A DNA stretch of 64,000 nucleotides from Verrucomicrobiota bacterium (lineage in GTDB: Bacteria > Verrucomicrobiota > Verrucomicrobiia > Opitutales > Opitutaceae), in assembly GCA_016222805.1 (NCBI GenBank), contig JACRQG010000037.1, forward strand, positions 124,001-188,000, given 5' to 3'. Positions 1 through 64,000 of the stretch are shown here, piece by piece (position 1 is the stretch's first letter; the number at the start of each line of letters is the position of its first letter). A program made the translations under genes and the position numbers. The notes below the pieces were generated by a model. It was not told the DNA's origin. It saw only the letters and a program-made list of their open reading frames with translations, and made no database searches.

Positions 1-1
1 G

Positions 2-637
2 CCCGCCCATCCGCTGTTTCGCCGCCTGCTCCGTCTCACCGGGCGCCCGCTGGCCGCTCCCAGCGCCAATCCGTCCGGCTACGTGAGCCCGACCACGGCG
101 GAACATGTCCGCGCCGGCCTCGGCACCAGGATCCGGCACATCCTCGATGGCGGTCCGTGCCCGGTCGGACTCGAGTCCACGATCGTCGACGTGCGGGATC
201 CGCGCCGTCCGTGCCTGCTCCGCCCGGGCGCGATTTCCCGTGCCGAGCTTGAAACGGTGTTGGGCCGCCCGGTTCACGTCCGCACCGTGGTCGCTGGGGA
301 AGAGACCCCGCAGCTCGCGCCCGGCCAGCTGCGGCGCCATTACAGCCCGCGCACGCCCATCACGCTCCATGCCCGGCTCGCCCCGGACGCGGCCCGCACC
401 GGCACCCCGCGGGAGGCCTGGGTCTTCCTCTCGCGCCCACCCGGCCGCCGGCGGTCCAACGTGTATTGGTTCGACGTCCGCGGCGACCTCCGCGGCGTCG
501 CCCGCCGGCTGTTCGCGGTCCTGCGCCACCTCGACGCGGCCGGCTATCGGCGCCTGCACCTCGAGCTCGCTCCGGACACCGACGGCCTGTCCCACGCCAT
601 CAACGATCGCCTCCAGCGCGCCGCCTCCCGGGGCTGA
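2..637 (+). CDS. L-threonylcarbamoyladenylate synthase (TsaC/Sua5 family), 5'-truncated
   Basis: The reading frame is open from the first base, so the N-terminus lies outside the window. The visible part begins with PLAAPSANPSGYVSPT, the signature of the YrdC/Sua5 fold, and continues with GLESTIVDV and LLRPGAI, which line the ATP and threonine site. The stretch APGQLRRHYSPRTPI is the linker typical of the longer Sua5 type, which carries a C-terminal Rossmann-like domain, rather than the short TsaC type. The family makes threonylcarbamoyl-AMP from threonine, bicarbonate and ATP, the first step of t6A modification of tRNAs that read ANN codons, in the cytosol. The Sua5 domain after the linker looks short. 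The next gene on the same strand begins 216 bp later, so the two are probably not coupled. Confidence 0.93.
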   Translation, partial: PAHPLFRRLLRLTGRPLAAPSANPSGYVSPTTAEHVRAGLGTRIRHILDGGPCPVGLESTIVDVRDPRRPCLLRPGAISRAELETVLGRPVHVRTVVAGEETPQLAPGQLRRHYSPRTPITLHARLAPDAARTGTPREAWVFLSRPPGRRRSNVYWFDVRGDLRGVARRLFAVLRHLDAAGYRRLHLELAPDTDGLSHAINDRLQRAASRG

Positions 638-853
638 AGCCCGGCCTCGTCCGGCCAGCGTGCCGGCCGACAGCATGATCCCTTTTCGCCGGGCCTTGCG
701 CATGGGAGCGGGTCCTCCCATGGTCGACGCGCCCCACCCCTGTTTGCGCCCTCGCGGCACGGCCGGCTTTCGTCCGCCGCCCGGCGGCGCTGACTTCTTT
801 CCGTCCCCTTCCCCAGCGGGCGAAACTCGCCTTGCCCCCTACTCACTGTCCGC

Positions 854-3800
854 ATGAGCCAGCCCCCGACCTTCGACAACGAAGAGCTGTTCCATCGCGC
901 CCAAGCCCTGCCTCCTGCCGAGCGGGCGGATTTCCTTGATCGCGTATGCGGCGCGGATTCGGCCCGGCGCTGCCAGCTCGAGGACCTGATCCGGGCCGGA
1001 GACGCCGCCCCTCACTTCCTGGCCTCGCCGCCCGATACCGAGATCTCCGCAGCCCTGCACGAACGCACTCCAGAGCTTCGGCGCGAGGCTCCCGGCGAGA
1101 TCATCGGACGGTACAAGCTGCTCCAGAAAATCGGCGAGGGAGGATGCGGCTCGGTCTGGATGGCGGAGCAGGAGCAGCCGGTGCGACGTCGCGTCGCCCT
1201 GAAGGTGATCAAGCTCGGGATGGACACCCGCGAGGTCATCGCCCGTTTTGAAGCTGAGCGCCAGGCCCTGGCGTTGATGGACCATCCGAACATTGCGCAG
1301 GTCTTCGACGGCGGCGCGACCCAGACCGGACGGCCCTACTTCGCCATGGAACTCGTCCGGGGAGTGCCTCTCACCCGGTTTTGCGATGAACAGCAGTTGT
1401 CGACGCACGCCCGCCTCGAACTCTTCACCACGGTCTGCCACGCGGTGCAGCATGCCCACCAGAAGGGGATCATCCATCGCGACCTCAAACCCTCCAACAT
1501 CCTGGTAACCCTCCACGACGGTCAGCCGGTGCCCAAGGTAATCGACTTCGGCATCGCCAAGGCCACCCAGGGCCGACTCACCGATCACACGCTCTTCACC
1601 GCCTTCGACCAGTTCATCGGCACCCCGGCCTACATGAGCCCCGAACAGGCCGAGCTCAGCGGCCTCGATATCGACACCCGCTCCGACATCTATTCGCTCG
1701 GCGTCCTTCTCTACGAGCTGCTCACCGGCCGCCCACCCTTCGATCCCAAGGCGCTCGTCAGCGCCGGGCTGGACGAAATCCGCCGCATCATCCGCGAAGT
1801 CGAACCGCCGCGACCCTCCACCCGGCTCTCCACCCTCGACGATGCCGATTTCGCCACCATCGCCCGCCAGCGTGGCACCGCGCCGGACCACCTCTCAACT
1901 CTCCTCCGCGGCGACCTGGATTGGATCATCATGCGGTGCCTGGAAAAGGACCGCACGCGCCGTTACGAAACCGTCAACGGGCTGGCCATGGACATCCGGC
2001 GCCACCTGCGCGACGAACCCGTGGTCGCGCGGCCCCCGAGCGCGCGTTACCGTTTTCAGAAGTTCGTCCGGCGCAACTTCGCCACCGTGATCACCGCCGC
2101 CGTGGTATCATTGTCACTGGTGGGCGGCCTGGCGGTCAGCTCCTGGCAGGCACTGCGAGCCCGTCGCGCCGAGCAACTCGCGGGAGAACGCCTCACACTC
2201 GAGGAGCGGGCCCGCCGCGACGCGGATGTGCAACGGGAGCGCGCCGACGCCCTGAGAATCCGGGCGCAGCAACAGACCGAGGAAATGGGACGACACTTGT
2301 ACGCCCGGCGAATCCGCGCCGCCTTCGACGCCTGGCAGCAGGGAGACCTCCTCGGGGCGACTGGAGCTCTGGAACCGTACGACTCCGCCAGCCCAGACTC
2401 CGACCCGCGGGGTTTCGAGTGGCATTACCTCTGGCATCTGTGCCACACCGCGCGCCTGACACTTCGCGCGGGCGATGCTCCGACCCGCGCCGTCGCCTGG
2501 ACCCGGGACGGCCAAAGTGTCGTCACCGCCGATGCGGATGGTTCGGTGCGCCTCTGGGACGCCGAGAACGGAAGCCTTCGCGCGCGCCTCACCGGCCATG
2601 TAGGGCAGGTTACCAGCGTGGCCGTCTCACCACGCGGCACGACGCTCGCCTCCGGCGGCGAGGACGGCACCGTGCGACTCTGGACCCTGCCCGGTGGTGA
2701 ACCGCTCGCGACCCTCGGCAAGCTCAGCTCCGCCATCGGAGCGCTCGCTTTCAACGGAGACGGAACGCAACTCGCGGCCGGCAACTGCCGGCTTCCTGGC
2801 GCCTCCGGCACCCCTTGGACCCGCCTGGTCAGCAGCCAGTCGATTCCCACCAGAGTCACCCTCTGGGACACCGCCACCCGCTCGATTCGGACGGCCTTTG
2901 ATGTTCCACCCAAGGGAGTCCTCTCCCTTGCGTTCGCTCCCGACGCCCGTCGTCTCGCGACCGCCGCTCCCGATGGCAGGATCTCCGTGTGGCGCCTGCC
3001 CGAGGGCAGCCTGGAGCGATCGGCCAGCCCGCGCTCCCGCTTTTCCCCCGCTTTCAGCGTGGCCTATTCACCCGACGGGCGCCTGCTCGTCGCCGGCGGC
3101 GGGGACGCCTACGGCAAGGACAGTTTTCTCGATCTGTGGTCGTTCGCCAACGGACCGGATCGTTCGCTTGCCGCCCACCGCGGGCCGGTGTTTGCGGCGA
3201 CCTTTTCGCCTGACGGTCGCCGGCTGATCAGTGCCGGCCTCGACCAGATCGTGCAGGTATCCGACGTCGAGACCGGCCGGCCCGTCCAGCGCATCATCGG
3301 ACATTCTGCCGGCATCTGGGCCCTGGCCCTGAGCCCCGATGGGACGCGACTGGCGACGTCCAGCTGGGACCGGACGACCAAGGTATGGCGCCTCGATCCC
3401 CCTCAGGAGTTCCGCAACGTTTCCTCGAAAAACCGGTACTGCGTGTCGTTTCACCCGGGTGGGGAGATCTTTGCCGCCAGCGGGACCAGCCTGGAGATCC
3501 TCTCCGCCCGCACGGGATCGCTCCTGCACACCATGCCGGAGTACCGCAATACCGACACCGTCTGCGCCTTTGCGCCCGACGGCCGCTGGCTGGCCACAGC
3601 GGGTCGCGACAAGACGATCACCCTCTGGGATGCGACCACCTGGCGGATCCGCGGAACGCTGCGGGGACACGAGGATACCGTTCGCTCGCTGGCCTTCTCA
3701 CCGGACTCCCGCCAGCTCGTGTCAGGTGGGTTCATGAAGGACCGCACCCTGCGGTGGTGGAACGTGGCGGACCTCCGGGAAATCGCCGTGCTTCGCGACG

Positions 3801-4279
3801 CCACCTCCTCGGTCGAACACCTCGCCTTCGCTCCCGACGGATCGCTCCTGTTCGCGAGCACCTTCGCCGAGATCCTCCTCATCGACCCGCAACAAAGAAC
3901 CATGCGCGAACGATGGCCGGGCAAGGACACGCGCCTGGTGCCGTCTCCTGACGGCCGATCCTGGGCCGTGCTGAGGCCGGAAGCGCTGCAGTTGCTCGAC
4001 GGGCGCAGTCGCGCGATTCGCTGGAGCACCGTGCCGCACAAGGACTGGGTGTGGTCCGTGGTTTTTTCTCCGGACAGCCGCACGCTGGTCTCCACCAGTT
4101 GGGACGGCACGGCCAAATTCTGGCATGTCGACACCGGCCAGGAGATGATGCGGTTTGATGCGGGCGCGACCTGCTGGAACGCCGCCTTCTCCGCCGATGG
4201 CAGCACGTTTGTCTTGGGCAGCGGGCCCGCGGAAGCGGGTACCCTGGCGATCCTGGCGGCGCCGCGCCCGCGACCCTGA
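854..4279 (+). CDS. Membrane serine/threonine protein kinase with C-terminal WD40 propeller
   Basis: This 1141-residue protein has a complete Hanks-type kinase domain at about 85-395: Gly-rich loop GEGGCG at 94-99, catalytic Lys117, HRDLKPSN from His208, DFG at 231-233, and SPE in place of APE near 262. One membrane helix follows at about 409-431, then a charged, coiled-coil-like stretch to about 480. From about 530 to the end there are many WD40 blades, with recurring LAFAPDG and LWD motifs. The kinase would face the cytosol. WD40 sensor domains on bacterial kinases are common in Verrucomicrobiota and Planctomycetota, but their ligands are mostly unknown. The N-terminal 80 residues match the short helical leader often seen before such kinases. 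It shares its kinase core with the gene at 55.9 kb but has no TIR domain. A strong terminator lies just downstream. Confidence 0.93.
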   Translation: MSQPPTFDNEELFHRAQALPPAERADFLDRVCGADSARRCQLEDLIRAGDAAPHFLASPPDTEISAALHERTPELRREAPGEIIGRYKLLQKIGEGGCGSVWMAEQEQPVRRRVALKVIKLGMDTREVIARFEAERQALALMDHPNIAQVFDGGATQTGRPYFAMELVRGVPLTRFCDEQQLSTHARLELFTTVCHAVQHAHQKGIIHRDLKPSNILVTLHDGQPVPKVIDFGIAKATQGRLTDHTLFTAFDQFIGTPAYMSPEQAELSGLDIDTRSDIYSLGVLLYELLTGRPPFDPKALVSAGLDEIRRIIREVEPPRPSTRLSTLDDADFATIARQRGTAPDHLSTLLRGDLDWIIMRCLEKDRTRRYETVNGLAMDIRRHLRDEPVVARPPSARYRFQKFVRRNFATVITAAVVSLSLVGGLAVSSWQALRARRAEQLAGERLTLEERARRDADVQRERADALRIRAQQQTEEMGRHLYARRIRAAFDAWQQGDLLGATGALEPYDSASPDSDPRGFEWHYLWHLCHTARLTLRAGDAPTRAVAWTRDGQSVVTADADGSVRLWDAENGSLRARLTGHVGQVTSVAVSPRGTTLASGGEDGTVRLWTLPGGEPLATLGKLSSAIGALAFNGDGTQLAAGNCRLPGASGTPWTRLVSSQSIPTRVTLWDTATRSIRTAFDVPPKGVLSLAFAPDARRLATAAPDGRISVWRLPEGSLERSASPRSRFSPAFSVAYSPDGRLLVAGGGDAYGKDSFLDLWSFANGPDRSLAAHRGPVFAATFSPDGRRLISAGLDQIVQVSDVETGRPVQRIIGHSAGIWALALSPDGTRLATSSWDRTTKVWRLDPPQEFRNVSSKNRYCVSFHPGGEIFAASGTSLEILSARTGSLLHTMPEYRNTDTVCAFAPDGRWLATAGRDKTITLWDATTWRIRGTLRGHEDTVRSLAFSPDSRQLVSGGFMKDRTLRWWNVADLREIAVLRDATSSVEHLAFAPDGSLLFASTFAEILLIDPQQRTMRERWPGKDTRLVPSPDGRSWAVLRPEALQLLDGRSRAIRWSTVPHKDWVWSVVFSPDSRTLVSTSWDGTAKFWHVDTGQEMMRFDAGATCWNAAFSADGSTFVLGSGPAEAGTLAILAAPRPRP

Positions 4280-4346
4280 GGCCACTCCCATCCGGACCTC
4301 CCGCGAGACCGGCGGGGTTCGACCGTCCCGCCCCCCCTCGCCCCGC

Positions 4347-4387
4347 GAGGGAGAATGTAACCTCTTGGGTTACATTCTCCCTCTTTT
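4347..4387 (+). terminator. Strong intrinsic terminator after the WD40 kinase gene
   Basis: A perfect 16-bp stem (4347-4362 pairing with 4368-4383) closes a 5-base loop, TCTTG, and is followed directly by TTTT at 4384-4387. It sits between the convergent kinase and TonB genes. Only the plus strand has the T tract, so it should mainly stop kinase transcription, though the long stem could also slow leftward transcripts. Confidence 0.9.
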
Positions 4388-4407
4388 CCCCTCTGCGGCC
4401 CCGGCGG

Positions 4408-5058
4408 TCACTCCGAGTTCAGTGTGAACACGATCGGCACCTGCATGTGGGTCGCCACCGCCCGCCCGGCTTTCCGACCCGGGCGGAACTTCCACTTGCT
4501 GACGGCCGTGACCGCGGCGGCCTCGAACTCCCGCTGCGACGAGCGCAACGCGAAGGCGTTCCGCACCACCCCGTCGGCATCGACGATGAAGTCGACCACA
4601 ACCTCCCCGGACGTGCCGCTCTTCCGCATGTCAAACGGGTACTCCGGGCGCGCCTGGAAGCGCGCGACCGGAGTCTGGTCGAGCATGTCCGGATTGTAGA
4701 TCGGAGTCGTGGTCGACACCCTGGGCTGACGGATGGCCGGGATTTCCTTCATGTCACCCGGCACGTCGACCGTCGGGACCTGAGGCTGGACCGGCTGCAG
4801 GAAGGAATCCGGCTGCGGAGCTTGCGGCAAATCCGGCTGCATCGGAGGCGCGATCTCGATCGGTTTCGCGTCGGATTCCGACGAATCGACAAACTCCGGC
4901 GTCTCGGGCTCAAGGGGAGGAAGATCGAACTCGATGATGTGTGGGGGCTCCTCGGGCACGGCGGCGTCCGGCTTGGTTCCGTCACGACGATCGACCGACA
5001 GCAGCAGGGCGTGGACGCCGGCGGAAACGAGGGTGGCAAGGAGCAGATCACGGGTCAT
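4408..5058 (-). CDS. Energy transducer TonB
   Basis: TonB links the proton-driven ExbB/ExbD motor of the inner membrane to outer-membrane receptors. With the start at 5058 the protein has 216 residues: a membrane helix at about 5-21 (LLLATLVSAGVHALLLSV), a Pro/Glu-rich periplasmic spacer at about 30-110, and a C-terminal TonB domain at about 130-216 with YPFDMRKSGTSGEVVVDF and KWKFRPGRK. An upstream in-frame ATG at 5121 would add 21 residues before the helix, and neither start has a good Shine-Dalgarno sequence. I prefer 5058 because it gives the usual short cytoplasmic leader. No exbB or exbD lies next to it. The two TonB-dependent receptors in this window are possible clients. Confidence 0.9.
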   Translation of the reverse strand: MTRDLLLATLVSAGVHALLLSVDRRDGTKPDAAVPEEPPHIIEFDLPPLEPETPEFVDSSESDAKPIEIAPPMQPDLPQAPQPDSFLQPVQPQVPTVDVPGDMKEIPAIRQPRVSTTTPIYNPDMLDQTPVARFQARPEYPFDMRKSGTSGEVVVDFIVDADGVVRNAFALRSSQREFEAAAVTAVSKWKFRPGRKAGRAVATHMQVPIVFTLNSE

Positions 5059-5198
5059 GGCTTGAGCGGGTTGAAGTGGCGGGGCGGTGAGTTCACTCCT
5101 GATCACGATCGAGCGGCCCATTTCTTGGCGTCTCGCGCGATTTGCTCCCGCCCGATAAAGCGTCGACGCCTCCGCACCCCGTTTCCACCCTGTCCCCC

Positions 5199-6296
5199 AT
5201 GCCCCCGCTCCCGATTTACGACAACCTGCCCACGCCGAGCGTGCTGGTCGACCAACCCCGCCTGCGCGCCAACCTCGCGTCCATGCAGGCCGCCTGCGAC
5301 GCCGGCGGCGTGGAACTCCGACCGCACATCAAGACACACAAGATGGTCGCGATTGCACGGCAGCAGCTCGCCGCCGGGGCCCGCGGCCTGACCTGCGCCA
5401 AGCTGGGCGAGGCCGAAGCCATGCTGCCCTCGGGCGTGCGCAGCCTCTTTGTCGCCCATTCCCTCGTCGACCCGCGCCAGGCTCCGCGCCTCGCCGCGCT
5501 CGCCGAGCGCCTCGACGATCTCCGCCTGGCGGTGACGAGCGAGGCCCATGCCGAGGCCTTCGTTTCGCTGGCCGCGGCCACGGGGCGAAAGCTCTCCGTC
5601 ATGCTCGCTCTCGACACCGGCCAGCACCGCGAAGGTGCGCGCGATCTCGCCGCCGCCCAGCGGATCGCGGCCCGCCTGGCACGCAGCCCGCACGTTGAAC
5701 TCCGCGGCTTCTACACCCACGAGGGGCATCTCTACGGCGTCCCCGCGAACGACCAGCCGGCCGCAGTCGAAACGGTGCTGGCGTCGGCCTGCGCCGCCCG
5801 CGATGCCATCGCCCCGGGCCTGCCGCTCTGGCCGGGCTGCAGCATCAGCGCGAAACACGTCGCCGCCCTCAGCCGCGGGCGCGCCCAGGCAGTGCGGCCG
5901 GGCACGTATGTCTTTGGCGACTACCAGATGGCCTACCTCGCGCGTGTCATGCCGCCGGAGGAAATCGCCCTCCACGTGCTCACCACCGTCGTCGACAAGC
6001 CGGAGCCGGGTTTTGCGCTCGTGGACGCCGGGTCCAAGACCCTCTTCGCGGACCGCACCGCCGACTCCCTCTATGCCGTCGCCGCCGACGGGCGGGACCT
6101 CAAGGTCGTCCGGGTCAGCGAGGAACATGGCTGGCTCCGCGGCGCCGACGTGGATCGCCTGCGGATCGGCGAGCGCCTGCGCCTGATTCCGGTGCACGTT
6201 TGCCCGGTCGTGAACCTCACCGACGAGGTAATCGTCACCGCCGGCGACGAGGTGGTCGACACCTGGCGCGTCGACGCCCGCGGCTGCGTGCGCTGA
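5199..6296 (+). CDS. PLP-dependent D-threonine aldolase / D-serine dehydratase-like protein
   Basis: This 365-residue protein has an alanine-racemase-type TIM barrel. RPHIKTHK carries the probable PLP lysine, Lys45. The C-terminal domain ends with HVCPVVNLTDEV, whose His333 and Cys335 match the metal site of eukaryotic-type D-serine dehydratases. The family cleaves D-threonine to glycine and acetaldehyde, or dehydrates D-serine, and the substrate cannot be told from sequence. I chose ATG 5199 because the fold begins at once (PIYDNLPTPSVLVDQP). The ATG at 5142 would add a low-complexity leader. The gene diverges from tonB and is convergent with the FGGY kinase gene 20 bp away. Confidence 0.88.
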   Translation: MPPLPIYDNLPTPSVLVDQPRLRANLASMQAACDAGGVELRPHIKTHKMVAIARQQLAAGARGLTCAKLGEAEAMLPSGVRSLFVAHSLVDPRQAPRLAALAERLDDLRLAVTSEAHAEAFVSLAAATGRKLSVMLALDTGQHREGARDLAAAQRIAARLARSPHVELRGFYTHEGHLYGVPANDQPAAVETVLASACAARDAIAPGLPLWPGCSISAKHVAALSRGRAQAVRPGTYVFGDYQMAYLARVMPPEEIALHVLTTVVDKPEPGFALVDAGSKTLFADRTADSLYAVAADGRDLKVVRVSEEHGWLRGADVDRLRIGERLRLIPVHVCPVVNLTDEVIVTAGDEVVDTWRVDARGCVR

Positions 6297-6315
6297 ACCG
6301 TCCTCCCGGTTACCC

Positions 6316-7644
6316 TCAGGCCCGGCCCCCTCTGCCGGCAGGGGCAAACTCCCGATCCGGCCGCACCATCGCCGCCGTCGCGCCGTCGACCGAGGAATAA
6401 TACCCGGCCGCCACCGCCGCAAACGCCGCCGCGCCCAGGCAGGCGCGCTCCGGCGACGCCGGCCGCACGATCGTCGCGTTGAGAATGTCGGCGTCGATCT
6501 GGAGCCAGAGCGGGCTGCGGGCCCCGCCTCCGGTCGCGATCACTCGCGCGGGCGCCTGGCCCCCGGTCACACGACGCACCAGCTCGCGGTGGGACACCGC
6601 CACCCGTTCCAACAGTCCGCGCACCGCACCTCCGTGGTCGCCGGGAATCCCGCCCCCCGCCGGGGCTCGCGCCGCCAACTCCAACAGCTGTTCGATCGAC
6701 AGCCCGGGCGCCTCTCGCCGCTGATAGACCTCCAATTGCCCCGCGCCATTGGGATCAAAGGCGAGGCGATAGAAACGGACTCCGTCGACATGGGGACCGT
6801 GATAGCAGCCGTCGGCGGGTTCCACACGATCCACGATCGCCAGCGCGGCCAGCACCGTGCCGGTCGAGATGCTGATCTCGGCCAGCCGACCCAGCCCGGA
6901 CCCAATCGCCGCGGCGTGGTGATCAATCGCGCCCACGGCACAGGGTACACCGGCCGGAAGGCCGAGAAGCTCATCGGCCGCACCCCTCGTGCGACCACAC
7001 GGACTGCCCGGCCGCAGCGGGGTCGAGAACCGAGCGGGGTCGAGGCCAAACGCCGCCATTGCCTCGGGCCACCACCGCCGCTCGCCAAGGTGATAGAGCC
7101 CGAGGAACGCCGCCGTGCTGGCGTCGCCCGCCCGCTCCCCGGTCAGGGCGAACGTGAAGTAGTCCGACACGGTCATCACGCGCGCCGTGCGTTTCCAGAG
7201 GTCGGGCGCCACGCGCTGAAACCAGCGGAGCTTCGGCACGGCGGACTCGGCCACCAAGCCACGGTGTCCCACCGCGGCGGCAAACTCCGGTCGCCGCGCC
7301 ACCCCGTCCACGGCGTCCTCGATCGGCGCGCCGCGGGTGTCGGTCCACAGCACCAGCGGAGTCAACGGTTGGTCACGGGCGTCCAGCAGGAGGAAGGTCG
7401 TTGCCTGCGACGAATACGCCACTCCGCTGATCTCGGACGGAGAGGCCCCGGCCTGGGCCAGCGCCTCGGCCAGCCCGCGTCGCAGCAGCAACCAGAACGT
7501 CGCGGCCTCGAGTTCCACCCGCCCCGGCGCCGGCGAGGTCGTCTCCACCCGGACGCGCCCCAGGCCGCGCATCGTCCCCTCGGGAGTAAAAAGGGCGACC
7601 TTGAAGTAGGACGTCCCGAGATCGATGCCGAGCAGCAGTCCCAT
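6316..7644 (-). CDS. FGGY-family carbohydrate kinase
   Basis: The protein has 442 residues and an actin-like ATPase fold. LLGIDLGTSYFKVALF at the N-terminus is the phosphate-1 loop, WTDTRGAP lies in the sugar-binding region, GAIDHHAAAIGSG and SISTGTV form the interdomain hinge, and RVIATGGGARSPLWLQ is the adenosine motif of the C-terminal lobe. The family includes xylulose, gluconate, erythritol and related kinases. This member is somewhat shorter than the usual 480-520 residues and its substrate is unclear. It lies 12 bp behind the ceramidase-like gene and is surely cotranscribed with it. Its position opposite a DeoR regulator, a class known to sense sugar phosphates, suggests that it phosphorylates a sugar or polyol released or imported by this locus. 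Confidence 0.9.
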   Translation of the reverse strand: MGLLLGIDLGTSYFKVALFTPEGTMRGLGRVRVETTSPAPGRVELEAATFWLLLRRGLAEALAQAGASPSEISGVAYSSQATTFLLLDARDQPLTPLVLWTDTRGAPIEDAVDGVARRPEFAAAVGHRGLVAESAVPKLRWFQRVAPDLWKRTARVMTVSDYFTFALTGERAGDASTAAFLGLYHLGERRWWPEAMAAFGLDPARFSTPLRPGSPCGRTRGAADELLGLPAGVPCAVGAIDHHAAAIGSGLGRLAEISISTGTVLAALAIVDRVEPADGCYHGPHVDGVRFYRLAFDPNGAGQLEVYQRREAPGLSIEQLLELAARAPAGGGIPGDHGGAVRGLLERVAVSHRELVRRVTGGQAPARVIATGGGARSPLWLQIDADILNATIVRPASPERACLGAAAFAAVAAGYYSSVDGATAAMVRPDREFAPAGRGGRA

Positions 7645-7656
7645 GTCGCCCTCCCG

Positions 7657-9048
7657 TCAAACCGCGGGTTTGCCCCCGGCGGGCGCCGCGGACGGCGGCT
7701 CGTGGCACCGCTGCAGCAGCGCCAGGGTCGCCGCCACCACGCGCGGTCCGTTCTCCGGCCGGAAGACGGCATTGGTCGCCTCGTACACGCCGCGGGCCGC
7801 GGCCTCCGCGGTGACGATGTAACCCTGGAGTTCGCCATTCGCCATGGTGATGACGAAGGTCTGCGGCGATTGGGCGCGCACGGCCAGTGCGTATTCGACG
7901 AAGTACTCGCCGGGCCAGCCGACGAACCGCCATGGGCCGATTGCGATCACCTGCAGTTCCGCCGGCAGGCACCGCCGCACCGCGGCGGCCAGGCGCCCGT
8001 CGGCCGCCGCCCGCGCCAGTTCGGCGGTTTCTTCCGCGCCGAACCAGTCGCACTCCGCCGTACGCACGAGCGGGCGCGGCGCCCCTTCACGGCGCAAGCG
8101 CTCGAAGAGCTCCCGGGCCGCGCGTTCCGCCGCCACCACCGCCGCGACGCCGGGGAACTCCCGCGGCTGCAACTCGAGTTCCTCCACTCGACCGCTCACC
8201 CGCACGCCGGACAGGTACTTGATGCCGGGCAGCACGCCCGCAATCGACCGGCCCAGCAGTTCGCCAAGGCGTTCGGCCTCCGCGAAGGTGTTCGCCTTGG
8301 TCACGTGCCGCGGGCTCTGGTTGCCGGAGGCGCCGTTGTGGTAGAGCACCGGGCAGTCCGCGGGCAGCGGGCCGGCCTGGAGGAACCGGCGCGTGAAATG
8401 CGGAAAATCCCCGCTGATCAGCGTCGAGTCCTCGTGCAGCACCGTCGGGTGCATCGCGTAAACCACCATGCAGGCCAGCGGCGCGCGCGTCGCCCGGGAC
8501 CGGGCCACCAGCACCGGAACCTCCGGATCCGCCGGACCCGCGGGATCGTGCCGGTTCGTGCCGACCCCCGCCGCCTCGGCCACCGCCAGGCCAATCTCGG
8601 CCGGCTCGGCCCGCTGCACCGCCCGGAGCGCCGCCTCGACCATCCGCTCCTCGACGAACCGGAGGTAGGCGGGATCCGCCCGGGGCACGATCGCATCCGC
8701 CCCGTTGCTCACGTAGTCCACCGTGACGGGCCCGGAGTGGGTGTGCGTCGCGGTCACCATGATCGCCGCCGCCGGCACCCCGGTGGCCGCCGCGATGCGC
8801 CGCCGCACGTCGCGCGCCAGCTCGCGCCCGGCAAAGATCAGGTCGTTGGCCAGGAAGATCGCGGCGCCGCCGGCCTCCTCGCGCAGGTAGAGCGCCGCGC
8901 ACTCCAGCCGATCGTGCACCCCGGTGCTCATCCGGGGCACATGGGGATAGCCGAAGAGGAAGACGCTCGCCGCCGGCGTCAGATCCGTCACCGCCGCCCC
9001 CGCCCACAAGACCCGTTCCGTTCCACTGGCCGCACCCTGCGCATTCAT
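7657..9048 (-). CDS. Neutral/alkaline ceramidase-like amidohydrolase, apparently cytosolic
   Basis: The protein has 463 residues from ATG 9048. It matches the N-terminal domain of the neutral/alkaline ceramidase superfamily: an AAVTDLTP start, HDRLECAALYL, an ATHTHSGP zinc-binding motif at about 110-117, YAMHPTVL and YHNGASGNQSP. True ceramidases cleave the amide of N-acyl sphingosine and are usually secreted. Here no signal peptide is visible, so the protein is predicted to be cytosolic and may deacylate some other N-acyl compound. A longer frame reaches 9138, but its extra residues would run across the divergent promoter, so I reject that start. It is the first gene of a two-gene unit with the FGGY kinase, facing away from the DeoR regulator. 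Confidence 0.82.
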   Translation of the reverse strand: MNAQGAASGTERVLWAGAAVTDLTPAASVFLFGYPHVPRMSTGVHDRLECAALYLREEAGGAAIFLANDLIFAGRELARDVRRRIAAATGVPAAAIMVTATHTHSGPVTVDYVSNGADAIVPRADPAYLRFVEERMVEAALRAVQRAEPAEIGLAVAEAAGVGTNRHDPAGPADPEVPVLVARSRATRAPLACMVVYAMHPTVLHEDSTLISGDFPHFTRRFLQAGPLPADCPVLYHNGASGNQSPRHVTKANTFAEAERLGELLGRSIAGVLPGIKYLSGVRVSGRVEELELQPREFPGVAAVVAAERAARELFERLRREGAPRPLVRTAECDWFGAEETAELARAAADGRLAAAVRRCLPAELQVIAIGPWRFVGWPGEYFVEYALAVRAQSPQTFVITMANGELQGYIVTAEAAARGVYEATNAVFRPENGPRVVAATLALLQRCHEPPSAAPAGGKPAV

Positions 9049-9087
9049 GCGCCCCAGCCTGCGCGCCGGGCGCTTCCCTGCCAATGT

Positions 9088-9119
9088 TATTTTTTGTTCG
9101 TTTTTGTCCCATATTGACA
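9088..9119. promoter_or_regulatory. Candidate DeoR-type operator: tandem 10-bp direct repeats in the divergent promoter
   Basis: TTTTTGTTCG at 9091-9100 is followed directly by TTTTTGTCCC at 9101-9110. These are two copies of TTTTTGTYC exactly one helical turn apart, inside a conspicuously AT-rich patch between the ceramidase-like gene and the DeoR gene. DeoR-family proteins commonly bind tandem direct repeats with about this spacing. TTGACA at 9114-9119 could be a -35 box for the rightward gene, but no convincing -10 box follows. That the adjacent regulator binds here is inference. Confidence 0.5.
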
Positions 9120-9151
9120 TTTTCACCCATGCCCCCACGCTGGCCGCGCCC

Positions 9152-9928
9152 GTGAAAAACCTGCCGTCGGCCGCCCGTCAGAGCCAGATCCGCCAGCGCC
9201 TGGCGGAGCGGCCGGGGGTCGCGGTGGCGGCGCTGGCCCGCGCCTTTGGCGTCAGCGAGATGACCATCCGCCGCGATCTCGCGGCCCTCGAGGCCAAGGC
9301 CCAGGTGCAGCGCACCCACGGCGGCGCGATCCTCTCGGAGCGGATGATCCTGGAGTTCGACTACCGCGAACGCCGCGAGCACAACCGCGCCGCCAAGCGC
9401 GCCATCGCCGCCGCGGCGCGGAAGCTCGTCCGCCCGGGCCAGCGCCTGATCCTCGACAACGGCACCACCACCCTCGAGCTCGCCGCCCTGCTGCAGGATG
9501 GCACCGACCTGACGGTGATCACGCCCAGCCTCGCCGTCGCCTCCGAGCTGCAGCACGCCGTCGGCGTCGAGGTCATCCTGTTGGGCGGGGCCATGCGCCG
9601 CGGCAGCCCTGATCTCACCGGGCCGGTCACCGAACACTGCCTCGAGCTCTTCTCGGCCGACCTGGCCTTCCAGGGCGCCGACGGCATCGGCGACGACGGC
9701 ACGATCTACAACACCGACCTGCGGCTGGCGCGGGTCGATCGCCTGATGCGCCGCCTGGCCACCCGCAGCTGTGTGCTCGCCGACCACTCCAAGATCGGGG
9801 TCACCGCCCTCGCCCGTTGCGGAGCCCTCACGGATGTCGACGTGTTCATCACCAGCGCCGGCGCCCCCGCAGCGACGCTGCGCCGCCTCGCCCGGCTGGG
9901 CCCGGAGATCATCGTCGCCCGGCCGTGA
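9152..9928 (+). CDS. DeoR/GlpR-family transcriptional regulator
   Basis: The protein has 258 residues from GTG 9152. It begins with the DeoR winged helix (RQSQIRQRLAERPGVAVAAL, then SEMTIRRDLAALEAKAQVQR and THGGAI). The sugar-phosphate sensing domain follows, with LILDNGTTTLELAALL, TVITPSLAVA, LGGAMRR, GADGI and ADHSKIG. These proteins usually repress carbohydrate genes until a phosphorylated sugar binds. I prefer the GTG because the HTH starts about 10 residues later. The frame is open from 9047, but that extension is translated promoter sequence and overlaps the start of the divergent gene. It is the first gene of the rightward unit and probably controls both directions through the repeats at 9091-9110. 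Confidence 0.93.
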   Translation: MKNLPSAARQSQIRQRLAERPGVAVAALARAFGVSEMTIRRDLAALEAKAQVQRTHGGAILSERMILEFDYRERREHNRAAKRAIAAAARKLVRPGQRLILDNGTTTLELAALLQDGTDLTVITPSLAVASELQHAVGVEVILLGGAMRRGSPDLTGPVTEHCLELFSADLAFQGADGIGDDGTIYNTDLRLARVDRLMRRLATRSCVLADHSKIGVTALARCGALTDVDVFITSAGAPAATLRRLARLGPEIIVARP

Positions 9929-9959
9929 GTCCCGTCCACCTCGCCCCTTTCTTCCCGCC

Positions 9960-11342
9960 ATGAGCCAAGCCACCTCCGCCTTGTCCACCCTTGAATGGGC
10001 CCGCACCGATCTGAGCCGCGTGCCGCACCTGCCGGTGCCGCCGCCCGGCCCCCTTTCCCGGGAGTATCACGATCGCTGCACGAAGTACTTCAAGGGCCTC
10101 AGCACCCAGGTGAAGCTGTTCCCGGTGTCGTTCGAGTCCGGCCGCGGCTGCACGCTGCGCGACGTCGACGGCAACGAGTACATCGACTTCTCCTCGGGCA
10201 TCTACGTGACCACGCTCGGGCATTGTCACCCGAAGATCTCCGAGGCGACGGCGAAGGCCGCGGGGCAGCTGATGAACGCCCACGACTTCACCACGCCGAT
10301 CAAGACGCAGCTGGTGGAGAAGCTCGCCGCCGTCCTCCCGGGTGACCTCAACGGCTTCCAGTTCTACGACTGCGGCACCGCCGCAGTGGAGGCGGGCATC
10401 CGCGTGCTGCGCGCCGCGACCGGCAAGCACGAGACCGTCTCCTGCTTCTACGATTTCCACGGCAAGACCTACAGCGCGGTGTCGCTCGGCCACATCCGCT
10501 CCCATGTCTACGGCGCGGTGCGGGCCCCCGGTTCGCACATGGTGCCGCGCCCCGACACCTACCGCCCGATGTGGACCAAGGCCGACGGCACGATCGACAC
10601 CGATCAGTACCTCGCCTTCTACGACCAGTACCTCGAGAAGGCCACGGTCGGCGCCGTCGCGGGCTTCGTGCTCGAGCCCATCCAGGGTTGGGGCGGCTCG
10701 GTCATGCCCCCGGACGACTTCTTCCCCAAACTGCGGAAGTTCTGCGATGCCCGGAAAATCCTGCTCATGGCCGACGAGGTGCTCACCAGCTGGGGCCGGA
10801 CCGGCCAGTGGCTCTGCACGGAGCACTGGGGCGTCGTGCCCGACGTGGTGACGATCGGCAAGGGGTTCGGCAACGGCTTCCCGGTCACCTGCGTCGCCGT
10901 GCGCGAACCCTACAAGGAGAGCTTCGAGGCCGTCTCGGCGTCGAGCAGCTACGGCGGCAATCCCATGGCCTGCGCCGCCGCGCTCGCCTCGACCGAGGTG
11001 ATCGAGGAGGAGGGCCTGCTCGAGCACGCGACCAAGCTGGGTGAAATCGCACTGGCTCGGATGCAGCGGATGAAGGCCACGCACAAGATCATTGGCGACG
11101 TCCGTGCCAAGGGCTGCCTGATGGGCATCGAACTGGTGAAGGACCGCGCCACCAAGGAGCCCTTCGACAAGGCCGGCACGCTCGTGTACCAGAAGGCGTT
11201 CCGCAAGGGCCTCGCCTGGATCCCGGCCGGCCACATTCTGCGCATGAGCCCGCCCATCGTGATGGACGAAGCCACGCTGCTCAAGGGCCTCGACCTGATC
11301 GACGAGGCCATCGGCGAGACGGCAAAGGAGCTCGGGTACTAA
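9960..11342 (+). CDS. Class-III pyridoxal-phosphate aminotransferase
   Basis: This 460-residue fold-type I enzyme shows all the class-III hallmarks: YIDFSSGIYVTTLGHCHP near the N-terminus, DCGTAAVEAGIRVLRAATG for phosphate binding, FHGKTYSAVSL, LEPIQGWGG, LMADEVLTSWGRTG with the PLP-ring aspartate, and IGKGFGNGFPVT with the probable Schiff-base lysine Lys301. The family transfers amino groups between omega-amino or amino-sugar-like donors and 2-oxo acids. The start at 9960 is 31 bp after the deoR stop; the open frame upstream of it is the shadow of deoR. In this setting (NagA, NagB-like protein, dehydrogenase) an amino sugar, a keto-inositol-like compound or its breakdown product is a reasonable substrate, but that is inference. 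Confidence 0.92.
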   Translation: MSQATSALSTLEWARTDLSRVPHLPVPPPGPLSREYHDRCTKYFKGLSTQVKLFPVSFESGRGCTLRDVDGNEYIDFSSGIYVTTLGHCHPKISEATAKAAGQLMNAHDFTTPIKTQLVEKLAAVLPGDLNGFQFYDCGTAAVEAGIRVLRAATGKHETVSCFYDFHGKTYSAVSLGHIRSHVYGAVRAPGSHMVPRPDTYRPMWTKADGTIDTDQYLAFYDQYLEKATVGAVAGFVLEPIQGWGGSVMPPDDFFPKLRKFCDARKILLMADEVLTSWGRTGQWLCTEHWGVVPDVVTIGKGFGNGFPVTCVAVREPYKESFEAVSASSSYGGNPMACAAALASTEVIEEEGLLEHATKLGEIALARMQRMKATHKIIGDVRAKGCLMGIELVKDRATKEPFDKAGTLVYQKAFRKGLAWIPAGHILRMSPPIVMDEATLLKGLDLIDEAIGETAKELGY

Positions 11343-11351
11343 TCAAGCGAT

Positions 11352-11522
11352 GGCCCACGGAACACACGGAAAACACGGAAACACCGCGGCCGGGATAACG
11401 GCGCCGACGGAGCAGCGCCCTCCGTCCCGTGTGCCCGACCTGCCTCCACAGGAACCCGCAAACAGGCTCGATGCCCGTCTGGCGACGCCTGGTTTCCGTG
11501 CCTTCCGCGTGTTCCGTGGGCC
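11352..11522. repeat. 171-bp element with 31-bp imperfect terminal inverted repeats
   Basis: The left arm (11352-11382, beginning GGCCCACGGAACACACGG) and the reverse complement of the right arm (11492-11522) agree at 28 of 31 positions. About 110 bp of GC-rich sequence lies between. The element fills nearly all of the spacer between the aminotransferase and dehydrogenase genes, ending 24 bp before the next ATG. Both arms carry a CACGGAA-like period. It contains no credible ORF, so it looks like a small non-autonomous or REP/BIME-type element. Confidence 0.75.
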
Positions 11523-11546
11523 CCATCTCAAGCCAATCGCCGTTCT

Positions 11547-12695
11547 ATGAAAACGATTCGTTTCGGCCTCATCGGCCTCGGCCTCATGGGCCGCGAAATC
11601 GCCAGCGCCGTGGCGCGCTGGTGCCATCTGGAGAATCTCGATTTCCGCCCGGAAATCACCGCGCTCTGCGACAGCGCGCCGCCGCCCGGCCGGGTGGACT
11701 GGTTCCGCCAGCACTTCCCGGGCATCCGGCAGGTGACCACCGACTATCGCGAGCTCGCCGCCAATCCCGAGGTGGATGCGGTCTATTGCGCGGTGCCGCA
11801 TTTCCTGCACGCGGAGCTGTACACGGCGATTATCGGCGGCGGCAAACACCTGCTCGGCGAAAAGCCCTTCGGGATCGATCAACCGGCCAATGCCGCCATC
11901 CTCGCCGCGCTCCGGGCGAGGCCGGACCTCGTCGTCCGCTGCTCGTCGGAGTTTCCCTTCTTTCCCGCGGTGCAGCGCCTGTTCGCCCTGGCGGAGAGTG
12001 GTGCGTTCGGCCGGATCATCGAGATCCACACGGGGTTCCTGCACTCCAGCGATCTCGACCCCGGCAAGCCCATCAACTGGAAGCGCCTCGTGCACGCCAA
12101 CGGCGCCTACGGCGCGATGGGCGATCTCGGCATGCACACCTGCCATTTCCCGTTCCGCGTGGGCTGGACGCCGCGCAATGTGCGCGCCGTGCTCTCCAAG
12201 ATCGTCCCGCAGCGCCCGGACGGCAAAGGTGGCCTCGTGCCCTGCGAAACCTGGGACAATGCCACCCTGCTCTGCGAAGCCGAGGATCGCGCCGGCACCC
12301 GCTTCCCCTGGACGATGAAGACGCACCGCATCGCCCCCGGCCAGAAGAACACCTGGTATCTCGAAGTGTACGGCACCAAGGTCTCCGCCCGCTTCTCCAC
12401 CAAAAACCCCAAGCGGCTGGATTACCTCTCCTATTCCGGGGGCGAGCAGACCTGGCAGGAGATCGATACGGGCTACGGCGGCGCCGCCTTCCGCGGCATC
12501 ACGGGCGACATCTTCGAGTTTGGATTCTCCGACTCCATCCTGCAGATGACCGCCGCGTTCTTCCACGAGATCGCCCACGGACGGCCGCTCAGCGCCGCCG
12601 CCGGTTGTGTGACTCCGGAGGAAACCGCCCTGAGCCACCGCCTGTTCACGGCCGCGCTGCGTTCGCACGAGCGCGGCACCACGGAGGTGGTATGA
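11547..12695 (+). CDS. Gfo/Idh/MocA-family NAD(P)-dependent oxidoreductase
   Basis: The protein has 382 residues. An N-terminal Rossmann fold opens with RFGLIGLGLMGREIAS, a GxGxxG dinucleotide loop. It continues with VDAVYCAVPHFLHAELYTA and LLGEKPFGID, the conserved EKP lysine motif, and GDLGMHTCHFPFRVGWTP carries the probable active-site histidine. The C-terminal half is the usual substrate-binding sheet. Members oxidise or epimerise sugars, inositols and amino sugars. It follows the aminotransferase gene after a repeat element and lies 61 bp before nagA, so all are likely to be one transcript. The length is normal and no key motif is missing. The substrate is not readable from sequence. Confidence 0.92.
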   Translation: MKTIRFGLIGLGLMGREIASAVARWCHLENLDFRPEITALCDSAPPPGRVDWFRQHFPGIRQVTTDYRELAANPEVDAVYCAVPHFLHAELYTAIIGGGKHLLGEKPFGIDQPANAAILAALRARPDLVVRCSSEFPFFPAVQRLFALAESGAFGRIIEIHTGFLHSSDLDPGKPINWKRLVHANGAYGAMGDLGMHTCHFPFRVGWTPRNVRAVLSKIVPQRPDGKGGLVPCETWDNATLLCEAEDRAGTRFPWTMKTHRIAPGQKNTWYLEVYGTKVSARFSTKNPKRLDYLSYSGGEQTWQEIDTGYGGAAFRGITGDIFEFGFSDSILQMTAAFFHEIAHGRPLSAAAGCVTPEETALSHRLFTAALRSHERGTTEVV

Positions 12696-12756
12696 CCAAG
12701 CTCCCCGGTCCCGCCCGTTCCTCCCGGAGTGCAGCCGCGCGCCTTCATCCTTCCCC

Positions 12757-13947
12757 ATGCCCACCCTGCTGATTGAGAACGTCCGGCTGGTCCGGCCCGG
12801 CCAGGGCGTAACCTCCGGCGATGTCGTGGTCCGCGGCGGCCGCATCCTGGCAGCCGGGTTCGTCCCGCGGGCCGAGGCGCAGGCGATCACGGATCGCATC
12901 CCCGGGGGAGGCCGCCTGCTCACGCCGGGCCTGATCGACGTGCACACCCACGGCGTGCGGCACAGCCTGTACGAATCCGGCCCCGAGGGGCTGATCGCCG
13001 CCGCCCGGGAACTGGGCCGTTTCGGCGTGACCTCGGTGCTGCCCACGATCGTCCCGCAGATGCGCGCAGGCTGGCTCGACCAACTGGCGGCACTTGCCGC
13101 GGCGATCCCTTCGGTGCGCGAGGTGCACATTCCGGGCCTGCACATCGAGGGCCCCTTCATGGCGGTGGGCGGCGCCGCCTGCCCGACGCTTCCCGGCGAC
13201 CTGCCCCTGCTCGAGGAAATCCTCGCCGCCGGCGCCGGGCGCATCGCCGTGATGTCGGTGAGCCCGGATACGCCAAACATCGTGCCGGTCATCCGCCGCC
13301 TGCGGGAACGCGGCATCGTGGTGTTTCTCACCCATACCCGCGCCAACGTCGCCGACACCGAAGCCTCCCTCGACGCGGGCGCGGTGCACGCCACGCACTT
13401 CTACGACGTGTTCTACGCCCCGGCGGAAACCGAACCGGGCGCCCGGCCGGTCGGCGCCGTCGAGGCCATCCTGGCGGATCCGCGGGCCAGCGTGGATTTC
13501 ATCGCCGACGGCGTGCACGTCCACCCCACCGCCATCCGCGCGGCCGTTGCGGCCAAGAGCTGGCGCGGCGTTATCCTCATCACCGATTCCAACATCGGGG
13601 CCGGCCTGCCCCCGGGGATCTACGACACGCCATGGGGCTACCCGGTCAAGGTCTCGCCCACCGACGCCGCGCGCCATGCCACCAAGGGGTTTCTCGCCGG
13701 CAGCGCCCTGACGATGGATCGGGGCATGGCCAACCTGCTGCAGTGGCTGAAGCTCCCGCCCGAACAGGTCTGGGCCATGGGCACCCTCAATCCCGCCCGC
13801 CTCCTCGGCCTCGAGCGCAAGGGGCGTCTCGAGCCCGGCGCCGACGCCGACCTCGTGCTCTGGGACGACGATCTCCAGCCCGCGCGGACCTGGCTCGGCG
13901 GCGTGCCCACGTTTGTCCGCGATTCCTCCACCTCCTCCCTCTCATGA
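12757..13947 (+). CDS. nagA: N-acetylglucosamine-6-phosphate deacetylase (NagA-like)
   Basis: This 396-residue amidohydrolase has TPGLIDVHTHG (first metal-binding strand), GLHIEGPF (metal Glu, about residue 131), a THTRAN histidine, ATHFYDVF matching the HxxNAM region, ADGVHVHP, and ITDSN with the catalytic aspartate. GTLNPARLLGLERKGRLEPGADAD occurs as separate short motifs near the C-terminus, as in other NagA proteins. NagA releases acetate from GlcNAc-6-phosphate in the cytosol, so the locus probably handles N-acetylated amino sugars. Its stop overlaps the start of the next gene by 4 bp (ATGA), implying translational coupling. GGAACP-like changes after HIEGPF suggest a divergent subgroup, so a related substrate is possible. 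Confidence 0.85.
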   Translation: MPTLLIENVRLVRPGQGVTSGDVVVRGGRILAAGFVPRAEAQAITDRIPGGGRLLTPGLIDVHTHGVRHSLYESGPEGLIAAARELGRFGVTSVLPTIVPQMRAGWLDQLAALAAAIPSVREVHIPGLHIEGPFMAVGGAACPTLPGDLPLLEEILAAGAGRIAVMSVSPDTPNIVPVIRRLRERGIVVFLTHTRANVADTEASLDAGAVHATHFYDVFYAPAETEPGARPVGAVEAILADPRASVDFIADGVHVHPTAIRAAVAAKSWRGVILITDSNIGAGLPPGIYDTPWGYPVKVSPTDAARHATKGFLAGSALTMDRGMANLLQWLKLPPEQVWAMGTLNPARLLGLERKGRLEPGADADLVLWDDDLQPARTWLGGVPTFVRDSSTSSLS

Positions 13948-14885
13948 AAGCACGTTCCTCCTTCTCCTTCGCTCCGGCTCCCTTCATCCCCTTTCGCGAC
14001 ACCAAGGCGATCGCCCGCGTCCGCGCCATCAAGCGCCGCGATCTCGCCCGGCACCGGAATCCCGACTTCCGCATCACGATCGTGCCGGATTCCGCCCTGG
14101 AGCATCTTTGGATCACGGACATGTTCTTCCGCATCTCCGACGCGATGGCGGCGGGCCGGAGGTACGTGATGATCATGCCGAATCCCTGGCCGGGCTACGC
14201 CAAGCTGGCCGCGATGCTGAACCGGGCCCGCGTCGACTGCCGGCGGCTGCACACCTTCAACATGGACGAGTACGCCGATCAGGACGGCCACATCGCGCCG
14301 GAATCCTGGGAGTTCGGCTTCGGCCACGCGTTCAAGAAGTACTTCTACGCCGAGCTCGATCCCAAGCTCCGCCCGCCGGAGAAGCAGATCGTCGTCTTCT
14401 CGGATCACAACGTGAACGACTACGGGCGCATGCTCGCCGACCTCGGCGGCGCCGACATCTGCTACAGCGGACCGGGCTGGACCGGACACCTGGCCTTCAT
14501 CGAACCGGACGCCCCGGAGTTCGCCGGCTCGCTCGAGGAGTGGAAGCGGATGGGCCCGCGGGTCTGCACCCTCAGCCCCTTCACGATTGCGCAGAACTCC
14601 CTCCACGGCTGCTTCGGGATGAGCGGCGATCTCACCGCGGTCCCGCCCAAGGCCGCCACGATCGGGCCGGCCGAGGTCATCGGCGCCAAGCACCGCATCG
14701 ACATGCACGGCATCACGGTCGACGGTTCCTTCGCCTCCTGGCAGCGCCTGACCACGCGGCTCGTGCTGCACGGCCCCGTGACCCCGCGGGTGCCGGAGTC
14801 CATCCTCCAGACCCTGCGCACCGACGTCTGGGTGACCGAGTCTCTCGCCGCCGACATCGAGCCGCGCTGGGACAAGGGCTACTGA
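13944..14885 (+). CDS. NagB-like glucosamine-6-phosphate isomerase/deaminase homologue with altered active site
   Basis: The protein has 313 residues from ATG 13944, which overlaps the nagA stop. HTFNMDEYADQDG matches the NagB base motif, with Asp108-Glu109 equivalent to E. coli Asp72-Glu73. GPGWTGHLAFIEP matches the ring-opening loop, with His182 and Glu187 equivalent to His143 and Glu148. The aspartate equivalent to Asp141 is replaced by Thr180. Compared with the classical 266-residue NagB the protein is longer, with an N-terminal extension of about 35 residues and a diverged C-terminus. The ATGA coupling to nagA suggests consecutive steps: deacetylation, then isomerisation or deamination. 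The changed residue means that deaminase activity should not be assumed. Confidence 0.82.
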   Translation: MKARSSFSFAPAPFIPFRDTKAIARVRAIKRRDLARHRNPDFRITIVPDSALEHLWITDMFFRISDAMAAGRRYVMIMPNPWPGYAKLAAMLNRARVDCRRLHTFNMDEYADQDGHIAPESWEFGFGHAFKKYFYAELDPKLRPPEKQIVVFSDHNVNDYGRMLADLGGADICYSGPGWTGHLAFIEPDAPEFAGSLEEWKRMGPRVCTLSPFTIAQNSLHGCFGMSGDLTAVPPKAATIGPAEVIGAKHRIDMHGITVDGSFASWQRLTTRLVLHGPVTPRVPESILQTLRTDVWVTESLAADIEPRWDKGY

Positions 14886-14892
14886 GGACCCC

Positions 14893-16404
14893 ATGACGCA
14901 GTTATCCCAGACCTTTACCCTGCTCGATTACGCGGTCTTCGGCGTCTACCTGCTGCTGACTGCGGCCATCGGGTTATGGTTCGTCAAGGGCCAGCGCGAC
15001 CTCAACGAGTACTTTCTGGCCGGGCGCTCCATGGGCTCGGTGATCGTCTCGATGACGATCCTCGCGGCCCTGTTCTCAGGGATCAGCTTCCTCGCGGCCC
15101 CGAGCGAGGGCTACGCCAACGGCCTGGCGTTCTTCTTCGTCAATCTCGGGTTCTTCGTCGCCACACCGCTGACCACCCTCGTGTTCCTGCGGTTCTACTA
15201 TAACTCGCGCTTTTTTACCGCGTACCAATACCTCGAGGAGCGGTTCTCGGTGCACCTGCGCACCCTGGCTTCGGCGTCGTTCATTGTCCGCGTGCTTCTG
15301 TGGCTCGCCGCCGCCACGTATGCTCCCGCGCTCGCGCTCGAACAGGTCACCGGCCTGCCCCTGTGGTTCACCATCCTCTGCACCGGCGTGGTCACGACGG
15401 TGTACACGACGTTCGGGGGAATGCGCGCCGTGATCTGGACCGATGTGATGCAGCTGATCGTGCTCTTTGGCGGCCAGCTCGCCATTGCCCTGGTGGCCGT
15501 GGCACGGATCCCCGGGGGCTGGGCTCAGGTGGTGGACCTCAGCCTGGAAGGCAATCGTCTGCACGTCAGCACCAGCCTTGATCCCACGGTGCGCATTACC
15601 GTCTGGGGCCTGATCCTCGGTGCTGCCTTCATGCATCTGGTGCAGATGGCGACCGATCAGGTTTCGGTCCAGCGCTACCTCACCGCCAGCAGCCTCAAGA
15701 CCGCACAACGGGGGCTGTGGTTGAAACTCGTGATGGTCCTGCCCGTCACGGCCGTCTTCTACGGCACCGGTCTCATCCTCTACGCCTTTTACCAGGTGCA
15801 CGGGGACCCGCTGGCCGCCGGCAAGATCGCCAAAGCCGATCAGATCCTGCCCTACTTTGTCGTGACCCAGCTGCCCCATGGTCTCCCCGGGCTCTTCATC
15901 GCCGCGATCTACGCCGCGAGCATGTCGACCATCTCCGCCGGCATCAACTCGCTGACGTCCTCCACCCTGGTCGACTTCTACCAGCGCCTGTGGCGCCGCC
16001 CGGATCTTTCGGAGGGCACCCAGCTCCGGCTCGCACGGATCCTGACCTTCTCCTACGGCGCCACCGTCATCTTCCTGGCCTTCCTCGTCGAAAAACTCGG
16101 CACGCTCCTCGAGGCCACCAACAAGGTGATCAGCCTGATCGGCGGGCCGCTGATCGGACTTTTCCTGCTCGGCATGCTCTCCGCCCGCGCCACCGCCCGC
16201 GGCGCGCTCGTTGGCTGGATCTCCGGCCTCGTGGTCACGCTGTGGATCTGCTTTGGCACCCGCGTCTCCTTCCTGTGGTACGCCTTTGTCGGCAGCGTCG
16301 TGACCATCGCGATTGGGATGATCGTGAGCCTGTTCGACCAGCGGCCGGCCGATCGGCAGCTCGACGGACTCACCTGGGCCCGGCGGCCGCCTCCTTCCGA
16401 CTAG
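14893..16404 (+). CDS. Sodium:solute symporter (SSS/SLC5 family)
   Basis: This 503-residue polytopic membrane protein has about 13 predicted helices spread over its length. It begins LLDYAVFGVYLLLTAAIGLWF, then DLNEYFLAGRSMG, a hallmark of SSS transporters after the first helix. FSGISFLAAPSEGYANG and AASMSTISAGINSLTSS carry the Ser/Thr-rich helix motifs that form the sodium site. The family couples sodium entry to uptake of sugars, sialic acid, myo-inositol or other organic solutes. Its start lies 7 bp after the NagB-like stop, in the same operon, so it most likely imports the substrate of the preceding enzymes. Confidence 0.93.
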   Translation: MTQLSQTFTLLDYAVFGVYLLLTAAIGLWFVKGQRDLNEYFLAGRSMGSVIVSMTILAALFSGISFLAAPSEGYANGLAFFFVNLGFFVATPLTTLVFLRFYYNSRFFTAYQYLEERFSVHLRTLASASFIVRVLLWLAAATYAPALALEQVTGLPLWFTILCTGVVTTVYTTFGGMRAVIWTDVMQLIVLFGGQLAIALVAVARIPGGWAQVVDLSLEGNRLHVSTSLDPTVRITVWGLILGAAFMHLVQMATDQVSVQRYLTASSLKTAQRGLWLKLVMVLPVTAVFYGTGLILYAFYQVHGDPLAAGKIAKADQILPYFVVTQLPHGLPGLFIAAIYAASMSTISAGINSLTSSTLVDFYQRLWRRPDLSEGTQLRLARILTFSYGATVIFLAFLVEKLGTLLEATNKVISLIGGPLIGLFLLGMLSARATARGALVGWISGLVVTLWICFGTRVSFLWYAFVGSVVTIAIGMIVSLFDQRPADRQLDGLTWARRPPPSD

Positions 16405-16489
16405 GCTGTGATCGATTCACCTCGCACCGCTTCGCGACGGTCTTGTGGCAGCCGGGGGCGCCGGACCCGGTCGGCACCTTTCATCTACG

Positions 16490-16550
16490 GGTCGACGCCG
16501 GCCGCAACGCGGCCGGCTACACCCCGCCTGATTTCGTCTTGGGTTGCGGC
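16490..16550. repeat. GCCGGC-hairpin repeat, copy 1
   Basis: The element consists of a GCCGGCCGC/GCGGCCGGC-type hairpin (about 16497-16518) followed by CTACA and, after a short gap, TTGGGTTGCGG. It fills part of the 222-bp spacer between the symporter and kelch genes. The same order of parts recurs at 17611-17675 and, inverted, at 24041-24116. The rest of the spacer is GC-rich with nothing recognisable. Confidence 0.55.
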
Positions 16551-16626
16551 CCTGCGCTGTGCGGAAGAATTTTCGGGATAACTGCCCCGCCCACGCCTTG
16601 GCCACCGGATAGTCCTTCTGCTCCTC

Positions 16627-17601
16627 ATGAAAGCTCTGCTCGCCTGGGTCTCCCCCCTGCTGCTCGCCACCACCGTCACCGGCGCCTCGCCTCCCACCTG
16701 GCAGCGGCTGGCGGCACTGCCCGTTGGCAACGGCGGATTTGTCGCCGCGGCGATCGACGGACGCATCGTGATCGCCGGAGGCACCACCTGGCAGGGCGAC
16801 ACCAAGCTCTGGCTCGACCGCATCTGGGCGTACGAACCCGCCCGGGATGCCTGGAGCGAGACGGGGCGCCTGCCGGTGGCCATCGCGTATCCGGCCAGCG
16901 GAGTCGCCGGGCGCACGCTTTGGTTTGCCGGCGGCAGCGGCGGCGGGGCCGCCCACCCGTCGGTCTGGAAACTGGCGTCCATCACCCAGGCGGTTGAGGC
17001 CGTGCCCTTCCGCCAGGCCTCCGTCTACGCCGTCGGCGGCGTGATCGGAGGGAAGTTCTACACCGTCGGAGGGAGCGACGACCAGGCCGCCGTCGCGCGC
17101 CTGACCAACCACCTGTTCTCCACCGACCTCACGACCGGTGCCGTCGAGCGCCTGGCGGACTATCCGGAGGCGGCGATCTCCAACGCCGGCGCCGCCGTCC
17201 TCGGCGACCGCCTCTACGTCTTTGGCGGTGGCTATTGGGACGCGGCCCGCCAGGGAGTCTTCAACCACGCCTCCGCCCACGCCTACGCGACCGCCACCGG
17301 GCGGTGGGAGAAACTGCCCTCGCTGCCCCACGCGGGACGCGGCTTTTCCGCGATTGCCCTCGATGACCGGCACATCCTCGTCGCCGGCGGGTACCGCAAT
17401 GATCAGGTCGAGTTCGTGGCGGATGCCTATCTCTTCGACACGCAGACACGCCACTACCGCCCAACGCTTCCGTTGCCCTACACCGCCATGGTCACCCTGG
17501 TGCGCGACGGCGAGTGGCTCTATTGCCTCGGCGGCGAGGATCGCAAACGCCATCGCACCGATGCCGCGTTCCGCATCCGCTATGCCGAACTCCTGCGCTG
17601 A
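16627..17601 (+). CDS. Secreted kelch-repeat protein, mutarotase (NanM)-like
   Basis: The protein has 324 residues. MKALLAWVSPLLLATTVTGA is a Sec signal peptide with likely cleavage after TGA-SP. The rest is a beta-propeller of about six kelch blades, each with a Gly-Gly pair such as IVIAGGTTW, LWFAGGSGGG, FYTVGGSDD, LYVFGGGYW, ILVAGGYRN and YCLGGEDRK. The nearest recognisable type is the periplasmic N-acetylneuraminate epimerase (NanM) and cyclically permuted mutarotase group, though kelch sequences are hard to place. It closes the amino-sugar-like unit and may equilibrate the imported sugar's anomers in the periplasm (inference). The hairpin repeat at 17611 follows its stop. Confidence 0.8.
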   Translation: MKALLAWVSPLLLATTVTGASPPTWQRLAALPVGNGGFVAAAIDGRIVIAGGTTWQGDTKLWLDRIWAYEPARDAWSETGRLPVAIAYPASGVAGRTLWFAGGSGGGAAHPSVWKLASITQAVEAVPFRQASVYAVGGVIGGKFYTVGGSDDQAAVARLTNHLFSTDLTTGAVERLADYPEAAISNAGAAVLGDRLYVFGGGYWDAARQGVFNHASAHAYATATGRWEKLPSLPHAGRGFSAIALDDRHILVAGGYRNDQVEFVADAYLFDTQTRHYRPTLPLPYTAMVTLVRDGEWLYCLGGEDRKRHRTDAAFRIRYAELLR

Positions 17602-17610
17602 GCCCGACAG

Positions 17611-17675
17611 TCGGCGCCGGCCTCACCGAGGCCGGCTACATTCGGCGCTCTCTTGTCGTTGGTTGCGAACCTGGG
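17611..17675. repeat. GCCGGC-hairpin repeat, copy 2, between convergent genes
   Basis: GCCGGCCTC (17616-17624) pairs with GAGGCCGGC (17628-17636) across a 3-base loop, followed by TACA and TTGGTTGCG. It occupies most of the 95-bp gap between the convergent kelch and GH10-like genes. There is no T tract, but so stable a hairpin may still act as a bidirectional transcription barrier. Confidence 0.6.
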
Positions 17676-17696
17676 TGGCGTGGGGAGGAATGCGGA

Positions 17697-19328
17697 TCAG
17701 GGTGTCGCGGGGCGCACCTGGCACTGCAGATCGGTCCAGGCCAGCGGGGGCGCGGCGGGAGCCAGGGTCACGGCGACCGCGTTGGGCCCGGTTCGCATCT
17801 GCTCCGGAGACACCGTGCACTCGATCCACTGCCCCTCCGACCTGCTGACGGCAACCGCGGAGTCATTCAAGGTGACCGTGACCGTGCCCGCAGCGGCCGG
17901 GCGATTGAACTGCAGTCGCAGGGTCACCGCCATCCCACGGTTGGCCGGCCGGTTCCCCGCCACGAAGCGGGCGGTCTCGGTCGTCCCCGGTTTGAGCGGA
18001 AGCGGCGCCGCCGGATTCAGCCGCGGGATCTGCTGGAAGCTGGCATGCGGCAACGCGCCGCCGGCGGCGGCACCCACCCCGAGCACGCTCGCAAAGTAGT
18101 CATGGGGAGCCGCCGCGAGTCCGGCCGGATCGCCGAGTTCGCGCCAGATGGGGTCTTTCGGATTGAAGGAATTGAACAGATAGACCCCATCCACGCCGGC
18201 CGCCCAGGCCTCGAGCGCCCGGCCGCGGTAGGCTGCCGTGGTGGAGCGGAGCTTCCGGGCGTCGGGGTCGCGCACGCGCGATTCATCCAGCGAAGGGTAC
18301 ACTTTCACGCCATGCTTCCGCCCCAGGGCGACACTGGTCGCATGGTCGTTCAGCCGGAAGTAGCCGCCGGTCATCAGCAGGTCGACCCAGCCCGCCTCCA
18401 GCCACCGCGGCAGATCCAATCCGATGGCGCGGCAGTAGGCGACCGAGTCCGGCACGCGCACGGCGACGAGGATCGGCCGGCCGCGCCGGAGCCCCTCCGC
18501 CTCGGTCATCGCGCGGATCCGTTCGATCAGGCCCGACATCGCGGCGCGCTCCTCGTCATTGCATTCGGTCCCAGCCTGCGCCGCACGCTTGAAGAAGACC
18601 GGATGGCGGAAGAAATCGATTTCCACCCCGTCGACGTCGTAGTTCCGGCAGACCTCCTCGACGTAGCGAAAGGCGAGATCGCGGATCTCCGGCCGAGCAA
18701 AGTCGACCGCCGACCAGGCGCCAAACTTCGGCTTCTGCTGCGGCGTGCCGATCAGCCACTCCGGATGCTCCCGCTTCAGCGGGTTGGCCCGGAACATGAT
18801 CGGACCGTAGTCCGCGGTGCTGCCGTCATGCGTGTCGTTGAGCCGGAACGACCAGAAGACCTCGACGCGGTGCTTCCGACCGAAGTCCACCATCACGCGC
18901 AGCGGGTCGGTGCCGGCGGCGAGCATCTCCGGCGCGAGGTTGCGGGAGAACAGTCCCTCGCGGGTGGAAAAGACGTACCCCACCTTCGTGCCGTGGGTGA
19001 ACAACCCGAACCCCGAACTCCAGGTGCAGTAAAAGATCGCGTCGACATGCGTGCCGGCGAGCGGCGCGGTGCGATAGGACAACAGTTCCTCGGGCGCGGT
19101 GGTCTTGCACAGATAGACCGGCTCGTTGCCGTCGTTGTTGAAAATCACGCGACGCGAACGATCGGCGGCCTGCCGGCGGGCGGCCCGCAGGGCCTCGACG
19201 GAGTCGGGGCGCGCCGCCGGAGCGGCGGCGGCCGCGGCGGAGTTGGCGTCCGCGAGCTGCAGCGCGAGTGCCAGGGAGGCGGCGGCGAGGCGCCGGCCTC
19301 CGAAGGAGGTAACCAAGACTCGTTTCAT
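17697..19328 (-). CDS. Exported GH10-like (GHL10-type) glycoside hydrolase
   Basis: The protein has 543 residues from ATG 19328. MKRVLVTSFGGRRLAAASL begins a signal peptide ending near an Ala-rich stretch. The main domain is a TIM barrel of the glycosyl-hydrolase-like-10 kind: FWSFRLNDTHDG, DFARPEIRDLAFRYVEEV, YDVDGVEIDFFRHP with a probable acidic catalytic residue at the strand end, and DGVYLFNSFNP. A beta-sandwich-like tail follows from about 440. A longer frame reaches 19529, but that part is translated repeat sequence (19396-19476) and is rejected. It lies about 300 bp behind the sialidase-like and TonB receptor genes on the same strand and probably belongs to their glycan-degrading unit. 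The substrate is unknown. Confidence 0.8.
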   Translation of the reverse strand: MKRVLVTSFGGRRLAAASLALALQLADANSAAAAAAPAARPDSVEALRAARRQAADRSRRVIFNNDGNEPVYLCKTTAPEELLSYRTAPLAGTHVDAIFYCTWSSGFGLFTHGTKVGYVFSTREGLFSRNLAPEMLAAGTDPLRVMVDFGRKHRVEVFWSFRLNDTHDGSTADYGPIMFRANPLKREHPEWLIGTPQQKPKFGAWSAVDFARPEIRDLAFRYVEEVCRNYDVDGVEIDFFRHPVFFKRAAQAGTECNDEERAAMSGLIERIRAMTEAEGLRRGRPILVAVRVPDSVAYCRAIGLDLPRWLEAGWVDLLMTGGYFRLNDHATSVALGRKHGVKVYPSLDESRVRDPDARKLRSTTAAYRGRALEAWAAGVDGVYLFNSFNPKDPIWRELGDPAGLAAAPHDYFASVLGVGAAAGGALPHASFQQIPRLNPAAPLPLKPGTTETARFVAGNRPANRGMAVTLRLQFNRPAAAGTVTVTLNDSAVAVSRSEGQWIECTVSPEQMRTGPNAVAVTLAPAAPPLAWTDLQCQVRPATP

Positions 19329-19395
19329 GAAGGGGCGAAGGATCGAATTTCCAAGAACAGCTGCGCGCAACAACCCGATGTCAGCGTGCGCCAGT

Positions 19396-19476
19396 CCTGT
19401 GGGTGGGGCGACCTCGCCCCGCCCGATCCCGCCGGCGACGCGCCCGCGCGCGCGGCGAGGTCGCCGCGTCCACAGG
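19396..19476. repeat. BIME-like inverted pair, copy 1
   Basis: CCTGTGGGTGGGGCGACCTC at the left (19396-19415) is matched by the reverse complement of the right arm ending CCACAGG (about 19452-19476). Each arm contains the smaller palindrome GGCGACCTCGCC. The element stands 68 bp upstream of the GH10-like start codon. Related pairs occur at 34001-34080, 35528-35604, 40411-40463 and 44219-44272. The remaining sequence up to 19625 holds nothing recognisable. Confidence 0.7.
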
Positions 19477-19625
19477 CTTCGCGGACTTCCGGCGTTTTGT
19501 GTAGAAATCGCAGTCGCTCGTGAGGCCACGTTGGCGCTTGCGCGCCACGGGCGGGCGGCGTTTCACCGCGGCTAGAGAGAGGGATGATGTTCACGGTGCC
19601 TGTGGGCCCGGCGGGCGAGCCGGCT

Positions 19626-20843
19626 TCAATTCACCCGACCGGCCAGGGTGTTGGGCTCGGACCAGCGGACGACGGCGAGGAACGAGGGACCGCCGGCGGC
19701 GGTGATCCACGTTTCGTGCGGACTGACCGTGGTGGCGTCGAAGTTGCCGATGTCCGCCCCGCGCTCAGGGATCGCGATGCGCTCGGTGGCGCGGACGACG
19801 TGCAACTTGGCGGGATCGACGCGCGCGATGAACAGCGGCGCCCGGTTCCGCGGGATGTGGTCGTTGTTCGCCCCTCGGCGCGTGTACACGAGGAACAGCC
19901 CGCCACGGTGCGTCACCCACTTCTGCTGAGTGTTGTAGCTGCCGAGGTCGCTGCCGTCGTCAAAGGTCCACGGCTGAATCGGGCCGAAGTTCAGCCCGTC
20001 GTCGCTCACCGCCACGTACCCGCGCTGGTCGTTGCGCATCGTCAGGTAATAGCGCCCGGCGAACCAGGTGAGCGATTTCTCGTAGAGGCCGCGCGGCACC
20101 GGCAGGTTGAGCTCGTGGCCCGTGGTGACGTACTCGAGTCGGTCGCCCTCAAACCGCATCCGCGCAACGACGCCGCGGAAGGAAAACTGCCAGCGCTTGT
20201 CCGCGATTTTCGGCCCGAGGAAATAGACCGGGACGAGCAGCGAGCCATCCGGTTCGACGAGGAACTGGCCGTGCACGCCGTTGATGAAGTACCGGTCGTC
20301 CGGCGTCGCCGGGAATGCCACGATCCGCCACGGCGTCCAGCGGTTGGAAGCCGGATCGTAGACGGTCCAGACGGTGTCGCGGCGATGCTCGATCCCGGCG
20401 AACCCCTTCTTGGTGTAGGTCGCCGTGTGGCCGATGCCGATCACCTTCCGCGTCGGCGCATGCCAGGCGAGTGTCACGTCGCAGACGCCGATGTCCAAAC
20501 CGCCCTCCCCGGTGCGCCAGCCCAGACCGGGATCCGGCTGCGGAACCGTCCACGTGCGGCCCCCATCGGTGCTGCGCGAGGTGCTCAGGCCGGAGAAGAA
20601 ATCGCTGCCGATGGCTTTCTGAATCGTCATGACCGCCAGCGGCGACCCGTCTCGGGTCGGGATGGCCACGGGTCGGGGCTGGAACCACTTGCCGCCCTCG
20701 GCGGACGCCGGGAACGACTCGCGCAGTTCCAGCGTGTATTCCAACGGGGCGGCCGCTGCGGTCCGCGGGCCCGTTGTCACCCACGCGGCCAGCAGGATGA
20801 CGGCGGACGCGACGCCGGAGGAACACCACGATCTCGGGTGCAT
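19626..20843 (-). CDS. Sialidase-like beta-propeller protein 1 (BNR/Asp-box), exported
   Basis: The protein has 405 residues from ATG 20843. A signal peptide (about residues 1-31, ending TAAAAP) is followed by a propeller with one clear Asp-box, STDGGRTWTVPQ. Further conserved motifs are WTVYDPAS, RYYLTMRNDQRGYVAVSDDG, FDDGSDLGSYNTQQKWVTH and LVYTRRGANNDH. This is the exo-sialidase-like superfamily, but the Arg triad and Tyr nucleophile of true neuraminidases cannot be confirmed, so the activity is open. The start lies only 2 bp after the TonB receptor stop, so the two are an operon. Two paralogues lie at 24343-25584 and 41986-43260 and share the GSYNTQ-WVTH and YTRRGA motifs. Confidence 0.8.
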   Translation of the reverse strand: MHPRSWCSSGVASAVILLAAWVTTGPRTAAAAPLEYTLELRESFPASAEGGKWFQPRPVAIPTRDGSPLAVMTIQKAIGSDFFSGLSTSRSTDGGRTWTVPQPDPGLGWRTGEGGLDIGVCDVTLAWHAPTRKVIGIGHTATYTKKGFAGIEHRRDTVWTVYDPASNRWTPWRIVAFPATPDDRYFINGVHGQFLVEPDGSLLVPVYFLGPKIADKRWQFSFRGVVARMRFEGDRLEYVTTGHELNLPVPRGLYEKSLTWFAGRYYLTMRNDQRGYVAVSDDGLNFGPIQPWTFDDGSDLGSYNTQQKWVTHRGGLFLVYTRRGANNDHIPRNRAPLFIARVDPAKLHVVRATERIAIPERGADIGNFDATTVSPHETWITAAGGPSFLAVVRWSEPNTLAGRVN

Positions 20844-20845
20844 GA

Positions 20846-23800
20846 CTAAAACTCTCCTCTCACGCCGAAGACGTAGCCGATCCCGTTGTCGCGGTACTGC
20901 GTGGGCCGGGTATACTCCGGCGCGCCGGGCGAAAAGGTCATGTTGCGATAAAGCGCGTTGGTGAGGTTCTGCCCGGAAACGTGCAGCGTAACCCACCGGC
21001 TGATCCGGTACTCGAGCGAGCCGCCGAGCATCATCCGCGGGGCGAGACCGGAGTACGTGCCCGCCGGCGTGGTGGCGTTGGCGGCGACGACGGCGTTGCG
21101 CGGTCCATTGGAGTAGGTCGCGTTGGCCTTCAGGGCGAAGTTGCCGCGGGTGTACGACACGCCCCAGTTGATGATCCGCGTCGAATATCCGGAGAACTCG
21201 TTGGCCCCGGCCCCGGTGAGGCGCAGGTGCGTGCCGTTGATCGACGCACCGAACGCGCGCGCCCAGGCCGGCAGAGCCGCAAACGACCGGAACGTCTGCC
21301 GCCAGCTCCATTCGAACCCGTTGATGATCGCGTCGGCGGAGGAGTTCTCCCGGGTGATGATCTCGTAGTTCGACGACGCCAGTTCGTCGGGCAGGCCGAA
21401 CTGGTCGAGCAGTGCCTGGGTGGCCGGCACCCGCACCGAGGTGAAGAACTTGCTGATCTGTTTGCGAAAGCCGCTGACCGACAGCGTCGCCCCGCGGAAT
21501 TCATAGGCCTCGAGGGTGAGGTCGTAGTTGTCCGAGGTCCATGGCTCCAGGCCGGTGTTCACGACCGTGATCGTCGGGGATGCCGCCGACGGATCGGAGA
21601 TCGTGGTGCCCGGCGTGATGAAGCTGAGATCCGGTCGCCCGATGGTCCTCGCCCAGGCTGTCCGCGCCACGAGGTTGGGCGTCAGGTTGTAGCTGAGGTT
21701 GAAACTCGGATACCATCCCTGGTAGCTCTTCTCGCTGTAGGCCCCGAGCTCCTTGTACTGCAGCTTCGCCAGCGCCAGGGCGTCGGTGGTGACCTGGATC
21801 GGCCGTCCATTCGCCCCGAGGACGAGGCGCCCGGCGGCGTCCTTCACGTAGGTGTTCCGGATGTCGTTGAGCGGCCCGAGGCCCTCGTCGGCCGTGCGCT
21901 CGGCCCGCACGCCGGCCACCAGCCAGAGGCGGTTGTCGAAAGCCCGCAGATCCGTGCGCAGGTACGCGGAGGAGATGGTCTCTTCCAGCTGCTTGGAGTT
22001 GTTGGCCCGGTTGGTGTAGGCGCCGGCCTCGTTGAGCTGAAACCAGTCCGGATGCTGCCGGTAGACGTCGTAGAGTTTCGTGGCGCTGACCCAGGCAATG
22101 CGCGCCCCGCCGTTGTAGACCCGGCGCTGCGCGTAGGCCTCCGAAATCAGATCATAGCTTCCGACGAGTTGACTCCCCGCCGTGGCCGGCGGCCGAAAGG
22201 TCCACGTCATGCTCTCCGTCCAGTTGTCGCGTTTGGTCCGGGACACGGAAAAGCCAGACTTGAGGGAAAGCGGCAGCGCGGTGGCAAAGGTTCGCGTCGC
22301 GTTCCCAGCCACGCTGCCCACCTGGTTCTTGAAGTACATGCGCCCGCTCGTGGCGGAACCGACGGTGAATTGCCGGATGTCGTAGGGATCGAGGACGGCG
22401 CCAGTCCGGGAGCGAGCCGTGAGCCGCGGCAGCGTCATCGTCGAAATCCCGTCGAGGCCGTCCGCGGCCAGAAGCACATTGGAGAGGGTGGACGAGACGG
22501 AATAAAACATGCCCTCGTCGACGTCGCTGAAGAGTCGGCGCGCCTCCGAGTACGCGACGGACGAGTCGAACTTCCAGACGTCGCCGGTGTAGGCGTGGCT
22601 GATCCGGGTGTTGAAGAGCCGCCGGTACTGGTTGGGATTCGCGCCGGCGCTCTGAGTCAGGGTGCCCACGCCGGTGGCGGCGCCCTGCGAGGCCTTTTCG
22701 CCGCCGGTCACCCCGGTGCCGAAGTTGGCGGTGAACTGGTTCTGCCGGGTGATGGCGTTGTACCGCGAGACGTCGACGCGGGCGCGGAGGACGTGACGGC
22801 TGGTGCGCCAGTCGGCGCCCAGCGCGGCGACATCCTGGTAGAAAATGTTCAGCACGGAATTGAGCACGTACGAGGTTTGCACCCCGCGCACGCGATCCCA
22901 GGTCGGGGACAGGTACTCCCGATCCTGGTACCGGGCATTGCGGCCGACGTTGAACGTCAGCGCCAGCGACTCGCTGATCGGCCGGAGGTAGCTGAGGTCG
23001 AAGCCGGGCTGGATGCCGAGGGCGGTGGTGCGGTCATCGTTGCCGGCCAGCTTCTCGCCCAGGCGGGGGAAGTTGCCGTGGGAGCCCTTGGCCTGGATCG
23101 TGCCGAGCAGGTTGTAGCGGAGCTGCGGCGTGCGCCGATGGAAACCGCTCTTGGTGATCATGTTGATCGAGCCGCCGACGGCATTGGCCGGCAGATCGGG
23201 CGTGGGCACCTTGGTGACCTCGATGCGATCGAGGTTGTTGGTCGCCGTGCCGCTGAAATTGTAGGCGCGCTGCGCCGGGTCGTTGCTGGCGGCCTGCGCG
23301 CCATCGAACATCACCAGCGTCCCGCCCGACGACATCCCGCGGATGCCGATGCCCTCCACTTCGCCGGTCGTGTTGTAGACGTTGCTGATGCCGGGCACGT
23401 AGGTGAGGAAGTGCCCGGGATTGGTGATGCCGAGATCCCCAAACTCCTCGATCGAGACGACGTTCTTGATGTTGGCGGCCGTGCGCTGCTCATGCAGGGC
23501 CTGGCTCTGGGCGGTGAATTCACGCTCCTCCACCGTGAAGGCCGCGAGTTGCACCACCTCGGAGGAAGCCCGCCCCGACCCGGCCAGCCGCAGCTCGAAG
23601 TCGGCCCGGGCCACGCCGCCGGCCGCCACGCCCACCACCCGGGTCTGCGGCTCCAGCCCCGTATAGGTCACGGTGAGCGTCGCGGTTCCAGCCGGCACCC
23701 CGGCGAGCCGGAACTCGCCGTTCTCGTCCGTCGCCGCGGTGAGCAGCGTGCCCTTCACGACCACGGTCGCCTGGTTGAGGTAACCGCCGCTGCTGGCATT

Positions 23801-23923
23801 GAGCACCCGGCCCTCGATCGTGCCGGTCGGCGCGGGCTGGGCGAGAAGTGAGGAAGCCAGGACCGAGAGGAAGGCGCCACACGCCCAAAGTACGAGGCGA
23901 CGGAGCCAGGGGAACGAGTTCAT
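20846..23923 (-). CDS. TonB-dependent receptor with carboxypeptidase-regulatory-like domain
   Basis: The protein has 1025 residues from ATG 23923. A signal peptide (LVLWACGAFLSVLASSLLAQ) is followed by a CarboxypepD-reg-like domain at about 33-120 (GTIEGRVLNASSGGYLNQAT). A plug follows, with FLTYVPGISNVYNT, GIGIRGMSSGGTLVMFDG and LPANAVGGSINMITKSGF, then a 22-strand-type barrel to the C-terminus, which ends in an aromatic residue (GVRGEF). Such receptors import oligosaccharides or other large ligands across the outer membrane using TonB energy. A longer frame extends to 24229 but has no coding character and crosses a repeat. The sialidase-like gene is 2 bp downstream. No SusD-like partner is present, as is usual outside Bacteroidota. 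Confidence 0.93.
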   Translation of the reverse strand: MNSFPWLRRLVLWACGAFLSVLASSLLAQPAPTGTIEGRVLNASSGGYLNQATVVVKGTLLTAATDENGEFRLAGVPAGTATLTVTYTGLEPQTRVVGVAAGGVARADFELRLAGSGRASSEVVQLAAFTVEEREFTAQSQALHEQRTAANIKNVVSIEEFGDLGITNPGHFLTYVPGISNVYNTTGEVEGIGIRGMSSGGTLVMFDGAQAASNDPAQRAYNFSGTATNNLDRIEVTKVPTPDLPANAVGGSINMITKSGFHRRTPQLRYNLLGTIQAKGSHGNFPRLGEKLAGNDDRTTALGIQPGFDLSYLRPISESLALTFNVGRNARYQDREYLSPTWDRVRGVQTSYVLNSVLNIFYQDVAALGADWRTSRHVLRARVDVSRYNAITRQNQFTANFGTGVTGGEKASQGAATGVGTLTQSAGANPNQYRRLFNTRISHAYTGDVWKFDSSVAYSEARRLFSDVDEGMFYSVSSTLSNVLLAADGLDGISTMTLPRLTARSRTGAVLDPYDIRQFTVGSATSGRMYFKNQVGSVAGNATRTFATALPLSLKSGFSVSRTKRDNWTESMTWTFRPPATAGSQLVGSYDLISEAYAQRRVYNGGARIAWVSATKLYDVYRQHPDWFQLNEAGAYTNRANNSKQLEETISSAYLRTDLRAFDNRLWLVAGVRAERTADEGLGPLNDIRNTYVKDAAGRLVLGANGRPIQVTTDALALAKLQYKELGAYSEKSYQGWYPSFNLSYNLTPNLVARTAWARTIGRPDLSFITPGTTISDPSAASPTITVVNTGLEPWTSDNYDLTLEAYEFRGATLSVSGFRKQISKFFTSVRVPATQALLDQFGLPDELASSNYEIITRENSSADAIINGFEWSWRQTFRSFAALPAWARAFGASINGTHLRLTGAGANEFSGYSTRIINWGVSYTRGNFALKANATYSNGPRNAVVAANATTPAGTYSGLAPRMMLGGSLEYRISRWVTLHVSGQNLTNALYRNMTFSPGAPEYTRPTQYRDNGIGYVFGVRGEF

Positions 23924-24040
23924 GCGGGGAGTGGTGGGGAGGTCTGGCCACCCGGTTGGGCGGCGGAGTTGATGCCGAGGGCAGGGCAAACCATGAAACG
24001 AATGGACCGGATTGAAAGTACGCTCGCCTGCATTCATCCC

Positions 24041-24116
24041 AGCGCGGCTCCGGACCGCAACCAAGGGTAAAACAGGTTTTGGTGCAGCCGGCCGCGTTGA
24101 GGCCGGCCTCGACCAT
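24041..24116. repeat. GCCGGC-hairpin repeat, copy 3 (inverted)
   Basis: Read on the minus strand, this has the same order as copies 1 and 2: a hairpin GGCCGGCC/GGCCGGC (about 24087-24109), CTGCACC, then TTGGTTGCGG. It lies in the 419-bp gap between the TonB receptor start and the next minus-strand gene. Most of the receptor's upstream region is therefore repeat, and no clear promoter boxes were found. Confidence 0.5.
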
Positions 24117-24249
24117 GAGATCGAAGGCTCCGGCCGGGGTCGCCGCCCCGGGCTACCACCGAATCGGCGTGAACCGGGGCGAAGGGAATCGATCCCCATC
24201 CACTCCAGAGGTGAGATGAATGAGCACACATGAACATAGCGGGAGCGTC

Positions 24250-24285
24250 TTCATCCGTGCTCATCGGGGTCCACCGTGGTTCGCG
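24250..24285. repeat. Degenerate TTCATCCGTG-type repeat
   Basis: TTCATCCGTGCTCATCGGGG followed by CCACCGTGGTTCG is a decayed copy of the motif seen more clearly at 45492-45531 (TTCATCCGTG units followed by CCGTGGTTC). It sits between the TonB receptor promoter region and the end of the second sialidase-like gene. No gene is visible in this gap. Confidence 0.4.
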
Positions 24286-24342
24286 GTTTGGGAGCATTGA
24301 CCTGTGCGCCCCGAGCATCGGGTTCGAAGGACTCCGGCCGGG

Positions 24343-25584
24343 TCAGCGGCGGTTCCAGTCGCGATTCGGCTTCTCCCACTGGATTCGCGCCGCGTAGACA
24401 CGGCCGTTGGCGCCGAACTCGGCGGGATTGCCGGGCGCCATGCCCTCGGAGGTGGTGACCCAGGTCTCGCGTTCGTTTACGTCGACGACCGCGAAGTTGC
24501 CGAGCTGGGCGCCCTTGTTCGGCACGATTTCGCGCTCGGTGGCCCGCAGCACGACGAGACGCTCGGGATCGACCTGCGCGAGCAACAGCGGCGCGCGATG
24601 ACGGGCGCGGGCCATGTTCTCGTTGTTCGCCCCGCGCCGCGTGTAGGCGAGGAAGAGGCCGTCGGCGTGGGTGACCCAATGGGCCTGGGTGTTGTAGCTG
24701 CCGAGTTCGGCGCCGTCGTCAAAGGTCCAGGCCTGCACCGTGCCGAAATTCAAGCCGTCCTCGCTCCGCGCCACGTACGCCGCCCGGTCATTGCGCAGGG
24801 TCAGATAGTACCGCCCGCGATAGCGCGAGAGGCTCGGTTCGACGAAACCGCGGTCGACGGGGAACATGAGCTCCGTGCCGTGCTCCACGTAGCGCAGGGT
24901 TGTGCCGTCGAAACGGCAGCGCACCACGGTGGCGAAGCACGCCTTCGCCTCGATCTCCTTGGCGTAGATCGGCAGCAGGAGATCGCCATTCTCGAGATCC
25001 ACCCGCTGCGTGCTGCCCGCGCCGGCATTGGCGAACTTCGCCAGCGCCGGCATCTCCAGCTTCGCCCAGGGCGCCCACACCTTCCGCACCGGGTCGTACA
25101 CCGACCACACCGTGTGCCGGGGCCGCACCGCCACGAGCTTGTCGTTCTCGTAGAACACCGTTTGCCCGGTGCCGAGCAGCCGTCCGGTGGCCGCGTGCCA
25201 CTTCGGGGTGAAATCGCAGATCCCCTCCTCGCGCGCCGCGTCGAGCCGGTGGCGGCCGAGGGTGTCGTGATGCTCGACAAACGGGGTCCAGGTGCGTCCG
25301 AGATCGCGCGTTTCCCCCGACGCCACCGCATAGAAGACGTCGCTGCGTTTCACGTTCCACTTCTGCATCGTGAGCACCACGGTCGGGGTCGGCCCCGGAA
25401 TGGCGCCGGCCCGGGGGTGGAACCAGCACTTGTCGCCGTCCATGCCCTCGGTGACGACGTCGAGCTGCAGCCGATAGGCAACCGGGGCGACGGACGCGGC
25501 CCACAACGGGACGGCCACGACGAGGCCCGCGAGCAGCGCCAGGCGGCCAGGGAAGCGGAGGACGGATGCGCCGGAATGGGGCAT
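24343..25584 (-). CDS. Sialidase-like beta-propeller protein 2, exported
   Basis: The protein has 413 residues from ATG 25584. The signal peptide is about residues 1-30 (FPGRLALLAGLVVAVPLWAAS). Propeller motifs include CWFHPRAGAIPG, TRDLGRTWTPF (a degenerate Asp-box), WSVYDPVRK, RYYLTLRNDRAAYVARSEDG, ELGSYNTQAHWVTH and LAYTRRGANNEN. It is closer to the copy at 41986-43260 (shared WVHPRAG/WFHPRAG, FDGTTL and VQRVDL-like stretches) than to the copy at 19626-20843. A longer frame to 25848 overlaps the divergent sensor-kinase gene and is rejected. The function is likely glycan binding or hydrolysis in the periplasm or outside, with the substrate unknown. Confidence 0.8.
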   Translation of the reverse strand: MPHSGASVLRFPGRLALLAGLVVAVPLWAASVAPVAYRLQLDVVTEGMDGDKCWFHPRAGAIPGPTPTVVLTMQKWNVKRSDVFYAVASGETRDLGRTWTPFVEHHDTLGRHRLDAAREEGICDFTPKWHAATGRLLGTGQTVFYENDKLVAVRPRHTVWSVYDPVRKVWAPWAKLEMPALAKFANAGAGSTQRVDLENGDLLLPIYAKEIEAKACFATVVRCRFDGTTLRYVEHGTELMFPVDRGFVEPSLSRYRGRYYLTLRNDRAAYVARSEDGLNFGTVQAWTFDDGAELGSYNTQAHWVTHADGLFLAYTRRGANNENMARARHRAPLLLAQVDPERLVVLRATEREIVPNKGAQLGNFAVVDVNERETWVTTSEGMAPGNPAEFGANGRVYAARIQWEKPNRDWNRR

Positions 25585-25730
25585 GGAGGCGACGGAGCCC
25601 CAGCCTCGGATTGTTCCGGTCGGGAGGCGATGGGAAAAACCGCCGCACCGCGCAAAAAAATCGCCGCCCGGGGCGCCCCGCCGCTGCGCCTCCCTTGCCT
25701 CGTCCCCGGGCGCGCGCCAACGTCGCCGCC

Positions 25731-28700
25731 GTGAAGTGCCCTCCCCGCCTCTTCCACCGGGCGCTGGCCCGCGCCGCGCCGGCCTTCGTGGCGGCCGCGT
25801 GGCTTTCGGTGCCGCCCGCCCGCGGCGCGGAGCCGGCGCTGACCGCAACGCCCGCGCTGCGGCACGCCGTGTCGCGCTGGGAGATGAAGGACGGCCTGCC
25901 GCTCAACAAGGTGCGTGCGCTCGCCCAAACCCCCGACGGTTACCTCTGGGTCGGCACCTTCAACGGACTGGCCCGCTTCGACGGCGTGCGCTTCCGCGTG
26001 TACGACGTGGCGAATTCGCCCGCGCTGCGGCACGACGGCATCGAGAGCCTCGTGGTCGACGCGCAGGGGCGTCTCTGGGTGGGGGACACCGCCGGCGGCC
26101 TGGCGGTGCGGACAGCGGACGGATTCCGCCGCGTCGACCTGCCCCCGGAGTGGCCGGGCAAACCCGTGCTGCGCCTCGCCGCCACCCCGCGCGGTGCGGT
26201 GTGGGCGGTCAACGAGGAGGGCACGGCCCTGTGTCTCCGGGAAGGGGCGCCGCCGCAGCTCGCCCGGCAGCGGGCCCACCCGAGCCTGTTTGCCGTCGAC
26301 CGCGACGGCGTCGCCTGGATGGCGGCGGCGGGCCGGCTCCTCCGGATCGACGAGGCGGACGGAGCGGCGACGGACGCCGGCCTGGCCCTCGCCGGGGCCT
26401 GGCAGGCGCTGTTTCCCGCGCAGGCCGGAGGTGTGTGGATCTTGCACGAGGGGCGACTGCGGCGCTGGCAGGCAGGCCGGTGGGTGGAAGATCGCGGGAC
26501 CGGCGACTGGGGCACAATCGTGCTCGCGGCCTTCCTGGAAACCCGCGACGGGCGCCTTTTCGGCGGCAGCTTCAAGGAAGGCGTCCGCATCCTGCACCCG
26601 GATGGCGCGGTGGAGCGCCTCGACGAGACAGTCGGACTGGGGCACAACTGGGCGTATTGTGTTTTTGAGGACCGGGAAGGCACGGTGTGGGTCGGCACCG
26701 GCAACGGCGGGTTGCACGGGATCAACCCGCGCCGGGTGACCATGGTCGATGCGCCGGATCACTGGCGCAGCAGCGCGGTGCTTTCGGTGGCCCCAGCGGC
26801 GGCCGGTGGCCTGTGGATCGGCACGGAGGGCGGCGGGGTCTACCGGCTGCAGGACGGCACGGTCACCAACCTGCCGCAACGGACCGGCATCTGGCAGGCG
26901 GTCGCCAACAGCGTGCTCGAGGACCGGTCGGGGCGCCTCTGGGTGGGCACCTGGAGCACGGGCCTGCGGCGGCTGGAGGACGGCGAACTGCGACCCGCCT
27001 ATCCGCCGGCCGGCGGGCGCAACGTCGTGCTCACGGTCTTCGAGGCGCGCGACGGCGCCATCTGGGTCGGCACCCGCGACGGTCCGGGGCGGCTGCGCGG
27101 CGGCGAGTGGGAGTGGTTCGAGCGCGAGCCGTCGCTGCGCGGCGGCACGGTGCGCTGCTTTGCCGAGCAGTCCGACGGCACCGTGTGGTGCGGCCGGGAT
27201 GACGGTGCGCTGGTGCGCCTCGGCCCCGGCGGCGTGCGCCGCTTCGGCGCGGGCGACGGCCTCGCGGGCGACCCGGTGCGCACGCTCCTCGCCGACGCCG
27301 ACGGCACGCTGTGGATCGGCACCCGCCGCGGCCTCGGCCGCTTCCGCGACGGCCGCTTCGCCCTGCTCACCACGCGCCACGGGCTGCCGCACGACGTGAT
27401 TTGCCAGATCCTCGACGACGGCGCCGGACACCTTTGGATCGGCTCGCTCGGCGGCATCTTTCGTGCGGCGCGGGCCTCCCTCCATCGGGCCGCCGATGGC
27501 CAGGCCGACACGGTGCCCTGCCTGGTGTGCGACCACACGAGCGGACTCGCCACGCTGGAACTCTCCGGCCAGGGCCAGCCGGCCGGGTGCCGCACGCCGG
27601 ACGGACGCCTCTGGTTCGCCACCGGCAAAGGGCTGGCGAGCCTCGATCCCGCCACGGTGCGCGCCAACCCGCTGGCCCCGCCCGTGCGGATCGAGGAGGT
27701 GCTGGTCGACGGCGTCGTGCTGCCGGCGGGAACGGGCGAGGTGGTGCGGGTGCCGCCCGGCGGACGCCGGTTCGAGTTTCGCTACACCGGGCTCAGCCTC
27801 ACCAACCCGGGCCGCGTGGGCTTCCGGCACCGCCTGCGCGGCCTGCACGACGACTGGTACGACGCCGACACCCGTCGCGCCGCCGTGTACGCGCAGCTCG
27901 AACCGGGGCGTTACGAGTTCCAGGTGACGGCGCGCAACGCCGACGGCGTCTGGAACGACAGCGGCGCCACCCTTGCCGTGCGGGTGCTGCCGCACTTCTG
28001 GCAGACGTGGTGGTTCCGCTCCGCCGCCTGGGCCGGTTCGGTCGCCGCCGCGGGTCTCGGCGTGGCGTGGATCGTGCGCCGCCGCTCACGCCGCCGCCTC
28101 GCGGCGCTCGAACGCCAGCAGACCCTCGAGCGCGAGCGCGGCCGCATCGCCCGCGACATCCACGACGATCTCGGCAGCAGCCTCACGCGCATCGTGATGC
28201 TCAGCGAATCGGCGCGGGCCGGCGTCGATCCCCCGGAGCAAGTCGCGGCCCACCTCGACGAAATCAACCAGACCTCCCGCGAGCTCACCGTGCGGATGGG
28301 CGAGATCGTCTGGGCGGTGAACCCCGAGCACGACACCCTCGACAGCTTCGCAAGTTTTGCCGGCAACCACGCCCGCGCCTTCCTCGAGCGCGCCGGAGTG
28401 CGCTGCCGCCTCGACGTGCCGGTGGCGCTGCCCGCCCTGCCCCTGGACTCGGCGGTCCGGCATCACCTGTTCCTCGCCTTCAAGGAGGCCGTGCACAACG
28501 CCGCCCGCCACGCGGGCGCCACCGCCGTGCGAATCAACCTCACCTACGACGGCGGACCGCTCGTCCTGAGCGTGCAGGACGACGGCCGCGGCTTCGCCCC
28601 CGCCGCGGCCGCCGGCACCGGCCACGGCCTCGCCAACATGGCCCGCCGCCTCGCCGATCTCGGCGGACGCTGCGAGATCGACAGCGCTCCCGGCCGCGGC

Positions 28701-28769
28701 TGCACCGTGCGCTTCCAGGTCGTCCTGCCGCGCGCGGACTCCACAAGCGGCAGTCATGGGAACCTATGA
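25731..28769 (+). CDS. Sensor histidine kinase with periplasmic two-component-regulator propeller (hybrid PUL-type sensor)
   Basis: The protein has 1012 residues from GTG 25731. A signal or anchor at about 8-33 precedes a roughly 14-blade propeller (residues about 50-680) built from repeats such as DGYLWVGTFNGLARFDG and GRLWVGTWSTGL. A Y_Y_Y immunoglobulin-like domain follows at about 690-755, then a membrane helix at about 757-782. The HisKA_3 dimer helix carries phospho-acceptor His811 in RIARDIHDDLGSS, and the HATPase domain has AFKEAVHNAARHAGA and GHGLANMARR. The design matches sensors that detect polysaccharide fragments in the periplasm, except that the regulator is a separate gene. An ATG at 25566 would overlap the divergent gene and give an Arg-rich leader, so the GTG is preferred. 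The regulator gene overlaps its end. Confidence 0.92.
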   Translation: MKCPPRLFHRALARAAPAFVAAAWLSVPPARGAEPALTATPALRHAVSRWEMKDGLPLNKVRALAQTPDGYLWVGTFNGLARFDGVRFRVYDVANSPALRHDGIESLVVDAQGRLWVGDTAGGLAVRTADGFRRVDLPPEWPGKPVLRLAATPRGAVWAVNEEGTALCLREGAPPQLARQRAHPSLFAVDRDGVAWMAAAGRLLRIDEADGAATDAGLALAGAWQALFPAQAGGVWILHEGRLRRWQAGRWVEDRGTGDWGTIVLAAFLETRDGRLFGGSFKEGVRILHPDGAVERLDETVGLGHNWAYCVFEDREGTVWVGTGNGGLHGINPRRVTMVDAPDHWRSSAVLSVAPAAAGGLWIGTEGGGVYRLQDGTVTNLPQRTGIWQAVANSVLEDRSGRLWVGTWSTGLRRLEDGELRPAYPPAGGRNVVLTVFEARDGAIWVGTRDGPGRLRGGEWEWFEREPSLRGGTVRCFAEQSDGTVWCGRDDGALVRLGPGGVRRFGAGDGLAGDPVRTLLADADGTLWIGTRRGLGRFRDGRFALLTTRHGLPHDVICQILDDGAGHLWIGSLGGIFRAARASLHRAADGQADTVPCLVCDHTSGLATLELSGQGQPAGCRTPDGRLWFATGKGLASLDPATVRANPLAPPVRIEEVLVDGVVLPAGTGEVVRVPPGGRRFEFRYTGLSLTNPGRVGFRHRLRGLHDDWYDADTRRAAVYAQLEPGRYEFQVTARNADGVWNDSGATLAVRVLPHFWQTWWFRSAAWAGSVAAAGLGVAWIVRRRSRRRLAALERQQTLERERGRIARDIHDDLGSSLTRIVMLSESARAGVDPPEQVAAHLDEINQTSRELTVRMGEIVWAVNPEHDTLDSFASFAGNHARAFLERAGVRCRLDVPVALPALPLDSAVRHHLFLAFKEAVHNAARHAGATAVRINLTYDGGPLVLSVQDDGRGFAPAAAAGTGHGLANMARRLADLGGRCEIDSAPGRGCTVRFQVVLPRADSTSGSHGNL
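28754..28769. promoter_or_regulatory. Inverted repeat TCATGG-N4-CTATGA, site 1
   Basis: This near-palindrome spans the last codons and the stop of the sensor-kinase gene, directly before the probable regulator start at 28771. The same motif, with perfect arms, lies at 29441-29456. Both sites are followed by CATG. It may be a binding site of the NarL-type regulator allowing self-control, but that is inference. Its overlap with coding sequence could also mean partial coincidence. Confidence 0.45.
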
Positions 28770-28770
28770 C

Positions 28771-29433
28771 ATGCCGTCCGCCGTTTCCGCCGCTATGCTG
28801 CCCCGCGTGAACCTCCGCCTTTGCCTCGTCGAGGACGATGCCCGCCTGCGCGGTCTCATGGCCGGCTGGCTGCAGCGCGAGCCCGGCTTCGAGGTGGTCG
28901 CCCAGTACGGCAGCACCGAAGCGGCAGTGGCCTCCCTGCCCGGCGACCGGCCCGACGTCGTCCTGGTCGACATCAACCTGCCCGGCCAGAGCGGCATCGA
29001 GTGTGTGCGCCAGCTGAAACCGCTGCTGCCGGCCACGCAATTCGCCATGGTCACGGTGTACGAGGACGCCGACCGGATCTTCCAGGCCCTCGCGGTCGGC
29101 GCCACCGGTTACCTGCTGAAACAGACCCCGCGCGCGGAACTGATCGCCGCGATCCGGGAGCTGCACGCCGGCGGCTCGCCGATGAGCACCAACATCGCCC
29201 GCAAGGTCGTGCAGTCCTTCCACCGCATGCCCGCCGCCCCCCAGGGGGAGGCCGCCCTCACCCCCCGGGAGCGGCAGGTGCTCGACGAACTCGTGCGCGG
29301 CCTGCTCTACAAGGAGATCGCCGACGCCCTCGGGATCAGCATGGGCACGCTCCACACGTACATCCGGCGGATCTACGAGAAACTGCACGTGCACTCCCGC
29401 GCCCAGGCGGTCGCCAAGGTGACGCAAAAATAA
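28771..29433 (+). CDS. NarL/LuxR-family response regulator
   Basis: The protein has 220 residues with start 28771. The receiver domain (about 15-135) has acidic pair Glu21-Asp22-Asp23, phospho-acceptor Asp67 in VVLVDINLPGQSG, and the conserved Lys in GYLLKQTPRAEL. The C-terminal LuxR helix-turn-helix (about 155-215) has LTPRERQVLDELVRG, YKEIADALGISMGTL and HTYIRRIYEKLHVHSRAQAV. Other possible starts are ATG 28756, ATG 28798 and GTG 28807; I favour 28771 because GGGAA precedes it by about 8 bases. The two overlapping or abutting genes form a two-component pair, with phosphotransfer from His811 of the kinase to Asp67. The likely targets are the downstream polysaccharide-utilisation genes. Confidence 0.92.
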   Translation: MPSAVSAAMLPRVNLRLCLVEDDARLRGLMAGWLQREPGFEVVAQYGSTEAAVASLPGDRPDVVLVDINLPGQSGIECVRQLKPLLPATQFAMVTVYEDADRIFQALAVGATGYLLKQTPRAELIAAIRELHAGGSPMSTNIARKVVQSFHRMPAAPQGEAALTPRERQVLDELVRGLLYKEIADALGISMGTLHTYIRRIYEKLHVHSRAQAVAKVTQK

Positions 29434-29440
29434 CCGCCCC

Positions 29441-29490
29441 TCATAGACTCCTATGACATGACCGCAGCCGGCGCGGCCTGTTAATATTAC
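29441..29490 (+). promoter_or_regulatory. Inverted repeat TCATAG-N4-CTATGA (site 2) with probable promoter of the TonB receptor run
   Basis: Perfect 6-bp arms at 29441-29446 and 29451-29456 flank ACTC. About 25 bp later comes TAATAT (29482-29487), an unusually AT-rich -10-like hexamer. The matching -35 position (29459-29464, TGACCG) is poor, as in activator-dependent promoters, and the palindrome abuts it. This fits activation of the receptor and hydrolase genes by the preceding regulator (inference). Confidence 0.5.
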
Positions 29491-29613
29491 CGGGTTACCT
29501 TCATGCCGACTGATCGCCAGGGTCGGGCTTGGGGATTCGGGCTGAGCTGAGCCGAACCCCAAGGACTGACCCCTTCTGCCCCTCTCTCCCCGCGCTGGCC
29601 GCTGCTCGCCACC

Positions 29614-32565
29614 GTGCTCCTGACCAACATCGCCCCGGGGCCGGCGGCCCGGGGCGCCGCCGCCGGCCCGGCGCCCGCGGCGCCGGCCGACATCGTCGCG
29701 CTGTCGCCGTTCACCGTCACCTCCGCCACCGAGAAGGGTTACCTCGCCACGCAGACCCTCAACGGCACCCGCCTCAACACCTCGCTGCGCGACGTCGGCG
29801 CGGCCATGACGATCTTCACCGAACGCCTGCTCGACGATCTCGCGGCAGCCAGCCTCAACGACCTCGTCGCCTTCGCGCCCAACACCGATCCCTACGTCGG
29901 CAGCGTCCTCGACACCTCGGGCAACGGCAACGCGTTCCTCACCACGCAGAGTCCGCAATACGTGACCCGCGGCGGCAACACCGCCCTCATCAGCCAGGAT
30001 TTCTTCAGCACGCCCGCCGTGCCGCCCGACCGCTACAACGCCGAGAACCTCACCTTCACCCGCGGACCCAACGCCATCCTCTTCGGCCTCGGCAACCCCG
30101 CCGGCGCCTTCACCTCCGCCACCAAACGCGCCCAGTTCAAGGACGCCTACCAGGCCGAACTGCGCGGAGACGACCACGGCGGACTGCGCGCCTCCGTCGA
30201 CGTGAACCGCGTTCTCGTGCCCCGCCGCCTTGCCCTGCGCTACGCCGGCCTGCGGGAGGACGCCGAGGGTTTCCGCGAGCCCAGCGGCAACGAGCAGCGC
30301 CGCCACTTCCTGACCGCCCGCTACACGCCGTTCCGCACCACGTCGCTGCGGGCGAACTACGAGTTCGGCCAGCTGAAGACCCTGGCGATCCGCCCGTGGC
30401 CTTCGTACGACGGTGTCACCCCGTGGATCGACGCCGGCCGCCCGCTGCTCGCCACCGCCGGGAGCGGCCGCACGCCACCGGCCGGCATCCAGAATGCCTA
30501 CGGCGCGGCCGCGCAGAGCCTCCTGGTCACCGACCACACGCCCGCTGGCACCGTGGTTGCGCCGATGAGCTGGCTCAACCAGGGCCGCAGTGCCAACCCC
30601 TCGTTTCCCAATTATCCCAACCTCGCGACCTTCCGGTCGCTGGTGAACCCGGACCTTTTCCCCCTGACCGCCAACGTCCCCGGTCAGGGCGCGCGGCGCG
30701 ACCTCGACTTCCACACCTTCGGCGCGAGCTGGGAACAGCAGATTGGCCGCGACTTCTTCCTCGAGGCCGCGTTCAACCGCACGCTGAGCGACACCCTCGT
30801 CAATTCGTCCTTCGGCGGGCAGAACGACCGCCTCTACGTCGACGTCAACCGCCAGCTCCCGAACGGTGCGCCCAACCCCAACGTCGGGATGCTCTACGTC
30901 GACTCGTTCGCCAATGTGCTGCCGAACAAATTCGTCGGCGCGACCGAGCGGCTGATGCTCTCCTATGAACTCGATTTCGCGAGGTACTGGCCGCGGGCGG
31001 GCCGCTGGCTCGGCCGCCATCGCGTCGCGGCGTTCGGCGAGCGCGGGATCTCCGACAACTGGGGCAGCCAGAATCCGTCCCAGAATCTCACGCCGCTGCC
31101 CACCGCCAACGCCTCGATCCTCGATCTTACCAACCGGATCCTCTTCCGCTACTACCTCGACCCGGCCCGGGGCGCGACCACCGCCGGCTTCAATGCCGCC
31201 GAACGCTATCCGGTGGTCTTTGGCGGCGACCCCCTGCCCGCGCGCAATGCCAGCGGAGTCACGCCCGGACTGGTAGCCATCTTCGGCGGCACCTCCGCAC
31301 AGACGCGCCTCTGGACCCGCGCCTTCGCGTCGCAGAGCACCTTTTGGCAGGAACGCCTCGTGATCACCTTCGGGATGCGCGAGGACACGCAGGTCACCTA
31401 CCGCGGCACCCAGACCGACTTCAACCCGTGGCGCGACAGCCGCGGCATCTACCCGAACCCCCGTTTCTTTGGCGCCAAGCGCTACTTCCCGGGCAGTCGC
31501 CTGCAGGTCGAGGGTCAGACCCACACCCGCGGCGCGGTCCTGCACGCGCTGCCGTGGCTGAGCCTGTTCGCCAACCAGTCCAACAACCTGCAGCCAAACG
31601 CCACCCAACGCGACCTCGCCGGACGGCTCGTGCCCAACCAGGAGGGCGACGGCGAGGACTACGGCCTGAAGTTCAACCTGCTGCAGGGGCGCGTCGTCGC
31701 CGACGTGCTCTACTACAAGAACTACGGCCGCAACCGGCCGGACCAGACCGTAGCCAACGGCCTGCACGGCAACTTCCAGAACGACATCAACGCCATCTGG
31801 ACCACGCTTGCCGCCCGGGAGAACAAACCGGAGTACCTTGCGAATCCGTACGCCTACACCGGCTCGGTGTGGTTCGACACCAACACCGGCTACTCCGACG
31901 GCTACGAGGCCAGCGTGACAGCCAATCTCACGCCCGCGTGGCGGCTCACCGTCAACGGCAGCAAGCGCGGCCCCGGCGAGACCATCGAGCGCGGCCCCCT
32001 GACGCGCGGCTATCTCGCGCAGTACCTGCCGCAGTGGAAGGCCAATGCGGCCTGGATGAGCACGCCGCTCGTCGAGGGTTCGTCCGGCGGCGGCACGATC
32101 GCCAGTGCGGTGGGCCGCCTCGAAAACACCCTGGCGAGCTTCAACGCCCTCGCCGCGCTGCCCACCGACAGCCTCTTCGCGCCGGAGTGGGCGGCCAACC
32201 TGATCACCAGCTACGACTTCGCCACCACCTCACGCCTTCGCGGGGTCTCGCTCGGTGCGAGCGCCAACGTGCGCGGGCCGACCGTCATCGGTTTCGCCGA
32301 GACCGCCGCCGGCGTGGCCATCGCCGACCGTCCCTACTACGCCCGGAAGTTCGCAACCACCGGCGCCTGGATCTCCTACCGGCGCAAACTGCCCGGAAAC
32401 GTCAACTGGCGCCTGCAGCTCAACGTCCGCAACGCCCTCGACGAAAACAAGCTCTTCCCCCATCGCGCCGTCGATCGCCGCGACGGCACGGGCCGCCCCG
32501 CCATCGCCATCTACCGCCTCAACGAGCCCCGCACGTTCCTCCTCACGTCGAGCTTCAGCCTCTGA
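29614..32565 (+). CDS. TonB-dependent receptor (second type)
   Basis: The coding frame is clear to a C-terminal aromatic-rich strand (FLLTSSFSL). The first GTG, 29614, gives 983 residues with a short hydrophobic start, then APADIVALSPFTVTSATEKG, the usual leader of verrucomicrobial receptors. The plug at about 45-160 has SLNDLVAFAPNTDPYVG and FTRGPNAILFGLGNPAGAF, and a barrel follows. It has no CarboxypepD-reg domain, unlike the other receptor. The start is uncertain: the residues just before GTG (SPRWPLLAT) would complete a better signal peptide, but only CTG codons precede it back to an in-frame TGA at 29548. It heads the run of SGNH, sulfatase, GH99-like and GH127 genes and probably imports fragments of their substrate. 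Confidence 0.9.
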   Translation: MLLTNIAPGPAARGAAAGPAPAAPADIVALSPFTVTSATEKGYLATQTLNGTRLNTSLRDVGAAMTIFTERLLDDLAAASLNDLVAFAPNTDPYVGSVLDTSGNGNAFLTTQSPQYVTRGGNTALISQDFFSTPAVPPDRYNAENLTFTRGPNAILFGLGNPAGAFTSATKRAQFKDAYQAELRGDDHGGLRASVDVNRVLVPRRLALRYAGLREDAEGFREPSGNEQRRHFLTARYTPFRTTSLRANYEFGQLKTLAIRPWPSYDGVTPWIDAGRPLLATAGSGRTPPAGIQNAYGAAAQSLLVTDHTPAGTVVAPMSWLNQGRSANPSFPNYPNLATFRSLVNPDLFPLTANVPGQGARRDLDFHTFGASWEQQIGRDFFLEAAFNRTLSDTLVNSSFGGQNDRLYVDVNRQLPNGAPNPNVGMLYVDSFANVLPNKFVGATERLMLSYELDFARYWPRAGRWLGRHRVAAFGERGISDNWGSQNPSQNLTPLPTANASILDLTNRILFRYYLDPARGATTAGFNAAERYPVVFGGDPLPARNASGVTPGLVAIFGGTSAQTRLWTRAFASQSTFWQERLVITFGMREDTQVTYRGTQTDFNPWRDSRGIYPNPRFFGAKRYFPGSRLQVEGQTHTRGAVLHALPWLSLFANQSNNLQPNATQRDLAGRLVPNQEGDGEDYGLKFNLLQGRVVADVLYYKNYGRNRPDQTVANGLHGNFQNDINAIWTTLAARENKPEYLANPYAYTGSVWFDTNTGYSDGYEASVTANLTPAWRLTVNGSKRGPGETIERGPLTRGYLAQYLPQWKANAAWMSTPLVEGSSGGGTIASAVGRLENTLASFNALAALPTDSLFAPEWAANLITSYDFATTSRLRGVSLGASANVRGPTVIGFAETAAGVAIADRPYYARKFATTGAWISYRRKLPGNVNWRLQLNVRNALDENKLFPHRAVDRRDGTGRPAIAIYRLNEPRTFLLTSSFSL

Positions 32566-32572
32566 GTCCCGC

Positions 32573-33970
32573 ATGGAATTTCCCACCCGTCGTCGCTTCC
32601 TCGCCGCCGCCACGGCCGCCAGCTTTGCGCTGCCGCCGCTGCTCTTCGGCGCGGCCACGAAGAAGGCCGCGCCGCCGAAACCCGCCCCACCCGCGGTGCC
32701 CGGAATCGCTCCATTCGCGATCGAGGACGACACCCTCGTCGTTCCCGCCGGCCTCTACCGCATCGGCGGAGGACGCGAGGTGCGCGTCACCGCCGCCGCG
32801 CGGCTGGCAATCGCCCCGGTCGACATCGTCACCGTGCGCGACGAGGAGTTGCAGCTCTCGCCGGAAAAGCCCGGCGGTTTCTTCACCGGCACGAAACTGG
32901 CCGGCACCCGGGCCGCCAACATCGGCGCCTTCCGCTCCTTGATCGAGGAGAGTGTCGCGCTCCGCACCCCCGCGGGCCGCCCGCTCCGCCCGGGCGAAGA
33001 CTACCTCGTGTCCGCCCCCTTCGCCCTGCTTGGGCTCGGCTCGCGCCCGGGCGTCACCGCGGCGGACAAGGTCCTGGCCACCTATGCGCATTACCGCCAG
33101 CGCATCGACCTCGTCGCCGTCGACGCGCACGGCGCGCCGTTCCTCGTGCCCGGGGTTCCCCACGTCGCAACCCCCGCGATTCCCTCCGCTCCGGCCGGTG
33201 CCACCCCGATCGCCACCGTCTACCGGCCGTTCGGCGCACGCACGCTCGAGGCGGTGCACGTGTTTCCGATCGTCGCGACCGCCCGCGACGCCACGACCAC
33301 CACCACCCGCGGCCGGGTGCCCAGGACCCTCGCCAAGCTGGAGCGCGGGGAACCGGTCACCGTGGCCTGCTGGGGCGACTCGATCACCGTCGGCGCCGAC
33401 GTCGAGCCCTCCGAGGCGTGGGCCAACCGGCTGCGCACCGAACTCTCCGCCCGTTTCCCGCGCGCCCGCCTCACCCATCGCAACCACAGCATCGGCGGCA
33501 CCAAGACCGCGCAGTGGCTGCACAACGGCAACTTCCCCGGCCTGCCGAAGCAGAACCCGGAAAAGTGCCGGTTCGACCTCGTGCTCGCCGAAAAGCCCGA
33601 CCTCGTGGTGATGGAGTTTCTCAACGACATCACGTTCGGGGAGGACGTCCTCGAGACGACCTACGCGCGCATCCACGAGGCCTTCGCCGCCCGCGGCATC
33701 GAGTGGATCCTTGTCACGCCCAGCCAGAAGGTGCCCTCGGATTTCAACCTGGCCGAGATGAAGGACGGGCAGCCGCGGTTGCTCGATGCCTTCCTGCGAC
33801 GTTTCGCCGACCGGCACGGCTACGCCCTCGCCGACACCGCCGCACGCTGGAAGCACCTGTACCGCGAGGGCATCCCGTACTTCGCGCTCTTTGCCAACGC
33901 CTACAACCACCCCAACGCCTTCGGCCACGGGCTGTTCATCGAGGAGATCCTCCGATGCCTGGAAGGCTGA
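32573..33970 (+). CDS. Exported SGNH/GDSL-type hydrolase (carbohydrate esterase-like)
   Basis: The protein has 465 residues. TRRRFLAAATAASFALP is a Tat signal. An N-terminal beta-rich domain (about 45-255) precedes the SGNH domain (about 262-465). Block I is VACWGDSITVGADV with the nucleophile Ser, the block-II-like Gly is in HSIGGTKTAQW, MEFLNDITFG supplies Asn, and NHPNAFGHGLF supplies the catalytic His with its partner. Members remove acetyl or other ester groups from polysaccharides. The gene begins 7 bp after the receptor stop, and its end overlaps the sulfatase start by 16 bp, so it is firmly within the operon. It probably de-esterifies the same sulfated glycan. Confidence 0.85.
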   Translation: MEFPTRRRFLAAATAASFALPPLLFGAATKKAAPPKPAPPAVPGIAPFAIEDDTLVVPAGLYRIGGGREVRVTAAARLAIAPVDIVTVRDEELQLSPEKPGGFFTGTKLAGTRAANIGAFRSLIEESVALRTPAGRPLRPGEDYLVSAPFALLGLGSRPGVTAADKVLATYAHYRQRIDLVAVDAHGAPFLVPGVPHVATPAIPSAPAGATPIATVYRPFGARTLEAVHVFPIVATARDATTTTTRGRVPRTLAKLERGEPVTVACWGDSITVGADVEPSEAWANRLRTELSARFPRARLTHRNHSIGGTKTAQWLHNGNFPGLPKQNPEKCRFDLVLAEKPDLVVMEFLNDITFGEDVLETTYARIHEAFAARGIEWILVTPSQKVPSDFNLAEMKDGQPRLLDAFLRRFADRHGYALADTAARWKHLYREGIPYFALFANAYNHPNAFGHGLFIEEILRCLEG

Positions 33971-35493
33971 ACCTCTCCGTGCGCGCGATCGGACGCGGCT
34001 CGGGTGGGCGGACCTCCCCCGCCCCACGCGCTCCGAACCTCGATGCCATCCCCGCGGGGCGAGGTCGCCCCGCCTACAGGGCACTGTGCGCGGCAGGTCT
34101 GGTGCTGTTCGGGGCAGTCTCCGCCGCGGCCCGCCCGCCGAATGTCATCGTCATTGTCAGCGACGATCATGGCTGGGCCGATCTCGCCTGCCAGGGGCCG
34201 CGACGCGACGTGCGCACGCCGCACCTTGATGCGCTGGCGGCCGACGGCGTGCGCTTCGCCAAGGGGTACGTGAGCGCGCCGGTCTGCGTCCCCTCGCGCG
34301 CCGGCCTGGTCACGGGGCGTTATCAGACGCGCTTCGGCATCGAGTCCAACGACGACGGCCCGCTCCCCGCCGCCGAACGCACACTGGGGGATCGCCTCCG
34401 CGCCGCCGGTTATGCCACCGGCCTGGTCGGCAAGTGGCACCTCGCCGGCAGCCGGGAGGCGACGGCGGCCCTGAAACGCACGCCCGGCGCCGCGCGCGAC
34501 GTCATCTGGGGCGACAACGTCGGGGTGACCGACGCCAACCTCCCCGGCCGCCGCGGTTTCGACGCCTACTTCTGCGGCGCGATGCGCAACTTCGCGGCGT
34601 CGTTCGATCTCGCGGGCCGGCCGCTCGAGGGCGCACCCGTGCTGGTGCGCGAGTCGCGTTTCCGCGTCGAGGTGCAGACCGACGCGGCCCTGGCGTATCT
34701 GCGGCAGCAGGACCCGGGCACGCGGCCGTTCTTCCTCTACCTCGCCTACTTCGCCCCGCATGTGCCGCTCGAGGCGCCGGAGCCGTGGCTGGCCCGGTTT
34801 GCCGAGGTCAGCGACCCGGTGCGTCGCACCGGCCTGGCGATGATCGCCGCCGTCGATGACGGCGTGGGCCGGCTCCGCTCCCTGCTGCGCGAACGTGGCT
34901 GGGAGAAAGACACGCTGCTGTTCTTCGTCGGCGACAACGGTGCCCCCACCAAGCCCGGCATGTGGGACGGCTCGCTCAACGAGCCGCTCGTCGGCGAAAA
35001 GGGCCTGCTGCTCGACGGAGGCATCCGCGTGCCGTTCCTCGCCTGCTGGCCGGGCACCCTGCCCGCGGGGCGGGTCTACGAGCACCCGGTGAGTTCCCTC
35101 GATATCACCGCCACGGCGCTCGGTGCCGCCGGGGTCGCGCTGCGACCGGAGTGGAAACTCGACGGCGTCGATTTGACGCCGTTCCTCACCGGTCGGCGCC
35201 GGGGGGCCCCGCACGACGCGCTCTTCTGGCGCTTCCGATCGCAGGCGGCAGTGCTGGCGGATCCCTGGAAGCTGATCTTCGTGGCGCCGGATCGCTGGCA
35301 GCTGTTCGACCGCCGCGATCCCGCCGGCGAAACACGCGACGTCGCGGCGCAGCACCCGGAGGTCGTCGCCCGCCTTCGGGCGAAACTCGAGGCCTGGTGC
35401 GCGGAGCAATCCCCCGCCGGCCTGCCCCGCCGCGCCGACGCCGCCGATGCCGAATACCTCGATCGCCACGGTCCCGCGGCGGTAACACGATAG
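33955..35493 (+). CDS. Exported sulfatase with canonical formylglycine motif
   Basis: The protein has 512 residues from ATG 33955. RPPNVIVIVSDDHGWADLAC supplies the metal aspartates, and VCVPSRAGLVTGR is the sulfatase signature with Cys111 as the residue converted to formylglycine. LVGKWHLAGS, FAPHVPLEAP and FFVGDNGAPTKPGMW are further conserved blocks. Sulfatases remove sulfate esters, here probably from a polysaccharide in the periplasm. The N-terminal region is odd: residues about 16-42 are encoded by a REP/BIME-like repeat (34001-34080), and the hydrophobic signal core (LCAAGLVLFGAVSAAA) comes only afterwards. No ATG, GTG or TTG exists between the repeat and the core, so translation must start at 33955 or GTG 33979 and read through the repeat. 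Confidence 0.9.
   Translation: MPGRLNLSVRAIGRGSGGRTSPAPRAPNLDAIPAGRGRPAYRALCAAGLVLFGAVSAAARPPNVIVIVSDDHGWADLACQGPRRDVRTPHLDALAADGVRFAKGYVSAPVCVPSRAGLVTGRYQTRFGIESNDDGPLPAAERTLGDRLRAAGYATGLVGKWHLAGSREATAALKRTPGAARDVIWGDNVGVTDANLPGRRGFDAYFCGAMRNFAASFDLAGRPLEGAPVLVRESRFRVEVQTDAALAYLRQQDPGTRPFFLYLAYFAPHVPLEAPEPWLARFAEVSDPVRRTGLAMIAAVDDGVGRLRSLLRERGWEKDTLLFFVGDNGAPTKPGMWDGSLNEPLVGEKGLLLDGGIRVPFLACWPGTLPAGRVYEHPVSSLDITATALGAAGVALRPEWKLDGVDLTPFLTGRRRGAPHDALFWRFRSQAAVLADPWKLIFVAPDRWQLFDRRDPAGETRDVAAQHPEVVARLRAKLEAWCAEQSPAGLPRRADAADAEYLDRHGPAAVTR
34001..34080. repeat. BIME-like inverted pair, copy 2, inside the sulfatase 5' coding region
   Basis: The left arm (34001-34024, GGGTGGGCGGACCTCCCCCG) and right arm (34054-34080, GCGGGGCGAGGTCGCCCCGC then CTACAGG) are inverted copies of the family seen at 19396-19476. 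The left arm is the more decayed. The element is in frame and open for translation. Confidence 0.7.
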
Positions 35494-35500
35494 GTGGGAC

Positions 35501-36847
35501 ATGCTGCTCTCTCCGATTCCCGGACTTCCTGCAGGCGGGGCGACCTCGCCCCGCATTTCCGGAGCGACGTCGCGAACGGTGCGAGGCGGAGTCGTCCCGC
35601 CTGGAGTCGGGATCCTCGCCCTTCTCGCCGGCCTGTCGGCCCTCGCGGTGGGTCCGGGGTTTGCCTCGTCCCCGCCTGCCGCCGCCCCCGCCCGCGCCAC
35701 GTACGTGCCTGCCCCGCGTCCGGCGGACACCGGCCGCACGCTCGTCGGCGCGGTCATGTGCCCGCTCTGGAACGATGGCCGGCGATGGGGCGAGATCGTG
35801 CCGTTTCCCGGCCGCGAACCGCTCCTCGGCTGGTACGACGAGGGGAATCCGGAGGTCACCGACTGGGAAATCACCTGGGCGCTCGACCACGGCATCTCGT
35901 TCTTTCTCGTCTGCTGGTATCGGGCGAAAGGGAACTTCGACGAGGCGACCGTGCGCCCGACCCTCGGCCACTGGCTGCACGAGGGCCTGCCGCGCAGCCG
36001 CTACGGCGACCGGTTTCGCTTTGCGATCATGTGGGAGAACGCCAACCGCGCCCTGCCCACCCAGACCACGGAGGCCGACTTCCTCGGCAAGCTCGTGCCC
36101 TACTGGATCGATGAGTACTTTCGCCGGCCCAATTACCTCGTGATCGACGGCCGCCCGGTGTTCTCGATCTACAATCCGGAGAAGTTCGCCCGTGAACTCG
36201 GCGGCGAAGGTCCCGCCGCCGCCGCCCTCGCCGCGATGCGCGACGCCTGCGTGCGCGCCGGTTTCCGGGGCGTCCACCTGCTCGGCCAGTACTGCTGGGG
36301 CGCACCACCGCGACTCGCCGAGCAGGCCGGCGTAATCCGGCGGCTTGGTTTCGACGCGAGCTGGGCCTACCACTGGCCCACGTTCACCGGCGCCTTCGGC
36401 CGAAACCTCCGACCCACGGGCGCCGAGGCCATCGCCGCGCAGGAGGGCCTCTGGCGCACCCAGCCCGCACCGCACCTGCTCACGCTCTCGATGGGCTGGG
36501 ACGAGGAACCGTGGCGCTTCAAGTACTCGCGGATCCAATGGCAGCTCACGCCCGCCGAATACGGGGAACTGGCCCGCCGCGCCCGCGCGCTCCTCCGCCA
36601 ACGCGAGGGCAGCGACGGCCTCGCCGACCGCGTCGTCCTCCTCGACAACTGGAACGAGTTCGGCGAAGGCCACTATCTCCTGCCCACGCGCGAGCACGGC
36701 TTCGGCTACCTCGAGGCCGTGCGCCGGGTCTTCGCGCCGGACGCCCCGCCCCACCGTCCCGCCACTCCCGCCGAACTCGGCCTCGGCCCCTACGACTCGC
36801 GCTTTCGCGCCTGGCAGCGCGGGCAGAACACTTCCTCCGTTCCCTGA
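35501..36847 (+). CDS. Exported GH99-like (WbsX-type) glycoside hydrolase
   Basis: The protein has 448 residues from ATG 35501. The mature region matches the GH99-like/WbsX domain: VMCPLWNDGRRWGEIVPFPG, WEITWALDHGISFFLVCWYR, FAIMWENANRALP, YWIDEYFRRPNYLVIDGRPV, LLDNWNEFGEGHYLLP. Such TIM-barrel proteins act on or bind mannans and other glycans. A hydrophobic stretch (GVGILALLAGLSALAVGPG) gives a signal peptide, but it is preceded by about 34 residues read from a BIME-like repeat (35528-35604). GTG 35579 is an alternative start yet still lies in the repeat. The gene starts 7 bp after the sulfatase stop and overlaps the next sulfatase by one base, so it sits in the middle of the operon. Confidence 0.85.
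   Translation: MLLSPIPGLPAGGATSPRISGATSRTVRGGVVPPGVGILALLAGLSALAVGPGFASSPPAAAPARATYVPAPRPADTGRTLVGAVMCPLWNDGRRWGEIVPFPGREPLLGWYDEGNPEVTDWEITWALDHGISFFLVCWYRAKGNFDEATVRPTLGHWLHEGLPRSRYGDRFRFAIMWENANRALPTQTTEADFLGKLVPYWIDEYFRRPNYLVIDGRPVFSIYNPEKFARELGGEGPAAAALAAMRDACVRAGFRGVHLLGQYCWGAPPRLAEQAGVIRRLGFDASWAYHWPTFTGAFGRNLRPTGAEAIAAQEGLWRTQPAPHLLTLSMGWDEEPWRFKYSRIQWQLTPAEYGELARRARALLRQREGSDGLADRVVLLDNWNEFGEGHYLLPTREHGFGYLEAVRRVFAPDAPPHRPATPAELGLGPYDSRFRAWQRGQNTSSVP
35528..35604. repeat. BIME-like inverted pair, copy 3, inside the GH99-like 5' coding region
   Basis: CCTGCAGGCGGGGCGACCTC begins the left arm. The right arm (about 35577-35604), read in reverse, is CTCCAGGCGGGACGACTCCG. It is the same family as at 34001-34080, and here too it is translated in frame just ahead of a signal peptide. 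Confidence 0.7.
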
Positions 36848-38364
36848 TGAAACCTCTCCTTTCTCTCACCGGCTGGCGCTGCACCGCCCTCCTGCCGCTC
36901 CTCGCCGTGACCCTCTTTGCCGCCGCTCCCGCCCGGCCCAACCTGATCTTCGTGATGAGCGACCAGCACTCGTGGGACATGCTCGGCGCCTATGGCAACC
37001 GTGAGATCCAGACGCCCCATCTCGATCGCTTCGCGACCGAGGGCGTGCGCTTCAACCACTGTGTCTCCAACTCCCCTGTCTGCACGCCCTACCGCGGCAT
37101 CCTCCTCAGCGGCCAGCACCCGCTCCACTGCGGCGCAATCCAGAACGACCTCCAGATCCTGCCCGGCCGGGGCACCTACTTCGCCGAGGTGCTCCGCGAT
37201 CACGGCTACCGCACCGGCTACTATGGCAAGTGGCACCTCTACGGCGGGGATCGCGTGCGCGGCATCCCGCCCGGCCCCTACCGCTACGGCTTTGACCACG
37301 AGTTCCTCTCCAACAACTGCACGCTCCTCTACGACGCCGCGCGCGCCTACTACTGGGATCAGGAGGGAGTGAACCGGCGGCTCTACGGCGACTGGGAACC
37401 CTACGCGCAAACCCGCCAGGCGATGGAGTTCATCGACCGCCACGCCGAACGGCCCTTCGCCCTCTTCCTGTCGTGGCATCCCCCGCACAACTGGGGCCGC
37501 GCCCACGAGGGTTACGACGCCCCGCCCGACCTTCTCGCGCTTTACGATCCCGCCAAGCTCACCCTGCGCCCCACCGTGAAGGACACCCCGCAGGTCCGCC
37601 GCGTCTACCAGGGCCACATGGCGATGATTACCGGCATCGACCGCGCCTTCGGCTGGCTGATGCAGAAGCTCCAGCAGCGCGGACTCGCGGAAAACACGCT
37701 CGTCGTCTTCACGGCCGACCACGGCGACACCCTCCTCAGCTACGACTGGCCCAACAACAAGGGCCGCGCCGAGCACCTTTCCGCCCGCGTCCCGCTTCTC
37801 GTGCGCTGGCCCGCCCGCCTCCGCCCCGGCGTCAGCGATCTCCTCCTCGGCACCTTCGACCTCATGCCGACCCTGCTCGGCCTGATGCACCTCCCCATTC
37901 CCGCCACCGCGCAGGGCCGCAACGCCGCCACCGCGATCCTCGAGGGTCGGGATGACGGCGTCGACGAGCAGCTGTTGTTCTTCCTGCCCACCAACTGGCG
38001 CGGGATCTACACGCGGCGCTACACCTACTCCGTTTCCCTGCACCCTCCGGCCGAACCCAACACTCCGGGCGGACGCCAGACCTTCAACGTCCTCTACGAT
38101 CGCGCCACTGATCCCTGGGAGACGAAGAACCTCTTCGCCGATCCCGCCGCGGCGAAGCTGCGCGCGGACCTCCACGCCCGCACCCTCGCCCTTATGCAGC
38201 GGTACGGCGACACCGGCCTGCCCTTCGACGAACTCCTGCGCCGCGTCGTGCGCGAGGAGGACTACGCCGCCGTGACCACCCCGCCCGCCAAACGCCCGAA
38301 GGGCTGGGAGGGCCGCCTGAAGGGCCGGCCCGTTGACCTTCTCGGCACGCCTTCCGCCCGCTGA
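36847..38364 (+). CDS. Exported sulfatase, variant signature C-T-P-Y-R
   Basis: The protein has 505 residues. Its start shares a base with the previous stop (TGATG). A signal peptide is at about 1-26 (ending LFAAAPA), followed by RPNLIFVMSDQHSWDMLGAY. SPVCTPYRGILLSGQ is the formylglycine signature with Cys79, but the fourth position is Tyr where Ser, Ala or Cys is usual. YYGKWHLYG, FLSWHPPHNWG, TADHGDTLLSYDWPNNKG and a C-terminal EEDY end are typical of exo-acting choline- or heparan-type sulfatase groups. It probably removes a different sulfate from the same glycan as the first sulfatase. Conversion to formylglycine needs an FGE or anSME enzyme encoded outside the window. Confidence 0.9.
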   Translation: MKPLLSLTGWRCTALLPLLAVTLFAAAPARPNLIFVMSDQHSWDMLGAYGNREIQTPHLDRFATEGVRFNHCVSNSPVCTPYRGILLSGQHPLHCGAIQNDLQILPGRGTYFAEVLRDHGYRTGYYGKWHLYGGDRVRGIPPGPYRYGFDHEFLSNNCTLLYDAARAYYWDQEGVNRRLYGDWEPYAQTRQAMEFIDRHAERPFALFLSWHPPHNWGRAHEGYDAPPDLLALYDPAKLTLRPTVKDTPQVRRVYQGHMAMITGIDRAFGWLMQKLQQRGLAENTLVVFTADHGDTLLSYDWPNNKGRAEHLSARVPLLVRWPARLRPGVSDLLLGTFDLMPTLLGLMHLPIPATAQGRNAATAILEGRDDGVDEQLLFFLPTNWRGIYTRRYTYSVSLHPPAEPNTPGGRQTFNVLYDRATDPWETKNLFADPAAAKLRADLHARTLALMQRYGDTGLPFDELLRRVVREEDYAAVTTPPAKRPKGWEGRLKGRPVDLLGTPSAR

Positions 38365-38375
38365 GTTCGCCCCCC

Positions 38376-40352
38376 ATGCCTCCCTGCCCGCCCGCCCGCC
38401 CGGTTCCCCGTGATCGTCGTCCCCGCTGGTGGCGCTGCCTGCCGCTCCTGGCCTTCGCCGCGTCCTGTGCCCAGGGCGCGGCCACCGATGTGCTGACCCC
38501 CGCCGCCCCCGGCACCGTGACCGTGGCAGGCAGGCTCGGCGACAAGCTGGAGCGCAGCCGCCACCAGCGCGTCTACGCCCAGAATCTCGAACGCATTTTG
38601 CAGCCCTATCGCGATCGCCGCGAAGAGAACGCCGGCCACTGGCGCTGCGAGTACTGGGGCAAGTGGTTTACCTCGGCCGCGCTCGCCGCCGCCTACGCTC
38701 CGACCGGCACCCCGCGCACCAAGCTCAACGACGCCGTGCGCGGTCTCCTCGCCACCCAGACCCACGACGGCTACATCGGCACCTACAAGCCCGACAAGCA
38801 CCTCGGCATCTGGGATGTCTGGGGCCGGAAGTACACGCTGCTCGGCCTGATCGCGGCGTACGATCTCACCGGGGATGCCGCCGCGCTCGCCGCCGCCCGC
38901 CGCGTCGCCGATCACCTGATGCACGAGGCGCCGCCGGGGAAATTCAACCTGGGTGAAAACGGCATCGATGTCCTCAAGGGCCTCGCGCCCAACTCCATTC
39001 TCGAACCGATGGTCCTGCTCCACGTGCGCACCGGCGACGCGCGTTACCTGGACTTCGCCCGCAGCCTCGTCGCCGACTGGGAGAAACCCAATCGCTTCCT
39101 CCCGCAGGGCCTGCAACTCATCGCCTCGGCGCAGCAGGGCGTGCCGCCCCTGCGGATCGCGTCGCCCAAGGCCTACGAGATGATGTCGTGCTTCGAGGGC
39201 CTCTGCGAACTGTACCGCGTGACCGGCGACCCGACGTATCTCGACGCCACGGTGCGCTTCGCCCACTCGATCCGGCGCACCGAGCTCATGATCCACGGCT
39301 CCGGCTCCAACCATGAGCTGTGGTGCGACGGCACGCGCACCCAGACCGAACTGCTCGAGCAGCCGGTCGAGACCTGCGTCACCGTCACCTGGATGAAGCT
39401 CTGCCACCAACTGCTCCGCCTGACGGGGGATCCGCTCTGGGCCGACGAGATGGAGGTCTCGCTCTACAACGCCCTGCTCGGCGCGATGACGCCCGACGGC
39501 GGCTGGTGGGCCTACTTTTCCCCGCTCGCCGGCCAGCGCGTGCCCAGCCACTTCCAGCACGCCGACGTGCAGATGAGCTGCTGCACCGCCAACGGGCCGC
39601 GTGGCCTCCACCTCACGCCGGCCTGGGCCGTCATGCGCCGCGGGGACGGCCTCGCCGTCAATCTCTACGCGCCCGGCCGCGCCACCCCGGCGCTCGCCGA
39701 CGGCACTGTCGTCACGCTCGAACAACGCACCGATTACCCGGCCGGCGATGCCATCACGATTGAGGTGTCCCCGGCCCGGCGCACGCGCTTCTCCCTCGCC
39801 CTGCGCATCCCGGCCTGGAGCAAACGCACTACGCTCGCGGTGAACGGACAGGCGGTGGCCGTCCGCCCCGGCACCTACGCGATCCTCGAACGCGAGTGGT
39901 CGCCCGGCGACCGCATCTCCCTGCAACTCGACCTGCGCGGTCGCGCGGTGCCGGCGCCCAGCGGTGCCCCGCAGCTGGCCGTGATGCGCGGCCCGCTCGT
40001 GCTGGCCCTGGACAACCGGCTGGCCCAGGCGCAGGACGTCGCCGTGCGCCTCGTCGCCGACGCCGAGGGCTATGTCGCGCTGCAGCCGGTCAAGGTGAAG
40101 CCGGCGGAGGTCTGGCTGGCGTTCGAGGTGCCCTTCGAGGTGCGCCCGACGCATTTCTTCAAGCACCGCACGATCACGCTGCCGATGTGCGACTTTGCCT
40201 CGGCGGGCAACGGCTGGAACAGCGCCAGTCTCTTCCGCACCTGGCTGCCGCAGCCGCTCTTCCTGCGCCAGATGTTCCCCACCGAGACCTGGCGCCTGAT
40301 GGGGCCCGAGCTCAAGGAATGCCCGCCCATCCCGGTGCTGACGCCTCCTTGA
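38376..40352 (+). CDS. Beta-L-arabinofuranosidase-like GH127 (DUF1680), exported
   Basis: The protein has 658 residues. An Arg-rich leader and WWRCLPLLAFAASCAQG form the signal peptide. The (alpha/alpha)6 barrel has HWRCEYWGKWFTSAALA, THDGYIGTYKP, WGRKYTLLGLIAAY and ETCVTVTWMKLCHQL, with Glu332 and Cys334. MSCCTANGPRGLH carries Cys402-Cys403. By analogy with the Bifidobacterium HypBA1 enzyme, Glu/Cys and Cys/Cys bind zinc and the first cysteine of the pair is the nucleophile. Beta-sandwich domains follow from about 430. GH127 enzymes remove beta-L-arabinofuranose, and related families act on other sugars. It is the last gene of the receptor-sulfatase run. Its stop codon abuts a MITE-like element. 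Confidence 0.9.
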   Translation: MPPCPPARPVPRDRRPRWWRCLPLLAFAASCAQGAATDVLTPAAPGTVTVAGRLGDKLERSRHQRVYAQNLERILQPYRDRREENAGHWRCEYWGKWFTSAALAAAYAPTGTPRTKLNDAVRGLLATQTHDGYIGTYKPDKHLGIWDVWGRKYTLLGLIAAYDLTGDAAALAAARRVADHLMHEAPPGKFNLGENGIDVLKGLAPNSILEPMVLLHVRTGDARYLDFARSLVADWEKPNRFLPQGLQLIASAQQGVPPLRIASPKAYEMMSCFEGLCELYRVTGDPTYLDATVRFAHSIRRTELMIHGSGSNHELWCDGTRTQTELLEQPVETCVTVTWMKLCHQLLRLTGDPLWADEMEVSLYNALLGAMTPDGGWWAYFSPLAGQRVPSHFQHADVQMSCCTANGPRGLHLTPAWAVMRRGDGLAVNLYAPGRATPALADGTVVTLEQRTDYPAGDAITIEVSPARRTRFSLALRIPAWSKRTTLAVNGQAVAVRPGTYAILEREWSPGDRISLQLDLRGRAVPAPSGAPQLAVMRGPLVLALDNRLAQAQDVAVRLVADAEGYVALQPVKVKPAEVWLAFEVPFEVRPTHFFKHRTITLPMCDFASAGNGWNSASLFRTWLPQPLFLRQMFPTETWRLMGPELKECPPIPVLTPP

Positions 40353-40504
40353 GCCGGATCCATTCAGTCGGGCTGGCACCCCCTGCGGGAGTCCACTGAC
40401 AAAACGGTGACCTGTGGGCGGGGCGACCACGCCCCGCTCCGCGACGAGGTCGTCGCGGCTACATGACTGCGGTTCACGACGACTCCGATTGCATCGTTCC
40501 GGCT
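40352..40504. repeat. 153-bp MITE-like element, copy A
   Basis: The left end (GCCGGATCCATTCAGTCGG) and the reversed right end (GCCGGAACGATGCAATCGG) are terminal inverted repeats. Inside is a BIME-like pair (40411-40463, CCTGTGGGCGGGGCGACC and its inverted partner). It aligns along its whole length with copy B at 44161-44312. The left edge touches the last base of the GH127 stop codon. The next 145 bp, up to the aldo/keto reductase start, hold no recognisable feature. Confidence 0.75.
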
Positions 40505-40649
40505 TGAGGAGGCTCGCGCGCCGCCCCGAGCGCCGGTGACTTCCGGCACTTGTCACGGCACGCCCGGGCGATTGGCTCAGGTGTCCGGTAACGCAGCGCG
40601 GGCAACGGCGCCCGCCTCCGGACGACTCCGCCCCCGCGTCGCACCCGCC

Positions 40650-41543
40650 ATGCTCCCTCCATCCGACCCTGCCCCTTCGGCTTCACCGGCACGCTTCAGC
40701 CTCGGCTGCGTGACCTTTGGCCGCGAAATCGACGAGGTGGCGGCCGGTGCCGTCATGGATTATGCGGCCGGCGAGGGTTGGACGATGTTCGACACCGCCG
40801 CGGCATACGGCGGCGGCGCTTCGGAACGGATCGTCGGCGCCTGGCTGCAACGCCGGCCCGCGTCGCTCCGGCCGCTTCTCGCCACCAAAATCCTTCCGCC
40901 CTACGAGCCCGCCACGCTCCGGTCGCGGGTTGACGCCAGCCTCCAGCGCCTGGGCCTCGCGCGCGTCGACGTGCTCTACCTCCACCAATGGCACGAGTCC
41001 GCGCTCCAACCGGACTCCCTGGCCGCCCTGCACGGTGCCGTGGCGGACGGACTGGTCGGCGCGGTCGGTGCGAGCAACTTCAACGCGGACCAACTCGGTC
41101 GCGCGCTCACCCTCCAGGCGGAGCGCGGGTTCGCACCGTTCCGCTACCTCCAGAACATCCACAACTACGCGGTGAGCGCCTTTGACGCGCCACTCGTCTC
41201 GCTCTGCCTCCGGGCCGGGGTCGAACGCGTCGGCTACAGCCCGCTTGGCGCCGGCTTCCTCACCGGCAAGTACGACGGCGGCGTGCCTCCCGGCACCCGG
41301 TTCGACCTCATCCCGGGTCACCAGGCGATTTACTTCACGGCCGCCGCCCGGGAGCGACTGGCGCGCCTGCACGCCGTCGCCCGGGAGATGGACTGCACCC
41401 CGGCCGAACTCGCGCTCGCCTGGGCCGCCCGCCATCCCGCCCTCTCGCGCGTGCTCATTGGCGGCCGTTCCCCTTCACAGGTGGCCCAAGGCCCGGCCGC
41501 GCTCGCTCGCGTCCCGGCGGAGGTCACCGGACGGCTCGACTGA
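40650..41543 (+). CDS. Aldo/keto reductase
   Basis: The protein has 297 residues from ATG 40650. It has the tetrad of the AKR TIM barrel: Asp48 and Tyr53 in MFDTAAAYGGG, Lys80 in LLATKILPPY, and His112 in VLYLHQWHE. NADPH-site motifs include GASNFNADQL and ALAWAARHP followed by VLIGGRSPSQV. Members reduce sugar aldehydes, keto groups and similar substrates in the cytosol. An earlier in-frame ATG at 40536 would add a Pro/Arg-rich leader with no AKR similarity and is rejected. It stands alone, after the MITE-like element, and is convergent with the DUF1272 gene. The substrate is unknown. Confidence 0.9.
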   Translation: MLPPSDPAPSASPARFSLGCVTFGREIDEVAAGAVMDYAAGEGWTMFDTAAAYGGGASERIVGAWLQRRPASLRPLLATKILPPYEPATLRSRVDASLQRLGLARVDVLYLHQWHESALQPDSLAALHGAVADGLVGAVGASNFNADQLGRALTLQAERGFAPFRYLQNIHNYAVSAFDAPLVSLCLRAGVERVGYSPLGAGFLTGKYDGGVPPGTRFDLIPGHQAIYFTAAARERLARLHAVAREMDCTPAELALAWAARHPALSRVLIGGRSPSQVAQGPAALARVPAEVTGRLD

Positions 41544-41578
41544 CGGCGCCCCCCGACGGTCGCTGCCGCAACCGGGGG

Positions 41579-41830
41579 TCAGCCGGCGGGGCGGCACGGC
41601 TGCTCGCGGCGCACCCGCACGGTCGAGGCCGGGTTGCCCGCCAGCTTGGCCGCCGGGCGGATGGGCCGGCGCACGAGTTCGCCGCCGCAGTTCGCGCAGC
41701 GAAAACCCAACCGCACCGAGGCGCACTCCAGGCAGTAGGTACATTCAAAGCTGCAGATGTAGGCTTCCCGAGAATCCGGCGGCAGGTCGCGATCGCAGCA
41801 TTCGCAGTTGGGGCGAAGTTCAAGGGGCAT
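41579..41830 (-). CDS. DUF1272 family small zinc-ribbon protein
   Basis: The protein has 83 residues. It opens MPLELRPNCECCDRDLPPDS, with two Cys pairs, then CSFECTYCLECA and CANCGGELVRRP, which matches the DUF1272 family of small proteins with many paired cysteines likely to bind zinc. It has the length usual for the family. The function is unknown, and the gene occurs alone in many genomes. The 36-bp gap to the aldo/keto reductase stop shows no terminator. Confidence 0.88.
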   Translation of the reverse strand: MPLELRPNCECCDRDLPPDSREAYICSFECTYCLECASVRLGFRCANCGGELVRRPIRPAAKLAGNPASTVRVRREQPCRPAG

Positions 41831-41985
41831 GCGCTCTTCTTTCGCACTCCGCCACGGGAGTCAAAGCCGCGTCGATGCAGACAGACGGACGGGGCAGCCT
41901 GTGATCGACAGGAGGTCGCACCGCCGTCACCGTCATCGCGCCCCCATCATTCCGCTTTCTGTCCCGCTTGCCCCTACGCCCCGCC

Positions 41986-43260
41986 ATGTCTGCCGCCACC
42001 CGCTCCCTCTGCGTCCTCCTCGCCGCCGGCCTGAGCGCCGGCCCCGGTACCACGCTGCTCCGCGCCGCCGACCGCGCCCCGGTCGAGACGGGCGTGGTGC
42101 AGTACAAGGTCCTGCTCGACACCGTGACGCGCGGCTACGACGGCCAATACTGCTGGGTGCACCCCCGCGCGGGGATCGTGCCGCGCGGCGACCACCGCTC
42201 GCCCGCCTTTGTGCTCACGATGCAGAAGCTCTGGCTCAAGGGCAGCGACGTCTTCTTCGCGCTGACCGAGATGCGCAGCAACGATCTCGGGCGCACCTGG
42301 CTGGGCCCCTACGAACACACCGACACGCTCGGCCGGCGCGAGGAGCCGGGCGGCGTCATCGTCGCCGCGAGCGACTTCTGGCCCAAGTGGCACGCCAAGA
42401 GCGGCAAGCTCCTCGGCATCGGCCACACCGTGCGCTACACCAACAACCGCGTCGACCTCACGCTCCCGCGCCAGACGGTGTATTCGGTCTACAACCCGAC
42501 CAAGCGCACGTGGACCGCCTGGCGGACACTGGACCTGCCGGCGGACGACCCCGCCTCCTTCAACTCCGGCGCCGGCTCCGTGCAGCGCGTCGACCTGCCC
42601 AACGGAGACATCCTCCTCCCCGTGTACGGCAAGCGGAAGGGCGCGGTGGACTACAGTGCGCGGATCCTGCGCTGCCGCTTCGACGGCACGACCCTCTCCG
42701 TGCTGGAGCAGGGCAGCGAACTCACCGTGAAGGGCGGTCGCGGCTTCACCGAGCCGTCGCTCGCCCGGTTCGGCGGCAAGTTCTACCTGACGCTGCGCAA
42801 CGACACGGCCGGTTACGTCGCCACCAGCGCCGACGGCCTGCGCTTCGACACTCCGCGCCTCTGGCGCTGGGAGGACGGCACGGATCTCGGCACCTACAAC
42901 ACCCAGCAGCACTGGGTCACCCACCGCGACGGGCTCTTCCTCGTCTACACCCGCCGCGGTGCGAGCAACGATCACGTCATCCGCCACCGCGCCCCGTTGT
43001 TCATCGGCCAGATCGATCCGGAGAAACTCGCCGTACGGCGCTCCACCGAGCGCATCCTCGTGCCCGACCGCGGCGCGCGGCTAGGCAACTTTGGCGTGAC
43101 CGAGGTCAGCCCCGACGAGACGTGGGTGACGGTGGCGGAATGGATGCAGACTTTCAGCCCGCAGTTGATCATTCCGGTGGACAATCCGCGCGGGGCCGAC
43201 AACAGCGTGTATGCCGCCCGCATCCAGTGGCAGACCCCCAACGACTTCGAATTCCGCTGA
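41986..43260 (+). CDS. Sialidase-like beta-propeller protein 3, exported
   Basis: The protein has 424 residues from ATG 41986, with a signal peptide to about residue 30. ATG 41968 is equally possible and adds 6 residues. Motifs include CWVHPRAGIVPRGD, SNDLGRTWLGP (a degenerate Asp-box), VYSVYNPTKRTW, RFDGTTLSVLEQ, FYLTLRNDTAGYVATSADG, LGTYNTQQHWVTH and LVYTRRGASNDH. It is strongly similar to the protein at 24343-25584, so one arose by duplication. It is probably a periplasmic or surface glycan-active protein of the exo-sialidase-like fold. The DUF1080 gene begins 49 bp downstream on the same strand, suggesting cotranscription. Confidence 0.8.
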   Translation: MSAATRSLCVLLAAGLSAGPGTTLLRAADRAPVETGVVQYKVLLDTVTRGYDGQYCWVHPRAGIVPRGDHRSPAFVLTMQKLWLKGSDVFFALTEMRSNDLGRTWLGPYEHTDTLGRREEPGGVIVAASDFWPKWHAKSGKLLGIGHTVRYTNNRVDLTLPRQTVYSVYNPTKRTWTAWRTLDLPADDPASFNSGAGSVQRVDLPNGDILLPVYGKRKGAVDYSARILRCRFDGTTLSVLEQGSELTVKGGRGFTEPSLARFGGKFYLTLRNDTAGYVATSADGLRFDTPRLWRWEDGTDLGTYNTQQHWVTHRDGLFLVYTRRGASNDHVIRHRAPLFIGQIDPEKLAVRRSTERILVPDRGARLGNFGVTEVSPDETWVTVAEWMQTFSPQLIIPVDNPRGADNSVYAARIQWQTPNDFEFR

Positions 43261-43309
43261 CCCTCCCGCCCTGCCGTTTCGTCCCTTTCCCCCGCCCACC
43301 AGATCTTCG

Positions 43310-44110
43310 ATGAAACCCCTCCTCTCCCTCGTCCTGGCGCTCGGACTCGTCGCCTCCGTCGCCGCGGCCCCGGCAGCGAAGCCGATTTCCCTCTTCAACG
43401 GCCGCAACCTCGACGGTTGGTACACCTACACCGTCCAGACCCAGTACGAGAACCCCGGGATCTTCACCGTGGTCGACGGCATGCTCAAGGTGTCCGGCGG
43501 CGCCGGCGACACCGCGTATTACGGCGGCATCATCACCAAGCAGGCCTACTCGAACTACAAGCTGACCTTCGACTACAAGTGGGGCGGGCCGACCTACGGC
43601 AACCGCAAGGACAAATCCCGCGACTCGGGCGTCCTCCTCCATTGCATCGGCCCCAACGAAAAAAGCCCGTGGATGACCTCGTATGAGTTCCAGATCATCG
43701 AGGGGGGCACAGGCGACATCCTGGTCGTCAATGCCACCAAGAAGGACGACGCCGGCCAGCCGGCCACGCTGCTCCTGACGAGCGAGGGCTTCCTCGACGG
43801 AAAGCAGAAATACTACAAGGCCGGCGGCGAGACGATGACCTACAAGGACAGCGGCCGTCACAACTGGTGGGGCCGGGATCCGAAGTGGACCGATACCCTC
43901 GGCGTGCGCGGGCCCAAGGACGTCGAGTCGCCCCTGGGCCAGTGGACCCGTTGCGAAATCCTCTGCAAGGGCGACACCCTCGAGTACTACGTCAACGGCC
44001 AGCTCGTGAACAAGGCCTGGGGACTCAATGTCACGAAGGGGAAGATCTTCTTCCAGACCGAGGGCGCCGAGATCTGGTACCGCAACATCGTCCTCACGCC
44101 GCTGCCGTAG
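43310..44110 (+). CDS. Exported DUF1080 (3-keto-disaccharide hydrolase-type) protein
   Basis: The protein has 266 residues. MKPLLSLVLALGLVASVAAA is a signal peptide. A single concanavalin-like DUF1080 domain follows: ISLFNGRNLDGWYTY, YGGIITKQAYSNYKLTFDYK, SGVLLHCIGPNEKSPWM, YEFQIIEGGTGDI, EILCKGDTLEYYVNGQLV and GKIFFQTEGAEIWYRNI. Some members hydrolyse 3-keto-glycosides, and many are uncharacterised. It follows the third sialidase-like gene closely. Its stop is 50 bp before copy B of the MITE-like element. The length is normal for single-domain members. Confidence 0.88.
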   Translation: MKPLLSLVLALGLVASVAAAPAAKPISLFNGRNLDGWYTYTVQTQYENPGIFTVVDGMLKVSGGAGDTAYYGGIITKQAYSNYKLTFDYKWGGPTYGNRKDKSRDSGVLLHCIGPNEKSPWMTSYEFQIIEGGTGDILVVNATKKDDAGQPATLLLTSEGFLDGKQKYYKAGGETMTYKDSGRHNWWGRDPKWTDTLGVRGPKDVESPLGQWTRCEILCKGDTLEYYVNGQLVNKAWGLNVTKGKIFFQTEGAEIWYRNIVLTPLP

Positions 44111-44160
44111 GGCGGTTTTGTGGTTCGCCCGGAGCGGCAGCGCTGGTGCGAGCCGCCTCA

Positions 44161-44312
44161 ATCCGGAACCATGCAGTCGGGCTGACGCACCTGCGGGAGT
44201 CCACTGACGAAACGGTGACCTGTGGGCGGGGCGACCGCGCCCCGCTCCGCGACGAGGTCGTCGCGGCTACATTGCTGCGGTGCACGTCAACTTCGACTGC
44301 ATCGTTCCGGAT
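44161..44312. repeat. 152-bp MITE-like element, copy B
   Basis: The terminal inverted repeats ATCCGGAACCATGCAGTC and, reversed, ATCCGGAACGATGCAGTC differ at one of 18 positions. The interior is nearly identical to copy A, including the BIME-like pair (44219-44272). Its right edge overlaps the first base of the UroD-like stop codon on the minus strand. There is no ORF inside, so it would need an enzyme supplied in trans. Confidence 0.8.
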
Positions 44313-45418
44313 CAATAGCGCCCATAGCGGTCCACCAGCTCCGGCAGCATCGCGATACGGTGGAAGGGCGCGTCCGTCGGCACCTGGTCGCCCGCCGCCA
44401 TGAGGAGTCGCGGTGACTCCAGTCGTGTGTCGAGCCAGCGTTTCACACATTCGACGAACTCGTCGTCGGTCGCCCGGCGTCCGAAGATCGTCGCGGGAAT
44501 TCCCCCGGAGAGGATGAGTCCCGGCCCGGCGGCGGCGCGCATCTGCGCCGGGGTCTGCGCAAACATCGGGTGTGGCGTCACGGCGTCGGCGCAGTCCACC
44601 CCGCATTCCGCCAGCCAGCCGAGGATGCCCCGGCTCTCGCCGTCGACGTGGATCGCGAGATGCTTGCCGCGGGCATGGAGCCGGCGGGCCACCTCGGTGT
44701 AGTAGTCCCGCACGTAGGTGTCGAAGAACTCCCGGGTCTGCACGTTGCTGTCGTAGTTGTCGCTGATGAGCAGGGTCTCGAACGGGCCGTCGAGCAGCGT
44801 CTCCAGCAGGCGCAGGTTGCAGGCATTGATCGCCTCCACCAGCGAGCGCACCGCCGCCGGCTGGTCCTGCACGGCATAGACCGCCTCCTCCACGCCCATG
44901 TAGCGCGCCATCAGGTAGCCCGACCCCGAATACGGCAGCTGGGCATAGGGAAACGCGAGATCGCCGAGCGCAGCCTGCCAGGCGCGGTAATACTCCCACT
45001 TCGGCCGGCACGCCAGGCGCGCCATCAGGTGCTCGACGATCGGAAAATCCGCCGGCGACTCCAGCAGGTACTTGCGGATGCCATAGGAATAGCTCGCCGG
45101 ATTGAAAACCCGCTCCTCGTGCAGCGTGCCGAGCGGCGTCACGATCCGCGTCGTGAAGACCCCGTCCGCCGTGCTGCGCTCGAACCGCACCTCGGGATCC
45201 CTGCTTTCGAGGGCATAGAAGCTCCCCATCTCGCAATAGGCGACCGCGCCGATCTCCCGGTGCAACGCGACCAAGCCCTCCTCGACCGCGGTGAAGCCGG
45301 CCAGGTCGAACGGCACGCCGCGGTTTTTCTTGTACCAATGGGAAAGGTCCAGGATCAGCGGCACCCGGTCTGGGACCCGGCCCTGGTACACCGCGCGGAC
45401 ACGCTCATTCGGCTTCAT
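44312..45418 (-). CDS. Uroporphyrinogen-III decarboxylase-like (MtaA/CmuA-type) protein
   Basis: The protein has 368 residues. It shows the UroD-superfamily TIM barrel: KPNERVRAVYQGRVPDRVPL at the start, SGSGYLMARYMGVEEAVYAV, LLISDNYDSNVQTREFFDTY, HARGKHLAIHVDGESRGIL and GPGLILSGGIPATIFGRRA. True HemE motifs (the N-terminal RQAGRYLPEYR-like loop) are absent. It therefore belongs with the corrinoid or cobalamin methyltransferase relatives, or an uncharacterised group common in Verrucomicrobiota and Planctomycetota near sugar genes. HVDGE could form part of a metal site. It is predicted cytosolic. Its stop codon is formed at the edge of the MITE-like element. A decayed repeat lies upstream. Confidence 0.82.
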   Translation of the reverse strand: MKPNERVRAVYQGRVPDRVPLILDLSHWYKKNRGVPFDLAGFTAVEEGLVALHREIGAVAYCEMGSFYALESRDPEVRFERSTADGVFTTRIVTPLGTLHEERVFNPASYSYGIRKYLLESPADFPIVEHLMARLACRPKWEYYRAWQAALGDLAFPYAQLPYSGSGYLMARYMGVEEAVYAVQDQPAAVRSLVEAINACNLRLLETLLDGPFETLLISDNYDSNVQTREFFDTYVRDYYTEVARRLHARGKHLAIHVDGESRGILGWLAECGVDCADAVTPHPMFAQTPAQMRAAAGPGLILSGGIPATIFGRRATDDEFVECVKRWLDTRLESPRLLMAAGDQVPTDAPFHRIAMLPELVDRYGRY

Positions 45419-45491
45419 GGTCTATCGGGGCAACGTCTCAGACATCCTGATCGACGGATGAAAACGCCTGAACCTCAGCGGACAGTCGACC

Positions 45492-45531
45492 TCCGTGTTT
45501 ATCGGTGTTCATCCGTGTTCATCCGTGGTTC
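45492..45531. repeat. TTCATCCGTG-unit repeat
   Basis: The sequence holds consecutive near-copies of a 12-base unit (CCGTGTTTATCG, GTGTTCATCCGT, GTTCATCCGTGG), ending CCGTGGTTC. It lies in the 194-bp spacer between the ferritin-like and UroD-like genes, and a poorer copy is at 24250-24285. I see no promoter boxes in this spacer. Confidence 0.5.
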
Positions 45532-45612
45532 TTTGATGGTCGGAGATTCTCAACTTTCTCACCACGCGTTTCGGGGTTCAAGGAAGCTGGCGCGCCCGTG
45601 CGCCCGCCGCGC

Positions 45613-46842
45613 TCACCGTTGAAACGATGCCGCCGCCGGCTTGTATACCTCCGCCAGTACCGTGGCCCGCCAGCGCACCGCATCCTCCTTCACCTGCTCG
45701 AAGCTCCGCGGTTCGCCGGTCTTCTCGATCAGGATCGGGATCCAGGTGTTGCCGAAGCGCACGTGCTGCGTCTCGTCCGCGATATCGTAGCTCCACGCCA
45801 TCGCGCTCACGCTGTCGCCGTGGGCGATGGCATCCTTCAGCCCCGCGTGTTTGCCCGGAAAGGCATCCGCCTCCTGCGTCGCCAGCGCCGCGTACCGATC
45901 AAGCGGCGTGAGCGTCTGGCGCATCGCGTACGCCTTGGACGACAGCCCGGCCTGCGCCGCGGTCGTGCCCAGGTCGGCCAGCTTCTTTTCCCCAAACATG
46001 GCGTGCCGCGACTCGTCCCAAAGGTGCCGGCTGAGATCGAAGTAGAAGTTCCACGGCATGTCCGGCGCCTCGAAGAGCAGCGAGGCGCACGAATCCGCCG
46101 CCTGCACTTCCTGGAGGAAGTTCACGGCGTGGAAGCGCTCGCGCTGCGGGTAGGTGTTCTCCGGCGGCAGCGGCTCGGGACCAAACTCCAGGTGCCGGAA
46201 GCCACGCGGCAGCCGGGCATCGGCCGCCGGCAGGCGGCCGATCCGACGGCCGGAGCGCAGCGGCGCACTCGTCCGACTCACGTGGGTCTGCAGGATCGCG
46301 TCGAGCCCGCCCGCCCGCTGGCTTACCTTGGCCAGCCAGCTCGGATCCGGTGCCGGTCCGCCGGCGGCCGCCAACGCGGCCAGCGCCTGCTCCGCCCACC
46401 TCATCTGCGCCTGCAATTCCGCCCGGCTCGCCTCCAGGAGGGGCACACTCGGCTGGTCGTACACCGGGTCGTTGCGACCCAGGTAGCCGTCGATCGCCGC
46501 CACCAGCGCGGTCGGCACCGCGAGCAGGGCCCCGGCCAGAAAGTCCGCCTCCGTCTCCGCCGCGCACAATTCGCGCAGCAGCTCCCGCCCCGCCACGGAC
46601 TCGCTCACGTGCGATTCGGCAAACGACACCCCCAGTTCCCGTCCGCGCTGCCGCAGGTCCTGCACCCGGCGCATCAGGCGAAAAATCAGCTCCGGCAGTT
46701 CCTTGCGCTGCGACCACTCCGACAGCGTCGGGAGAAACCCCGCCTGCACGCGCGCGAGCTCGGTCTGGAAATCGGCGAGGTTCTTGATGAGCAGTCCCCG
46801 GGTGCGGGGGCTCACCTCATCACGAAGGGTAAGATCGGACAT
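45613..46842 (-). CDS. Ferritin-like diiron protein (DUF455-like)
   Basis: The protein has 409 residues with no signal peptide. The C-terminal half fits a ferritin-like four-helix bundle with two Glu-x-x-His ligand motifs: HLWDESRHAMFGEKKLADLG at about 280-299 and DIADETQHVRFGNTWIPILI at about 355-374. FLQEVQAADS offers a further Glu ligand. DETQHVRFGNTW resembles the DEIxHVxxGNRW stretch of DUF455 proteins, which are often annotated as ferritin-like. The N-terminal 150 residues are helical and include an ETEADFLAG motif. Members are suspected diiron oxygenases or oxidases, but the substrate is unknown. It is followed on the minus strand by a UroD-like gene and preceded by the pyruvyl-transferase gene. 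Confidence 0.72.
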   Translation of the reverse strand: MSDLTLRDEVSPRTRGLLIKNLADFQTELARVQAGFLPTLSEWSQRKELPELIFRLMRRVQDLRQRGRELGVSFAESHVSESVAGRELLRELCAAETEADFLAGALLAVPTALVAAIDGYLGRNDPVYDQPSVPLLEASRAELQAQMRWAEQALAALAAAGGPAPDPSWLAKVSQRAGGLDAILQTHVSRTSAPLRSGRRIGRLPAADARLPRGFRHLEFGPEPLPPENTYPQRERFHAVNFLQEVQAADSCASLLFEAPDMPWNFYFDLSRHLWDESRHAMFGEKKLADLGTTAAQAGLSSKAYAMRQTLTPLDRYAALATQEADAFPGKHAGLKDAIAHGDSVSAMAWSYDIADETQHVRFGNTWIPILIEKTGEPRSFEQVKEDAVRWRATVLAEVYKPAAASFQR

Positions 46843-46955
46843 GACAGTGCGAAATCAGGTTACCGCGGCCCGGGGCGGCGCGGTGGCGGTGAAGTTGCCG
46901 TGTCCCCCTTCCGGCGAGAAGCAGAATCTCACCCACCGGCCGGCGCCGCCGCGAG

Positions 46956-46981
46956 GGATTCACGATCCACGACCTGACCCC
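46956..46981. repeat. Single arm of a GGGGTCA..GTCGTG palindromic repeat
   Basis: Read on the minus strand this is GGGGTCAGGTCGTGGATCGT followed by GAATCC. Full two-armed copies occur at 50488-50550 and 63303-63366. It lies between the ferritin-like start and the pyruvyl-transferase stop. Confidence 0.55.
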
Positions 46982-47000
46982 GTCCGGCTTCCCGCGGCCC

Positions 47001-48398
47001 CTAGACGCGCGTGGTCGCCTCGCGCAGAGCTTCGACCATTCGCTGCTGCCTCGCCTGGACGAACGCCATGATCGTCTTCGCCTTGGCTCTCGCTTTCCCC
47101 GGATCGCGGTGGATCGATTCCAGGCGGGACCACAGTTGCGGTCCGCTGGTCTCGTCGATCTCGAACAGCCAGTCTCCGGCACCCATATCGCGATACATCT
47201 GCCCCTTGCAGGTATCCGTCGGCTGACGCACATAGAAGGCGGGCGTGCCGTTGTGGATGGAAATCAGGGGTGAATGACATTCCACACTGATGACGCATTG
47301 CGCGCGCGAATAGATCGCAGCCGCCTCGTCGGGCATCCAGTAAGAGTCGCGCCACACGACGTGCTTTTTCACGTCGTCCGGGAGCGGATCGACGAGCACC
47401 TCCTTGGCCATCTGCACCTGGTAGGTCATTTCGCCGCACGCCATCACCTTGTTGCCGGTGTTCCGCACGTAAGCGACGATCACCTCACGGAGCTTGGCGT
47501 GATCTCCTTCCGTGGTGCGGGCGTTGATTGCGTCTTTCACCGCGTCGCCCTTGCCGGGTTGGGTGTGGTTGAGACGATAGTAGGGCGTATAGCGCAGCCG
47601 CGGGATCACACAGATGAACTTGCCGTCTTCCAGACCGTGGGCCGCGCGGTAGGCATCGCCGCGCCGATGATCCGTGAGATGCATGGCGAGCTGCGTATCG
47701 GGCCCATACTCCAGGATCGGCGTGCGTACACCCTGCGCTATCAGGAAATCGCGCGTCGTGGTCTCCCGCGCGAACAGGAACGCGGCGTGGTCGACAATCC
47801 AGCGGGTCTCCTCGTCGAGGTGCGTCGGTGGGAGCGCGGCGATTTGCGCCCGGCGCACGGCCAGGGTGCTTCCCTCGACGTTGCGCCCTGCACTGTTAAT
47901 CGGATCGAGGGTCGTGCCGAAGACGCCGTAGGGCTTGCCCGTCGCCCGATGCCACGCCGCGAGATGCGCGCGAGCACCGAAGCCGGCGCTGGAGCCGTGC
48001 AAGAGGAAATCATTTTCCTCCCAGGCCTTTTCCAGTTCGGGCGTGGTGGGCTTGCCGTCCTTCACCGTGCCACGGGCGATCTTTAGACGGGGAAAGGCCT
48101 GCTGGAGAAACTCCTGGGCGCCGCGGCCGAGTTCGGTCGGCCACAGGGTGAGCTCAGCCTCTGGCCAATGGCGCTCGATGAGATTGAGTGCGCCGGGCGT
48201 ATGGCCAATGTCGCCGATATTCACACTCTGCCAGGAGCCGCGCAGGAGCACACGCGGCGGACGGCCGGAACGCTTCGCTTGCGCAACGAGGAGGTGCGGA
48301 AAAGCCGATGCCGCCACACCCGCGCCAACGACGGAGGTCAGGAAGGAGCGCCGGGTGACGCCAGTGAGCGCGGAGGAGAGCGGACACGCGGGTCTCAC
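47001..48398 (-). CDS. Polysaccharide pyruvyl transferase family protein with Tat signal
   Basis: The protein has 465 residues from GTG 48398. LTGVTRRSFLTSVVGAGVAA is a Tat signal. The remainder matches the CsaB/pyruvyl-transferase fold: LLRGSWQSVNIGDIGHTPGA at the N-terminus, then FLLHGSSAGFGARAHLAAW, KPYGVFGTTLDPI, CVIPRLRYTPYYR, and SRAQCVISVECHSPLISIHN, with the conserved H and E, near the C-terminus. Classical members add pyruvate ketals to cell-wall or exopolysaccharide sugars from PEP in the cytosol. A Tat-exported version is odd and suggests another role. GTG 48401 and ATG 48461 are alternative starts, but the latter gives too long a leader. The upstream 427 bp separates it from a divergent ceramidase-like gene. 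Confidence 0.82.
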   Translation of the reverse strand: MRPACPLSSALTGVTRRSFLTSVVGAGVAASAFPHLLVAQAKRSGRPPRVLLRGSWQSVNIGDIGHTPGALNLIERHWPEAELTLWPTELGRGAQEFLQQAFPRLKIARGTVKDGKPTTPELEKAWEENDFLLHGSSAGFGARAHLAAWHRATGKPYGVFGTTLDPINSAGRNVEGSTLAVRRAQIAALPPTHLDEETRWIVDHAAFLFARETTTRDFLIAQGVRTPILEYGPDTQLAMHLTDHRRGDAYRAAHGLEDGKFICVIPRLRYTPYYRLNHTQPGKGDAVKDAINARTTEGDHAKLREVIVAYVRNTGNKVMACGEMTYQVQMAKEVLVDPLPDDVKKHVVWRDSYWMPDEAAAIYSRAQCVISVECHSPLISIHNGTPAFYVRQPTDTCKGQMYRDMGAGDWLFEIDETSGPQLWSRLESIHRDPGKARAKAKTIMAFVQARQQRMVEALREATTRV

Positions 48399-48825
48399 CA
48401 CCCGGGCAGGCAAAGCTCCGCCGCCCTCCCGGTCAAGCGGGGAGACTCTGCGAGTCCCCATTCGGCACGTCGGCGTGAACGAATTTGTCTTCGGACGTCG
48501 ACTGGTCCGCACCGAGGCTGGGCCACTGCCGTTTGGTTCTGGGACACGGGCGGTGGCTGCTTCGATGGCACGAACCGCCCCTTGCGCGATTCGCAAAGCG
48601 TGCCCTCGAACTGACACCCAAGTCGGCCCACGGGGACGGGCGCCCGGCCGCGACTCCCCTCTCGGATCGACGCCGGCGCGGCGCGGTTATTGCTTCGCCG
48701 CGCGGCTCGAAACCGAGTTCAATCTGGATTCGCGCCAGGAGCGTTTCGCCTGCCACCTCAAGGCCAACCGCCGACTCTCCCGCGACATGCATCGCGGCTG
48801 GAAGCTGCCCTCCGATCCCAAAATC
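48399..48825. other. 427-bp divergent intergenic region, no gene recognised
   Basis: This lies between the pyruvyl-transferase and the secreted ceramidase-like genes. Open frames cross it on both strands (the upstream extensions of both genes), but none resembles a known protein and codon usage looks non-coding. A region reading RLETEFNLDSRQERFAC in the frame of the downstream gene ends just before its ATG and is not an obvious signal or domain. Both promoters should lie here, but no convincing -35/-10 pair was found. Confidence 0.5.
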
Positions 48826-50304
48826 ATGAAGTACCAAGCCACCCTCCACCCGCAGCGTACTCATCGGGCTGGAACCAGACGCGCCACTGCCCTCCTCTTC
48901 CTGGTGCTGGCCAACTTCCCCGCCCCGGCCGCCGAACTGTGGATTGGCGCCGCCACCACCAACATCACGCCCGATCGGCCGGTCGCGCTGGATGGCCACC
49001 GCAATCTGCGAATCTCCAACACGGTCGAGTCCCCGCTGACCGCGACCGCGCTGGTCGTGGAGTCGCGCACCGGCGACACGACGACCGATCAGGCGACCAT
49101 CGTTTCCTGCGACATCGTTGCCATTCGCCCCGGCGTGCTGGAAAAAGTCCGCGCCAAGGTGCAATCGCGGCGACCGGACATCGACGGGCGCAAGGTCTTT
49201 CTCTGCGCGACCCACACCCACAACGCGCCGGTGACCCTCGAGGGCCGCTACGCCCTGCCCGCCACGGGCGTGATGAAGCCCGCCGAGTACGTGGAGTTCA
49301 TGACCGACCGGATCGCGCTGGGGATCGACGAGGCCTGGCGCAAACGTCAGCCCGGGCGGGTGGGCTGGGGGCAGGGCCAGGCCGTCGTCGCCCAGAACCG
49401 CCGCGCCCTCTACGCCGACGGTTCGGCCAAGATGTACGGCGCCACCCAATCGGCGGATTTCCGCCGCATTGAGGCCGTCGAAGATCACAACCTCGAGGTG
49501 CTGTTCTTCTGGGATGCGCAGGATCGCCTCGTCGCGACCGCCCTCAACCCGCCCTGCCCCGCGCAGGAGGCCGAGGGCGGCCTGGCCATCCACGCCGACT
49601 TCTGGCACCCGGTGCGCGAGAGCCTGCGCGCGCGGCACGGCGCGGAGTTGTGCATCCTCGCCTGGACCGGCGCCGGCGGCGACCAGACCTCGCGTCCGAT
49701 GTTCGGCAAGGCGGCCGATACGCGCATGCGCAAGCTGCGGGGCCTCACCCGGCTGCAGGAGGTTGCCCGGCGAATCGTCAACGGCTGGGAGGAGGCCTAC
49801 TCTGCCGCGCAGTTGGACCAGCGCGCCGGGGTCGTGCTGCGTCACTCCGTGGAGAACCTCACGCTGCCCCACCGCCAGGTCACCGCCGCGGAGGTCGCCG
49901 AGGCCCGCCAGGAGGCGGCCAAGTATGCCCGTAACCCGGCCCAGCAATGGAACTACCGCTGGTACCAGGGCGTCGTCGAACGCTTCGAGGCCCAGCAGGC
50001 CGGCACGGAGGTCCCCTTCGAGATGGAATTGCACGTCCTGCGTCTCGGCGACGTCGCAATCGCGACAAACCCCTTTGAGCTGTTCACCGACTACGGCATC
50101 CAGATGAAGGCCCGTAGTCCCGCCGTGCAGACGTTCGTCGTCCAGCTCACCGGATCCGGCGGTTACTTGCCGACCGAGCTCGCCGTGCGCGGCGGAGGCT
50201 ACGGTGCGGTCATCCAGAGCAGCCGCGTCGGCCCCGACGGCGGCCAGATGCTCGTCGATCGCACGGTTGAGGCAATCCGCGCACTGTGGTCGACGGCGCA
50301 GTAG
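48826..50304 (+). CDS. Exported neutral/alkaline ceramidase-like amidohydrolase
   Basis: The protein has 492 residues from ATG 48826. RRATALLFLVLANFPAPAAE is the signal peptide. The ceramidase N-terminal domain follows: AATTNITPDRPVALDGH, SCDIVAIRP, CATHTHNAPVTLEGRY (the zinc-binding HTHNAP motif near residue 130), ALNPPCPAQE and WTGAGGDQTSRPMFG. The C-terminal half has NPFELFTDYGIQMKARSP and a LTGSGGYLPTELAV end. Known neutral ceramidases split N-acyl sphingosine, and the actual amide substrate here is unknown. Unlike the paralogue at 7657-9048 it is exported. It stands alone and divergent from the pyruvyl-transferase gene. Confidence 0.85.
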   Translation: MKYQATLHPQRTHRAGTRRATALLFLVLANFPAPAAELWIGAATTNITPDRPVALDGHRNLRISNTVESPLTATALVVESRTGDTTTDQATIVSCDIVAIRPGVLEKVRAKVQSRRPDIDGRKVFLCATHTHNAPVTLEGRYALPATGVMKPAEYVEFMTDRIALGIDEAWRKRQPGRVGWGQGQAVVAQNRRALYADGSAKMYGATQSADFRRIEAVEDHNLEVLFFWDAQDRLVATALNPPCPAQEAEGGLAIHADFWHPVRESLRARHGAELCILAWTGAGGDQTSRPMFGKAADTRMRKLRGLTRLQEVARRIVNGWEEAYSAAQLDQRAGVVLRHSVENLTLPHRQVTAAEVAEARQEAAKYARNPAQQWNYRWYQGVVERFEAQQAGTEVPFEMELHVLRLGDVAIATNPFELFTDYGIQMKARSPAVQTFVVQLTGSGGYLPTELAVRGGGYGAVIQSSRVGPDGGQMLVDRTVEAIRALWSTAQ

Positions 50305-50938
50305 CACGCCCCGCCGCTCCCGGCCCGCGTCCCCAGTGGGCAAAAGCAACACGGTCCGGGAGCCACGGGAAGTCTCTTGATGGGTGTTTCCGAGAAGAGC
50401 ACGCCTCGCCACAAAAACCCGCCGCGAGGCACGGGAGCGTGGGTCGCAGGACCGACGCGGGGAGTCAGCGGGGGCAGAGCCAGGTGCGGGGCGAATCGTG
50501 AACCTTGAATCCACGGGGGATCCCGGACTCCCGATTCATGGCCTACTCCCGTCCGCCCCCCTCGATGAGATTCAGCGGGCCGAACGCGTCATCGAGACTC
50601 TTGAGGTCGGCGGTTGCGACGGCGACAAGATGGTTCGCCAGGCGCCGCAACCCCGCCGGACATTGATCCGTCTTCGAGGCCGAGGACTGTGGAGCTCGTG
50701 GGCATTGCAACTCGGCGAATGGATTTCGCCGGCCAGAGACCATGGTCCTTGCCGCGTAAGAACCAAGCTCACTTCCAAAGGCTATCCGAAAACACCGAAC
50801 CATCCGTGAATCCTCTTCACCTCGCGCCAGCGCTTTCGGCCACCCTGAGGAGAACGCTGATTCACTTCGAACATCACCCGCGAGAACCCGGTGCCGCGTG
50901 CTGGTTTGCGGCTCGCCTCTGGCCAACGGCGGCAGGGC
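50305..50938. other. 634-bp region without a recognisable gene
   Basis: This lies between the ends of the ceramidase-like and delta-60 genes. The only recognisable item is the palindromic repeat at 50488-50550. Short open frames on both strands show no known motif, and base composition falls towards the delta-60 gene. It may be decayed coding sequence. Confidence 0.5.
50488..50550. repeat. GGGGTCA..GTCGTG palindromic repeat, decayed full copy
   Basis: GGGGCGAATCGTGAACCTTG at the left and CCCGATTCATGGCCTACTCC at the right enclose CCACGGGGGATCCCGG. The whole aligns base by base with the cleaner copy at 63303-63366, including the CCACGGG-N-TCCCGG centre. Confidence 0.6.
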
Positions 50939-53900
50939 CTAACGCACCTCGTAGACCTCGACCAACGCTACACCGGTGGCACCATCCGCGCCGGTGACGA
51001 GCGCGGTGTAAGCGCCGGGTTTGAGACTGACGAGCGCGGCGGCGTCTCTTGATCCCGCGGCAAACGGGAATGCGCCGACCTTCGTGGCGGCAAGGGCGAT
51101 ATCAATCGCATTGGTGTTGGTGCCCCAGTCGTTGTTGGCGACAACGGTGGCGCCCGTGTTGTCGGCAACGGTAAGCACAGGATCGGCGAGAGTGCCGGTG
51201 ACGATGAATGAGGTGAGGCCGGGGCCGGCGGCCCGGATAAGCACCTGTTTCAAATCGGTGCCGCTGATGACGAAGCCAGCGATGAGCGTGTGTTCGCCGG
51301 GCGCGACATTTCCTTGCGTGGAAATGTTCACCATCCGTCGATCGGCAGGAAAGATATTGGCGTCGTAGACCTCGACGAGCGCGACCCCCCGCCTGGCCGA
51401 ACCAACGGCGCTGGATACTTGTGCCGTGTAAGCGCCCGGCGGGAGTGTCGCCAAGAGTGCCGCGTCGAGGTTCGAATCGAGCCGAAACGCTCCCACCCGC
51501 GCACTGGTTTGCTTGATGTCGAATCCGACGTCCACCGGGTCCTTGTAGGTCGGCGTGCCGCTCCAGTTGTTGTTGGATCCGACTTGGGTGACGCCGCCGC
51601 TGGTGCGGGACAGGGTAATCACCGGATCGTCGATCGGACCGGTGACGCCAAATGCCCGAAGACTGGGCCCCACCGCGCGCACCAGCACGGTCTTGGGCGT
51701 GGAACCGACAATGACAAATCCGGCAGTCAGGTTGTCGCTGTTTCCGCGCGTGGAAATGTTCAGCAACTGCGAAGAGGGCGATGGCGCGGCATCGAAGCAC
51801 AGTCGCGTAACAGAACCGGCGGGCAAATCATCGAAACGACTGAACGGGCCCGCCGCATACAACGTGCCGTCTGGCGCGAAACCAAGGGAGGTAACCGACC
51901 CGGCTGGCCCGGCGCCGACGTTGAAGGTGGCATCGACGGCTCCCGTGGAGGCAAAACGGAGAAGCAGATAGTGCGCAATACCCGGAGCCCCGGAGGTGAG
52001 TCTATCAAAAACGGAAAAGCCGGCGATGACTCGACCCTGCGCGTCAGCGGTCATCGAGGTGAAGCTCCCATTGACATCGAGTGAGAAGACAAACGACGGA
52101 TCGATTTCGCCAGTCGCGGTCAGGCGCCGAAGTTGGGTTCGCGGACGAGCGCTCGTGGTGTACTGCGACGGCATGGCGACCACCAGACCACCATCGGGCA
52201 GTGAAGCGATGGCATGCACCTCGTCGCCGCTGACGAGCTGACTCGGGACAAAGGAGGGGTCGACCGCGCCGCTCGCGGTCAATGCGGTAATGCCATGACG
52301 GCGTTCGCTTCCGACCGAGGTGAATTCGCCCACCATAACCACTCCGCCGCGAGGGCGGACAGAGAGCTGCCGCACTGTTCCATTGGTGCCGGCCGCGGCG
52401 GCAAATCCGGGATCAAGTGCGCCGCTGGTCAGAAAGGCCGCGATGTTGTTGCGCGGAACGCCGTTGACCGAGGAGAAACTGCCGCCGATCACGATTCGAC
52501 CATCAGATAGGGCCGTAGCAGAGACAACGGTGGCGCCGCCGTTCAACGTGGGGTTGAGAGTGGCGTCGAGCGAGCCTGAGTTCGAGAATCGGGCCACACT
52601 GTCGCGCGTGGCGTCCCCCACACCCACGATGTCTCCGGCGACAATCACCGACCCGTCTGGCGCGGCGATCACCCGCACGTTGAGCGGGGTCGGATCCCTT
52701 AGTTTGTCGCGCCAGAAGAGCGGCGCACTGGGAATGAAGTTCACATCGAGCGAGCCATCCGCATTTAGGCGCGCTAGTCCGTCTCGCGCGACACCGTTGA
52801 CGGCGGCGAACGTGCCAACGAGGAGGATGCGGGCGTCGGATTGAATCGCGGTGTGCAGCAGCGCCGGTGGATTGGGCTCACCCGGGTTGAAGGTGACGTC
52901 GGTGGAACCGTTGGCATTGAGCCGCAACAGGCGGGTGGATTGGCGCTGCGCGAAAAGGATGCGGCCGTCGGATTGTGCAGCGAGCGCGTACACGTCGTGC
53001 GTCGAGTTCCGTAGAACGGAGCTCGCGTCAAATGCCGGGTCGAGAGAACCGTCCGGATTGACGCGGACTAGATTGCGGCGCGCCAGCCCGTTAAAATGGG
53101 TGAATCCGCCACCGACGAGCACATGACCATCGGGCTGGAGTGCGAGAGTGTAGATGTCCCTAGTGCCGCCCATGATGCGGCCGATGATTCGGTCCAGCGA
53201 GCCGTCGCTGTTGAGCTGCAGGAGTTCCCCCGCATTGACAGCGACCACTTTGCCCGAGGGCGTGGCGAGCGCACAGGTGACAGCACCCCCGACCGCGGCC
53301 GTGAAAGTCTGGTCGACGGTGCCGCTTGGATTGAGACGCGCGAGAAAGGGACGGCGCATCTTGTCGAACGTCCTAAAGGACCCGCCGACCATGATTTTTC
53401 CGTCTGACCGAAGCGCGACCGTTGCAATCCCGAAATCGGGACCGAATCCGGGGTCAAACGTCGTGTCGATCGAGCCGTCGCGATTCAGCCGGGCGATGCG
53501 GTTAGGACGGATTAGGTTGAGGTTTCGTAACGAACCAAACACGAGGAGCTTTCCGTCCGGTTGGATTTGCGCCAGTGTGCCGTCGAATGAAGGGACGAGG
53601 GTTCGATCGAAGCTGCCGTCGGGGTTGAGCTGGGTAAGCGTATCAGCCCCCGAATCTGGGCTGATTTGCAGGATAATCTTTCCGTCAGGTGCGACGGTTG
53701 CCGTGCGAACGAGACCGGCGACAAACCCGGGGGTGTAAGTGATGTCGCGCGATCCATCGGCGTTGTAACGAACGCGCGCGCTATCGGCGAGCACCTTGCC
53801 GTCCGGTTGAAGAGCGGTAAAGGAACCAGCGGCTCGACCGTCGCTCACGACCGGAGAGAATCTGGGGTCGAGTCTTACCGAAGGGACGAGGATATTACGA

Positions 53901-54820
53901 AGGATCCTTCCGCCAAAACCAACGGCGACCGCATATTGATCGCTCGCGGTGATGGCGATCAGCAGTTCGGTCGCGCCGGTGGGATGCGGCGTCCATGCGC
54001 TCCCATCGAACGAGGTGAAAATGGAGCCGTGGGCGTCGACGCCAACGAACTGATTGTTGAAGTAACCAACGCCATGGAGGTAGTTGACAGCGGTGGAGTG
54101 CGCGGTCCAGTCGATGGCGTTGGGCGAGGTGCAGGTCGTGCCAGGGCCACCGACGGCGACGAAGAGACCGCGACCGGCGGCAATGCTCTCGAGGAAGATC
54201 GAGGTTTTCGTCGACCGTGGAATGAAGGTTGCGCCGTCGATCGTCGTCTGGATCGTGCCGCCCGCGCCGGTAATGACGAAGAGTGGCGCGGAGTAGACGA
54301 GGCCGCGGAGTTGCACGGCGCGTGCCGTCGGGTGAAAGGTCCACGCGGTCCCGTCCGGTGAGTTCCAGCTTCCGCCGCCCTCGTCGATGGCAAGGAAGAA
54401 ACCGTTGCCGTAGGCGACAGCGTTGATGCGCGTGCCGCCGGTGCGACGCGTGGTCCATGCGATGCCGTCGGGCGAAGTTAGAATCGTGCCCTGATCGCCA
54501 ACCACGACAAAGAGACCGTTGCCGTAGGCGACGCCAACGAGCCAGAGCGTGTTGCCCGAAACGCGTTTTGTCCACTGGAGGCCATCAGGCGACGTGAGAA
54601 TCATGCCGCCTTCGCCAACAGCGACGAACTGGCCGGCACCGCAGCATACACTCCAGAGGTTTTGCGTGGTGGGCGACGTGGCGGGCGTCCAACTTTCCTG
54701 CGCGTGAAGTGAGCTGCCGAAAACCAGAATGAGCGCAGTAAGATGGCACGTCAGCAATCCGGCGATTTTCGTCGGCATTGGCAGGAGTCGAGTACAACGG
54801 GTGCTGTTGGGGCGGTTCAT
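50939..54820 (-). CDS. Large exported delta-60 repeat protein with tandem C-terminal domains
   Basis: The protein has 1293 residues from ATG 54820, which is preceded by GGGAGA at good Shine-Dalgarno spacing. ATG 54778 is an alternative giving a shorter signal peptide. After the signal (LILVFGSSLHAQ) comes an N-terminal propeller (about 40-330) of short repeats such as GNGLFVVVGDQGTILTSPDG. A long run of delta-60 repeats (about 340-1030) follows, with motifs like ARLNRDGSIDTTFDPGFG and LQPDGKVLVGG. At the end are two homologous domains of about 125 residues, each starting NISTRGN or NISTQGN, containing VLVRAVGPSL or VLIRAAGPGL, and ending VALVEVYDA or VALVEVYE. Such proteins are probably surface or secreted adhesive or structural proteins. 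No enzymatic domain is seen. Confidence 0.88.
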   Translation of the reverse strand: MNRPNSTRCTRLLPMPTKIAGLLTCHLTALILVFGSSLHAQESWTPATSPTTQNLWSVCCGAGQFVAVGEGGMILTSPDGLQWTKRVSGNTLWLVGVAYGNGLFVVVGDQGTILTSPDGIAWTTRRTGGTRINAVAYGNGFFLAIDEGGGSWNSPDGTAWTFHPTARAVQLRGLVYSAPLFVITGAGGTIQTTIDGATFIPRSTKTSIFLESIAAGRGLFVAVGGPGTTCTSPNAIDWTAHSTAVNYLHGVGYFNNQFVGVDAHGSIFTSFDGSAWTPHPTGATELLIAITASDQYAVAVGFGGRILRNILVPSVRLDPRFSPVVSDGRAAGSFTALQPDGKVLADSARVRYNADGSRDITYTPGFVAGLVRTATVAPDGKIILQISPDSGADTLTQLNPDGSFDRTLVPSFDGTLAQIQPDGKLLVFGSLRNLNLIRPNRIARLNRDGSIDTTFDPGFGPDFGIATVALRSDGKIMVGGSFRTFDKMRRPFLARLNPSGTVDQTFTAAVGGAVTCALATPSGKVVAVNAGELLQLNSDGSLDRIIGRIMGGTRDIYTLALQPDGHVLVGGGFTHFNGLARRNLVRVNPDGSLDPAFDASSVLRNSTHDVYALAAQSDGRILFAQRQSTRLLRLNANGSTDVTFNPGEPNPPALLHTAIQSDARILLVGTFAAVNGVARDGLARLNADGSLDVNFIPSAPLFWRDKLRDPTPLNVRVIAAPDGSVIVAGDIVGVGDATRDSVARFSNSGSLDATLNPTLNGGATVVSATALSDGRIVIGGSFSSVNGVPRNNIAAFLTSGALDPGFAAAAGTNGTVRQLSVRPRGGVVMVGEFTSVGSERRHGITALTASGAVDPSFVPSQLVSGDEVHAIASLPDGGLVVAMPSQYTTSARPRTQLRRLTATGEIDPSFVFSLDVNGSFTSMTADAQGRVIAGFSVFDRLTSGAPGIAHYLLLRFASTGAVDATFNVGAGPAGSVTSLGFAPDGTLYAAGPFSRFDDLPAGSVTRLCFDAAPSPSSQLLNISTRGNSDNLTAGFVIVGSTPKTVLVRAVGPSLRAFGVTGPIDDPVITLSRTSGGVTQVGSNNNWSGTPTYKDPVDVGFDIKQTSARVGAFRLDSNLDAALLATLPPGAYTAQVSSAVGSARRGVALVEVYDANIFPADRRMVNISTQGNVAPGEHTLIAGFVISGTDLKQVLIRAAGPGLTSFIVTGTLADPVLTVADNTGATVVANNDWGTNTNAIDIALAATKVGAFPFAAGSRDAAALVSLKPGAYTALVTGADGATGVALVEVYEVR

Positions 54821-54943
54821 TTCTCCCACACGACCGGATCATCACAGCGTGAATAGCCCACCATCGGAAAACGAGGACCTCGACGGCGATAGTGTGCTTT
54901 AACCTCAGCCAAAAGGCGATGTTGATTTGGTGCGCGAGCCCCA

Positions 54944-55799
54944 AGGGGTCATGGTGAGCCATTGCCAGCGCCGCTCTGAACTCGCGCCTGTCGGCGCCGC
55001 CCGCACGCCGGAACCGGCGCACCCACTGCGTTACACCGCCGGGCCGGCCCAGGGCCAGACGCTCCGCGAGCCAACCGTTCGAAACGGAGGTCGTCGCCCT
55101 TAACCACGCGGCGAACCTCACCCGTTCCGGCGCGGATTTCTTCGCTGGCAGCCGGTGCAGGGCTACGCCCAGAGCCGTGGCGGCCAACCCCAACTCTTCC
55201 TCCCGCAACGCCGACCGGGCCTCACGTGGCGCGGCGCGATCCGCCCCGAGCAAGTCGAACCGGTCCTGCCCGCACCCAACTGCGCGAACTCCTCCTTCAA
55301 GTCCGCGCGAAACCCCGCCGAACCGATCGCCCATCCCCGGCTCAACCAGCCAAACTTCTCCTCGCGTCGCCGCGCGTCCTCCTCTGCCCGGACCGCCAGG
55401 TAGGCGAGTTACCGCTGCCAGCCCGCTTTCATGTCCGGCAATGCTCCGCTCTCAACCAGCGTCGTCTCCGCCACCCGCCAGGCCGGTCGCTTGCCCCCCC
55501 ACGAACAGCGGCAGGCTGCTCCCTCGGTAGGTGAGCCATTGCTCCGCCGTGACCACCTTGGCCCGCACGGGATTGAGGTGAATGGAGGGCACCACTTCCG
55601 CCAGCGAGAGCCCTGGCTCGACGTGCAGCGCCGTGCAACCCTCTTGAAACGGTCGGCCCGTCGCGTCTGGCGCCGCAGACAACGCGCGCCGATAGTTTCC
55701 TCGGTTGCTGACGTGGTGACACGCCCCCGCCCTCTCGACCGGCAGTATCGTGGCATCCCGGAAGAAGATCCCGAGTGGAGAAACGCGTCCAAAGTCCAC
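54944..55799 (-). pseudogene. Decayed REP-associated tyrosine transposase (RAYT), copy 1
   Basis: Fragments in different minus-strand frames resemble a Y1/IS200-type RAYT: CHHVSNRGNYRR near the start, IHLNPVRAKVVTAEQWLTYR from the conserved middle, then ATTSVSNGWLAERLALGRPG with VTQWVRRF, the usual C-terminal helix-turn-helix part. The HUH histidines and catalytic tyrosine region are missing, apparently by internal deletion between RGNYRR and RPFQEGC, and at least two frameshifts separate the pieces. Bases 55051-55799 form a direct repeat with 59085-59838. RAYTs mobilise REP elements, and the window's many BIME-like repeats may trace to such enzymes, but this copy cannot be active. Confidence 0.75.
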
Positions 55800-55897
55800 C
55801 CATGACCCCGTTGGCTCGCGTTGGTAAAATTAGCCCTCGCCTCCCCAGGCTAGATTTCCAAGATTTCGCCGGCAGGCGATTCCGGCCGCCTATCCCG

Positions 55898-58800
55898 ATG
55901 GAAACCCACGCTCCGAAGGCGGTGTTCATCAGCTATGCGTCCCAAGATGCGGAAGCGGCGCGACGGATGGCGGAGGCCTTGAGTGCCGGCGGCGTCGAAG
56001 TCTGGTTCGACCAGAGTGAACTGCGTGGCGGCGATGCGTGGGACCAGAAGATCCGAAAGCAGATTCAGGCATGCGCGTTGTTCGTGCCCCTGATTTCCGC
56101 GGCGACGCAGACGCGGCTCGAGGGGTACTTCCGAATCGAATGGAACCTGGCCGCGCAACGGACCCATGCGATGGCTGCAGCAAGGCCGTTCCTGCTTCCG
56201 GTCGTGATCGACGCGACCCGCGATGCCGACGCCCATGTACCCCCGGAGTTCAAGACCGTGCAGTGGACCCGGGTTCCCACTGGGGAGGCGGCAACATTGT
56301 TCGTGCAGCGGGTGCAGGCGCTGCTCGCCAGCGGGTTGGTGGCTGGCGCCCCTGATCTGTCGGCGATGCGGGGCGCGGTGGTTGAGGAAAGAGCGGGCGA
56401 CCGCCTCGGCCACTACCGACTGATCGAGAAGCTGGGCGAAGGCGGTTACGGTACGGTCTGGCTGGCTGAGCAGGAGGAACCGGTCCGCCGCCGCGTGGCG
56501 GTCAAGATCATCAAGCTGGGGATGGACACCAAGGAAGTGATCGCCCGGTTCGAGGTCGAGCGGCAGGCCCTCGCGCTGATGGATCATCCCAACATCGCCA
56601 AGGTTTTCGATGCGGGCGCTTCGGACACCGGCCGGCCGTATTTTGTGATGGAGTTGGTGCAGGGCGTACCGATCACGGCCTTCTGCGACGAACGGAAGCT
56701 CTCCACGACGGCGCGACTGGAACTACTCATCCAAGTCTGCCACGCGGTTCAACATGCGCATCAAAAGGGGATCATTCATCGCGACCTCAAGCCGTCGAAC
56801 ATCCTCGTTGCGTTGCACGATGATCTGCCGGTGCCAAAGGTGATCGACTTCGGTGTGGCGAAGGCCACCGCCGGGCGGCTGACGGATCAAACTCTCTATA
56901 CGACCGTCGAACATTTCATCGGCACGCCGGCCTACATGAGCCCGGAGCAGGCGCAGGTAAGCGTGGTCGACATCGACACGCGATCCGACATCTATTCGCT
57001 CGGGGTCCTCCTCTACGAACTGCTCACCGGGCGGACGCCGTTTGATACCGCCGAACTTCTCAAGGTCGGGCTCGACGAAATGCGCCGGCACATTCGCGAG
57101 GTGGACCCGCCACGGCCCTCGACGCGCCTGAGCACCCTTCAAGGGGATGCCCTCAGTACGACGGCGCAGCGGCGGCAGATCCCGGTGCCCAAACTGCTCA
57201 GTCTCGTACGCGGTGACCTCGACTGGATTGTGATGCGCTGCCTGGAGAAGGACCGGGCGCGGCGGTATGAGACGGCCAACGGACTGGCGGCGGACCTCAC
57301 GCGACACCTGCATCACGAGCCGGTGTCAGCTTGCCCGCCGTCACAGTGGTATCGACTGCGAAAGCTCGTCCGGCGCAACAAACTGGCCTTCGCTGCCGGT
57401 GCAGCAGTCGCTGCCGCGCTCGTGCTCGGCATGGTGGTGAGCACCTGGCAGGCGGTGCGGGCCAGCCGGGCGGAACGAACCGCCCGGACCGAGGCGAAAC
57501 GGGCCGATGACGAGGCAGCCGTATCAAAAGCGGTGAACGAGTTTCTGGTTAATGACCTCCTGAAACAGGCCGACAGCCGGGCGCAAGCGGACGCCAAGAC
57601 GGCACCCAATCCCGATCTCAAGGTGCGGGAGGCATTGGACCGCGCCGGGGAGAAGGTGGGCGAGCGATTCGAGGATCACCCACTCACCGAGGCGGCAGTG
57701 CGTGAGGCGATCGGTTCGGCCTACACCGGCGTCGGAGACTATGCCAAGGCCTCACGGCACTACGAACGTACGCTGCAACTGCGGAAACGCCTCCTCGGTG
57801 CCGAGCACCCCAGCACCGCTTCGGCCATGAACAATCTCGCGAGCGCGAATCTGTTCCAAGGCAGGTACGCGGAGGCCGCGGCGCTCCATGCCCAAACGTT
57901 GGAAATTCAGAAGCGCGTGCTCGGCCCGGAGCATCGTGACACACTTTCATCGGCGGGCAATCTGGCCAACGTGTACTACAGCCAAGGCAAGGAGGCGGAG
58001 GCTGCGGCGCTCCATACCCAAACGTTGGAAATCAAGAAGCGCGTGCTCGGCCCGGACCATCCCGACACGCTCACGTCGATGAACAATCTGGCGCTCGCGT
58101 ACTACAGCCAAGGCAAGGATGCCGAGGCGGCGGCGCTCCATGCCCAGACCTTGGAAATCAGGAAGCGGGTGCTCGGCCCGGAGCACCCCAACACGCTCGT
58201 GTCGATGACCAATCTGGGCAGCGTCTACTATCGCCAAGGCAAGGATGCCGAAGCCGCCGCACTCCATGCTGAGACGCTGGAGATCAAGAAGCGCGTGCTA
58301 GGCCCGGACCATCCCGATACCCTCTCATCGACGAGCAACCTGGCCAGCGTGTACTACAGCCAGGGCAGGTATGCCGAGGCCGCAGCGCTCCACGCCCAGA
58401 CCCTGGAGAGGAGGAGGCGCGTGCTCGGCCCGGAGCATCCCAACACGCTCGTATCGATGAGCAACCTGGCGCTCGCGTACGACAGCCAAGGCAAGGATGC
58501 CGAGGCGGCGGCGCTGCATGCCCAGACGCTGGAGACCAGGAAGCGCGTGCTCGGTCCGGAGCATCCCGACACGCTCATGTCGATGAACCATCTGGCGAAC
58601 TTCTATCAAAAGGTGAAAGATTTCCCGAAGGCCGAAACGCTCCATCGTGAGCGGCTGGAGCTTACGCTGCAGAAGGAGGGAGCCGATTCTTCGAGCGCCG
58701 CCTCCGCTCGGGCGGCGTTGGGGAGAAATCTCCTCGCTCAGCAAAAGTTTGCCGGCGCTGAGCCGTTGGTTCGCGAAGCCCTTGCGATCCGCGAAAGAAA

Positions 58801-59086
58801 ATCACCCGACAGCTGGCAGACCTTCAATGCCCGCTGCCTGCTTGGTCGGGCGTTGGTTGGTCAGAAGAATTTCGCCGCGGCCGAACCGCACCTCGTCTCC
58901 GGCTACGAGGGGATGAAACAGCGCGAGTCGACATTCCGGGCCGGCGGCAAGGTGTTCCTGAAAGAATCCCTCGAATACCTCGTCGGACTTTACACCGACT
59001 GGGGTAAACCCGACCAAGCCGCCGAGTGGCAGAGGAAACTCGACGCGTTCGACGCGGCAGAGGCAAAGCAGCAGTCTCCAAAGTAG
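55898..59086 (+). CDS. TIR-domain serine/threonine protein kinase with TPR (kinesin-light-chain-type) repeats
   Basis: The protein has 1062 residues from ATG 55898. The TIR domain is at about 8-140 (AVFISYASQDAEAARRMAEA, VEVWFDQSELRGGDAW, CALFVPLISAATQ), with Glu81 in YFRIEW at the position of the catalytic Glu of TIR NADases. The kinase domain is at about 172-480: GEGGYG near 180, Lys203, HRDLKPSN from His294, DFG 317-319, SPEQA. A membrane helix lies at about 500-520 (FAAGAAVAAALVLGMVVSTW), then a coiled coil, then seven or more 42-residue TPR units (LHAQTLEIKKRVLGPDHPDT type). The kinase part closely resembles the one at 854. The gene is bracketed by two copies of a decayed RAYT, and its stop codon shares two bases with the downstream copy. 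Its role is unknown, with signalling or defence possible (inference). Confidence 0.92.
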   Translation: METHAPKAVFISYASQDAEAARRMAEALSAGGVEVWFDQSELRGGDAWDQKIRKQIQACALFVPLISAATQTRLEGYFRIEWNLAAQRTHAMAAARPFLLPVVIDATRDADAHVPPEFKTVQWTRVPTGEAATLFVQRVQALLASGLVAGAPDLSAMRGAVVEERAGDRLGHYRLIEKLGEGGYGTVWLAEQEEPVRRRVAVKIIKLGMDTKEVIARFEVERQALALMDHPNIAKVFDAGASDTGRPYFVMELVQGVPITAFCDERKLSTTARLELLIQVCHAVQHAHQKGIIHRDLKPSNILVALHDDLPVPKVIDFGVAKATAGRLTDQTLYTTVEHFIGTPAYMSPEQAQVSVVDIDTRSDIYSLGVLLYELLTGRTPFDTAELLKVGLDEMRRHIREVDPPRPSTRLSTLQGDALSTTAQRRQIPVPKLLSLVRGDLDWIVMRCLEKDRARRYETANGLAADLTRHLHHEPVSACPPSQWYRLRKLVRRNKLAFAAGAAVAAALVLGMVVSTWQAVRASRAERTARTEAKRADDEAAVSKAVNEFLVNDLLKQADSRAQADAKTAPNPDLKVREALDRAGEKVGERFEDHPLTEAAVREAIGSAYTGVGDYAKASRHYERTLQLRKRLLGAEHPSTASAMNNLASANLFQGRYAEAAALHAQTLEIQKRVLGPEHRDTLSSAGNLANVYYSQGKEAEAAALHTQTLEIKKRVLGPDHPDTLTSMNNLALAYYSQGKDAEAAALHAQTLEIRKRVLGPEHPNTLVSMTNLGSVYYRQGKDAEAAALHAETLEIKKRVLGPDHPDTLSSTSNLASVYYSQGRYAEAAALHAQTLERRRRVLGPEHPNTLVSMSNLALAYDSQGKDAEAAALHAQTLETRKRVLGPEHPDTLMSMNHLANFYQKVKDFPKAETLHRERLELTLQKEGADSSSAASARAALGRNLLAQQKFAGAEPLVREALAIRERKSPDSWQTFNARCLLGRALVGQKNFAAAEPHLVSGYEGMKQRESTFRAGGKVFLKESLEYLVGLYTDWGKPDQAAEWQRKLDAFDAAEAKQQSPK
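57884..58639 (+). repeat. In-frame 126-bp tandem repeat coding for TPR units
   Basis: Six consecutive units of exactly 126 bp begin with the codons for LHAQTLE or a close variant and keep high nucleotide similarity, with a more diverged unit just before. The uniform length and DNA-level likeness point to recent expansion by recombination, so copy number may vary between strains. Confidence 0.8.
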
Positions 59087-59838
59087 GGCCAGACGCTCCG
59101 CGAGCCAACCGTTCGAAACGGAGGTCGTCGCCTTCAACCACGCGGCGAGCTTCGCCCTGTCCGACGCGGACCTATTCGCTGGCATCCGGTGCAGAGCGAC
59201 GCCCAGAGCCATGGCGGCCAACCTCAACTCTTCCTTCCGCAACGCCGACCGGGCCTCGCGTGGCGCGGCGCGATCCGCCCCGAGCAAGTCGAACCGGTCC
59301 TGCCCGCACCCAACTGCGCGAACTCCTCCTACAAGTCCGCGCGAAACCCCGCCGAACCGATCGCCCATCCCCGGCTCAACCAGCCAAACTTCTCCTCGCG
59401 TCGCCGCGCGTCCTCCTCTGCCCGGACCGCGAGGTAGGCGAGTTACCGCTGCCAGCCCGCTTTTATGTCCGGCAATGCTCCGCTCTCAACCAGCGTCGTC
59501 TCCGCCACCCGCGAAGCCGGTCGCCTCCCCACCACGAACAGCGGCAGGCTGCTCCCTCGGCTGGCGAGCCGTTGCTCCGCCGTGACCACCTTGGCCCGCA
59601 CGGGATTGAGGTGAATGGAGGGCACCACTTCCGCCAGCGAGAGCCCTGGCTCGACGTGCAGCGCCGTGCAACCCCCTTGAAACGGTCGGCCCGTCGCGTC
59701 TGGCGCCGCAGACAACGCGCGCCGATAGTGCCCTCGGTTGATGACGTCGTAACACGCCCCCCTCCAACTCGACCCGCAGTATCCGTGGCATCACGGAAGA
59801 AGATCCGGAATAGAGGAACGTGTCCCAAATCCACACCT
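59085..59838 (-). pseudogene. Decayed RAYT transposase, copy 2 (direct repeat of copy 1)
   Basis: This is nearly identical to 55051-55799 along its whole length, with the same frameshifts and the same internal deletion, so it was duplicated after decay. It begins with AGGGCCAGAC, whose first two bases are the end of the kinase TAG stop. The far end fades near ATCCACACC. It lacks the extra C-terminal part (VTQWVRRF) present beyond copy 1. Confidence 0.78.
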
Positions 59839-61019
59839 GGGCTCGCCCCGACATGATTCCGTTATCCCGAGTCCGATCCAACCCCGGCAGTGTCCATCCG
59901 CCTTCCAGGAAGGACAGCGGGGGGGTGAAGACGTGAATGTCCACCCTGTCCGCAGTCAAGAAACGCCCGAAGTCGGACTCGCACAGCCGAAACCCGTTGA
60001 TGCCCACCGGTGCGAAAAGTGATCAATGCGAGGCTGGATCCCGGCCCACGCCCCCCAAATTACGGATCCGACTTCGTTACGCCTTGCTGGAGGACTTGCG
60101 GCCTCCAGGAAAACCCCGATCAGAACTGGGCCTTAATCCCGGCAGTCCAAACGGGAACATAGACGGAGCGCAGGACGTTCTTCGCGATATCGGGTGTGGT
60201 CGGGCTATAGACCTGGAGGCTTTGCGTGCGGCCGCTGATCTCGCGGCCGTTGATGAAAGCGGACCAAAAGGGTTAGCCCTTTGTTTGTTGCTTCCGAGCG
60301 AACTTCCGCCGGCACCGTTGGTGCCGTGGAGTGACTGCGGTACCTTGATGGAGGCATTGGGAGAGCCCAGTCAGCGAACGGAACGTTCGGTTCACGGACC
60401 ATAGGTTGCAGATTGGGATGCGAGCCACCCGTCAAATTCGCGCAACCCCAGCCTGCCCCCTTTGGGCTGCCTGCCCGGCCCAAACACGAACGCAATTTGA
60501 CGGGGTTTCGACCCCGGGACTGTGCCGCTGACGTTCGTTGGCGAAACACGAAACGTTGGGATCGAGCAGCCGGGTGTTAGCCATGCGCAAGGCCCCCTTA
60601 GGGAGGACACTTGCACGAGTAGCAATCTGCGGGACAACCCGTCTGGTTCGTTCTCTCTCGACTTGCCCTTCACGATTCACGTCGTGACCACGTCCGGCTC
60701 GCTCACTGCTGGCTCTACTGAGTGGCGATACCCATTCCGGAACCATCACACCCGTTGATCGATTCTCTGCATCTGCCAATCACGCTCCCCCGAAAGTCCA
60801 AAGCGAGACGATATAACGTCGGCTTTCCTTACGTCTTTTGATCACAGCAGCCAGCGTGCTATTAGGTATTGCTTTCGCTAACACCTGCAAGCCGTTTGGG
60901 TCCAATCGATATCACCTATTTCAGCAGTTATGCTGCTTTTGTCCTCCTGCGGCACAAATCCCGCTAATAGGGAACGTCATTCGCTCGGCCGTTGCTTAGC
61001 TCCTTCCCCCCGAAGTTTT
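59839..61019. other. 1.18-kb region without a recognisable gene
   Basis: No frame gives a known domain. The sequence contains small inverted repeats, for example GTCAAATT near 60433 and AATTTGAC near 60495, a CGAACG/CGTTCG hairpin near 60376-60390, and GTTAGCC near 60575. Base composition falls towards 61 kb, where the AT-richer surface-protein genes begin. It looks like decayed, formerly mobile or coding sequence. The promoter of the next gene probably lies in the AT-rich last 150 bp. Confidence 0.45.
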
Positions 61020-61751
61020 ATGAAAACTATCCCCAGCCCCGTTCTCCGCGACCTTCGCTTCGCGCACTCAGTTGCCCTCCCTGTCGCGAAGCTAGTCGGC
61101 TATCTCGCACCGTTGGTGTTCGCAATCGCAGCACATGCGCTGCCGATAGTATATTCTTTTGATTTTATCTCTAATGGCAATCGCACGCACTTCAACGGCT
61201 TCGAGGCAATACCGACTGATCCATCAGGGCCATTCCCCGGTCAATTTTATAGTGGAGGTTCCGGCCCCTACGACGAAGACGGAATAAGGGTGCAACAAAT
61301 CAATGGCGATCCAGGAAACAGCATTTCAGTTACACCGGAAGACCCACATACTGAGCATAAATGGTATCCTGATGGTGGCGATCATGGATATACCAAAATC
61401 ACATTCGCTGACGGATCTGATTTCCAGGATGTCGGTTTCGTCACGTTCAGTGGCGGTGGCGCTTCCTTGGTTTTGTACTCCCTCTGGAAGGATGGAATTT
61501 TGGTTGCATCCGGATCCTCGCCGTTGGTTAACAACTTCTCCACTGGGAAAGGATACTTGGGGTTTTCCGGCGGTGGATTCGACGAGATCCATGTGAAAGA
61601 TAACTATTCCGTAATTAACAACTATAATGCTCTTGGAATCGACAGCATTGAGACACAAGACTCTCAATCGACTCCCGATATATCCAAGACTTTTGGTTTG
61701 GTTCTATTCTCACTCGCCGGCCTTTTGGTTTTGCGTAGCAAGTTTTCTTGA
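61020..61751 (+). CDS. Exported protein with VPD-type C-terminal sorting signal
   Basis: The protein has 243 residues from ATG 61020. A signal peptide with a long n-region ends near LVFAIAAHALP. The mature part is Gly-, Ser- and Asp-rich and beta-type (FDFISNGNRTHFNGFEAIPT, FQDVGFVTFSGGGASLVLYS), with no assigned domain. The C-terminus, TPDISKTFGLVLFSLAGLLV followed by LRSKFS, is a PEP-CTERM-like tripartite signal of the VPDSG type: a short motif, a hydrophobic helix and basic residues. Proteins of this sort are processed by an exosortase and delivered to the surface or extracellular matrix. The DNA is visibly AT-richer than most of the window. It is followed at 48 bp by another gene of the same kind. 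Confidence 0.82.
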   Translation: MKTIPSPVLRDLRFAHSVALPVAKLVGYLAPLVFAIAAHALPIVYSFDFISNGNRTHFNGFEAIPTDPSGPFPGQFYSGGSGPYDEDGIRVQQINGDPGNSISVTPEDPHTEHKWYPDGGDHGYTKITFADGSDFQDVGFVTFSGGGASLVLYSLWKDGILVASGSSPLVNNFSTGKGYLGFSGGGFDEIHVKDNYSVINNYNALGIDSIETQDSQSTPDISKTFGLVLFSLAGLLVLRSKFS

Positions 61752-61799
61752 TCGCATCCGCGCTCTCAACACGACAGGAACGCAAATCGGACCTAGCAT

Positions 61800-62555
61800 A
61801 TGAAAAGCACCTCTCGCTTCGCTTTGGTTCTGGTCGCCGTCGTGCTCGTCGATCTCCCGACTCGGGCTAATTTGCTCACTGCTACATACGAATCTCAACT
61901 CGAAGCATGGTTGGGCCAGGGCAATCTGACTTTCACCAACATTTTCACCAAGTCGGCGGGTGATGACAGTCGTGATTTTCACTCCGCAGTTGATGGAAAA
62001 GGTGCGACGTTTACGCTGATGCACGTTTTCGGCACCGGCGGTGATCCCGGCGCATTATTTGACCTGCTCCCCCAAGTCGTAGGGGGTTATAATCCGCAGA
62101 GCTGGAATTCGAGTGGAACCTGGAATTACAGTCCTTTCGATGCCGATAGAACAGCCTTTCTCTACAACCTCTCATCGGGGACGATTCAACGACAGAATCT
62201 CATTGGGCAAGTTTCAGGCCCAGACTATGGACAAATCCAAACAAACAACAATCTGAATGCTGGTCCGACTTTTGGCGCCGGTTATGATTTAGTCGCGCAT
62301 TTTGATCTGAGCCACGGCTACGCCGCGAACGCTTCGTACGGTGGCACGAGTTTCGGAGCAGAAATCACTACCGGCGGACCGAACTTTGTGTACAGTTGGG
62401 GAGAGATTTCGCGTTTCTACGTCCTCGACCTCGAGGTCTACACGTTCATTCCTGCGCAGAACAATGCAGTGCCTGACTCCGAAAGCACGATTGGCCTGAT
62501 CACCCTCTCGCTCTTCGGCCTCGTCGTTCTGCGCCGCCGGTTTTCACGCGGCTGA
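61800..62555 (+). CDS. TLDc-like domain protein with VPDSG-type sorting signal
   Basis: The protein has 251 residues. MKSTSRFALVLVAVVLVDLP begins a signal peptide. The middle (about 40-200) resembles a TLDc domain: DFHSAVDGKGATFTLMHVFG, VVGGYNPQSWNSSGTWNYSP and DRTAFLYNLSSG correspond to the K-G-x-T-x-T-L, GGY-x-x-Q-x-W-x-S-S-G and D-x-x-AFL-x-x-L pattern. PNFVYSWGEIS lies near the end. The C-terminus is VPDSESTIGLITLSLFGLVV plus LRRRFSRG, a clear VPDSG-CTERM signal, so the protein should be exported and anchored or released by an exosortase. Bacterial secreted TLDc proteins are little studied. The preceding gene is of the same sorted class and the two may be cotranscribed. Confidence 0.85.
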   Translation: MKSTSRFALVLVAVVLVDLPTRANLLTATYESQLEAWLGQGNLTFTNIFTKSAGDDSRDFHSAVDGKGATFTLMHVFGTGGDPGALFDLLPQVVGGYNPQSWNSSGTWNYSPFDADRTAFLYNLSSGTIQRQNLIGQVSGPDYGQIQTNNNLNAGPTFGAGYDLVAHFDLSHGYAANASYGGTSFGAEITTGGPNFVYSWGEISRFYVLDLEVYTFIPAQNNAVPDSESTIGLITLSLFGLVVLRRRFSRG

Positions 62556-62883
62556 GGTGGCTAATAGCAACCGTTCAGGGGGAACCTTCGGCCCCATTTA
62601 GGTGGCGGGCTTTTCGCACCCGGAATCGCAGAGGTATTCTGGTCTGTGGTTGTGGTGCGCCAATTCAGCTCATTCCCATACGACCGTACTTGGATCGCTG
62701 TAACAACACGTCCGCTTCCGGCTCCTGAGAACGGCCCCAAGGTGCACTGCCTGCGAACAAGGAAGTCCGCTCGCTTCTAATCCAAACCTGGGGCGGAGGC
62801 GGCGGGCAAGCTGCCACGTGGTCCACGGTCAGCCACGCTTTCGCCTTCGGCTCAAGGGCGGCAACAGAAAGCGTGAATGTCCT
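62556..62883. other. 328-bp intergenic region, nothing recognised
   Basis: This follows the TLDc-like gene. There is no ORF with known similarity, no T-tailed hairpin and no repeat family member that I can identify. Confidence 0.5.
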
Positions 62884-63279
62884 CTACCGCGCGGGTGCCA
62901 ACCGCTCCACCTCCGCCTGACTCAGCGCCCGGCGCGCGACGAGGAGGTCATCGGCGGTCCCCACGAGTTGCTCCGTCGGGGCGTTGGCCGCCTCGTCGCG
63001 GAAGGTGATGAACCGCGTGCCCGGATCCTCCCCCACCCGCAGGTCCCCCGCGAGGGTGATCCCCGTGAGCGGCCGGCCCGCCCCCAGGTGCTCGATGAGG
63101 CTCCGATCGCTGAACAGGTGCACGCTGCCCTGGCGGATCCGCCCCTCGCCCACCCGGGCCCCGTCGACGTACAGCACCACGTCGCCGTCGTCATAGGTCG
63201 CCGCGTAGTGGTGGCTCTGCTTGTCGCCGAGGAAACGCGGTCGCGACTGCACGCGCTGCCCATTGACCACCAGCCGCAC
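62884..63279 (-). pseudogene. Truncated LamG/concanavalin-like domain fragment
   Basis: The 131 codons encode a single LamG-type jelly-roll piece: HHYAATYDDGDVVLYVDGARVGEG is the classic strand pair (in two short stretches, HHYAATYDDGDVVLY and VDGARVGEG), followed by ITLAGDLRVGEDPGT, ADDLLVARRALSQAEVERL and a stop. Such domains normally end long exported proteins. Here the upstream part is missing and is replaced by a palindromic repeat (63303-63366) and then a kinase gene. No signal peptide or natural start is present, so this is the remnant of a larger gene. Confidence 0.75.
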
Positions 63280-63302
63280 GACCCCGCTGCGGGAGCCCGT
63301 AC

Positions 63303-63366
63303 GGGGTCAAGTCGTGAATTGTGAATCCACGGGCGCTCCCGGTTTCCCGATTCACGACCTGACCCC
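63303..63366. repeat. GGGGTCA..GTCGTG palindromic repeat, best copy
   Basis: GGGGTCAAGTCGTGAATTGT (left) and, reversed from the right, GGGGTCAGGTCGTGAATCGG form a large imperfect palindrome around CCACGGGCGCTCCCGG. It separates the broken LamG fragment from the TIR-kinase gene. The other copies are at 50488-50550 (full) and 46956-46981 (one arm). Confidence 0.65.
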
Positions 63367-63493
63367 ATCCGCTCTCATGCGGTTCGGTGCGCGGAGGCAT
63401 CATCCCGCAGTCGCGGTGGGACGCTCTCCACATTCGGGCTCGCGTCGTTGGGAACGGAGACCGATAATCAGTCGTTCGACGCCTCCTACCTCG

Positions 63494-64000
63494 ATGGAAT
63501 CGCACGTTCCCAAGGCGGTGTTCCTCAGTTACGCCCGTGAGGATGCGATCGCGGCGCGGCGCATTACCGAGGCGCTCCGCCGCAATGGAATCGAAGTCTG
63601 GTTCGACGAAAACGAACTGCGTGGTGGAGAGGATTGGAATCATCAGATCAAGCGGAAGATCAAGGAGTGCACCCTGTTTGTGCCGGTCATCTCGGCGCAC
63701 ACCCAAGCGCGCCGGGAGGGTTACTTCCGGCTCGAATGGCGGCTGGCGGAAGAGCGGACGCACTTGATGGCAAGAGGTACGCCGTTCGTGGTGCCAGTAT
63801 GCATCGACGCAACCAGCGAGAGCCAGGCCCTGGTGCCGGCCGTGTTCTTGAGCGTGCAATGGACGCGACTGCCGGGAGGAGAGACACCGTCCGCCTTCGG
63901 CGTTCAGCTCGAACGCCTCCTGGCGGGCGGTGCGCGCGCGACTGAGGCTGCCGGGCGGGCGGCTGAAACACCCCCTCGCATTCCCGACTACGAGCTGCTG
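63494..64000 (+). CDS. TIR-domain protein kinase, 3'-truncated by the window end
   Basis: The 169 codons visible from ATG 63494 are open to the last base. The first 140 residues align throughout with the TIR domain of the gene at 55898: MESHVPKAVFLSYAREDA, IEVWFDENELRGGEDW, CTLFVPVISAHTQ, and YFRLEW with Glu81 conserved. After a short linker the frame reads PRIPDYELL, the usual opening of a Hanks-type kinase domain in this group. What follows (TPR, WD40 or another sensor) lies outside the window. It is on the same strand as the first TIR-kinase, 4.4 kb downstream. Confidence 0.88.
   Translation, partial: MESHVPKAVFLSYAREDAIAARRITEALRRNGIEVWFDENELRGGEDWNHQIKRKIKECTLFVPVISAHTQARREGYFRLEWRLAEERTHLMARGTPFVVPVCIDATSESQALVPAVFLSVQWTRLPGGETPSAFGVQLERLLAGGARATEAAGRAAETPPRIPDYELL

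Follow-up and report, generated by a model that had tools for sequence, protein, structure and literature searches.

Palindromic REP elements probably contribute coding sequence to the signal peptides of a sulfatase gene, its WbsX-like neighbour and about 13 other genes of this bacterium. Each of these genes has a start codon ahead of the repeat and, in the same frame, a hydrophobic, signal-peptide-like core behind it, and the repeat would be translated as part of the n-region. The first two genes are found in the window, by which we mean the whole 64,000-nucleotide stretch of DNA analysed here, and the source genome comprises 7.9 Mb in 51 contigs.

The sulfatase (33955..35493, forward strand, 512 aa; Pfam PF00884, 7.8e-55), a probably exported protein, is read without a stop from ATG 33955 through the repeat. 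This ATG overlaps by 16 nt the end of the 5' neighbour on the same strand, an SGNH/GDSL hydrolase gene (32573..33970; PF13472; stop-to-ATG distance -16), and a Shine-Dalgarno-like GAGGAG (33941..33946, forward strand) precedes it by 8 nt. An intact REP arm on the reverse strand (34052..34080, 42.5 bits) starts 97 nt behind the ATG, is read in frame as AGRGRPAYR and adjoins a hydrophobic signal-peptide-like core, ALCAAGLVLFGAVSAAA (34081..34131, forward strand), recognised in the translation by a hydrophobicity heuristic. No ATG, GTG or TTG lies between the end of the REP (34080) and the core; the first in-frame start codon past the repeat is GTG 34102, inside the core itself, and the leader also holds a CTG at 34084 whose use is neither supported nor excluded. 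An alternative in-frame start, GTG 33979, is, like the ATG, located 5' of the repeat. We consider translation through the REP likely in this gene.

The second gene (35501..36847, forward strand, 448 aa) has its ATG 7 nt past the sulfatase stop, and its product is probably exported as well. Its first REP arm (35528..35556, forward strand, 35.6 bits) starts 27 nt behind the ATG, a weaker second arm (35579..35607, reverse strand, 16.5 bits) follows, and the signal-peptide-like core VGILALLAGLSALAVGPG (35606..35660, forward strand) was recognised in the same way as that of the sulfatase. Since the second arm contains an in-frame GTG at 35579, an alternative start that could yield a shorter leader, translation of the whole repeat is somewhat less likely here than in the sulfatase. 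A further sulfatase gene, at 36847, has an ordinary leader, MKPLLSLTGWRCTALLPLLAVTLFAAAPA.

What the sequence-only reading had described in these two leaders was recovered in part, namely palindromic repeats in both (by pattern matches and bit scores), stop-free frames from ATG 33955 and ATG 35501, and the lack of a start codon between repeat and core in the sulfatase. Its inverted pair in the sulfatase stands for one arm; the other (34001..34029, forward strand) is degenerate and reaches 3.9 bits at best against thresholds of 14-16, its 51-nt spacing from the intact arm being that of the WbsX pair (35528 to 35579). The label GH99-like gives way to the Pfam family that the second protein matches, Glyco_tran_WbsX (PF14307), and the view that each ATG is the only usable start is contradicted by GTG 33979 in the sulfatase and GTG 35579 in the WbsX gene.

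The repeats are REPs, members of a GTAG/GTGG-tagged family that is abundant in the source genome, often as inverted pairs (BIME/REPIN). In the window, GGCGGGGCGANNTCGCCCCGC gave 12 strand matches at up to 3 mismatches against 0.53 expected, a number reached in 0/100 shuffles. The consensus, CCTGTGGGCGGGGCGACC, carries the GTAG/GTGG tetranucleotide at one end of the palindrome, and the matches can be summarised by the general form CCTGTRG-GCGGGGCGACCYCGCCCCGC; ahead of the GGCGGGG core, 269 strand matches showed TGTG 63 times and TGTA 48 times, the remainder being mostly the reverse reading of the palindrome. The whole genome holds 188 + 193 = 381 strand matches at up to one mismatch, with 0 for the reversed control. 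In the sampled 2.464 Mb we counted 246 REPs, which group into 146 clusters; 75 clusters are plus-minus pairs and 60 are single. Other pairs in the window were located by a bit-score scan outside called genes (19396..19476, same family) and, with gene calls added, between called genes (40411..40465 and 44219..44273, both of A/B type).

REPs avoid gene bodies. Although about 90% of the sample is called coding, 129 of the 138 clusters in its first 2.064 Mb fell outside called genes and only 2 well inside one; 82 lay between unidirectional, 39 between convergent and 6 between divergent genes, with 9 in called genes and 2 at segment ends. Genes with a putatively translated REP are mostly counted as outside called genes here, because the caller places their starts behind the repeat. 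Elsewhere matches were few: 26 genomes of the same genus had at most 2 strand matches each. When one REP pair of the window (19390-19480) served as a DNA query against 132 genomes of the order, 9 gave a match, those other than the source genome only 1-3 weak ones each (best E 5e-5). A degenerate REP pattern, itself badly specified, showed no excess over its control in eight other genomes.

The arrangement of the two window genes recurs in the genome at large. We sampled 2.46 Mb, or 31% of the genome, in which a hexamer model called 1,735 genes; both the gene calls and the signal test (a Kyte-Doolittle core) came from our own scripts, the former from a codon model, rather than from Prodigal or SignalP. 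The sample is non-random, consisting of whole or partial contigs, with C49:440001-480000 and parts of C44 picked because matches lay there, which should have little effect on tests conditional on a REP and may affect densities. Of 69 pairs of a REP cluster and a gene 5' end, 45 were open in frame, after removal before counting of 8/69 with a stop in the REP and 16/69 with a stop between REP and gene. Nineteen of these genes have no ATG behind the REP, and 15 of the nineteen have an in-frame ATG no more than 40 codons upstream of it (no more than 25 in 14 cases); when an ATG does follow the REP, such an upstream ATG is seen in only 2 of 26 genes (Fisher 1.2e-6). Off-frame readings through the REP, open in 106 of 138 cases, had an upstream ATG in 18/106 (binomial 5e-9), and without the window's own cases the in-frame contrast is 13/17 vs 2/25 (Fisher 7e-6). 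The remaining 4/19 genes lack an in-frame ATG within 40 codons upstream as well. The search for an ATG behind the REP stopped at the core, or after 45 codons in coreless genes, which favours signal-like genes in the class without one; this bias touches at most one gene, C34:10473, whose doubtful REP match, inside a gene that we take to be galE-like, looks like a false positive and is one of the 2/26.

The 15 genes include three sulfatases, a GH106, a GH43, an AXE1-like esterase and the WbsX-like gene by Pfam label, from a scan that covered 12 of the 15 and left two of the 12 without a match; C51:420972 is a fourth sulfatase, by its motif alone. The count of 15 also includes C49:466594, in which an in-frame TAG follows shortly after the leader; either the gene may be broken or the sequence may contain an error. 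The strength of the Shine-Dalgarno motif proved uninformative as a test of the upstream ATGs, since its frequency was 22% at ATGs called as starts, 30% at internal ATGs and 7/15 at upstream ATGs. The sequence-only reading had judged two neighbouring cases unlikely to be chance. That argument is weakened because REP clusters are clumped, 50% having a neighbour within 3 kb against a mean of 35% and a maximum of 47% in 300 simulations of uniform placement; the genome-wide in-frame pattern is better evidence than adjacency.

The position of these starts relative to the preceding gene is characteristic. All 15 upstream ATGs lie between -17 and +25 nt from the stop of the upstream gene on the same strand, five of them in a -4 overlap; this position alone is not decisive, because 9 of the 18 off-frame ATGs share it (-20 to +25 nt). 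In these genes the distance from the upstream stop to the start of the REP is 16-85 nt, with a median of 46; intergenic REPs stand at medians of 59.5 nt (unidirectional) and 55 nt (convergent). As far as medians alone can tell, the REP is thus placed relative to the upstream gene as it usually is, and where the junction is tight it therefore lands in the next gene. A signal-like core followed in 15/15 of the genes, within 45 aa behind the REP, as against 185/412 genes downstream of tight junctions, where the core was looked for in the first 45 residues from the called start (p ~6e-6). The contrast with genes that have an ATG behind the REP, 17/26 of which are signal-like, is modest (Fisher 0.015) because these too are mostly signal-like. 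With cores set by the hydrophobicity heuristic, the n-regions of the 15 genes span 27-78 aa and carry a net charge of +1 to +11, to which the REP-encoded residues add a mostly net positive share (0 to +7). A net positive charge is what is expected of a signal-peptide n-region. A Pfam scan of the two window proteins from their ATGs (E 0.001) gave no match to ESPR, the extended signal peptide region of autotransporters.

Taken together, these observations suggest how the repeats may have come to be translated, and we infer initiation at the upstream ATG, export and cleavage of the products, as well as the cause of the arrangement. REPs often sit some tens of nucleotides behind an upstream stop codon, and in tightly packed operons that spot would coincide with the first codons of the next gene. 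An insertion there would survive where this gene opens with a disposable signal peptide. Placed in frame between start and core, the repeat would be read as additional hydrophilic, mostly net-positive residues of the n-region, and signal peptidase would remove them with the rest of the leader.

Relatives without the repeat have short, ordinary leaders. In G025, a genome of the same genus, the orthologue of the sulfatase (66% identity) starts MKFKSLMCSAALGLLLASVAP and two relatives of the WbsX protein (69 and 70%) start MSARRKRLGLMALFAGLG and MTTWPRLGAVALLLAVV; a tagged palindrome was looked for at these loci and none was found. We also scanned the leaders of 80 sulfatase relatives, among the best named of which MAGs under the labels Verrucomicrobia or Opitutae predominate, alongside some Planctomycetes. 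The motif was found in 65 and missed in 15, and, counting the nearest ATG at least 14 codons away, this ATG preceded the motif by 15-43 codons in 61 of the 65 (by 85 and 99 in two, with none in another two), compared with about 59 codons, counted on the translation, in the window sulfatase. At C51:313420, the GH106 gene, GGAGAAAT-[AG]-A-[GC]-CATG is shared with G003 and with REP-free G025, the end of the 5' gene and the ATG align across all three genomes, and within 8 codons the insert follows. The leader of C46:240681 reads MKTLPFSCGRSDFAANT followed by the REP where its orthologues read MKTLRSLLLPAVLLVAATAHA and MTMKTILAFAFLLSAPVGFA, and its MKT start matches those of the orthologues, which have no REP in the leader; L301 and L134 were left out of this comparison. 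The proposal that insertion of the repeat has lengthened the n-regions is thus supported both by the short leaders of same-genus relatives and by the recurrence of the arrangement in 13 further sampled genes, set against in-frame and off-frame controls.

REPs, mostly of other families, occur at some of the same junctions in another genome, G003. G003 has a REP family of its own (235 strand matches at up to 3 mismatches, control 1), and of six source-genome REP junctions within or between blocks aligned to it, five are also REP-bearing in G003 (C51:313420, C51:312170, C46:239147, C51:420972 and C49:464606, but not C46:240681), a comparison that is small and ascertained, four of the loci having been found via protein searches with REP-bearing genes. 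At four of the five shared junctions the G003 repeat is of other REP families, and the one at C51:420972 (L296) resembles that of the source genome. In four of the five, the repeat shares its frame with an upstream ATG and no ATG comes between it and the core (two of the four have a later TTG), and the fifth (L132) has a later ATG. The G017 orthologue of C51:313420 may carry a third REP family. In turn, 30 loci fetched by G003's own REP (L303-L332, several being the two arms of one site) yielded three gene-proximal cases, none of the translated type. No source-genome REP was present at the aligned place in alignments of L322, L330 and L331 to the sample, the weaker-aligned L305/L306, L324/L325 and L332 being left out. 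We put forward tentatively the possibility that REPs land recurrently in the signal-peptide n-regions found at close operon junctions, where selection would be permissive. The shared junctions would then reflect either repeated insertion or ancestral REPs rewritten by the family of each lineage with the frame kept.

Three other explanations were weighed against translation through the repeat. One holds that the arrangement is neutral, accidental in-frame REPs being expected where a GC-rich genome leaves most frames open, with no special tolerance of signal peptides. The many open off-frame readings, the clumping of REPs and the frequency of signal-like genes beside REPs in general are all in its favour, but in-frame upstream ATGs are far more frequent than off-frame ones, and a signal-like core in every one of the 15 genes departs from the rate at tight junctions, so that we consider it unlikely. 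The REPs could also belong to an untranslated or coupling region ahead of the true start, which would be GTG 35579 for the WbsX protein and some non-AUG codon for the sulfatase, the upstream ATGs being incidental. Such starts have been argued for several species from shorter homologues, in the available text of PMC3733652; our own codon model favours starts at 34102 and 35579, and the leader from the latter would be plausible. Against this, in-frame upstream ATGs are found in 15/19 genes and off-frame ones in 18/106, GTG 34102 would leave almost no n-region ahead of the core in which it lies, and the start of C51:313420 aligns with that of its REP-free G025 orthologue; we regard starts behind the REP as rather improbable.

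The sequence-only reading had itself raised the third explanation, that REP hairpins near the mRNA start are kept for regulation of translation or mRNA stability and the added residues are a side effect. REPs have been proposed as RNA elements, in the available text of PMC3733652, and the WbsX leader folds better than its shuffles (z -3.03), whereas that of the sulfatase shows no such advantage (z -0.93). The arms, moreover, start 27 nt (WbsX, first arm) and 97 nt (sulfatase, intact arm) behind the ATG, and relatives manage without a repeat, and we regard a regulatory hairpin as quite improbable as the main reason for the arrangement. Translation of the REP as part of the signal-peptide n-region is the explanation that we retain as likely.

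The repeat class itself is already known, and what is new is the place where the repeat survives. The family resembles the GTAG REP superfamily in its GTAG/GTGG tag, GC-rich stem of about 9 bp, inverted dimers and high copy number, and in lying mostly between unidirectional or convergent genes with a minority inside genes; intragenic GTAG REPs have been published, most numerous in Opitutus terrae, and for those at N-termini the suspicion was that most reflect wrongly annotated starts and fall outside the gene proper (PMC3733652, available portions). Compared with that account, as far as the text available to us goes, the REPs described here are associated with the n-regions of signal peptides where genes adjoin closely, an association examined with controls and with orthologues that lack the repeat. 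Like REPINs or BIMEs with their RAYT, they form inverted doublets, here of about 80 nt, and the genome encodes a single protein above the cut-off for REP-associated tyrosine transposases (C38:323067; NF047646, 85.9 bits vs 80), a second Y1_Tnp protein falling under it (54.6 bits vs 80); a coding role is no part of the REPIN definition in the portions of PMC2817692 available, and, unlike in those systems, no REP above 12 bits lies within about 1.5 kb on either side of the RAYT gene (L238, L239).

Repeats that encode N-terminal residues have precedents. Rickettsia palindromic elements are short palindromes translated in frame inside proteins. They belong to another phylum, are likened to the present REPs by description, and come with no tie to signal peptides in the text available; N-termini decorated with RPE-1 are expressed in vivo according to PMC3733652, as excerpted. 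In enterobacteria a small repeat gives codons to the predicted signal peptide of one exported protein, a different and longer element for which the accessible text of PMC2759123 describes no genome-wide control. A word search of the available text of a 2025 REP survey (PMC12306157) returned neither "signal peptide" nor "N-termin", and our search, with subscription literature outside its scope, found no paper on REPs in signal peptides, N-terminal extensions, translational coupling or exported proteins. Intragenic REPs are thus published, and the niche in signal peptides at operon junctions is one that we did not find in print.

In conclusion, if this reading is right, REPs at N-termini ought not to be put down automatically to wrong start annotation, and those of the source genome would point to genuine signal peptides that have been lengthened. 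This would bear on the annotation of start sites in exported enzymes such as sulfatases and glycosidases. It would also give a rule for the entry of a selfish palindrome into coding sequence, behind an upstream stop and within a leader that is discarded, and a testable case of signal-peptide sequence supplied by repetitive DNA.

In the window, the two A/B-type pairs of REPs (the GTAG/GTGG-tagged palindromic repeats of this genome) that lie between called genes, at 40411-40465 and 44219-44273, were found to be embedded in a longer repeated unit of 160 bp, present in two copies (40343-40502 and 44152-44310) that are 88% identical. Flanks resembling those of these pairs recur elsewhere in the same genome. 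The 983-aa protein encoded at 29614-32565, which by its appearance we take to be TonB receptor-like, gave zero matches in a Pfam scan at an E value of 0.001.

On contig C38, a REP-associated tyrosine transposase scoring above the NCBIfam cut-off is encoded at 323067 (locus L239), and REPs of the GTAG/GTGG-tagged family were absent within about 1.5 kb of it. At locus L235, the gene at 136389-138080 of contig C44 carries four REPs in a single leader, where they amount to 42 in-frame residues ahead of the signal core.

Locus L197 (C49:460131-466567) is REP-dense, with six REP clusters in 6.5 kb amid sulfatase and other genes; half of them (3/6) occupy the translated position, in frame between an upstream start codon and a signal-peptide-like core. 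A REP lies in the translated position of the GH106-like reading frame at C49:466594, in which an in-frame TAG follows shortly downstream of the leader. In the gene downstream of the REPs at C49:462162, the ATG at the -4 overlap with the upstream stop is out of frame, and no in-frame start codon was found up to 40 codons upstream of the REP. This reading frame may possibly have been disrupted through REP insertion.
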